Assembly: GCA_030653035.1 (NCBI GenBank)
Contig: JAUSAB010000024.1
Span: 1-35,021 of the forward strand
Reading direction: 5' to 3'
From: Desulfocapsaceae bacterium
GTDB taxonomy: Bacteria; Desulfobacterota; Desulfobulbia; Desulfobulbales; Desulfocapsaceae
Length of the DNA stretch: 35,021 bases
Made by a program: the position numbers and the translations under genes. The notes under the pieces are model-generated. The model did not search any database, had not been told where the DNA came from, and was given only the letters and a program-made list of their open reading frames with translations. Positions 1-35,021 of the stretch are shown piece by piece. The number at the start of each line of letters is the position of its first letter. Position 1 is the first letter of the stretch.

Positions 1-82
1 ATTCCGAACACGGTCGTTAAGCTCTTCTGCGCCAATGGTACTGCATGGGTGACTATGTGGGAGAGTAGGACGCCGCCGAATT
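1..82 (+). rRNA. rrf: 5S ribosomal RNA, 3' part (cut by window start)
   Basis: The first ~80 bases match the 3' half of bacterial 5S rRNA: the CCGAACACGG-type segment at the start, the ATGGTACTGC segment, and the closing GTGGGAGAGTAGG followed by CGCCGCCGAA. The 5' part, and presumably the rest of an rRNA operon, lies outside the window. A strong terminator follows directly. The exact 3' end is an estimate. Confidence 0.93.
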
Positions 83-91
83 TTTTATATA

Positions 92-124
92 AAAGCCCCA
101 ATCAGATCAACTGATTGGGGCTTT
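92..124 (+). terminator. Intrinsic terminator of the rRNA operon
   Basis: A perfect 14-bp stem (92-105 with 111-124) encloses a 5-base loop, with a central GCCCC/GGGGC core and a T-rich 3' arm. It lies ten bases after the 5S rRNA end and would stop rRNA operon transcription. Confidence 0.9.
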
Positions 125-338
125 CTTGCGTCTGATACTATCGATTTGCCAGGGATATGAAATTGGTTTGGAAGTCCGAAAACTTTCCACCTGTCTTTTC
201 CACCTGTCTTTTCCTGCTGGCTTCCTCCCGGTTCTTGACAGATTGATGTTTTCTGGATAATTGGGTTGAACTTACCTTGATCTTTTCATGCAGGATATTT
301 TATTGAAGGATACATTTTACCGAAAAAAGGAATTTTTG

Positions 339-1358
339 ATGTCTGATCAATCTATGCTGTTTCTTGTGATTTTGGCGGCGGGCAAAGGGACTCGCATGAA
401 ATCTGAAAAGGCCAAGGTCTTGCATCATGTTTTTTATGCCCCGATGCTGCATCATGTATTGACTGCCGTCAAGCCTCTGGGTGCAGATAAAACCATTGCT
501 ATTATTGGTCATCAACGTAGCGATGTAGAACGATCCCTGGCCGGTTTTGATGTCGTTCCGTGTGTTCAGGAAGAACAACTGGGTACTGGTCACGCCGTGC
601 TGTGTGCTGAGCAGATAATAGGCAGCAAAAAAGGTACGGTCATGATCCTTTGTGGAGATACTCCGCTGATTCAGACCGAAACATTGAAAGAGATGTATGC
701 GCAACATCTGGCCCATGGTGGACCGCTTACAATTATGACCACTTTTCTGGAAAACTCTACGAATTATGGACGAATTATTACTAATAACGTGGGTAAGGTA
801 CTTTCAATTATTGAAGAAAAGGATGCTTCCCCTGAGCAGAAAAAGATCAGAGAAATAAATGCCGGTATTTACTGTGTTGATGTCGACTTTCTTTTTCCAA
901 TCTTGAAAATGATTGGAACCAATAACAGTCAGGGTGAGGTGTATCTCACTGATATCGTTTTAATTGCTACTGAACAGAAGCATCCTGTTGAAAAACATCT
1001 AACCTCTCGGCCTTTGGATGTCCTTGGGGTTAATTCACGTATTGAGTTGGCAGAGGCGCATAAGGAATTACAGATGCGTCGTAACCGTCAATTGATGCTG
1101 GAGGGGGTTACTATGCACGATCCTGCCACTATTTCCATAGCCCCAGAGGTGAAAATGAGCAGGGATGTTATTCTCTATCCAGGTGTACATATCACAGGTC
1201 ATTCCGTTATAGGGGAAAACTGTACTTTGAAAACCGGAGCATTTCTTAAAGATAGTATCCTTGGTGAAAATGTTTCTATAGGTGCCTATAGCTATCTTGA
1301 AAGATGTGCCATTGAGGCAGGGAAGGATGTTGGCCCGCACAGTGTTTTGTCCTCATAA
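339..1358 (+). CDS. GlmU-like UDP-GlcNAc pyrophosphorylase lacking the acetyltransferase domain
   Basis: Predicted N-acetylglucosamine-1-phosphate uridylyltransferase (339 aa), which makes UDP-GlcNAc from GlcNAc-1-P and UTP for peptidoglycan and lipid A. The nucleotidyltransferase signature LAAGKGTRMKSEKAKVLHHV is at residues 12-31, followed by GTGHAV and CGDTPLI. The C-terminal ~80 residues form only a few left-handed beta-helix turns and stop where E. coli GlmU (456 aa) would continue into the acetyltransferase active site, so the catalytic His of that domain is absent. Only 19 bases separate its stop from the convergent mtnA stop, so the missing part is not present in another frame. An ATG at 288 is in frame, but the ATG at 339 has an AAGGA ribosome binding site 7 bases upstream and is preferred. 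Glucosamine-1-P acetylation would need another enzyme. Confidence 0.85.
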   Translation: MSDQSMLFLVILAAGKGTRMKSEKAKVLHHVFYAPMLHHVLTAVKPLGADKTIAIIGHQRSDVERSLAGFDVVPCVQEEQLGTGHAVLCAEQIIGSKKGTVMILCGDTPLIQTETLKEMYAQHLAHGGPLTIMTTFLENSTNYGRIITNNVGKVLSIIEEKDASPEQKKIREINAGIYCVDVDFLFPILKMIGTNNSQGEVYLTDIVLIATEQKHPVEKHLTSRPLDVLGVNSRIELAEAHKELQMRRNRQLMLEGVTMHDPATISIAPEVKMSRDVILYPGVHITGHSVIGENCTLKTGAFLKDSILGENVSIGAYSYLERCAIEAGKDVGPHSVLSS

Positions 1359-1377
1359 GAAAGAGCTCAAGCTCAAA

Positions 1378-2862
1378 TCAGGAATTATTCGTTTGTAATG
1401 AGCGAAAGGCCTCGGCATATTTTTTGAAAATTCTTCTCCCATCCGCAGAGATATCTATAAATTCAATGCCGGTAATATGAAATCCATCAAGGATTTCTGT
1501 GTGGACAACCTCACCGCGGAGATCCACTAGATCATCCTCTAGTCCAACAGTAATCAGCAGAGTGTCTCCCTTTGATATTTTCTTGGTTGTTTCCAGCTTG
1601 AGTCCATTTTCACTTACATCTAGGGTTCGTCCCATGGAGTATATGGTCTGCAGGCCATTCTGGTCAATGATGAGATAGTCGAGAAGATGGAGGGAATTTT
1701 TACGAATTGAATGTCTGTGTTCTGTTGGTGTCATAATTATCCCGTGCCTCACTTGTGTTTTTTTGTCCGGAAAAAGAGCATGAATTGCTTCTTTGTTGGC
1801 TTGGACAATTCCCCTTTCTGTGATAAGACCGCTGATGAGTCGTGCTGGTGTAACATCAAAACTGTAGTTGACTGCCTTGGTCCCGGTTGCAACAAGTCGA
1901 ACGGTCGTAATCTTCCCTGTTGTATCGTCCATGCCACTAATCCAGGTGATTTCATCCCCTGAACGTTGTTCAATGGAGATCTGGGCGCCATGTTCCAACT
2001 CCCAGTCAAAGGTGGAGGAAGGTAGGGCAACATAAAAAGGGATATTGTTGTCATGGGCGGCCAGGGCCTTCAAATAGGTTCCTATCTTGTTGGCCACATC
2101 GCCGGTATGGGTTGTACGGTCGCTGCCGACAATGACTATGTCTACCAGGCCCTGTTGCATCAAGTGCCCGCCAGTGTTGTCGGTTATCAGGGTGTTGGCG
2201 ATATCCTCCTGTTGCAGTTCCCATGCGGTGAGTTTTGCCCCCTGGTTCCAGGGACGGGTTTCGTCTACCCAGACATGGACTGCTATTCCGGCATCTCTTG
2301 CCGCGTATATGGGGGCGGTGGCGCTGCCATAATCAACAAAGGCCAGCCAGCCCGCATTGCAGTGGGTGAGGATGTTAACTGGCTCGCCTTTCTTTTTTTT
2401 GCTGATGGCGGCAATAAGCTCGAGGCCGTGAAGACCTATTTGTTTGCAGAATGCGGCGTCTTCATCGGCAATCTCGCAGGCGGTAGCGTATGCCGCCTTC
2501 TTTTTTTCTACTCCTTTGCTGACTTTTTTAGTCGCGTCAAGAACACGCTCCACGGCCCAACTCAGATTTTTAGCGGTGGGCCGACTCTTATTCAGTCGTA
2601 TTGCAGCCGCTTCCAGTTCTTTATCCACATCATGATCCGGAGCCTTGATTGCTGCCAGATACATGCCAAATCCAGCAGTGGCCCCTATGAGCCCCGCGCC
2701 TCGTACATGCATATCTTTGATAGCGGTTATTGCATCATTTACATTGGTCAGGGATTCAATAACAAATTGATGGGGAAGTTGGCGCTGGTCGATAATGTAG
2801 ACACTCTTGTTGTCTTCTGGGTCAGGCCAGATGGTTCTAAAGTGGTATCCATTGATATTCAT
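1378..2862 (-). CDS. mtnA: S-methyl-5-thioribose-1-phosphate isomerase fused to a C-terminal PilZ domain
   Basis: A 494-aa protein. Residues 1 to ~350 are a methylthioribose-1-phosphate isomerase of the eIF2B-like family, which converts the aldose to methylthioribulose-1-phosphate in methionine (or 5'-deoxyadenosine) salvage. The catalytic Cys is C168 in THCNAG and the catalytic Asp is D248 in GSDRTTHTGD; NKIGTY follows. The ordinary family protein ends near residue 350-370. Here about 110 residues follow that resemble PilZ: RxxxR at 383-387 (RHSIR) and DxSxxG at 415-420 (DVSENG), the two c-di-GMP contact motifs. The fusion suggests isomerase activity or location responds to c-di-GMP, which is an inference. 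It is convergent with the glmU-like gene; no other methionine-salvage gene is in the window. Confidence 0.87.
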   Translation of the reverse strand: MNINGYHFRTIWPDPEDNKSVYIIDQRQLPHQFVIESLTNVNDAITAIKDMHVRGAGLIGATAGFGMYLAAIKAPDHDVDKELEAAAIRLNKSRPTAKNLSWAVERVLDATKKVSKGVEKKKAAYATACEIADEDAAFCKQIGLHGLELIAAISKKKKGEPVNILTHCNAGWLAFVDYGSATAPIYAARDAGIAVHVWVDETRPWNQGAKLTAWELQQEDIANTLITDNTGGHLMQQGLVDIVIVGSDRTTHTGDVANKIGTYLKALAAHDNNIPFYVALPSSTFDWELEHGAQISIEQRSGDEITWISGMDDTTGKITTVRLVATGTKAVNYSFDVTPARLISGLITERGIVQANKEAIHALFPDKKTQVRHGIIMTPTEHRHSIRKNSLHLLDYLIIDQNGLQTIYSMGRTLDVSENGLKLETTKKISKGDTLLITVGLEDDLVDLRGEVVHTEILDGFHITGIEFIDISADGRRIFKKYAEAFRSLQTNNS

Positions 2863-2902
2863 GGCAGAGAGGTCATCTTCTTGTTGGGAGGACAGCTGTA
2901 AG

Positions 2903-3276
2903 AGTAATCATAAATGTTTCATTTAAAGAAGAATACCCGTCATGTGCTAAAATGTAAAATAATTTCATTGGCAAATGAGCTGAGTCTTGGTGTCGCAGGC
3001 GGGGGGTTGTTGACAAATTTGACATTACCGCATACTTGATTCACAAAAATGTAATTAATTATTTATAGGAGGGTGGCTAGTATTTGAATGTATGATGAAT
3101 TATTACAGGTTGTTATCGTTTCGTTTGATGCTTGGCACATCTTTTGTAATAGAAGTGACAAAGGTGTTGCTGGGTGCTGGTTATTAAACCCCTGTCGGGT
3201 GTAGGCGGGGGCACACAGTAGAGGTGCGGGGCGGGAGACCCTGTGTGTTTGATTCAAATTATCAAGGAGGAAGAAA
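2903..3276. other. Intergenic region upstream of the ammonium channel genes
   Basis: No gene is supported in these ~370 bases between the divergent mtnA and first ammonium transporter. The region is AT-rich at first and holds a sigma-54-like promoter (3132-3148) and a good AAGGAGG ribosome binding site at 3264-3270. A TTGACA at 3010-3015 could be a sigma-70 -35 element but lacks a convincing -10. Confidence 0.5.
3132..3148 (+). promoter_or_regulatory. Candidate sigma-54 (RpoN) promoter for the nitrogen cluster
   Basis: TTGGCACATCTTTTGTA fits the -24/-12 consensus TGGCAC-N5-TTGCA, with GG and GT separated by ten bases (the usual -12 pair is GC). It lies ~130 bases before a nitrogen-regulated gene, the classic setting for NtrC/RpoN control. 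No clear enhancer-binding palindrome was identified upstream. Confidence 0.5.
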
Positions 3277-4500
3277 GTGAACAAGGCGGATACAGCATTT
3301 ATCCTGGCGGCTGCAGGGCTGGTGTTACTGATGACACCGGGACTTGCTCTTTTTTATGGTGGGATGGTACGCGGAAAGAATGTTTTAGGGACGATCATGC
3401 AGAGTTTTTTTATGATTGCCCTTGTTTCTATCGAGTGGGTTTATCTGGGCTATTCAATGTCTTTTGGTCCTGATATTGGTGGGGTGATAGGAGATTTGTC
3501 ATGGTTTGCTTTAAATGGGGTAGGCAGTGCCCCCAGTGCTGATTATGCGACTACCATCCCGCAGACTGTTTTTATGATTTATCAATGCATGTTTGCCATT
3601 ATTACTCCGGCTCTTATTACCGGCGCCTTTGCCGAGCGGGTACGGTTTGTCCCCTTTCTGGTCTTTTCCTTGTTCTGGGCAGTATTGGTCTACAATCCTG
3701 TCTGTCATTGGGTTTGGGCCAAGGGCGGGTGGCTGGCGCAGATGGGTGTGCTTGACTTTGCCGGTGGTTTGGTTGTGCATGTAACCTGTGGAGCAGCAGC
3801 ATTCGCGGCGGTTCTGGTTGTAGGGCCAAGAAAAGGATATGGCCGGACAAGTATCATGCCTCACAATCTGCCGATGACCTTGCTGGGGACAGGTCTGCTA
3901 TGGTTTGGCTGGTTTGGTTTTAATGGCGGATCGGCCCTTGCCGCCAACGAGGTTGCGGCCACGGCCTTTGTGGCCACGCATCTTGCCGGTATGGCAGGAA
4001 TGCTCATGTGGGTGGCAATGGAGCGGTTTGTCATGGGGAACGCCACGACGCTCGGGGCGGCATCCGGGGCGATAGCCGGACTGGCCACAATCACTCCGGC
4101 TGCCGGTTTTGTTGGCCCAAATGCAGCTATTGTTATTGGTCTTCTGGCTGGTGTTGTTTGTTTTCTGGCCGTGCGTTTGAAAAGCCGGTTCAAGTTTGAT
4201 GACTCGCTTGACGTAGTTGGTATCCATGGAGTCGGCGGAGTGGTTGGTACGCTCTGTCTGGGAATTTTTGCCTCCACCCAGGTCAATCCTGCCGGAGTTG
4301 ATGGTCTGCTGGCTGGAAATGTGGCTCAGCTTGGAAAGCAGGCCATAGGAGTTGCAGTTGTTGGATGTTATACTCTGGTGGTTAGTTGGATTCTTTTGAA
4401 GGTCATTGATTCCGTCATGGGGCTCAGGCTGACAGAAGAGGATGAGGTTGTAGGTCTTGATTCATCTGAACATTCGGAGACAGCCTATAACCATCAATAA
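3277..4500 (+). CDS. amt: Ammonium channel, Amt family (first of two)
   Basis: Inner-membrane ammonium channel of 407 aa, the usual family length, with about eleven hydrophobic segments. Pore motifs are intact: PGLALFYGGMVRGKNV at 21-36, His168 in the FAGGLVVHV segment, and His317 in DDSLDVVGIHGVGG, the two pore histidines of AmtB. A GTG start is used, with AAGGAGG seven bases upstream. The second channel follows after 26 bases and a PII gene lies further down, the standard arrangement in which PII plugs the channel when nitrogen is plentiful. The two channels are clearly paralogous and probably arose by tandem duplication. A sigma-54-like promoter lies upstream. Confidence 0.96.
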   Translation: MNKADTAFILAAAGLVLLMTPGLALFYGGMVRGKNVLGTIMQSFFMIALVSIEWVYLGYSMSFGPDIGGVIGDLSWFALNGVGSAPSADYATTIPQTVFMIYQCMFAIITPALITGAFAERVRFVPFLVFSLFWAVLVYNPVCHWVWAKGGWLAQMGVLDFAGGLVVHVTCGAAAFAAVLVVGPRKGYGRTSIMPHNLPMTLLGTGLLWFGWFGFNGGSALAANEVAATAFVATHLAGMAGMLMWVAMERFVMGNATTLGAASGAIAGLATITPAAGFVGPNAAIVIGLLAGVVCFLAVRLKSRFKFDDSLDVVGIHGVGGVVGTLCLGIFASTQVNPAGVDGLLAGNVAQLGKQAIGVAVVGCYTLVVSWILLKVIDSVMGLRLTEEDEVVGLDSSEHSETAYNHQ

Positions 4501-4526
4501 ATAAATGCGTTAATAAGGAGAAAAAG

Positions 4527-5741
4527 ATGAATACTGGAGATACTGCTTTTGTGCTCATTGCCACGGCAATGGTGATGTTGATGACCCCGGGGCTGGCCCT
4601 GTTTTACGGTGGTCTGGTTCGCAGCAAAAATGTGCTGGCAACAACTATGCAGAGTTTTGTCTGCCTGGGGATTGTCTCTATACTCTGGGTTGTCTATGGT
4701 TACTCCTTAGCCTTTGGTCCAGATGTCGGCCATTTTATCGGTAATCTTGATAATGTCTTTTTGAAAGGTGTAGGATTGGAGCCAGGGCCGTATTCAACTG
4801 CTATCCCCGCTTTGTTGTTTTGTGCCTTTCAGCTTATGTTTGCCATTATTACGCCGGCGCTGATTACCGGGGCCTTTGCTGAACGGATGAAATTTACCGC
4901 TTTTCTGGCCTTTACGGTTTTATGGTCAACTCTGGTTTATCTCCCTGTCTGTCATTGGGTTTGGGGACTGGAGGGGTGGCTCTTTAAGATGGGTGCCCTC
5001 GATTTTGCAGGCGGTACTGTTATTCATATTAATTCCGGCGCCGCAGCATTGGTCGCGGCACTGGTACTTGGTAAGCGAAAAGGATACGGTCGTGACTCCA
5101 TGCATCCCCATAATCTACCCATGACCGTTTTGGGTGCCGGGTTGCTCTGGTTCGGCTGGTTTGGGTTTAATGCAGGTAGCGCGCTTGGCGCAAGTCCTAT
5201 TGCTGTTCTTGCCCTGTTTACGACTCAGGTTGCAACGGGTGCCGGTGCCCTTACCTGGGTTTTTGCGGAATGGAAGATACAGGGAAAACCGACCACCTTG
5301 GGGGCTGCATCAGGTGCTTTGGCCGGACTGGTAGCAATTACACCTGGGGCGGGATTTGTTAGTCCGATTTCTGCCATTATCATGGGTGGTGTGGCTGGTG
5401 TTATTTGTTATCTGGCGGTTCTTGCCAAATCCAAAATGGGTTATGACGATTCTCTTGACGTGGTTGGTGTGCATGGTGTCGGTGGAATCTGGGGAGCATT
5501 GGCAACCGGAATTTTTGCGTCATCAGCGGTGAATCCGGCCGGTAATGGGCTTCTTAACGGGAACCCGCACCAGTTGGTAGTTCAGGCCATTGGTGTCGGC
5601 TCAACCATAGCGTACTCAGTTGTTGTGACCTTTATTATCTTGAAAGTCGTAGACGTAATCATTGGTCTTAGGGTAAGCTCTGATGAAGAGACACAAGGGC
5701 TGGATTTGACCCAGCACAGTGAGGTTGGTTATAACCTGTAA
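4527..5741 (+). CDS. amt: Ammonium channel, Amt family (second of two)
   Basis: A second 404-aa Amt protein, similar to its neighbour throughout (for example PGLALFYGGLVRSKNV near the N-terminus) and keeping both pore histidines, in DFAGGTVIHINSG and DDSLDVVGVHGVGG. The start at 4527 has an AAGGAG site nearby. It sits directly upstream of the PII gene and is the likelier primary PII partner by the usual amtB-glnK pairing, although the gene order is reversed compared with E. coli. The two C-terminal tails differ, which could mean different PII affinity. A long inverted repeat follows the stop codon. Confidence 0.96.
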   Translation: MNTGDTAFVLIATAMVMLMTPGLALFYGGLVRSKNVLATTMQSFVCLGIVSILWVVYGYSLAFGPDVGHFIGNLDNVFLKGVGLEPGPYSTAIPALLFCAFQLMFAIITPALITGAFAERMKFTAFLAFTVLWSTLVYLPVCHWVWGLEGWLFKMGALDFAGGTVIHINSGAAALVAALVLGKRKGYGRDSMHPHNLPMTVLGAGLLWFGWFGFNAGSALGASPIAVLALFTTQVATGAGALTWVFAEWKIQGKPTTLGAASGALAGLVAITPGAGFVSPISAIIMGGVAGVICYLAVLAKSKMGYDDSLDVVGVHGVGGIWGALATGIFASSAVNPAGNGLLNGNPHQLVVQAIGVGSTIAYSVVVTFIILKVVDVIIGLRVSSDEETQGLDLTQHSEVGYNL

Positions 5742-5752
5742 TGAGGAGAATG

Positions 5753-5805
5753 ATTCCGTCTTTAAGTCAAGCTGGCAATATTTATGTTTGATTTAAAGAC
5801 GGAAT
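5753..5805 (+). terminator. Long inverted repeat between amt and the PII gene
   Basis: Arms of 18 bases (5753-5770 and 5788-5805) pair with one mismatch around a 17-base loop; the outer 13 pairs are perfect (ATTCCGTCTTTAA with its complement). There is no clean T tract after it, so it may attenuate transcription or stabilise mRNA between the channel and PII genes rather than terminate fully. Confidence 0.55.
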
Positions 5806-5888
5806 AAAAGAAGTTGAAAATAAGAAACGGAAGTTAGGTCCATAAACTGGATCGAAAATCTGTCTTATGCCCCTCTGATTTTTGCTAA

Positions 5889-6313
<425 letters not shown>

Positions 6314-6324
6314 GGTGCCATTAC

Positions 6325-6352
6325 AGGGAGTAAGGTCTTTTCCTTACTCCCT
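6325..6352 (+). repeat. Hairpin between the PII gene and glnD
   Basis: A perfect 11-bp stem, AGGGAGTAAGG with CCTTACTCCCT, around a TCTTTT loop. It is the second of three consecutive hairpins in this short intergenic region. No T tract follows. Confidence 0.7.
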
Positions 6353-6377
6353 CTGTTTACGGCACGTTATGCAACTT

Positions 6378-6413
6378 CACAGAAACAGCCAATCTTTTCT
6401 GGCTGTTTCTGTG
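6378..6413 (+). repeat. Hairpin immediately upstream of glnD
   Basis: A perfect 13-bp stem, CACAGAAACAGCC with GGCTGTTTCTGTG, around a 10-base loop. It ends 34 bases before the preferred glnD start and covers the base just before an alternative GTG start, so it could affect translation of glnD. Confidence 0.7.
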
Positions 6414-6447
6414 AGTGGCCTTTGCCAAATACCATGCAAGATATTCC

Positions 6448-9162
6448 ATGAAGTCAACACATCTTCGAGCTCAACGCGCTGCTCTGGAAAAACTGTGGCA
6501 GCAAGGCCTGAGTGGTCAGGCCCTGCTTGCCGAGCAGAGCAGGTTGGTTGATATCTTTATCTGTCAGCACTTTCAGGCTGCGGCCAGTGAGCTGAATAGT
6601 TCAATTGCCTTGGTGGCCCTTGGTGGATATGGTCGCCAGGAGCTCTTTCCTTATTCAGATATTGATCTGATGATTCTGTATCAGCCGGAGAAGCAGGCGG
6701 AAATTAAGCAGGTGGCAGAGGCTATTCTTTACCCGCTCTGGGATTCGGGGCTTGAGGTTGGGCACGGGGTGCGTACTGTTGATGAGGCCATGGAGCATGC
6801 CGGCCAGGATTTTTTCTTCCAGGTGGCTATGCTTGATGCCAGGTTTCTGGGGGGGGCGCGGGAGTTATTTGATGAATTGTTGGCCCGCTACCGCCTCTGT
6901 TTTATTGAAGGGGGGCGGGAGGAATTTGTACGCAGCATGAAGGCCTGTCGTGAGGCGCGACGGCAACGTTTTGGCAGTCATAGTTACCTGCTTGAACCCC
7001 ACATTAAAGAGGGGAAAGGCGGCATGCGTGATATCCAGGCCATGCTGTGGACGGCAAAGGTTGTTTTTGGCCTGGACGGTCTGCCGGATATCGTGGAAGC
7101 GGGGATTCTGCTTGAGGAAGAGCGGGAGGCCTTTGCGGTTTCCTGGAACGAGTTGGTGAAGATCAGGAATCGTCTGCATTATATCAGTGGGCGCAAGAAT
7201 GATCAGCTTTATTTTGAGCATCAGGAGGCTCTGGCCCAGGCATTCGGCTACACAACCGGTACGGGTATATTAAGTGTGGAGAGGTTTATGCGCGAGATGC
7301 ATGGTCATCTTCAGACTATTGCAGTGATCACGGATCTTTTTTTTGAGCATGTGGATGAGGTCCTTGGCCTGGCGGTAAGGGATGAAAGGCCGAACAGTGA
7401 TCGAACCCTGGAAAAGGGAATCGAGCTGCGCAATAATCGCGTTCATCTGGCTGTTTCGGCTAAAGAGCTGGAGGTCAGACCGTATCTGCTTATGCGTCTG
7501 TTTCTGGCATCGGCGAGAACCGGGTTTCCTGTTCATCATCGAACGCGTAAAATCGTCAGCGCCAATCTTGGTCTGGTTGATGGCAAGTTGCGGGTCTCTC
7601 CACGGATGTCCAGGCCTTTCTTTGAGCTTTTGTTACACCCAGCTGATCCGCTTCCTGTCCTAGAGGTGATGTTGGAGACCGGGCTGCTTACGGCCTATAT
7701 TCCTGAGTTCGCGCGGATCAGTACCCTGGCCCAGCATGATATTTATCATATCTACACAGTTGATCGGCATCTGTTGCAGACCGTGGCCGAGCTGCGATTG
7801 CTCGCTGAACAGGATGCCGCGGTCTATCTTGCGGTGGCCTCGCCGCATATCCTCTTTCTGGCGGCCCTGCTCCATGACATCGGCAAGGGCGCGGGTGGTG
7901 ACCATTCGCAGATCGGGGCGGATATGGTGGGGGCAGTGGGGGCAAGACTTGGGCTTGAACCTGCAGAATGTGCCTGTCTGGCCTTTCTGGTTCGCTATCA
8001 TCTGTTCATGCCGGAGAATGCCCTGAGGCGTGATTTGAATGACGAATCTTTCATCAGACGCTGCGCCGAGACCATCGGAGACAGTGACCGGCTGGCCATG
8101 CTTTATCTCCTTTCCATTGCTGATTCCAAGGCCACCGGTCCTTCAGCATGGAGTGAGTGGAAGGCTGCCCTGCTCCATGAGATGTTTCTGAAGATCTCTC
8201 CCTATTTGGAATCTGGCCTGATTGCGGCTACTCATCCTGATACGGTGCAGCGCCAGGTCGAACAGGGGGTTGACTGGTTGCGGGGCCAGGTTGTGTCGCT
8301 GCTTGGTGATGATGAAGAGGCCCTGGCTGATGTCGCTCTCCTGCCCACAGATTATTTGCTCAGTTTTACTCCGGAGATGGTTGTTGAGCATATTCGTATC
8401 TATCGGCAAAACCATCAGGTTTTGCGGCGGAAGGCCCTGGTTATTCCACGAGAACTACGTCAGCATTGGTCATTATTGATTATGGCCAGAGACCGTTCCG
8501 GTCTGCTGGCGAAGATCTGTGGGGTGCTGGCGCTGCATAATCTCTCGGTGTTGGGTGCGCAGATCTTTACCTGGGAGGGTGGTGAGGCGGTGACGGTCAG
8601 GGATGGCCTAAATCCGCGGGAGCCAGGGATGGCGTTAGCGGTGACGGCCACCCCTGGCTCAGTACCGATTGCGCTAGGGGTGGAGAAAGAGCGGATGGCG
8701 TTAGCGGTGGATGTGCTGGAGGTGCGGTCTTTTGATGGCCTGACTTTTCTTGAAAAAGATTGGCAGGCTCTTAATAATGACCTGGATCTTGCCCTGAATC
8801 ATCGCTTGGGGCTTGGGCACAGGGTCTATCGGAAATTCGTTTCTATTTATGAACGGCGGAAGTCGTCAGGGGCAGTGCTGCTGGGGCAGCAGACGTCCCG
8901 GGTCGTGATTGATAATGATATTTCAGACAGCTATACGGTTATTGAGGTGCACTCTGAGGACAGGGCCGGGCAATTGTATCATATCACCCAAGCCTTGGCT
9001 GATTTTGGGATTAACATCTTTCGTGCCTTTATCGCTACTGAGGTTCAGCAGTTGATTGACATCTTTTATGTCCTGGACAGCGAGGGGCAAAAGATCGTGG
9101 ATAAATCCTTTGCCGCTGAGATCAGGGCGGGATTGCTCTATGCCATGGAGCGCGTGTCATGA
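6448..9162 (+). CDS. glnD: [Protein-PII] uridylyltransferase / uridylyl-removing enzyme
   Basis: Bifunctional sensor of glutamine that uridylylates PII at Tyr51 and removes the group. Counting from the ATG at 6448 (904 aa): nucleotidyltransferase motif GGYGRQELFPYSDIDL at 59-74; HD hydrolase domain with HDIGKG near residue 476; first ACT domain from ~674 (LLIMARDRSGLLAKICGV); second ACT domain from ~829 (VIEVHSEDRAGQLYHIT). Family members are ~850-900 aa. An extra ~40-residue stretch (~713-754) interrupts the first ACT domain and contains the in-frame mobile-looking repeat also found in the ABC-F gene. An in-frame GTG at 6415 is possible, but neither start has a strong ribosome binding site. 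The placement beside PII suits its function. Confidence 0.94.
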   Translation: MKSTHLRAQRAALEKLWQQGLSGQALLAEQSRLVDIFICQHFQAAASELNSSIALVALGGYGRQELFPYSDIDLMILYQPEKQAEIKQVAEAILYPLWDSGLEVGHGVRTVDEAMEHAGQDFFFQVAMLDARFLGGARELFDELLARYRLCFIEGGREEFVRSMKACREARRQRFGSHSYLLEPHIKEGKGGMRDIQAMLWTAKVVFGLDGLPDIVEAGILLEEEREAFAVSWNELVKIRNRLHYISGRKNDQLYFEHQEALAQAFGYTTGTGILSVERFMREMHGHLQTIAVITDLFFEHVDEVLGLAVRDERPNSDRTLEKGIELRNNRVHLAVSAKELEVRPYLLMRLFLASARTGFPVHHRTRKIVSANLGLVDGKLRVSPRMSRPFFELLLHPADPLPVLEVMLETGLLTAYIPEFARISTLAQHDIYHIYTVDRHLLQTVAELRLLAEQDAAVYLAVASPHILFLAALLHDIGKGAGGDHSQIGADMVGAVGARLGLEPAECACLAFLVRYHLFMPENALRRDLNDESFIRRCAETIGDSDRLAMLYLLSIADSKATGPSAWSEWKAALLHEMFLKISPYLESGLIAATHPDTVQRQVEQGVDWLRGQVVSLLGDDEEALADVALLPTDYLLSFTPEMVVEHIRIYRQNHQVLRRKALVIPRELRQHWSLLIMARDRSGLLAKICGVLALHNLSVLGAQIFTWEGGEAVTVRDGLNPREPGMALAVTATPGSVPIALGVEKERMALAVDVLEVRSFDGLTFLEKDWQALNNDLDLALNHRLGLGHRVYRKFVSIYERRKSSGAVLLGQQTSRVVIDNDISDSYTVIEVHSEDRAGQLYHITQALADFGINIFRAFIATEVQQLIDIFYVLDSEGQKIVDKSFAAEIRAGLLYAMERVS
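8586..8647 (+). repeat. In-frame 62-bp repeat inside glnD (copy A)
   Basis: This 62-bp stretch is identical at 54 of 62 positions to 28393-28454 in the ABC-F gene and is read in the same frame there, giving AVTVRDGLNPREPGMALAVT here and AVTAKDGLMPREPGMAGAVT there. It lies in an insertion in the first ACT domain. Nested palindromes surround it: 8621-8633 pairs with 8647-8659 (one mismatch), and CCACCCCT at 8648 pairs with AGGGGTGG at 8676. Confidence 0.85.
8627..8709 (+). repeat. 17-bp direct repeat pair within the glnD insertion
   Basis: GGATGGCGTTAGCGGTG occurs at 8627-8643 and again, perfectly, at 8693-8709, 66 bases apart (22 codons), so both encode MALAV. The pair flanks most of the extra sequence, as expected if the insertion arose through, or generated, a short duplication. 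Confidence 0.85.
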
Positions 9163-9302
9163 AATGTTACAAATATGTAAGTAAAAATATTTTTTGATTA
9201 CTTTGTGTGCGTAGAATGGTAAGAATGCAAAATTCTTTTTTGTGATGGTGGGATTGATGAAGTATAAAAATCATGATTTAAAAAAAACAGGAGGAACAAT
9301 GA

Positions 9303-11444
9303 ATGTGTGATAATCCAAATTGCTGTTGTGACAGTGGTTATAACCAGAATGCTATCCCCGTGCCGGAATTGTTCGGGGCTAATGTTTTTAATGACAGGGT
9401 CATGAAAGAGAGGCTGCCCAAGGATACCTACAAGGCGATGCGCACGACCATCGATACCGGCGTTGCCCTTGCCCCTGAAGTTGCCTCGGTAGTGGCCAAT
9501 GCTATGAAGGATTGGGCCATTGAGAAGGGTGCCAGTCATTACACCCACTGGTTCCAGCCGCTGACTGGTGCCACTGCCGAGAAGCATGACTCCTTTATTG
9601 CCCCTACCGATGATGGCGGCGTGATCATGGAGTTTTCCGGCAAGCAGCTGATTCAGGGCGAGCCTGATGCCTCCTCCTTCCCCAGCGGCGGCTTGCGCGT
9701 GACCTTTGAGGCCCGCGGTTACACCGCCTGGGATTGCACTTCCCCCGCCTTTCTGAAAGAGGATACTGCCGGTGACGTGACCTTGTGTATCCCCACCGCC
9801 TTCTGCTCCTACAAGGGAGAGGCCCTGGATAAAAAGACCCCGCTGCTTCGGTCGATGAATGTTGTTGCCAAACAGGCGATGCGGGTGCTCAAGGCCATGG
9901 GTAACACCACCTCCAGCCGTGTCATGTCAACCGTTGGCGCCGAGCAGGAATATTTTCTGGTCGAGAAGGAGTATTATCAGCAGCGCCTTGACCTGATGAC
10001 CTGCGGCCGCAGTCTGTTCGGTGCCCCAGCCCCCAAGGGTCAGGAGCTGGAAGACCAGTACTTCGGCGCGATCAAGGATCGGGTCTCTGCCTACATGAAG
10101 GATCTGGATATCGAGCTGTGGAAGATGGGCATCGCCTCCAAGACCAAGCACAATGAGGTGGCCCCGGGTCAGTTTGAGATGGCTCCGGTCTTCACTACCA
10201 CCAACATCGCTACCGACCACAATCAGCTGGTCATGGAGACCATGCAGAAGGTGGCTATCCGTCACGGCATGGTCTGCCTGCTCCACGAGAAACCGTATGC
10301 CGGTGTCAATGGTTCCGGCAAGCACAACAACTGGTCGCTCTCCACCGATGACGGCATTAATCTGCTGGATCCGGGCCAGACTCCTGAGGACAATGCACAG
10401 TTCCTGGTTTTCCTCTCTGCCCTGCTCAAGGCCGTGGATACTCATGCCGATATCATGCGTGCTACCTGCGGCAGCTCTGGAAATGATCATCGTCTGGGTG
10501 CCAACGAGGCCCCGCCGGCGATCATTTCCGTCTTCCTCGGTCATGAGCTTTCTGATGTCCTGGAGCAGCTGGCTAAGGGCGAGAAGATAGCCAAGAAAGA
10601 TACCTTGCAGATTTTGAATATCGGAGTTGATTCCCTGCCGGAATTGCCCATGGATAATACTGACCGGAACCGGACATCGCCTTTTGCCTTTACCGGCAAT
10701 AAGTTTGAGTTCCGTATGGTCGGTTCCGCCCAGTCCATTGCTGGTCCCAATGTGGCTTTGAATACCATCGCTGCCGAGGCCCTTGATGAAATCGCGACTC
10801 GTCTGGAAAAGACCAAGAATGTGAATAAAGAGATCCTGGCCATTCTGACCGAGGTTATGACCAAGCACGGCCGGATTATCTTCAATGGCAATAATTATTC
10901 AGAAGACTGGGTTAAAGAGGCTGAGAAGCGTGGCCTTCCCAATATCCGGAATACTGTCGATGCCCTGAAGGCCTTTGTGACCCCCAAGGCGATCAAACTC
11001 TTTGGTAAGTACAATGTGCTGTCCAAAGATGAGCTGCATTCCCGTTATGATATCTATGTTGAGCAGTATGCCAAACATATTAATATCGAGGCCTTGACGG
11101 CGACCCAGATGACCCGGCGTCTGTATATCCCTGCTGCTATTCGTTTCGTGACCGAGCTTGGGGCCTCTTTGGCGGCTGCCGGAAAGCTGGGGACGGTTCA
11201 GAAGGAACTGCTGGAGGAGGTGTCTAAACATCTTGATGCTGCCAGCAAGAAGGTGGCAAAACTTGAGGAAGAGACCAAGAAAGCCCAAGCCCATGACAAG
11301 GTGGAGAAACAGGCTGCGGCCTATCGTGACAAGGTCATGGCGGCAGCAGTAAGCCTGCGCGCTGATATTGATGCCCTTGAGGCGATCCTGCCCAGTGACC
11401 TTTGGCCGGTGCCAACCTACAGCGACCTGCTCTTCAAACTGTAA
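9303..11444 (+). CDS. glnN: Glutamine synthetase, type III
   Basis: ATP-dependent synthesis of glutamine from glutamate and ammonium. At 713 aa it matches the type III (GlnN) class rather than GlnA (~470 aa). Conserved motifs are the [14 protein letters not shown] segment (~212-225), [14 protein letters not shown] (~282-295), [11 protein letters not shown] (~335-345) and [18 protein letters not shown], covering the metal, ATP and substrate sites. A TGA lies immediately upstream in frame, so the ATG at 9303 is the first possible start; AGGAGG at 9289-9294 is well placed. The N-terminus is unusual: [13 protein letters not shown] has four Cys, three consecutive. An overlapping ATG at 9299 gives only a three-codon ORF. 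The gene closes the nitrogen cluster and is followed by a strong terminator. Confidence 0.95.
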
Positions 11445-11467
11445 GCGTTAGCCGTTATTGTATGATT

Positions 11468-11503
11468 AAAAAAAGGGGGAGCCATCTGGCTCCCCCTTTT
11501 TTT
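11468..11503 (+). terminator. Intrinsic terminator after glnN
   Basis: A 17-bp perfect stem with a two-base loop: seven A, GGGGGAGCCA, TC, TGGCTCCCCC, seven T. It has the A-tract/T-tract form of a terminator usable in either direction and separates the nitrogen cluster from hemH. Confidence 0.93.
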
Positions 11504-11591
11504 ATATGGATGCATCTGGTAAGAATGATTGCAAGTAGTGTGGTTGATGTAGCCTTGGATTGAACACAATGCAGATATCAGAGGGCAGAAA

Positions 11592-12503
11592 ATGAAAGGG
11601 GAAACGAGAGGGGTGTTGTTGCTCAATATGGGTGGTGCGCGATCCGAACAGGAACTTAGGTCTTTTCTGTTCAATATGTTCAGTGATCAGCACATCATCC
11701 GTTCACCAGTGCGTTATCTTCTTGCTCCCCTTATCTCAACCCTGCGCTATAAAAAAATATGGCGGAAATATGAGCTGATCGGTGGTAGCAGAATCTATGA
11801 GCATACCGAACGATTAGTTGAGAAGCTGCGACAAAGAACGGGTGAGGCGGTTTTTCCGGTCATGCGTTATACCCATCCCCTGGCTGCGGACCTTTTGGCG
11901 GAGAGACAGTTTGATCAGTTGATCCTTGTCCCGCTCTATCCCCATTTTTCTTCGACCACTACCCAGTCAAGTCTTGAAGATATCTACCGCGCGCTTAAGA
12001 GTTGTGGCCAGCGGCCGGAGGTCAGGGAGATCGGCCCTTATTACGATGATCCCCTGTTTAATGCCTCAATTGTTGCGCGCATTCGAGAAAAGTATCAGGA
12101 CAGCGGTTATCATCTGGTCTTTTCTGCCCACGGTCTGCCGCAGAAGATTGCCGCCCTTGACCCTTATGAAGGACAGATCAACGAGCATGTTGCCATTTTA
12201 AAGACCTTGTTGCCGGATGCCGGTCTGGATTTTAAGGAGGTTCATCTGGCCTATCAGTCCAAGGTCGGCCCCATGCGCTGGCTGGAACCATCCCTGGACG
12301 CGACGCTGAAGGGATTGGTCGGCGAGAAGGTGATTGTTTATCCACTCTCTTTTACCATTGATAATTCCGAGACCGATCTGGAGTTGGCCATTGAATATAA
12401 AGAGCTGGCACAGATTATCGGCCTGCGGGATTACCGGGTCTGTCAGGTGCAGAATGACAGTGATCTCTTTGTTGAGTTTCTGGCTGGCAGAATCGTTGGA
12501 TAA
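11592..12503 (+). CDS. hemH: Ferrochelatase
   Basis: Inserts Fe2+ into a porphyrin, the last step of heme (or coproheme) synthesis. The 303 aa show the family N-terminus GVLLLNMGG, LVPLYPHFSSTTTQSS, the catalytic-His motif SAHGLP (~178-183), YQSKVGPMRWLEP, and the distal metal-site region SFTIDNSETDLEL. AGAGGG before the ATG serves as ribosome binding site. hgcA starts 33 bases after its stop without a terminator between, so hemH and hgcAB may be co-transcribed. Whether the substrate is protoporphyrin or coproporphyrin cannot be settled here. Confidence 0.93.
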   Translation: MKGETRGVLLLNMGGARSEQELRSFLFNMFSDQHIIRSPVRYLLAPLISTLRYKKIWRKYELIGGSRIYEHTERLVEKLRQRTGEAVFPVMRYTHPLAADLLAERQFDQLILVPLYPHFSSTTTQSSLEDIYRALKSCGQRPEVREIGPYYDDPLFNASIVARIREKYQDSGYHLVFSAHGLPQKIAALDPYEGQINEHVAILKTLLPDAGLDFKEVHLAYQSKVGPMRWLEPSLDATLKGLVGEKVIVYPLSFTIDNSETDLELAIEYKELAQIIGLRDYRVCQVQNDSDLFVEFLAGRIVG

Positions 12504-12536
12504 TCTTCTGCGGACGTAACCACAATTACAATTATT

Positions 12537-13733
12537 ATGACCAAGACCCAATCATTTCAACCCCTTGCCAGTATGCCGAAATCGGTAAATCCTGCATCTT
12601 CTTCGGCTTCGTTAGTCCCGCCGCCGGAAGTCGATACCGGGGTCTGCTGAGGCCCCAAAACGGAACCCCGGGCCGGGGAGCATGAACGGGCAGGATACAC
12701 TTTATTCCCTTTTGTCGCTGGTTTTGTCGATTCACAGGCAGGTTTGGTTCCGCAGGTTGCTACCATCCTCAGCCGCACTGATCAGATGGGAACGATTGGC
12801 GCGCGAATCGGCATCCGGCGTGACCAATACACCATAACCCCCGGACTCTATTGTGTCGGCAGGTCAATCGCTGATTCGCCCGTCCTGGTTACCGCCAACT
12901 ATAAACTGACATTCGATGCCCTGCGCCGTGAACTGGGGGGCATGGATGTGTGGATACTGGTGGTGGATACCAGGGGCATCAACGTCTGGTGTGCAGCGGG
13001 AAAAGGGACATTTTCCACGGAAGAGGTAGCCTATCAGGTCCAACGGGCAAGACTTGCGGAGGTGGTCAAACACCGTGAACTCATTCTTCCCCAATACAGC
13101 GCCCCTGGGGTTTCGGCCCTGCAACTGAAAGCTGCCTGTGGCTTCAAGGGGATCTTCGGCCCGATCCGGGCCGCGGATATCAGGGCCTTTGTGGCGAACG
13201 GTAATACCGCCGACGAGGCCATGCGCAGCGCCACCTTCACCCTGAAAGAGCGGGCGGTCCTGATTCCATTGGAAATTTTCCTGCTGCTGAAGCCGCTCGT
13301 GCTCACCCTTGCCGGCCTGATGCTGTTGTCCGGATTCGGCCCGCAGATCTATTCCCTGGCGCGGGCATGGCAGCGGGGTGGGACCATCGCCCTGGTGACA
13401 CTTGCCGGTGTCCTTGCCGGGGCAGTTCTGGTGCCCCTCCTGCTGCCGTGGGTTCCCGGCAGACAGTTCTGGTGCAAGGGGGTGCTCCTGGGGATTCCAG
13501 TGGGGATCTTTACCGGTTTGCGGCTTCTGCCCTCTACCGGCTGGACGGCGGTGATCGGCATGGCCTTATGGGCCATGGCTGTCAGCTCCTATCTGGCCAT
13601 GAATTTCACCGGTTCCACCCCCTTTACCTCGCTTTCCGGGGTGGAGATGGAGATGCGCAAGGGGCTGGCGATCCAGATTGTTTTTGCCCTGTCAGGCCTG
13701 CTCTGCTGGTTTGCCGGGCCATTCTTCCTCTAA
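12537..13733 (+). CDS. hgcA: Mercury methylation corrinoid protein HgcA, with a putative selenocysteine codon (UGA at 12648-12650)
   Basis: Membrane corrinoid protein that transfers a methyl group to Hg(II), working with HgcB. The diagnostic cap-helix motif INVWCAAGKG is present, with the cobalt-coordinating Cys at residue 152 in this numbering, and the C-terminal half has about five membrane segments (from ~240). The ATG at 12537 opens a frame interrupted at codon 38 by TGA, directly after a TGC Cys codon (GVC-UGA-GPKTEP). Conserved-looking HgcA sequence FPFVAGFVDSQAGLVPQV follows the TGA, yet no ATG or GTG lies between, and the first TTG (12744) would remove it. With the UGA read as Sec the protein is 398 aa. 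Alternatives are a sequencing error, a nonsense mutation, or a TTG start with a shortened N-terminus. The family call is very secure; the Sec reading is an inference. Confidence 0.9.
12651..12678 (+). promoter_or_regulatory. Candidate bacterial SECIS hairpin in hgcA
   Basis: Directly after the UGA, 19 bases lead to a five-base apical loop GGGCC (12670-12674) closed by four G-C pairs (CCCC 12666-12669 with GGGG 12675-12678). Spacing of 16-37 bases, a short GC stem and G in the first loop positions are the features I know for bacterial SECIS elements. The stem is short and the region is GC-rich, so chance is possible. Confidence 0.55.
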
Positions 13734-13744
13734 GAAACAAGACC

Positions 13745-14038
13745 ATGAAAGAGTTCAGATACATAGATGGCGCAGCCATCCTCAAACTTGATCAGGCGGC
13801 CTGTGTTGGTTGCGGGATGTGCGAGATAGTCTGTCCGCACCGGATTTTCAGGTGTATTGAAAAAAAGGCGACCATTGTCGATTATGATGCCTGCATGGAA
13901 TGCGGGGCGTGTGCCAGAAACTGTCCCGTTGGGGCCATCTTTGTCAATCCCGATGACGGCTGCGGTTGCGCACGGTACATTCTTAACAGTTGGTTGGCCA
14001 GGATCACCGGGAAAAAATCATCGGCCTGCGGCTGTTGA
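13745..14038 (+). CDS. hgcB: Mercury methylation ferredoxin HgcB
   Basis: Small 2[4Fe-4S] ferredoxin (97 aa) that supplies electrons to reduce the HgcA corrinoid. The two cluster motifs are C20-x2-C-x2-C-x3-C30-P and C50-x2-C-x2-C-x3-C60-P. The additional HgcB-specific cysteines are present: C73 (in DDGCGC, with C75) and a C-terminal pair, here C95 and C97 (ACGC) rather than adjacent. It starts 11 bases after the hgcA stop, the standard pairing that defines a mercury methylator. The same frame is open upstream inside hgcA, but the ATG at 13745 gives the family N-terminus. Confidence 0.96.
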   Translation: MKEFRYIDGAAILKLDQAACVGCGMCEIVCPHRIFRCIEKKATIVDYDACMECGACARNCPVGAIFVNPDDGCGCARYILNSWLARITGKKSSACGC

Positions 14039-14063
14039 TCGTCCCGCTTTGAATGACAGGGGA

Positions 14064-14732
14064 ATGTCCGCGTCGTTTCGTCAACATCAACATCTTTGGG
14101 AAGAAATGTACGTAATTCACGAAGAACCCGAATTTGTCGTGGTCGTAAAGCCAAGCGGGCTGCTCTCTGTTCCCGGGCGTGGTCCGGAAAACCTGGATTG
14201 TGTCAGCGAGCGGGTGAAAGCACGGTATCCGGGCTGTATCGAACAGCCCGCAGTTCACCGCCTTGATATGGACACTTCGGGGCTGTTGGTGGTCGCTCGA
14301 ACCAAAGTGGTACATCGTAACCTCTCTCTTCAGTTTCAAGAGGGCGAGGTAACTAAACGCTATATCGCCATTCTCGATGGCGAATTAGATGGTGAGGAGG
14401 GTATCGTCGAACTTCCTTTTCGCCTCGATATTGACAATAGACCCCATCAAATTTACGATCCGGTCCACGGAAAGGTGGGAGTTACCCACTGGAAAAAACT
14501 CCTGGTAAAGAACGGCAAAACACGAATCGAGTTTAGACCTGTCACCGGAAGAACACATCAGCTCAGGGTCCACTCCGCTTCCGAACACGGTCTCGGAATT
14601 CCTATTGTCGGCGATCCGCTCTACGGAACGGGAACCGGCCCGGGATTACTGAGGCTGCATGCCTGCTATCTTTCCTTTGCTCACCCAAGGACTGGCGAGA
14701 GTCTCGAATTTAACTCGGAACCTCTGTTCTAA
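14064..14732 (+). CDS. RluA-family RNA pseudouridine synthase
   Basis: Isomerises specific uridines in rRNA and/or tRNA to pseudouridine. Counting from the ATG at 14064 (222 aa): motif II HRLDMDTSG from residue 65, with catalytic Asp68, then VTKRYIAILDG, GRTHQLRVHSA and GDPLYG, all typical of RluA/RluC/RluD. It lacks an N-terminal S4 domain, as RluA does. The start is uncertain: ATG 14064 has a G-rich stretch too close to it, and ATG 14106 (MYVIHEEP) is the alternative. It lies 25 bases after hgcB and 27 bases before the next gene, whose product is fused to this enzyme type in some gamma-proteobacteria. Together they probably correspond to the large RluA-like (tRNA U32/23S U746-type) synthase. 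Confidence 0.88.
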   Translation: MSASFRQHQHLWEEMYVIHEEPEFVVVVKPSGLLSVPGRGPENLDCVSERVKARYPGCIEQPAVHRLDMDTSGLLVVARTKVVHRNLSLQFQEGEVTKRYIAILDGELDGEEGIVELPFRLDIDNRPHQIYDPVHGKVGVTHWKKLLVKNGKTRIEFRPVTGRTHQLRVHSASEHGLGIPIVGDPLYGTGTGPGLLRLHACYLSFAHPRTGESLEFNSEPLF

Positions 14733-14759
14733 CTATTTTTCCCGGATCATGTTGTTACC

Positions 14760-15623
14760 ATGAAAAAGAGTACCGATATAGACCACTTGATTACTGCACT
14801 TCCCAAAGATGCGACCTGCTACGGGTATTGTCCAGCTTGTGATGAGGTTCATTATCTGACAGAGGGAAACAGCCGCAAATATGCTGTGGAGCTGATGGCA
14901 GAACTCGAGCAGAACAAACGGATTGACTTTCACACTCCGGATCCGGAGCCAATATTTTCCACAGACTGTCTCTGGGAAAAAAGAGGCGGACAGATGTTTG
15001 GCGTGTTGGAATGTGTCGATGCCGATGGAAAGACCGTCGTACTTCGGGCCTTTTCCGGACAGTTCAACACCCGCTGGCAAGCAGAGGGCTGGGTCCCACC
15101 GACTTTTGACCTAAATGGATACCACCGGATGCTGCCAAAAATTGAGTCGTCGGTCCATCAAATGACCGACGGTATTGAGTCCTGCCAACAAAAAGCAGAC
15201 CAGTGTAAACTGAAGTTCGAAGAAGCCATGCGTTCCGGTGGTCGTGCGGCCCAGAAAGATTGCCGCAGGCAGATGCGAGAGGCATTGAAAGCGCTCGCGC
15301 TTGCAAAGAAAAACCGGAGAACATATTCCCAATCCATGTTGTCTGTCTTTCAGGATCTGTATCAACTCCAAAACTTCAAAGGTGAGCAGCGTTCCATCCT
15401 GAATGTCTTTTATGAAGACCGGGGAATTCCCACCGGGTCCGGCGACTGCTGCGCCCCAAAACTCCTCCACGCCGCCGCCCAAAACGGGCTGACGCCTCTC
15501 GGACTGACCGAATTCTACTTTGGCAAGGAAAATAAAGCTTCGACAAGGTTCCACAAAGAATTCTATCCCGGCTGCAAAAACAAATGCCAGCCAATTCTAG
15601 GCTACATGCTTTGCGGCCTTTAG
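14760..15623 (+). CDS. Conserved protein homologous to the N-terminal half of fused RluA-type synthases
   Basis: A 287-aa protein without a recognised enzymatic motif. It is Cys-rich: CYGYCPACDEVHYL at residues 20-33 (zinc-finger-like), GSGDCCAPKLL, and the C-terminal FYPGCKNKCQPILGYMLCGL. The middle (~125-190) is rich in Gln, Lys and Arg and probably helical. From memory, the C-terminal segment (EDRGIPTGSGDCCAPKLL to MLCGL) resembles the N-terminal region of long RluA-family synthases of Vibrio and Shewanella, where it is fused to the synthase domain; here the two parts are separate, and the synthase comes first. It may help bind RNA or metal. Its TAG stop lies within the second copy of the dispersed hairpin repeat. 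Confidence 0.75.
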   Translation: MKKSTDIDHLITALPKDATCYGYCPACDEVHYLTEGNSRKYAVELMAELEQNKRIDFHTPDPEPIFSTDCLWEKRGGQMFGVLECVDADGKTVVLRAFSGQFNTRWQAEGWVPPTFDLNGYHRMLPKIESSVHQMTDGIESCQQKADQCKLKFEEAMRSGGRAAQKDCRRQMREALKALALAKKNRRTYSQSMLSVFQDLYQLQNFKGEQRSILNVFYEDRGIPTGSGDCCAPKLLHAAAQNGLTPLGLTEFYFGKENKASTRFHKEFYPGCKNKCQPILGYMLCGL

Positions 15624-15712
15624 TACCTTACAGGATATTTTCTTGTTTTTTTGTAAGAAAATATCCTGTCACAAGGTACTTATCCCGGCTTATTTCCCGT
15701 TTACCGGGGTTA
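15619..15712 (+). repeat. Dispersed hairpin repeat, copy 2
   Basis: Same element as at 6232 and 23807 but with paired base changes. The outer stem reads GTACCTT/AAGGTAC (GTGCCTT/AAGGCAC in the others) and the inner stem CAGGATATTTTCTT/AAGAAAATATCCTG, so base pairing is kept. A four-base internal asymmetry (TCAC) and an extra ~12 bp before CCCGTTTACCGGGG distinguish it. Its TAG is the stop codon of the upstream gene. Confidence 0.85.
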
Positions 15713-16033
15713 AGTGATCAAAATTTTCTTTGTGCAAGTCAAGATGTATTGAGTAGCATTGGGAACAGTCTTTACTTTCAAGCAACTACATGCCACGATG
15801 AAAGACCAAACTAAAACAATAGATATTTCATTGTCGATGTTATTGTTTGGCGATACACGAGCTTGTCTTTTGACTTTGTGATTATCAGCAAAATTGGATA
15901 GAAAGACGATTGATCATGTCAAAAAAAACATGACAATTCCATGTGATAGCGTAAGATCTGTACTGGAAGTTGTCGCGATATTGTCATGGTGACTTTGTCA
16001 TAATAATACTGTTGGTCGATAAGGGAATTTACA
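15713..16033. other. Intergenic region before the HNH gene
   Basis: About 320 AT-rich bases with no supported gene. It contains a small inverted repeat, TCATGT/ACATGA at about 15914-15933, spaced by a run of A. No clear promoter was identified. Confidence 0.4.
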
Positions 16034-16948
16034 ATGCAATTTGAATTGAAAAGACTTCCTGATTATACGGATGAAACTCTCATCGATGAAATTCGACGAG
16101 TTGCAGCATTGGTTAATCATCCGACGATTTCCCGTACTGAGTTCCAGAAGCATTCACGTGTTCATACTTCTACGTTAGAGAAGCGTTTCGGCTGTTGGGA
16201 AAACACAATGAATGCTGCTGGCTTATCAGACCGTTTTGATTCTTCCAATAAAGCTGTAAGCAAAGAGGATATAATTACAGAGCTTCAAAAAGTTTCAAGT
16301 AAGCTGGGGGTCAAGACCTTCAGTAGAGAGCAGTTCAACGCTAATGCACATTTTAAGGACTCTGTTATTCGGAGAGTTTTTGGAACTTGGCGTAAAGCAA
16401 TGGAAGCCGCTGGTTTGACAGCAAATAAATTAGGCCAGCGGTACACTGATGAAGAATGTTTCGAAAATTTACTTCAAGTATGGACACACTATGGCAGACA
16501 ACCGCAACATAGAGAAATGAATCAACCCCCGTCTATTGTTGGCCCTAAGGCGTACACTCTCCGTTGGGAAACTTGGACAAAAGCCTTGTATGCATTCGTA
16601 GCGCGAGTAAATGACGACCTTCAGTCCGTGAATACTTCCTCAGAACCCGAATCACAACCCACGACAAAATCAGCGACAATATTAAAGTCGAAAACTGATG
16701 AACGAGATAGCCGTGATATTAGATTAGGATTACGATATACCATCCTGAATCGTGATAGGTTCAAGTGCGTACGCTGCGGCAATTCTCCCGCAATATCATT
16801 TGATTGCCTCTTGCATGTAGACCACATTTTCCCCTTTTCTAAAGGCGGTAAGACAGAGATTGACAATCTCAGAACCCTTTGCCAACACTGCAATCTTGGC
16901 AAAAGTAATCGAATTGAAGTGAGCGACCAACCAGCGCTCAGACCGTGA
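16034..16948 (+). CDS. HNH endonuclease with homing-endonuclease-associated repeats
   Basis: A 304-aa protein with two parts. Residues ~10-190 hold three helical repeats of ~50-60 residues, each with a core like TFSREQFNANA...VIRRVFGTWRKAMEAAGL (clear units end near AAGL at 61-64 and 124-127, with a third ending WETWTKALYAF), matching the DNA-binding repeats of homing-type HNH enzymes. A linker rich in Ser and Thr follows. The C-terminal HNH domain has zinc-binding C245-x2-C248 and C283-x2-C286 and the catalytic HVDH at 261-264, then LCQHCN. All key residues appear intact. No intron, intein or methyltransferase is beside it, so its target and role are unknown; it may be a stand-alone homing or defence-type nuclease. 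The AT-rich upstream region suggests acquisition by transfer. Confidence 0.85.
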   Translation: MQFELKRLPDYTDETLIDEIRRVAALVNHPTISRTEFQKHSRVHTSTLEKRFGCWENTMNAAGLSDRFDSSNKAVSKEDIITELQKVSSKLGVKTFSREQFNANAHFKDSVIRRVFGTWRKAMEAAGLTANKLGQRYTDEECFENLLQVWTHYGRQPQHREMNQPPSIVGPKAYTLRWETWTKALYAFVARVNDDLQSVNTSSEPESQPTTKSATILKSKTDERDSRDIRLGLRYTILNRDRFKCVRCGNSPAISFDCLLHVDHIFPFSKGGKTEIDNLRTLCQHCNLGKSNRIEVSDQPALRP

Positions 16949-17166
16949 CCGGGCGGTAAAGCTGCCCGGCAGGTCAAGCGCCGCCCCGTTACAAAAAATC
17001 AGATCTCTCCTATCGACCGATCCAGTATTTTTCGGAAAAATGTTGATGCGTTGGCATGAGCCAGGTATAGATAAACTCTGGTGAGTGTCGCTCAAGATTG
17101 GGAAGGCCAATTTTGGGGCCAACCTTCAAAACTCATTTCTTGTTATTCTCATCCATCAATTCCCGC

Positions 17167-17652
17167 GTGTGCAATTTCAAAGCATTTGTTAAATATTGGC
17201 TTCCGGTGCTGTTGTGGATGGCGTTGATCTTCTTGGTCTCATCCGATTCGAGTTCTTATCAACACTCGTCGCACCTGCTTGAGCCGATACTCCACTGGCT
17301 CTTTCCCCATCTGGTGCAAACCCGGATCGATGCAATTCATTACATCTTTCGCAAAGGCGGACATCTGAGCGAATATGGTGTGCTTGCCCTGCTGCTCTGG
17401 CGCGCTATTGGTAATACCCGGCGCCAACCGGCAGAGACACAACCCCGGCAGAGCGTGCAAAGCCCGTGGAAATGGAACGATGCGGGACTGGCAATATTCA
17501 TTGTTTTTCTCTTTGCGGCGCTTGACGAATTCCATCAATCGTTTGTCCCAGAGAGAACGGCGCTGATCTCGGATATTTTTATAGATACTTGTGGTGGCGT
17601 GGCGGCAATTCTCACACTCTGGCTTTTGAGGCGTTGGCGAAAATCATGGTGA
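17167..17652 (+). CDS. VanZ-like integral membrane protein
   Basis: About 161 aa from the proposed GTG start, with several membrane segments: YWLPVLLWMALIFLVSS near the start, a pair in the middle and one near the C-terminus. The VanZ signatures are clear: RKGGHLSEYGVLALLLWRA and DEFHQSFVPERTALISDIFID. VanZ proteins raise low-level teicoplanin resistance in enterococci, but most homologues have no known role. The start is uncertain; the open frame begins at a TTG at 17098, and an ATG at 17218 lies inside the first membrane segment. The gene stands alone between the HNH gene and the convergent toxin-antitoxin pair. Confidence 0.78.
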   Translation: MCNFKAFVKYWLPVLLWMALIFLVSSDSSSYQHSSHLLEPILHWLFPHLVQTRIDAIHYIFRKGGHLSEYGVLALLLWRAIGNTRRQPAETQPRQSVQSPWKWNDAGLAIFIVFLFAALDEFHQSFVPERTALISDIFIDTCGGVAAILTLWLLRRWRKSW

Positions 17653-17748
17653 AGGCCGCACTTCTGGGGGGGGTAAAAAGGGAACAGGTTTATTTCAAGG
17701 TACGTTGAAATTGGGAAGGGTTCTAATTTTTAATAACTGGCATGTGGC

Positions 17749-18003
17749 CTACCGATACACTTCACGACGATGCCCGATACGGATAACCAGCACAACCAGT
17801 CTCTGATCCTGTACTTCGTACACCACACGATAGCTGCCAATCCGAATGCGGCGCAAGCCGGAAAACTCACCCTTCAGCACACCTCCTGCAGCGGGATTGA
17901 TGTTAAGCTGGTCGATGGCGGCAATAATACGCAGTCGATCTTCCCAAGCCACCTTTTCAAGCGCTTTTACCGCGCTCTGCTTAATGCTGACTGAGTAGAT
18001 CAT
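17749..18003 (-). CDS. RelE/ParE-family toxin
   Basis: An 84-aa basic protein, MIYSVSIKQSAVKALEKV at the start, with the RelE/ParE-type core LKGEFSGLRRIRIGSYRVVYEV and the C-terminal IRIGHRREVYR, which carries the usual catalytic-type Arg, His and Tyr residues of RelE mRNA interferases. It is expected to be a type II toxin neutralised by the upstream antitoxin. The open frame extends 17 codons upstream, but the ATG at 18003 fits the family N-terminus and lies within the antitoxin's last codons (23-bp overlap), indicating translational coupling. Confidence 0.86.
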   Translation of the reverse strand: MIYSVSIKQSAVKALEKVAWEDRLRIIAAIDQLNINPAAGGVLKGEFSGLRRIRIGSYRVVYEVQDQRLVVLVIRIGHRREVYR

Positions 18004-18202
18004 TTTTAACAGTGTCCCATTCCAGTACAACATCAGCAGGATCGCGTAGCACATTTATGGCGCAGGCAATATCCTCGAAATCATCCAGGTAGTATTCTAT
18101 AGCTTGTCGAACCACCTCCGCACGTGTTCGACGCAACTGGGTAGCCGCTTCATCGAGCGAAGCAACTAACTCATCCGGTAGTCTTGCAGTAATTTGGCTC
18201 AT
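17981..18202 (-). CDS. Ribbon-helix-helix antitoxin
   Basis: A 73-aa protein with a short N-terminal beta strand (SQITARLPDELVASLDEAA) and two helices (RTRAEVVRQAIEYYLDDF), typical of the RHH/CopG fold that binds operator DNA as a dimer. The acidic C-terminus (RDPADVVLEWDTVKNDLL) probably wraps the toxin. Its gene comes first and overlaps the RelE-type toxin gene by 23 bp, the standard arrangement for an autoregulated type II toxin-antitoxin operon. Confidence 0.86.
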   Translation of the reverse strand: MSQITARLPDELVASLDEAATQLRRTRAEVVRQAIEYYLDDFEDIACAINVLRDPADVVLEWDTVKNDLLSQH

Positions 18203-18404
18203 GTTGGCTCCTTGGAATATTGCCTAATGTCGGTAGATGTCATTAGATGTCAAGCAAAACAGTACACCATCAAATGCCCTTAATCAAGGGGACAAATAAA
18301 AAGCACTGCCCATATTGATTATGTGATAACGTTTCGACCTGATCTGACATTGAGTATAATTTACTCTGGGGGGTACTCTGCTCAATTTATTGACTGACCA
18401 CGGT

Positions 18405-19328
18405 TCATGCCCCGGTCATCAGCTCGGTGCTCAGGTAGCGCTCGCCGGTGTCGGGGAGGATGGTGACGATGGTCCTGCCGTGATTTTCGTCTCTGGCGGC
18501 CAAGTGCAGGGCGGCCCAGACGGCGGCCCCGGATGAGATGCCGCAGAGAATGCCTTCTTCGGCGGCCAGGCGTCTGGCTGTCTCCATGGCGTCCTGATTG
18601 GAGACGGTGATGATGGTGTCAAGGATGGCGGTGTTGAGGATGTCGGGGACAAACCCGGCACCAATGCCCTGGATTTTGTGAGGACCTGGTGTGCCGCCTG
18701 AGAGCACCGGTGAGTCCGCCGGTTCAACGGCTACGATTTTAATTTCCGGATTTCTGTTTTTTAACACTTCGCCCACGCCGGTAATCGTTCCGCCGGTGCC
18801 CACTCCTGCTACAAAGATATCGATTTTTCCTTCACATGCCACCCAGATCTCTTCGGCGGTCGTTTCCCGATGGATGGCCGGATTGGCCGGATTAGAAAAC
18901 TGGTTGGGCATGAAGCTGTTCTGCTCATTTTCGGACAGTTCTCTGGCGGCGCTAATGGCGCCGCTCATTCCCTTGGCGGCTGGCGTGAGCACCAGTTCGG
19001 CCCCAAGGTGCTTGAGCAGGACCCGTCGCTCCATGGACATGCTCTCGGGCATGGTCAGGATCAGGCGCAGTCCCCTGGCGGCACAGATAAAGGCCAGTCC
19101 CAGTCCGGTATTGCCGCTGGTGGGCTCGATAATGGTGGTATCAGCCTTGATCTGTCCGTCACTGATTCCGGCCTCGATCATGGCAAGGGCGATGCGGTCC
19201 TTGACGCTCCCCATCGGGTTTCTCGATTCCTGTTTGGCCAGGATGGTGGCCCGGCAGCCTTTGCTGATGCGGGTCAGGGTGAGCAGGGGGGTGTTGCCGA
19301 TGGTGGCGGTGAGCGGCATGCTGGTCAT
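18405..19328 (-). CDS. cysK: Cysteine synthase (O-acetylserine sulfhydrylase)
   Basis: PLP enzyme making cysteine from O-acetylserine and sulfide; 307 aa, normal length. The PLP lysine is K43 in [10 protein letters not shown], the substrate loop is TSGNTG at 70-75, and the phosphate-binding loop is VGTGGTITG. The C-terminal region has [11 protein letters not shown] and [11 protein letters not shown]. An AAGGAAC site precedes the ATG. It follows the serine acetyltransferase gene by 11 bases, so both steps from serine to cysteine are in one operon and the two proteins may form the cysteine synthase complex. Free sulfide is the expected sulfur donor in a sulfate reducer. Confidence 0.96.
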
Positions 19329-19339
19329 AAAATGTTCCT

Positions 19340-20347
19340 TTATTTTCTGCCTGTTTTCTCTTTTTTCCCCGAAAAAATCAGTTCCGGCCGCTTGAGCATC
19401 ACCCGGGTGTCTGGCGGCACGCTTTCGGTCAGCCAGATGTTGCCACCGATGATCGACCGCCTGCCGATAACCGTTTCTCCGCCCAGGATAATGGCGTTGG
19501 CATAGATGATGACCTCATCTTCAATGGTGGGGTGCCTCTTTACCTGCTGCAGTTTGGCCCCGGCATCACGGGGCAGGGACAGGGCGCCAAGGGTGACTCC
19601 CTGGTACAACCTGACATTTACGCCGATAATACTGGTCTCGCCGATCACCACCCCCGTACCGTGATCGATAAAGAGGCCGGGGCCGATGGTGGCGCCGGGA
19701 TGGATGTCAATGCCGGTCAGGCTGTGGGCGTGCTCGGTCATGATCCGCGGGATGGTAGGTACCCCCAGCAGGAACAGTTCGTGGGCCATACGGTAGATTG
19801 AGGTGGCCAGCAGGCCGGGATAGCTGAAGATTACCTCGTCGGCACTGTTGGTGGCCGGGTCACCGGTGAGTGTTGCCCGGATGTCGGCGGCCAGGGTCTC
19901 GGTGATTTGTGGCAGGGTCTTGATGAAGGCCAGGGCCAAAAGATGGCCACGTCCCTCGCAGTTGGTGCAGGGCAGATTGGTCCGTCTGCAGTCATGGCGA
20001 ATTGCCATGGTGATCTGCTCGGTGAGTCGTTCATAGAGCTCGGTTGCCTCTTGGCCGATGTAATATTCCAGATTGGAGGCATGCAGTTTGGTCTGGGTAA
20101 AGTACCCTGGAAAGAGAAGCTGCCTTGCCTGATAGATGATGTCGATGATGGCCTGGTGTGAGGGGATTGGCACCGGGCCGATGTGGTCAAAACAGTTTCC
20201 GCTCTGTCCTGATTTTGTTTGCCACAGGGCGACAAGCTGTTTGACCACCGCCGGGATTTGGTCATGCTGGCATATATTGCTGCCAGGATTATGGCCACAG
20301 GAATCACAGGTGGGGGTGGCAGTCTGTTTGTCGTTGGGGATTGACAT
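19340..20347 (-). CDS. cysE: Serine O-acetyltransferase with Cys-rich extensions
   Basis: Makes O-acetylserine from serine and acetyl-CoA, feeding cysteine synthase encoded next to it. The C-terminal half is the left-handed beta-helix: [25 protein letters not shown] (~208-232) carries the catalytic histidines (H229 corresponds to the active-site His), followed by hexapeptide repeats to ~310. At 335 aa it is longer than E. coli CysE (273). The N-terminal half has Cys clusters not usual in CysE: C14, C17 and C26, then C120, C127 and C130 ([11 protein letters not shown]), which might bind zinc or an Fe-S cluster. It does not end in the typical Ile used to dock into CysK. The gene sits 23 bases after the TPR gene. 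Confidence 0.9.
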
Positions 20348-20370
20348 AGGCGAGCACCGTAACCCGTGAC

Positions 20371-21006
20371 TTATTTGGTCTTGGGTTCCTGTTTTCCTGA
20401 TTTTTCGACCTCTTTGGTCACTTCTGCTATAAGATCACGTACCGACTGGCCGTTCGCGGTCATCGCATTGGGGTTGACGCCAAGCAGTTCCTGCCAGGCC
20501 TGCAGGGCCTCGGGGATCCGGCCAAGATCATAAAGCAGCACAACTCCCTTGTTCAGACGTGCAGGTTCGTGCCGGGGATTGGTCTGGATGGCTTTATCAA
20601 AGGTTTCTATTGCCTTGTCTACTTGCTTGTCGAGTCGGTACATGACGCCAAGATCAGTGAGAATGTCGGCATTTGCAGGTACAAGCTCAAGGGCATGGGT
20701 GTAGGCGGCAATGGCTTTTTTGAACTGATTTGTGTCGTAGTAAAGATTGCCAAGACTGTTCCATGCCGCACCATTGCCGGAATTTTTCCCGACCTCTGCC
20801 TCGAGTGCCGCAATGGCCTTGCTTTGTTCATTATTTATGGTGACGCCTTGCTGTTCATGGTCATGATCAGGCTGGCTGACGGTAGTTTTTGATGGGCTGA
20901 GCTTGTAGGTGGTGAAAATGATTCCGCTCAGAAAGCCCAATACCAAGCTTATGGCGATGGCGATCAGCATGGTCTCTTTTTTTACCATTTTTCCGGTAGT
21001 TGTCAT
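20371..21006 (-). CDS. Membrane-anchored TPR protein
   Basis: A 211-aa protein from the ATG at 21006, which has AGAGGA upstream; the open frame runs 45 codons further but lacks a good start. Residues ~11-32 form a single membrane segment (LIAIAISLVLGFLSGIIF), then a His/Asp/Glu-rich linker, then about three tetratricopeptide repeats (WNSLGNLYYDTNQFKKAIAA; ADILTDLGVMYRLDKQVDKA; ARLNKGVVLLYDLGRIPEAL). The product probably projects into the periplasm and binds partner proteins; its function is unknown. It leads the cysE-cysK operon and is divergent from glgP across ~220 bases. Confidence 0.82.
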   Translation of the reverse strand: MTTTGKMVKKETMLIAIAISLVLGFLSGIIFTTYKLSPSKTTVSQPDHDHEQQGVTINNEQSKAIAALEAEVGKNSGNGAAWNSLGNLYYDTNQFKKAIAAYTHALELVPANADILTDLGVMYRLDKQVDKAIETFDKAIQTNPRHEPARLNKGVVLLYDLGRIPEALQAWQELLGVNPNAMTANGQSVRDLIAEVTKEVEKSGKQEPKTK

Positions 21007-21225
21007 GGTTGTCCTCTGGAAATGATTGAGTGTGTCGTGCCAAAAGAAAAAGGTGCTTTTCGTTTGTGTTGTGATGGACCATTGTTGTACAATCGACGAA
21101 TAATGAATAATAAGTATAAGCGACTCCTTGTTGTAAAGCAAGGAGGGGGCTCTTGTCTTTTGTTCAGTGAGATGAGGCTCAGATGGCTTGATCAGTTTAC
21201 ATTCTATCCAAGAGGGATATTTTTT

Positions 21226-23733
21226 ATGAAAGCATCAGAGAACAAAAAAAAGGTAGATCCCCTGTTTGCCTGTGCTTGTGAGAGTCTCTTTTCTTCCACA
21301 ACCGCTGAAGATATCAAGAAAAATATCCTGCATCATGTGATGAGCTTTCAGGGGCGTGATCCGGAGCGGGCAGGTGAGAGTGATATCTATCGGGCTGTTG
21401 CCTATACCCTCCGTGATATCATGGTGGAAAAATGGATCAAGACCCAGAAGGCCTCGTACGCCAAGGGGAAGAAACGGGTTTATTATCTCTCTCTTGAGTT
21501 TCTGATTGGTCGTTCCCTTGGCAACAGTATGATTAATCTGGGGATCTATAATGAGGTGCAGCAGGCAATTGAAGAGCTTGGTTTTGATATGGATCTTCTT
21601 CGGGAGGAAGAGGAGGACGCTGCCCTTGGTAATGGCGGGTTGGGGCGTCTGGCTGCCTGCTTCATGGATTCCATTGCCACCTTGAAGATCCCGGCTTACG
21701 GTTATGGCATTTTGTATGAATATGGTCTTTTTTATCAGCAGTTGATTGATGGCTATCAGGTAGAAAGTCCTGATAATTGGATGCGTTATGGAACGCCTTG
21801 GGTTTTTCAGCGGAGCATGCCCGCATTTCCAGTTCATTTTTATGGCCGGGTCAGCAGTTATCTGGATGCAGGCGGCAAATATCGGACCCAATGGCTGGAG
21901 ACGGAAGATGTCATGGCCATGCCCTGTGATATTCTGGTGCCCGGGTATCAGAATGATCATGTGATCAATATGCGCTTGTGGGCGGCCCACGCCTCCCGTG
22001 ATCTGGACCTGAGCTTTTTCGGCCGGGGTGATTACATCGGCGCGGTCCAGAACAAGGTGAGTTCCGAGACCATCTCCAAGGTGTTGTATCCGCCGGATCA
22101 TAACCTCGCAGGTCAGGAGCTGCGGTTGAAACAGCAATATTTCTTTGTGGCGGCTACCTTGCAGGATATTATGCGACGCTATCAAAATAAGTATTCAGAT
22201 TTTAATACCTTCAGTGATATTATCGCCGTGCAGTTGAATGATACCCATCCGGCCATTGCTATTCCTGAACTGATGCGTCTGCTTCTTGATATTGAAGGTT
22301 TGATCTGGGAAAAAGCCTGGGATGTCTGCACTAAGACTTTTGCCTACACCAATCATACTCTTATGCCCGAGGCCTTGGAAAAATGGCATGTGGATCTGCT
22401 GGCCAAGGTGCTGCCCAGGCATATGGAGATCATCTATGAGATCAATCAGCGTTTTCTGGAGCTGGTTGCCCTGGCCTATCCCGGCGATATCGGCAGGCTG
22501 CGTGCCATGTCCATTATTGAGGAGGGGGATGTAAAAAAGGTGTGCATGGCTCATCTGGCTATTGTCGGCAGCCATTCGGTCAATGGGGTGGCCAAGCTGC
22601 ATACCCGCCTGTTGAAGGAAAAGATGTTTAAACCTTTCCATCAGTTTTTTCCAGGGAAGTTTAATTCAAAGACAAACGGTATTACCCCGCGGCGCTGGTT
22701 GCTCAAGGCCAATCCCAACCTTGCTGAGCTGATCACCAGCAAAATCGGCTCGGGATGGATCACGGATCTCTGTCAATTGCGGGGGCTGGAGTCATGGGCG
22801 GATGACAGGGATTTTCAAACAGAATGGCGGGCAATTAAACGGGCCAATAAAGAACGATTAGCCGTTTTGATCCAGAAAAAATGCGGTATTGAGGTGGATC
22901 TGGACTCGATGTTTGATATCCAGGTGAAACGCATCCATGAATATAAACGGCAACTTTTGAACTGCCTGCACGTTATCTCACTTTACCACAAGATCCTCAG
23001 GCGGCCGGATCTTGATCTTGTCGCCAGAACTGTTATCTTTGCCGGCAAGGCCGCACCTACGTACTGGAAGGCCAAGCTGGTTATCAAGCTGATTAACTCC
23101 ATTGCCGAGGTTGTCAACAATGATCCACGGATCGGGGCGCGTCTGCGGGTTGTTTTTCTTCCCAATTATAATGTCTCTCAGGCCGAGATAATCATGCCGG
23201 CCGCCGATCTGTCCGAGCAGATCTCCACTGCCGGTACTGAGGCCTCCGGCACCGGCAATATGAAGTTCTCGCTCAATGGCGCACTGACCATAGGAACCCT
23301 GGATGGGGCCAATATTGAGATCCTGGAAGAGGTGGGGCGGGAAAATATCTTTATCTTTGGGATGACGGCAGAAGAGGCTGAGTATGAGAAGTTAAATGTC
23401 AGTCGCACACCCATGGCCATCTGCCGTGACAATGAGGAAATCGGTCAGACCATTGACAGCCTTCGCAACGGTTCTTTCAGTCGGGGTGACAAGGAATTAT
23501 TCCGCCCCCTTGTCGATAGTCTGCTGGATCAATATGATCCCTATCTTCTCCTTCTTGACTTTGGCTCCTATCTTGCCTGTCAGGAACAGGTAAATGCGGC
23601 TTTTCTTGATCCTGTGGCCTGGGTCAGGATGTCTATTTTGAATGTGGCCCGCATGGGTAAATTTTCCACTGACCGGACCATCAAGCAATATGCCAGAGAG
23701 ATCTGGGGAGTGCCGGTGGATGATGATGCTTGA
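21226..23733 (+). CDS. glgP: Glycogen/starch phosphorylase
   Basis: Releases glucose-1-phosphate from glycogen using phosphate and PLP. From the ATG at 21226 (AGAGGG ten bases upstream) the product is 835 aa, the usual length; 68 in-frame codons upstream do not resemble the family. The phosphorylase motifs are all present: YYLSLEFLIGRSLGNSM, EDAALGNGGLGRLAACFMDS, IQVKRIHEYKRQ-type sequence, and TEASGTGNMKFSLNGAL with the PLP Lys at ~680. No other glycogen gene is in the window. The third hairpin repeat lies 74 bases after its stop and may act as terminator. Confidence 0.96.
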   Translation: MKASENKKKVDPLFACACESLFSSTTAEDIKKNILHHVMSFQGRDPERAGESDIYRAVAYTLRDIMVEKWIKTQKASYAKGKKRVYYLSLEFLIGRSLGNSMINLGIYNEVQQAIEELGFDMDLLREEEEDAALGNGGLGRLAACFMDSIATLKIPAYGYGILYEYGLFYQQLIDGYQVESPDNWMRYGTPWVFQRSMPAFPVHFYGRVSSYLDAGGKYRTQWLETEDVMAMPCDILVPGYQNDHVINMRLWAAHASRDLDLSFFGRGDYIGAVQNKVSSETISKVLYPPDHNLAGQELRLKQQYFFVAATLQDIMRRYQNKYSDFNTFSDIIAVQLNDTHPAIAIPELMRLLLDIEGLIWEKAWDVCTKTFAYTNHTLMPEALEKWHVDLLAKVLPRHMEIIYEINQRFLELVALAYPGDIGRLRAMSIIEEGDVKKVCMAHLAIVGSHSVNGVAKLHTRLLKEKMFKPFHQFFPGKFNSKTNGITPRRWLLKANPNLAELITSKIGSGWITDLCQLRGLESWADDRDFQTEWRAIKRANKERLAVLIQKKCGIEVDLDSMFDIQVKRIHEYKRQLLNCLHVISLYHKILRRPDLDLVARTVIFAGKAAPTYWKAKLVIKLINSIAEVVNNDPRIGARLRVVFLPNYNVSQAEIIMPAADLSEQISTAGTEASGTGNMKFSLNGALTIGTLDGANIEILEEVGRENIFIFGMTAEEAEYEKLNVSRTPMAICRDNEEIGQTIDSLRNGSFSRGDKELFRPLVDSLLDQYDPYLLLLDFGSYLACQEQVNAAFLDPVAWVRMSILNVARMGKFSTDRTIKQYAREIWGVPVDDDA

Positions 23734-23806
23734 AGAGATCGGAGATAGGAGCTGTTTGCCACATCTCTTACAGGATGTGACTTGACCTTGGAGCGAATAT
23801 CAGGTA

Positions 23807-23884
23807 TTTAGTGCCTTACAGATTATTTTCTTGTTTTTTGCAAGAAAATAATCTGTAAGGCACTTATCCCGTTTACCGGGGTTA
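23807..23884 (+). repeat. Dispersed hairpin repeat, copy 3
   Basis: The cleanest copy: GTGCCTTACAG... pairs perfectly over 23 bases with its right arm ...CTGTAAGGCAC around a T-rich 7-base loop, then CTTATCCCG and the small CCCG/CGGG hairpin ending GGGGTTA. Here it lies 74 bases after the glgP stop and does not supply a stop codon. Confidence 0.87.
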
Positions 23885-23904
23885 GACCGTTACGTAATAA
23901 TGAT

Positions 23905-23940
23905 AAAAAAAGGGTCACAAGTTGAATAACTTGTGACCCT
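23905..23940 (-). terminator. Intrinsic terminator of the tRNA-Cys gene
   Basis: A perfect 13-bp stem (AGGGTCACAAGTT 23911-23923 with 23928-23940) and a GAAT loop. On the minus strand it is followed by a T tract (A run at 23905-23910), so it stops transcription of the tRNA ~10 bases after its 3' end. Confidence 0.9.
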
Positions 23941-23950
23941 TTGAATTTAC

Positions 23951-24026
23951 TGGAGGCGGCGAGCGGATTTGAACCGCTGAATCATGGTTTTGCAGACCAG
24001 TGCCTTAGCCGCTTGGCTACGCCGCC
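23951..24026 (-). tRNA. tRNA-Cys (GCA)
   Basis: The reverse complement folds as a full cloverleaf: acceptor GGCGGCG/CGCCGCC, D arm, anticodon stem with loop CTGCAAA giving anticodon GCA, T arm GCGGTTCAAATCCGC, U73 discriminator (an identity element for Cys) and encoded CCA. Length is 76 bases including CCA. Confidence 0.96.
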
Positions 24027-24061
24027 TTTTTGAGCAGACTTTAAAAAAGTATGCGAGCCGC

Positions 24062-24089
24062 TTTATACCACAGTTTGTTTTTTTGACAA
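24062..24089 (-). promoter_or_regulatory. Sigma-70 promoter for tRNA-Cys
   Basis: On the minus strand, TTGTCA (24084-24089) and TATAAA (24062-24067) are 16 bases apart, placing transcription start ~30 bases before the tRNA. It overlaps the upstream region of rnc on the other strand. Confidence 0.7.
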
Positions 24090-24102
24090 GGGGAAAATAG
24101 GT

Positions 24103-24834
24103 ATGGATCTCGATTCACTGGTGCGGAAGAATAAGGAGGACCTCTCTTCTTTTGAACAGATACTGGGGTATCGCTTTACTGATCTGCGTCTGTTGCAGAG
24201 GGCCTTAGTCCACGCCTCTTTTGCCTTTGAAAATTCTTTTCCCGGTCATAATAATGAAACGCTGGAGTTTCTGGGGGATGCGGTTCTTGATCTGGTTGTT
24301 GGTCATACCTTATACCAGCGTTTTCCGGCGATGCGCGAAGGGGAGTTGACCAAATTGCGGTCCGCGCTCGTGAATGAAACTCATCTGGCGACCATGGCCA
24401 GGGATGTGGAGCTGGGTAGGTTTCTGTGTCTGGGCAAGGGTGAGGACGCCTCCAACGGGAGAAGCAAATCGTCTATTCTGGCCTGCGCCTATGAGGCGGT
24501 TGTCGGGGCGGTCTTTGAAGATGGCGGCTATGAGACGGTGCAAGATCTCGTCCTTCGTTTCTTTGTCCCGGCCTTTGAGGTCAAGAGAGAGGAGTTGTTG
24601 ATTGCGGATGCCAAGAGCAGGTTGCAGGAAGTCTTGCAGGAAAAGTTTAACGAGGCCCCATCGTATCGAGTGGATATGGAGGAAGGGCCGTCTCATCAGA
24701 AGATGTTTACGGTATCAGTCATCTTTAGGGATATTGTCCTGGGGACTGGAACTGCCAGCTCCAAGAAAGAAGCCGAGCAACGGGCCGCAGCTGTTGCTCT
24801 TGTGGAGCATAATCGCCTGATTTCCCGTTTGTGA
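24103..24834 (+). CDS. rnc: Ribonuclease III
   Basis: Double-strand RNA endonuclease for rRNA and mRNA processing; 243 aa. The signature NETLEFLGDAVLDLVVG is at 51-67, with E55 and D59 corresponding to the first metal ligands. The second acidic motif reads ILACAYEAVVGAVFEDGG (125-142): E131 matches the essential Glu117 of E. coli, but the position of Asp114 is Cys128. The C-terminal double-stranded-RNA-binding domain (~165-238) is intact with the SSKKEAEQRAAAVAL segment. It starts an apparent + strand run with dgkA, an EptA-type gene, the radical SAM gene and the ABC-F gene. Confidence 0.95.
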   Translation: MDLDSLVRKNKEDLSSFEQILGYRFTDLRLLQRALVHASFAFENSFPGHNNETLEFLGDAVLDLVVGHTLYQRFPAMREGELTKLRSALVNETHLATMARDVELGRFLCLGKGEDASNGRSKSSILACAYEAVVGAVFEDGGYETVQDLVLRFFVPAFEVKREELLIADAKSRLQEVLQEKFNEAPSYRVDMEEGPSHQKMFTVSVIFRDIVLGTGTASSKKEAEQRAAAVALVEHNRLISRL

Positions 24835-24898
24835 TGATGCCCGTGTTTGTCGAAGGAACCTGGTAACTGGCTTATATGATTTGAGAATGGAGAGGGAT

Positions 24899-25267
24899 AT
24901 GGAAGGAGAAAAAAAGACTGGCCTGCGTCGTGTTATCAATGCCACCGGGTATTCGTTGTGCGGCCTGAAATCAGCCTGGCAGACGGAGGCGGCATTCCGC
25001 CAGGAGGTCCTGCTGATGGCAATTATGTTGCCCCTTGCCTTTCTGCTGGGAAAGAATGGCGTGGAGCGAGCCTTGCTGATCAGTGTCTGTCTGGTCGTGC
25101 TGGTGGCTGAGCTATTGAACTCAGCCATTGAAGCCGTGGTTGACCGTATTGGTCTGGAACATCATCCTTTGGCCGGGGCGGCCAAAGATCTGGGATCGGC
25201 CGCCGTCTTTGTCAGTCTTGTTATGGTGGTGATGGTCTGGGGTCTTGTGCTGTTTGATTCGCTGTGA
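24899..25267 (+). CDS. dgkA: Diacylglycerol kinase
   Basis: Small inner-membrane enzyme (122 aa, exactly the E. coli length) that phosphorylates diacylglycerol to phosphatidic acid. Three membrane helices are evident. Conserved active-site residues are E71, N74 and E78 in VAELLNSAIEAVVDRIG, and K96 and D97 in AGAAKDLGSAAV. The ATG at 24899 has GGAGAGG upstream and gives the family length; a TTG at 24881 and an ATG at 24887 are in frame. It lies 40 bases before a phosphoethanolamine transferase gene, which releases diacylglycerol as a by-product, so the pair plausibly forms a recycling unit. Confidence 0.95.
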   Translation: MEGEKKTGLRRVINATGYSLCGLKSAWQTEAAFRQEVLLMAIMLPLAFLLGKNGVERALLISVCLVVLVAELLNSAIEAVVDRIGLEHHPLAGAAKDLGSAAVFVSLVMVVMVWGLVLFDSL

Positions 25268-25307
25268 TTGTCTTTGTTTATTTCTGCCGTAAAGGTATCA
25301 TGACAGT

Positions 25308-26987
25308 ATGAAACAGGGGTTGGAAATCAATAAATCGGGTGCGCCTTCTTCCCTCAGGATGGTTATGGCGTTTGTTCTGCACCCCAAGGTGAACAGCATC
25401 CAGTTGACTTTAGTGATCTCTTTGATCCTGATCGCATTCTATAATAATGTTTTCTGGTCAGAAATCCTGAAAATTGCCGCTGATTCTCAACAAAATCGCT
25501 TTTTTCTTGCTTCCATCTTCCTCTTGCTTGTTGCCTTTATCAATCTCTGTCTTTCCCTGGTCAGTTTTAAATATATTCTCAAACCTTCTGTGATTCTCAT
25601 TTTGTTAGTTGCCACCTTTGCTGCCTATTTCATGACAACCTATGGCATCATAATTGATCAATCGATGGTTAAAAATGTCCTGGCAATAGATGTGGGAGAT
25701 GTTGCTGAATTGTTGAACGTCAAGATGTTCTATTATCTGGTGGTCCTTGGCGTGATTCCCTCTTTTCTGGTTCTGCGCTCCGAGATTCGCTACAAGCCTT
25801 TTGTGAGAGAGCTGTTTATGGTATTGGGTGGCGTGCTCACAAGCCTGGTGGCTCTGGTAGTTGTTCTGGTGTTCTTTTATAAGGATTATATCTCACTGGG
25901 GAAGAATTATAATTATGTGCGCCATCTGATTAATCCGGTGAGCCCCATTTATGAGGTGGCCTCGTATGCAAAGAGGACGGTGACCAGCGGCAAGGTGGTG
26001 GTCAGGCCCATTGGTGAAGATGCGAGAATAATAAAACCATGGCAGGAGAGGGGCAAAAAAAATCTGGTGATTTTGGTTGTCGGAGAGGCGGCACGGGCCC
26101 GTAATTTTTCGCTCAATGGATACGAGCGAAAGACCAATCTTTTTCTGGAAAAAGAGGATGTTCTCAGCTTTACCAACACCTATTCCTGCGGGACGGTGAC
26201 TACTACCTCTCTGCCCTGTATGTTTTCCCATTTCGGTCGGGAGTCCTTCAGCGACTTCAAGGCTGATCGTCATGAAGGACTTCTTGATGTCTTGTTGCAC
26301 GCGGGTGTCCAGGTTCTGTGGCGAGAGAATAATTCGGGATGCAAAGGGGTGTGTAAACGGGTGGAGACGGAGGATATGGCAGGTCTGCGGGTGGCGGATC
26401 TTTGTGCGGCGGGTGAATGTCAGGATATGATCTTGTTGCAGGGCCTGCAAAAATATATCAATCAAATAGGCTCTGACGCCTTTATTGTTCTGCACCAGAA
26501 AGGGAGCTATGGGCCGGAATATTATCGCCGGTCGCCGCCAGACTTCAAGGCTTTTGTCCCGGAGTGCACAACGAATCAACTCCAGGAGTGTCGGTCCGAG
26601 GAACTGTTGAACGCCTATGACAATACGATTATCTACACTGATTACTTCCTGTCCCAGGTGATTGATCTTCTGAAGAAAAACAGCGATCAGTTCAATGTCT
26701 CCATGCTCTATCTCTCGGATTATGGTGAATCGCTTGGTGAAAAAAATATCTATCTTCATGGGCTTCCTTATATCATTGCCCCGGATGAACAGAAGCATAT
26801 CCCTTTCATCCTCTGGCTTGGAGATGCCTTTCTGAAAGGGAATCATATAGACAAGAGCTGTCTGCAAAAAAAGGTGGATGAGAAGCTGTCCCATGATAAT
26901 CTGTTCCCTTCCGTTTTGGGACTGATGGGGATTAGAACGGCGATGTATAACAAGGAGCTTGATATCTTTGCTGATTGTCGGCAATAG
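25308..26987 (+). CDS. EptA/MCR-type lipid A phosphoethanolamine transferase
   Basis: Inner-membrane enzyme of 559 aa that transfers phosphoethanolamine from phosphatidylethanolamine to lipid A or a similar acceptor, which in other bacteria lowers polymyxin binding. Five membrane segments occupy ~35-195, then a periplasmic sulfatase-fold domain. Active-site motifs are VVGEAAR (E260), SCGTVTTTSLPCMFS with nucleophile Thr298 and the C294/C304 pair, VLHQKGSYGP (H396) and YLHG (H484). The zinc motif usually SDHGESLGE reads SDYGESLGE, so Tyr472 replaces an expected His ligand while Asp471 is kept. Further Cys pairs support a periplasmic disulfide-bonded domain. The acceptor is not determined by sequence. 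Confidence 0.88.
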   Translation: MKQGLEINKSGAPSSLRMVMAFVLHPKVNSIQLTLVISLILIAFYNNVFWSEILKIAADSQQNRFFLASIFLLLVAFINLCLSLVSFKYILKPSVILILLVATFAAYFMTTYGIIIDQSMVKNVLAIDVGDVAELLNVKMFYYLVVLGVIPSFLVLRSEIRYKPFVRELFMVLGGVLTSLVALVVVLVFFYKDYISLGKNYNYVRHLINPVSPIYEVASYAKRTVTSGKVVVRPIGEDARIIKPWQERGKKNLVILVVGEAARARNFSLNGYERKTNLFLEKEDVLSFTNTYSCGTVTTTSLPCMFSHFGRESFSDFKADRHEGLLDVLLHAGVQVLWRENNSGCKGVCKRVETEDMAGLRVADLCAAGECQDMILLQGLQKYINQIGSDAFIVLHQKGSYGPEYYRRSPPDFKAFVPECTTNQLQECRSEELLNAYDNTIIYTDYFLSQVIDLLKKNSDQFNVSMLYLSDYGESLGEKNIYLHGLPYIIAPDEQKHIPFILWLGDAFLKGNHIDKSCLQKKVDEKLSHDNLFPSVLGLMGIRTAMYNKELDIFADCRQ

Positions 26988-27018
26988 CTTTTCTTTTTGT
27001 CCTGAAGTTTATTGAAAT

Positions 27019-28086
27019 ATGCCTTTAGTTATTCCCATTTTTATTCCGCATCAGGGCTGTCCGCAGCAGTGTCTTTTTTGTAATCAACATTCGATCACTG
27101 GTGAGAGGGAAGGCCGGGTAGATGTGGCCATGCAGGTGGCTGACACCATTCGGGAATGGTTGTTGCGGCCCCGACGTCAGGCGCAGGCCAGGGACGGCCA
27201 AGGAAGCGATCCGGCGGGGAGACTCCGGGTGCTGCCCGTCCCGCAAGTGCAGGTGGCTTTTTTCGGCGGCTCGTTTACCTGTCTGCCCAGAGCTCGTCAG
27301 GAGGAACTGTTGGCGGAGGTCCAGCCCTTTCTGGCCTCAGGTCAGGTGGGGTGTATCAGGCTCTCCACCCGACCTGATTGCGTGGATAGGGAAGTATGTT
27401 CTTTCCTTCTGTCCCACGGAGTGCGTATTGTCGAGCTGGGGGTGCAGTCCCTTGATGACCGGGTGCTGCAGGCATCCCGGCGCGGCCATGATGCGGATGA
27501 TTCCCGGCGGGCTGTGGCCCTGTTGCAGGAGGCGGGGATGAAGGTGGGAATCCAACTGCTGCCGGGCCTGCCCCTGGAGACGACGGGTTCCTTCCTGCGG
27601 ACGGTGCGGGAGGTGGTAACTCTTGCGCCCGCCTTTGTTCGTCTCTATCCAGTCTTGGTGGTGGAGCATGCCGGGCTGGCGGAGATGTATCGGCGAGGTG
27701 AGTATCGACCCCTGTCCATGAACCGGGCTCTTGCCCTGACCTGTAGGGCCAAGGAGATACTGACGGCGGCGTCGATCCGGGTGGTGCGCATCGGGCTGCA
27801 ACCGTCAGCAGCGCTGGAGCGCGAACTGCTGGCCGGGCCGTATCATCCTGCCTTTGGAGAATTGGTGGCGAGCAGGATCTGGTTGAAGAAGATCCGGCCC
27901 TTGCTGGCCTCATGTCCGATTGGCAAACAGGTAACAATACAAATCTCCCCACGTGATCTCTCTGCGGTGATCGGGATGAAGCGATTAAATATGCAACGAT
28001 TTGAGCGGTTGGGGCTTGCCGACAGATTGGAAATCACAACGGATAATGAAATGAAACGAGGAACATTGCTCTATGCTGTCAATTAA
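27019..28086 (+). CDS. Elp3-like radical SAM protein
   Basis: A 355-aa radical SAM protein with the Fe-S cluster motif C14-x3-C18-x2-C21 (HQGCPQQCLFCNQ), then FFGGSFTCLPRARQEELL and RLSTRPDC, the pattern of the Elp3-like (B12-independent) family. It lacks an acetyltransferase domain. Similar genes follow rnc in other delta-proteobacteria as I recall; a role in tRNA modification is possible but unproven. About 25 residues (~56-80, RQAQARDGQGSDPAGRLRVL) look like an insertion just before the FFGGSF motif. The last 14 bases overlap the ABC-F gene, suggesting translational coupling. No strong ribosome binding site is seen. Confidence 0.85.
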   Translation: MPLVIPIFIPHQGCPQQCLFCNQHSITGEREGRVDVAMQVADTIREWLLRPRRQAQARDGQGSDPAGRLRVLPVPQVQVAFFGGSFTCLPRARQEELLAEVQPFLASGQVGCIRLSTRPDCVDREVCSFLLSHGVRIVELGVQSLDDRVLQASRRGHDADDSRRAVALLQEAGMKVGIQLLPGLPLETTGSFLRTVREVVTLAPAFVRLYPVLVVEHAGLAEMYRRGEYRPLSMNRALALTCRAKEILTAASIRVVRIGLQPSAALERELLAGPYHPAFGELVASRIWLKKIRPLLASCPIGKQVTIQISPRDLSAVIGMKRLNMQRFERLGLADRLEITTDNEMKRGTLLYAVN

Positions 28087-30103
28087 TCATCTGGATGTCC
28101 GCTTTGGCGAGAAACATCTGTTTAAAGATATCTCCCAGCGGGTCCATGCCGGCGACCGGGTTGGTCTGGTTGGAGTCAACGGGGCCGGCAAGTCCACCTT
28201 GCTCAAGATCATGGCCGGGGTCGCCGCCTGTGATGACGGGGTGATTACCAAGTCCAAACATTTTACCGTGGGCTACCTGCCTCAGGAAAGCAGCGCCCTG
28301 GTCTCGGAGAATACCTTGTACCAGGAGGCGGAGAGCGCCTTTGATGAAATCCTGACCCTGCAGCAGGAAGCGGATTTTTTGAATGATCAACTGGCGGTGA
28401 CGGCCAAGGACGGCCTAATGCCGCGGGAGCCAGGGATGGCGGGAGCGGTAACGGAACATGACTCCGAGCTCTTTACCGCCATGATAGAACGGCAGGGGGA
28501 ACTGCAGCATCAGCTGGAAGGGCATGATGTCTATACCATCCGGGCCAGGGTGGAAAAGGTGCTGCTGGGGTTGGGCTTCAAGCAGACGGACATGGAGGCG
28601 CCGGTGACGAGCTTTTCCGGCGGCTGGGTCATGCGCCTGATGCTGGCCAAGATGCTGCTGGTTTCACCCTCTCTGCTGCTCCTTGATGAGCCGACCAATC
28701 ATCTCGACCTGGAGTCATTGACCTGGGTGGAGGAATTCTTTCGCTCCTGCCAGGGGGCAATGGTGATTATCTCCCATGACCGGACTTTCCTGGACAAGAT
28801 CACCAAGACAACCTGGGAGTTGAGCCTGGGCAAGTTGTCGGTCTACAAGGGGAACTACACCTATTATATCAAGGAAAAGGCGGAACGGAGGATTATTGAA
28901 AAAGGGGCCTATGACAATCAACAGGCCAAGATCAAGCAGACCATGCGTTTTGTTGAGCGTTTCCGGGCCAAATCCACCAAGGCCAAGCAGGTTCAGAGCC
29001 GGGTCAAGCAGCTTGAAAAAATCGACATGATAGAGCTCTCCGATGATGAGCAGCAGATTCGTTTCACCTTTCCGCCTGCTCCCCCATCCGGTCGTGATGT
29101 GTTGCAGATTGAGGGATTGAGCAAGAGCTATCAGGGGCGGCAGGTGTTTCACGATGTGAATCTGCAGCTGCAGCGGGGAGACAAGGTGGCGGTGGTGGGT
29201 GTCAATGGCGCCGGCAAGTCCACCCTGGTCAAGATCATCGGCGGGCAACTGGAATATGATGCCGGCGAGATCAAGCTGGGCCATAATGTGCAGCTCTCCT
29301 ATTTCGGGCAGCATCAGGCCCAGGAACTGTCGCCCACCCTGTCGGCCCTCGAGACCATGGCGCTCTCCGGCGCCGATCTGACGGTTACCCGGACGCGTTC
29401 GCTGCTGGGGGCCTTTCTCTTCAGGGGCGAAGAGGTGGACAAGAAGGTGGCGGTGCTGTCTGGCGGCGAAAAGAGTCGACTGGCCCTGGCCAAGATGATT
29501 GCCAAACCGGCCAACCTCATGCTTCTGGATGAGCCGACCAACCATTTGGATATCAGTTCCCAGGAGGTGCTGCAGGAGGCCATGGCCCAGTATGATGGCT
29601 GTATCGTTGTCGTCTCGCATAACCGTTATTTCCTTGACAGCTTTGTCAACAAGGTGCTGGAGGTTAAAGACGGCCAGGTGGCCCTTTATGAAGGGAATAT
29701 AACCGAATATCTGCACAAGGTCGGCTTGGAGAATGAAGAAAAGAAGAGCGCCGGTTCCCAGACCCAGGAGTTTGGAGATGACAGCGAGGTTGAACATTCA
29801 CGGGAATCCAAAAAAGAGAAGCGGCAGCAGGAGGCCATGGAACGGAAGGAGCGCAGCCGGAAACTTGCTCCCTGGAAGAAAAAGGAAGAAGAGGCGGAAA
29901 GACAAATAGCCAGCCTGGAAGTCCGTAAGGAAGAGTTGGAAGTTCTGATGGCTGATCCGGAACTCTATTATGATGAACAGGCCTGGAGCAGGACCAGCAA
30001 AGAATACGACCAATGCAAAAGCCTTCTGGAGCGTTGGTACAGTCAGTGGGAAGAGGCGCAGGGGGAGATTGAGGATATCGAGGCCAGTTTTACGACGCCT
30101 TGA
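28073..30103 (+). CDS. ABC-F family ATPase (Uup/EttA-like)
   Basis: Soluble protein of 676 aa with two ATP-binding cassettes and no membrane segments; ABC-F proteins act on ribosomes (translation quality control or antibiotic protection). Cassette 1 has GVNGAGKST at 35-43, SFSGGWVMRL and LLLLDEPTNHLDL; cassette 2 has GVNGAGKST again, VLSGGEKSRLALA and LLDEPTNHLDI. A charged linker and a C-terminal coiled coil (~560-676, rich in Glu, Lys and Arg) fit the Uup/YdiF type. Residues 108-127 (AVTAKDGLMPREPGMAGAVT) are extra and come from the 62-bp repeat also inserted in glnD. The start overlaps the radical SAM gene by 14 bases. Confidence 0.94.
   Translation: MLSINHLDVRFGEKHLFKDISQRVHAGDRVGLVGVNGAGKSTLLKIMAGVAACDDGVITKSKHFTVGYLPQESSALVSENTLYQEAESAFDEILTLQQEADFLNDQLAVTAKDGLMPREPGMAGAVTEHDSELFTAMIERQGELQHQLEGHDVYTIRARVEKVLLGLGFKQTDMEAPVTSFSGGWVMRLMLAKMLLVSPSLLLLDEPTNHLDLESLTWVEEFFRSCQGAMVIISHDRTFLDKITKTTWELSLGKLSVYKGNYTYYIKEKAERRIIEKGAYDNQQAKIKQTMRFVERFRAKSTKAKQVQSRVKQLEKIDMIELSDDEQQIRFTFPPAPPSGRDVLQIEGLSKSYQGRQVFHDVNLQLQRGDKVAVVGVNGAGKSTLVKIIGGQLEYDAGEIKLGHNVQLSYFGQHQAQELSPTLSALETMALSGADLTVTRTRSLLGAFLFRGEEVDKKVAVLSGGEKSRLALAKMIAKPANLMLLDEPTNHLDISSQEVLQEAMAQYDGCIVVVSHNRYFLDSFVNKVLEVKDGQVALYEGNITEYLHKVGLENEEKKSAGSQTQEFGDDSEVEHSRESKKEKRQQEAMERKERSRKLAPWKKKEEEAERQIASLEVRKEELEVLMADPELYYDEQAWSRTSKEYDQCKSLLERWYSQWEEAQGEIEDIEASFTTP
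28393..28454 (+). repeat. In-frame 62-bp repeat inside the ABC-F gene (copy B)
   Basis: 54 of 62 bases match 8586-8647 in glnD, in the same reading frame. It inserts ~20 residues into cassette 1 between LNDQL and TEHDSELF, a region that is a helical linker in this family and tolerates insertions. The right-hand palindromic half present in glnD is missing here, so this copy appears shorter. Confidence 0.85.
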
Positions 30104-30869
30104 TCATGAGGGTGGAAAAAGACAAAAGGGCACCTCTGTATTTGCGGTTTTCTCAGTGACAGGATGTGTAGAAATCGAGACTCAACCTGACATGTTCAAT
30201 TTTCAGGTTTTGACAAGAACTGACAATCGACATAAGCAGTGAAAAGGGTTCTCAGGAAACATCTAAAATTTCAGTTTCCCTGCCGATCATTAACCTTACC
30301 ACTGGTTTCCTCTTAAAATATTTTCCAGAATTACTGGTAATTATATTTTTATTGTGATTGAATGAATAGCTATTCATTTTTAGATCGGTAGAAGGAGTCA
30401 GGAAGAGGGTTAAGTTGCGGTGTTTTTGGAACGGTTAATATTGCCGATGGACATAGGAGATGTTGCACAGGTCAGCCCTTGCCCGCCCATTACCCCCGAT
30501 ATGAATTGTCCAAATTTCCGGGTATTGAGCGATTTCAGGAAGGGTATGATTTTTTCCATGAATGCTTTAAACAAAGGGTTTTGTTGGCTATGGAATAAGG
30601 TCTGGCTTCCCTGGGTCATGACTTATATAGACGGTTCAAAGCATTAAGGCCGACACATCTAAACATAATGAACAAGGCGATTGCTTTACTTGTCCCGGTG
30701 GCCAGACCATGACTTTGAAGAGCGAAACAAAAAATGAAAAAAATGTAACAGGTGTCTCCTGACATTTATTCCGAATGTGTCTATAAAAATTATGGCTCTG
30801 CCCTATTTTCAGTAAATGATTATTTTCTCAACAAGACCAAGAAACCAACATTAAAAAGGAGGTCTTGTT
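30104..30869. other. Long intergenic region between the ABC-F gene and the IS1595-type remnant
   Basis: About 770 bases without a convincing gene. Short open frames at 30410-30619 (-) and 30420-30647 (+) mirror each other, and neither resembles a known family; they could be relics. An 18-bp perfect palindrome lies at 30361-30378. Near 30792 a GGCTCTGCCCTATTTTCAG segment probably marks the left end of the insertion sequence that follows. Confidence 0.45.
30361..30378. promoter_or_regulatory. 18-bp perfect palindrome, operator-like
   Basis: AATGAATAGCTATTCATT is a perfect palindrome without a spacer, like operators of TetR-type dimers. It stands in a gene-poor region, and no regulator gene is adjacent, so no function can be assigned. 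Confidence 0.4.
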
Positions 30870-31636
30870 ATGAAGATGCCAGAATTCTCTCTTATAAAAT
30901 GGCAGCGTCAATTTGGTACCGAAGAAGCTTGCGCCGAGGCTTTGACCCGTGTGAGATGGCCAGATGGATTCATATGTCCAGTCTGTGCGGGAAAAGCTTA
31001 CAGCTACATAACTTCTCGCCAGATTTACCAATGTAGTCATTGTCAGCACCAGACAAGTGTGACATCGGGGACGATCTTTCATTCGACCAATCTGCCTCTG
31101 GTCAAGTGGTTCTGGGCAATATACCTCAGCGCCTCGGACAAGGGAGGAATTTCTGCCCTGAGGCTGAGCAAACAAATAGCTACAACTTGGCTACTGCTCA
31201 CCGTATCCTGCAAAGATCCGTACGGTTATGGCGCACAGAGACAGCATCTATCGACTTGAAGGTTTGATAAAAAGTGACGATGCGTATGTGGGTGGCAAGA
31301 AGTCGGGAAAGCGTGGTCGGGGAGCTATGAGTAAGAAGCCGATTCTTGTAACGGTTGAAAACCGTAAGGATCATGCCGGATTCGTGGCAGCGGAAGCGGT
31401 CGATGCGGTTAGCCAGGACAGTGTACGCGAGTTTTGCCGTCGTCACCTGAAGTCGGGTCAGGAGGTGCGTACCGATGCATTGTCTGCCTTGAATTCTATT
31501 GGCGAAGAACATACCCATGAAAAGTGGTTGACACCACCGGAAGAAGCTGGCCATTGTCTGCCTTTTGTCCATATTGTGATCGGGAATTTGAAGACCGTCC
31601 TTAACGGTACATTCCATGGCGTGTCTCACAAATATT
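30792..31636 (+). mobile_element. IS1595-type insertion sequence remnant
   Basis: It begins at a probable terminal sequence, GGCTCTGCCCTATTTTCAG, and contains the frameshifted transposase pseudogene. The right part is interrupted by, or replaced with, a second insertion sequence whose terminal repeat starts at 31637. No matching right end was found downstream, so the element is truncated. The left boundary is approximate. Confidence 0.65.
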
Positions 31637-31638
31637 GA
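30870..31638 (+). pseudogene. IS1595-family transposase, frameshifted and truncated
   Basis: The N-terminal part (from ATG 30870) has a zinc ribbon, CPVC...CSHC, then GTIFHSTNLPLVKWFWAIYL and ISALRLSKQI. Around 31190-31225 the frame changes twice: LATAHRIL appears in one frame and KIRTVMAHRDSIYRLEGLI in another. The catalytic half continues from ~31228 (SDDAYVGGKKSGKRGRG) to VHIVIGNLKTVLNGTFHGVS. The final TGA straddles the junction with the next insertion sequence, removing the C-terminus. The combination is the ISXO2-like DDE type used by IS1595 elements. It is inactive as it stands. Confidence 0.85.
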
Positions 31639-33038
31639 GCCTCTTGCAGAAGTCCAAGAAGCTGTTTTTTATATTTAATATATTGAAATAATTGAGCTTC
31701 AAGGAATTCTCAGGTATTGTTTTGTACCACCAAAGCAAAGCCAAGGAGAATGCCGATGAAGCTCAAAGAGAAGATATCATGGTTGATGGGCGATGGGCCG
31801 TGTCCAAAGAAGTTTGTTTTCCCATCTTAACGAATGCCTTGATACACGTCTCACTGAGCAGGAACAACGATTGGTAACAATTCTTGAAGTTGTCCAGGTC
31901 GAAAAGTATGTTCCCAAAAGTGCAGCCACCCAGTGGCTGGGTCGTAAGCCTCTTGATCGGCAAGGCATTGCCAGAGCGTTTGTAGCAAAGGCAGTGTTTC
32001 GGATTTCCAAAACCAGTGACTTGCGTTGGGCACTTCTGGCTACCAGAAACCTTCGGCGCATTTGCGGATTCATAGCCCTTGGTGATATCCCGTCAGAGTC
32101 TACCTTCTCGCGAGCCTTCACTGAATTTGCCGCCAGTGAACTCGGCAACCGGGCACACGATGCCCTGGTTAAAGACTACCTTGGAGGTAAACTCCTTGGG
32201 CATATCAGCCGGGACTCTACAGCCATTGTTGGCAGGGAGAAACCAGCCTGGAAGGTAAAAGAGCCAAAGAAGGCACGCAAGAAAGGCCGTCCTGCCAAGG
32301 GCGAATAAAGGGCGCCGGTTGTTGAGAAACGACTTGACCGTCAGGTTGGCCAGTCCGCAGTAGAGGCCATTCGTGAACTGCCATCTTGCTGTGACCGGGG
32401 CACCAAGAAGAATGTCAAGGGATACACAACGTCCTGGAACGGCTACAAGCTGCATCTGCACACAAATGATGTGGGGCTCCGATCAGTGCTATTGTTACCT
32501 CTGCTTCGGTACATGACAGCCAGGTTGCCATCCCGCTGATAAAGTTGACCAGCAATAAGGTAACCTATCTGTATGACCTGATGGATGCGGCCCACGATGC
32601 CAAACGAATTGACGAAACAAGTCGACAATTTGGGCATGTCCCGATCATTGATAAAAATGCTCGCGGCAAAGAAGTCATCCCAATGGCACCCCACGAAGCT
32701 GAGCGTTACAAGATGCGATCATCTGCAGAACGTGCAAACAGTCGACTGAAAGAAGACTTTGGTGCCAACAACGTCATGGTGTAGGGGCACAACAAAGTGA
32801 CCCAGCACTTGATGTTCGGGGTCATCATATTTCGCTGATCAGCTTATACGGCTGCTCGGTTAGATTCTCAAAGATCAAAACAACATAAAACAAGGGAGAC
32901 GTGCGTTTATGTTGCCATAGTATTACACGAAAACTCAGCACAAATTAACAATGGAGAGGTCAAGCGGCCATTTTGTAGGACAAGCCTCAAGGGCTCATCT
33001 CTTTGTTCTTCTCAAACTGAACATTTTGCAAGAGGCTC
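31637..33038 (+). mobile_element. 1.4-kb insertion sequence, decayed, inserted in the IS1595-type element
   Basis: The ends are a perfect 12-bp inverted repeat, GAGCCTCTTGCA at 31637-31648 and TGCAAGAGGCTC at 33027-33038, enclosing one degenerate DDE transposase gene. Length is 1402 bp, normal for an IS4/IS5-superfamily element. No clear target duplication is visible. The flanking sequence after 33038 does not plainly continue the IS1595 transposase, so a deletion probably accompanied or followed insertion. Confidence 0.78.
31756..32837 (+). pseudogene. DDE transposase (IS4/IS5-like superfamily), multiply disrupted
   Basis: Reconstructed product begins MKLKEKISWLMG at 31756. A tandem 7-bp duplication (GATGGGC twice, 31774-31787) shifts the frame. 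The main part then runs from RVQRSLFSHLNECL to KKARKKGRPAKGE, where a TAA at 32306 stops it; the same frame continues EKRLDRQVGQSAVEAIREL to TTSWNGYKLHL. A one-base loss near 32480 moves the frame to IVTSASVHDSQVAIPLIK through AERANSRLKEDFG, ended by a TAG at 32782. At least four lesions show long decay. The family name is from pattern memory of the DSTAI, TSWNGYKLH and ERANSRLKEDFG motifs. Confidence 0.8.
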
Positions 33039-33288
33039 TGTTGAATGCATTTTTCAGGGTAAATAATTACGTTTTTTTAAGTTTTTTCTTGAAATGTAAT
33101 CACTCTTTTATGATAAAATCAATTACAACATTATTTTCAAGAAGCCGTTGTAAAGATACAATATCGCCATCAGCATGACACATGCGGTACAAGGAACCGT
33201 AACGAAAGAGTTTGAAATGCACGAGTTATTTTATAACGACTTATAAACTTGAAATTTGGTTCCATAAAACCAAAAAAAGAAACACTCA

Positions 33289-33911
33289 ATGCAATCTGGC
33301 AATAAAAAAAATCATGGCCCAAAGAGCTTCAAGCGAATACTTCTGCTCCTGGCGTTGACGGTCATACTTTTTCTACCCCAGCTCTGTCTGGCAGCCATGG
33401 ATGAGGGCCGAGTGCGGGCAGCAGTCATCTTTCATATCATCCCCTTACCCAATGGCCGGAACCGAAAATTCCCCCTGACCAGCCTCCCCACATCATCGTT
33501 CTCGGGGAGGATCCAGAAGGCATTGCCACTATCCTTACCAACAAGTCACAGGACTCCACGACTGCTAATAAATCGATACTGCGCGTCACCACCCTGACCT
33601 CCCTAAATGAAGCCACCTTTTTTATCAACATGCTTGCCGACTGTCAGGTCCTCTATCTGACCCAAGACGGACTGCGATTTCTTCCGCAAATCAGATCACT
33701 GGTACACAAACGACCAATCCTGACTATTGGCGAGACAGAGAGTTTCTGTCAAAATGACACCGGCATGATCTGCCTCACCATAAAGGCCCAAAAACTTGCC
33801 ATTCAGATCAATCATAAATTGACTTCGGATATTGGTTTCCGCTTCAGCGCCGAGCTGTTACGGCACACCGTCCTGATTAAAAATGGGGAGGCTCAGAATG
33901 CACTTCCGTGA
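33289..33911 (+). pseudogene. YfiR-like periplasmic protein (DUF4154), one frameshift
   Basis: The ATG at 33289 opens a protein with a signal peptide (basic start, then RILLLLALTVILFLPQLCLA) and then MDEGRVRAAVIFH. Between ~33430 and 33440 the frame breaks; the other frame continues QWPEPKIPPDQPPHIIVLGE..., CQVLYLTQDGLRFLP, RPILTIGETESFC, MICLTIKAQKLAIQINHKLT and FSAELLRHTVLIKNGE to 33911. Together these match the YfiR family order (strand-turn FTQWP-like motif, ICVLGDDP-like strand, VGD-like loop, N-terminal leader). YfiR proteins act in the periplasm and typically pair with membrane c-di-GMP enzymes or kinases. The last 14 bases overlap the kinase gene. It may be a true frameshift or a single-base sequence error. 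Confidence 0.75.
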
Positions 33912-35021
33912 TTTCTCATTTCGGACAAAAATCGTCAGTATCTGTCTGGGGGTAAGCGCTATTTCTCTCCTGCTCGCCGGGCTTGCCCTCCTCTCCATTG
34001 ATCTGGTCAACATGCGGGACACGTTGCGGAACAAGCTGATCAACCAGGCGGAAATTATAGGCCAGGGCGCGGCCTCATCCCTTGTCTTTTACGATCTGGA
34101 CTTTGCGGGCAAGCTCCTCTCCAGTCTTGGCGTTAACCCTCATATTCAGACCGCCGCTCTCTACTTCCACGACGGCACACTTTTTGCCAGCTACACCAAT
34201 CCCAAAATGGCAGATTTTGCACCACCCACCATGTCAACCCCTGATATAGCCAGGTTTACCTCAACGTTTTTAGAGGTATCCCGCCCCTGTCTTCTCAAGA
34301 ATGAACAGGTTGGCATAATTTATCTGCGTTCTGATCTTGCTGAGATCTCCAACCGTCTCCGTTTTTCGATTTTCATTTTCATCGCCGTATTTCTGCCTGC
34401 AATCGGCGCGTCCTTGCTCCTCACATGGTGGGCGCAGCCGCTGATCATGCGGCCAGTCAACATTTTAACTGCCGCCGCAAGAGACGTTACTGAAAAAGGT
34501 GATTACAGCCTGCGGGTTGATCAAAACAGCTCAGATGAACTGGGGGTCCTGGCCAACACCTTTAACAAGATGCTGGATCAGATTCAACAGACCACTTCTC
34601 AGCTCACAAAAAGCGAGCTGGAACTGATCGAGCATCGCGATCATCTCGAGGAATTGGTAACCAGGCGGACAGCAGATCTGGAGATAGCCAATCAGGAGTT
34701 GCGGGATTTCGCCTATATTGTTTCCCACGACCTCAAGGCCCCCTTGCGGGCCATCAACCAGCTTGCCACCTGGATTGGTGAAGATTATGGCTCCCTCCTG
34801 GCGGAGGAAGGCCAGCAGCATCTTGCCCTGATGAGCGAGCGGGTCAAACGCATGCATGCCCTTATCGACGGCATCCTGCAATACTCACGAATTGGCCGGC
34901 TCCAGGAACAACGTCAGGGGGTCGATCTCAATGCGGTGGTAGCCGATACCATTAACCTGCTTGCCCCGCCATCACATATCCGCGTACGCATCGACGGCAA
35001 ACTGCCGATTGTCTTTGCTGA
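33898..35021 (+). CDS. Sensor histidine kinase, N-terminal part (cut by window end)
   Basis: The frame from ATG 33898 is open to the window end (374 codons). Membrane segments at ~14-36 and ~157-178 flank a periplasmic sensor domain of ~120 residues, similar to CHASE8-type sensors paired with YfiR proteins. A HAMP domain follows (~179-232: RPVNILTAAARDV...SDELGVLANTFNKML), then a coiled coil (~233-270) and the phosphoacceptor domain with His277 in FAYIVSHDLKAPLRAI. The ATPase domain lies beyond the edge. The upstream YfiR-like gene overlaps it, suggesting that YfiR inhibits or tunes the sensor. The output cannot be seen here. Confidence 0.88.
   Translation, partial: MHFRDFSFRTKIVSICLGVSAISLLLAGLALLSIDLVNMRDTLRNKLINQAEIIGQGAASSLVFYDLDFAGKLLSSLGVNPHIQTAALYFHDGTLFASYTNPKMADFAPPTMSTPDIARFTSTFLEVSRPCLLKNEQVGIIYLRSDLAEISNRLRFSIFIFIAVFLPAIGASLLLTWWAQPLIMRPVNILTAAARDVTEKGDYSLRVDQNSSDELGVLANTFNKMLDQIQQTTSQLTKSELELIEHRDHLEELVTRRTADLEIANQELRDFAYIVSHDLKAPLRAINQLATWIGEDYGSLLAEEGQQHLALMSERVKRMHALIDGILQYSRIGRLQEQRQGVDLNAVVADTINLLAPPSHIRVRIDGKLPIVFA

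Follow-up and report, generated by a model that had tools for sequence, protein, structure and literature searches.

A predicted selenocysteine next to a conserved cysteine in the mercury methylation protein HgcA of a Desulfocapsaceae bacterium and its relatives

Introduction

Methylmercury is made by HgcAB. The cobalt ligand of HgcA from P. mercurii ND132 is numbered Cys93 (PMC7305189), the expressed ND132 protein has a size of 37 kDa, and this heterologous 37-kDa HgcA supports methylmercury formation in lysate (PMC11588087). The second half-reaction is missing from purified HgcAB, for which the authors blame Sarkosyl (PMC11588087). In the partner protein HgcB, Cys73 and the tail pair Cys94/Cys95 have been proposed as carriers of Hg(II) or methylmercury (PMC7305189).

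Selenoprotein forms of both proteins have been predicted. A table in a 2026 review (PMC13188914) lists HgcA (NF040863) as a selenoprotein with the motif CU and one Sec, citing its references 61 and 63, which are Zhang & Gladyshev 2008 and Haft & Gwadz 2023, and the review also gives a selenoprotein HgcB (NF040864) with the motif GVGU. A PNAS paper from 2024 (PMC11588087) says that HgcA homologs may be selenoproteins, again citing Haft & Gwadz 2023. Among the papers listed by our literature search, these were the only two in which we saw statements on HgcA as a selenoprotein; a term search of the main text of Zhang & Gladyshev 2008 (PMC2398784), which the review cites, did not find the protein. 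The first-pass annotation of the DNA studied here had known of no such description. It was mistaken on this point: selenoprotein HgcA is already in print as a prediction, and the gene described below is a further member.

Results

An in-frame TGA in hgcA

We analysed a stretch of 35,021 nucleotides from a Desulfocapsaceae bacterium (the window). The HgcA frame runs from ATG 12537 to the stop codon at 13731-13733 and is interrupted only by TGA 12648-12650, which lies directly 3' of a TGC codon (Table 1). Reading of the open frames agreed with the first-pass annotation that the frame is otherwise open and that no in-frame ATG or GTG follows the TGA, the first start codon being TTG 12744 (downstream open frame 12744..13733). 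The annotation had also claimed that conserved HgcA sequence is encoded between the TGA and the first usable start; this held, as the peptide between the TGA and the HgcA core is conserved in an alignment of relatives. No clear Shine-Dalgarno sequence was seen on inspection of the sequence upstream of ATG 12537. The match to the NCBIfam profile NF040863 begins at residue 71, the cap-helix motif NVWCAA with the cobalt-ligand Cys152 is present 114 residues after Sec38, and the computed mass of the protein with its N-terminal arm is 42.6 kDa.

Two other features of the window were recorded: a 5S rRNA at 1-81, cut by the window edge, and a coding region at 16034-16948 whose product bears HNH_repeat and HNH domains and may be an endonuclease of the homing type.

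Table 1. Positions of the hgcAB features discussed in the text, numbered from the first letter of the window.
Feature	Position	Strand	Support
hgcA, predicted product of 398 aa in which residue 38 is Sec	12537..13733	+	NF040863, 413.5 bits (cut-off 275)
TGC, Cys37 of the predicted Cys-Sec pair	12645..12647	+	invariant in two alignments, whose rows were picked for bearing a pair
In-frame TGA, predicted to be read as selenocysteine 38	12648..12650	+	comparison with relatives
Arm and linker from Sec38 to the first downstream start codon, containing the SECIS-like hairpin and the peptide GPKTEPRAGEHERAGY	12651..12743	+	
Apical hairpin resembling a bacterial SECIS, with stem CCCC/GGGG and GGGCC in the loop	12666..12678	+	recurs at the same place in relatives
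Cys152 codon in NVWC	12990..12992	+	corresponds to Cys93, the cobalt ligand in ND132 HgcA as published
hgcB, 97-aa dicluster ferredoxin, ending CGC then TGA	13745..14038	+	NF040864, 102.6 bits (cut-off 99)

Cysteine and TGA at the same codon in relatives

We searched 97 genomes, including the window's own, with the NF040863 profile; 90 of the 97 matched at E ≤ 0.001 and 61 passed the profile cut-off. The loci read were the window and 62 others, made up of 60 other genes over the cut-off and two fragments, with one genome (G023) represented twice. A script classed these 63 rows as 40 Sec, 18 Cys and 5 without a pair, and two of the Cys rows (L062 and L081) were then moved to the unscored rows because the pair was absent from the aligned place. 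The codon after the cysteine is TGA in 40 genes, the window gene included, and Cys in 16, out of 56 scoreable HgcA genes. This agrees with the first-pass statement that related proteins carry Cys-Cys-Gly at this point. Relatives do bear Cys or Sec here, contrary to one of the outcomes which had been named as grounds for rejecting the idea. The seven unscored rows are L030, whose frame is cut by a contig edge; L026, which is short with a TAG just upstream; L028, L054, L062 and L064, without a pair at this place; and L081, with a misplaced pair. Since the pair is missing from, or could not be seen in, these 7 of the 63 rows, the arm is not universal.

In a tree of 60 HgcA rows (38 Sec), built with the first 20 residues left out, the Sec rows form two separate groups, one a clade of 33 rows which includes the window and the other five rows within a different clade. 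The best tree needs 3 changes, of which 2 are forced by well-supported branches.

Breadth of the Cys-TGA form

Of 395 genomes searched within the phylum, 124 gave HgcA-like matches. In all we read 219 distinct loci, comprising 112 Cys-TGA, 79 Cys-Cys (scored wherever two adjacent Cys occur within the 42 residues that precede the core, without an alignment check) and 28 with neither or with a short frame, and it should be noted that these are not a random sample, as 8 of the 18 stretches in one batch were picked for a reported TGA. The family of genome G374, which we take to be Geobacteraceae, has an HgcA match in 40 of its 48 genomes, and among the matches listed all 30 loci read carry Cys-TGA. 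The genus of the record Pseudodesulfovibrio sp. MC-06 has an HgcA match in 21 of 36 genomes; 20 of these 21 carry Cys-TGA and the remaining gene (L268) is cut by a contig edge. The occurrence of Cys-TGA in this second family and in the Pseudodesulfovibrio genus is added by the present work. Among the 80 named loci which were kept, 23 have Cys-TGA, and the isolates with this form include Desulfoprunum benzoelyticum DSM 28570 (L126), Desulfopila aestuarii DSM 18488 (L128), Desulforhopalus sp. IMCC35007 and Desulfopila sp. IMCC35006 and IMCC35008.

The in-frame stop, found in a draft assembly, is the one observation which would suit a sequencing error or a decayed gene. With the same TGA in 40 of the 56 scoreable genes and in the isolates L126 and L128, conservation rules this reading out, and we give it a negligible chance.

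Several single loci differ from these patterns. In L186, from a record named SAR324 cluster bacterium, the HgcA arm carries Sec-Cys (UC), the reverse of the Cys-Sec order. The Cys-Cys HgcA of L022 (G075) has an extra in-frame TGA in its core (SVGKPUNDSPV), which is either Sec or an assembly error. In-frame TAG or TGA codons in L101, L102, L104, L107, L108 and L109 were considered as further recoding and proved to be ordinary terminal stops, and a proposed conversion of TGA to CGA (Arg) in L099, L169 and L195 was dropped as the codon there is CGC.

A hairpin at a fixed distance from the UGA

In the window gene a stem at 12666-12669/12675-12678 encloses a loop at 12670-12674, with spacings of 15 bases from UGA to stem and 19 bases from UGA to loop. 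We scored a hairpin as present where a loop of 4-7 nt has its first base 18-20 bases past the UGA, the stem comprises 4 or more bp of which 3 or more are G-C, and a G lies within the first two loop bases. This criterion was set on the first loci (the 56 scoreable genes), in which 38/40 Sec and 1/16 Cys genes have the hairpin, and was later applied to two sets which had played no part in setting it, in which 30/30 and 19/20 have it. Over the 219 distinct loci the hairpin was found at the fixed distance in 107 of the 112 Cys-TGA genes, leaving 5 without it, vs 3 of the 79 Cys-Cys genes. Random places within the same genes show such a hairpin in 76 of 1205 cases, so the hairpin at the Cys-TGA places is beyond chance. 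A looser scan was positive in 39/40 Sec and 5/16 Cys genes.

The stems covary among genes, taking forms such as CCCC/GGGG, CCAC/GTGG, GACCCC/GGGGTC and CTCCGC/GCGGAG. Among 34 distinct hairpins, a gene's own stem arms pair over a mean of 5.18 bp vs 3.28 bp for arms swapped between genes, and none of 5000 arm-swap permutations reached the pairing value of the own arms, in a comparison which leaves the relatedness of the genes uncontrolled. Folding energy gave no signal against synonymous shuffles (mean z −0.23 for Sec and −0.26 for Cys genes), and the looser hairpin arises in 46% of synonymous shuffles of Sec genes; this is probably due to the peptide itself encoding much of the stem. Within the window's clade the Sec forms have PR and then small residues where many Cys forms have PP or PPSS, a contrast which would be predicted were the peptide moulded by the stem. 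The comparative tests, including those in the two sets not used in setting the criterion, bear out the earlier suggestion of a GC stem with a GGGCC loop fitting the bacterial SECIS pattern. In one Cys-form HgcA (L060, G079) the SECIS place is occupied by a hairpin of 7 bp whose loop begins GC, which may be left over from an ancestor with Sec.

These counts bear on whether the TGA could instead be the true stop of a short leader, with an armless HgcA starting downstream, at TTG 12744 in the window or at a GTG in the Pseudodesulfovibrio relatives. Armless open frames do exist, the form beginning at the GTG fits the published Cys93 numbering, the heterologous protein is 37 kDa, and ATG 12537 has no clear Shine-Dalgarno sequence. 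However, the 16 Cys-Cys genes of the 56 read straight through the same place, the codon next to Cys is TGA in 112 of the 219 loci, 107 of which have the hairpin at its fixed distance, and the peptide from TGA to core is conserved; a leader stop is very improbable.

Selenocysteine machinery

The first-pass annotation had proposed looking for selA, selB, selC and selD in the same genome (3.41 Mb, 99.99% complete) and had named a lack of Sec machinery as grounds for rejecting its reading. The machinery is present: selA (619.7 bits), selB (384.9 bits), selD (376.7 bits) and a tRNA-Sec with a UCA anticodon (68.3 bits). A second Rfam tRNA-Sec match in this genome scores 62.3 bits and has CUUCAAA in its anticodon loop. 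The two tRNA-Sec candidates over the Rfam cut-off lie at 1501-1594 of L014 and 1501-1599 of L015, and ARAGORN calls only that of L014. The selD gene (L010, G000:C90:21938-22879) has an in-frame TGA inside its profile match, and SelD of this genome may be a selenoprotein too. Eleven further genomes were searched for selA (8 Cys-TGA, 2 Cys-Cys and 1 without a pair) and it was found in 10; no selA match was found in the Cys-TGA genome of L172, a MAG.

The partner protein HgcB

Directly downstream of hgcA lies hgcB, the sole NF040864 match over the cut-off in the genome. Its terminal TGA, which is followed by an open tail, was considered as a second Sec codon and rejected: relatives end in TGA, TAA or TAG and the following sequence is unconserved, and we have taken this TGA as a true stop. 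The window HgcB has Cys at the place of Cys73, in the form NPDDGCGCA. In the first set this GCGC form is present in 24 of the 40 Sec rows (HgcB could not be read in 6 of these rows, and L078 has DDKCGC), in none of the 17 Cys-labelled rows and in 1 of the 6 others (L026). In many genes of the Sec-HgcA clade HgcB has GCGC and a CxC tail in place of GVGC and CC.

An HgcB with an in-frame TGA at the Cys73 place (GVGU) was found in 19 of the 190 distinct loci in which both proteins are readable: L166, L167, L168, L173, L179-L183, L188-L193, L196, L198, L200 and L075. The HgcA arm is without a Cys pair in 12 of these 19. Of the 97 distinct loci with HgcA-Sec in which HgcB can be read, none has HgcB-Sec, vs 19 of the 93 others. 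This exclusion proves nothing, as the tree (three repeat loci included) needs only 2 changes in HgcB-Sec and gives 2 independent pairs. A weaker proposal than the one made below for the reference HgcA, and a lead only, is that the HgcAB complex has its Sec either in HgcA or in HgcB and in no case in the two together. Among six HgcB-Sec genomes searched, selB was over the cut-off in four; G572 (L191) gave a partial match and no selB was found in G057 (L075).

The N-terminal arm and a possible role with mercury

An AlphaFold model of the window HgcA has a mean pLDDT of 83.6, with residues 1-37 under 50 and two ten-residue blocks after residue 40 at about 74 and then about 84. This profile would place the Cys-Sec pair at the junction of a flexible arm and the ordered part of the protein. 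HgcA is characterised by five transmembrane helices past its corrinoid domain, and the model has five long helices as candidates for these, at residues 243-264, 274-305, 311-329, 336-360 and 366-397. The first-ranked Foldseek match is the HgcAB model 9a0b (the subject of the title of PMC7305189), with 56% identity over 320 columns.

Cys37 and Sec38 would lie where this disordered arm ends, with 114 residues from there to the cobalt-ligand Cys. Selenols bind Hg more tightly than thiols, and in a search for sites of Hg(II) uptake or product release a conserved Cys-Sec pair carried by a flexible arm is an obvious candidate. The pair would most likely bind Hg(II) or the methylmercury product and pass it to or from the corrinoid, or keep the corrinoid site reduced. 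By analogy with the role proposed for the Cys pair of the HgcB tail, we consider the chances of a function of this kind to be about even. A less probable alternative, in our view, is that the pair serves in redox chemistry or as a ligand in metal detoxification generally, for instance by holding Co or cysteines in the reduced state, and not as a site of Hg delivery. Vicinal CU motifs in other predicted selenoproteins, some of them metal-linked, are in keeping with this (PMC13188914), and nothing found here is decisive either way.

The start of the reference protein

In all 20 Pseudodesulfovibrio-genus genes the cobalt-ligand Cys lies 114 residues after the Sec. The codon from which this Cys would be counted as residue 93 is GTG in 12 of the 20, 21 codons after the UGA, giving products of 336-342 aa; the product has 338 aa in L263 (G536), L254, L256 and L258. 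The annotated length of ND132 HgcA is also 338 aa. With the arm included, HgcA would have a mass of about 42 kDa. Taken together, the Cys93 numbering, the 37 kDa size and the position of the GTG suggest that the annotated HgcA start may be an after-UGA start. The textbook start may therefore be a truncation artefact, and the Cys-Sec arm may be missing from the constructs that have been expressed. Our literature search, which did not reach Haft & Gwadz 2023, found no statement in print on the start or length of ND132 HgcA.

The heterologous 37-kDa ND132 HgcA is probably without the arm and still supports methylmercury formation, so the arm may be non-essential. If the constructs studied do lack it, its absence is a candidate cause for the missing second half-reaction of purified HgcAB.

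Discussion

Our results support the first-pass observation as real and its interpretation as selenocysteine as right. We estimate at roughly 90% the probability that the TGA of the window hgcA encodes selenocysteine beside a cysteine, making this gene a selenoprotein form of HgcA; the exchange of TGA and Cys between relatives, the SECIS-like hairpin and the presence of the machinery support this by sequence comparison. Ribosomes would start at ATG 12537 and reach the UGA at 12648, where the hairpin just 3' of it would recruit SelB and Sec-tRNA for the insertion of selenocysteine, a step which we infer to take place in the cell, and translation would then continue into the corrinoid-binding and predicted membrane domains.

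Selenocysteine might be inserted here with the UGA acting mainly as a switch on selenium status, such that HgcA is made only with selenium and the selenol has no special role with mercury. With the UGA as early as codon 38, almost none of the protein would be made if decoding failed; the Cys pairs at the same place in 16 of the 56 relatives point instead to a role for the side chain, and we consider the switch unlikely. If the selenocysteine-bearing arm does have a role, this would tie mercury methylation to selenium supply. A wider proposal is that the reference HgcA was annotated from a GTG past an unrecognised Sec codon, that native HgcA of the Pseudodesulfovibrio and Geobacter type is tens of residues longer, that its Cys-Sec arm acts in Hg(II) loading or methylmercury release, and that methylation in these bacteria is selenium-dependent. 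We put this forward tentatively and would lean slightly against it as a whole.

The window gene shares its family, the CU motif and a single Sec with the selenoprotein HgcA (NF040863) of the review table, and no difference was found from what that entry gives (PMC13188914). With the Cys-form HgcA (CCG) it shares the gene, the arm and the partner hgcB, whereas in the latter a Cys codon replaces the UGA and the hairpin is found in only 1 of 16 genes. In the selenoprotein HgcB listed in the same review (PMC13188914) it is the partner protein that bears Sec, in the position of Cys73; the window HgcB has Cys there and is without Sec. The large subunit of CFeSP (2ycl, 2h9a) shares the corrinoid-binding domain with HgcA, the matches covering this domain only, but is without the cobalt-ligand Cys of HgcA according to the published comparison (PMC7305189). 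The HgcA of P. mercurii ND132 (PMC7305189, PMC11588087) has the same domains as the window HgcA; unlike the window protein, its Cys93 numbering and 37 kDa size imply a start past the place of the Cys-Sec arm.
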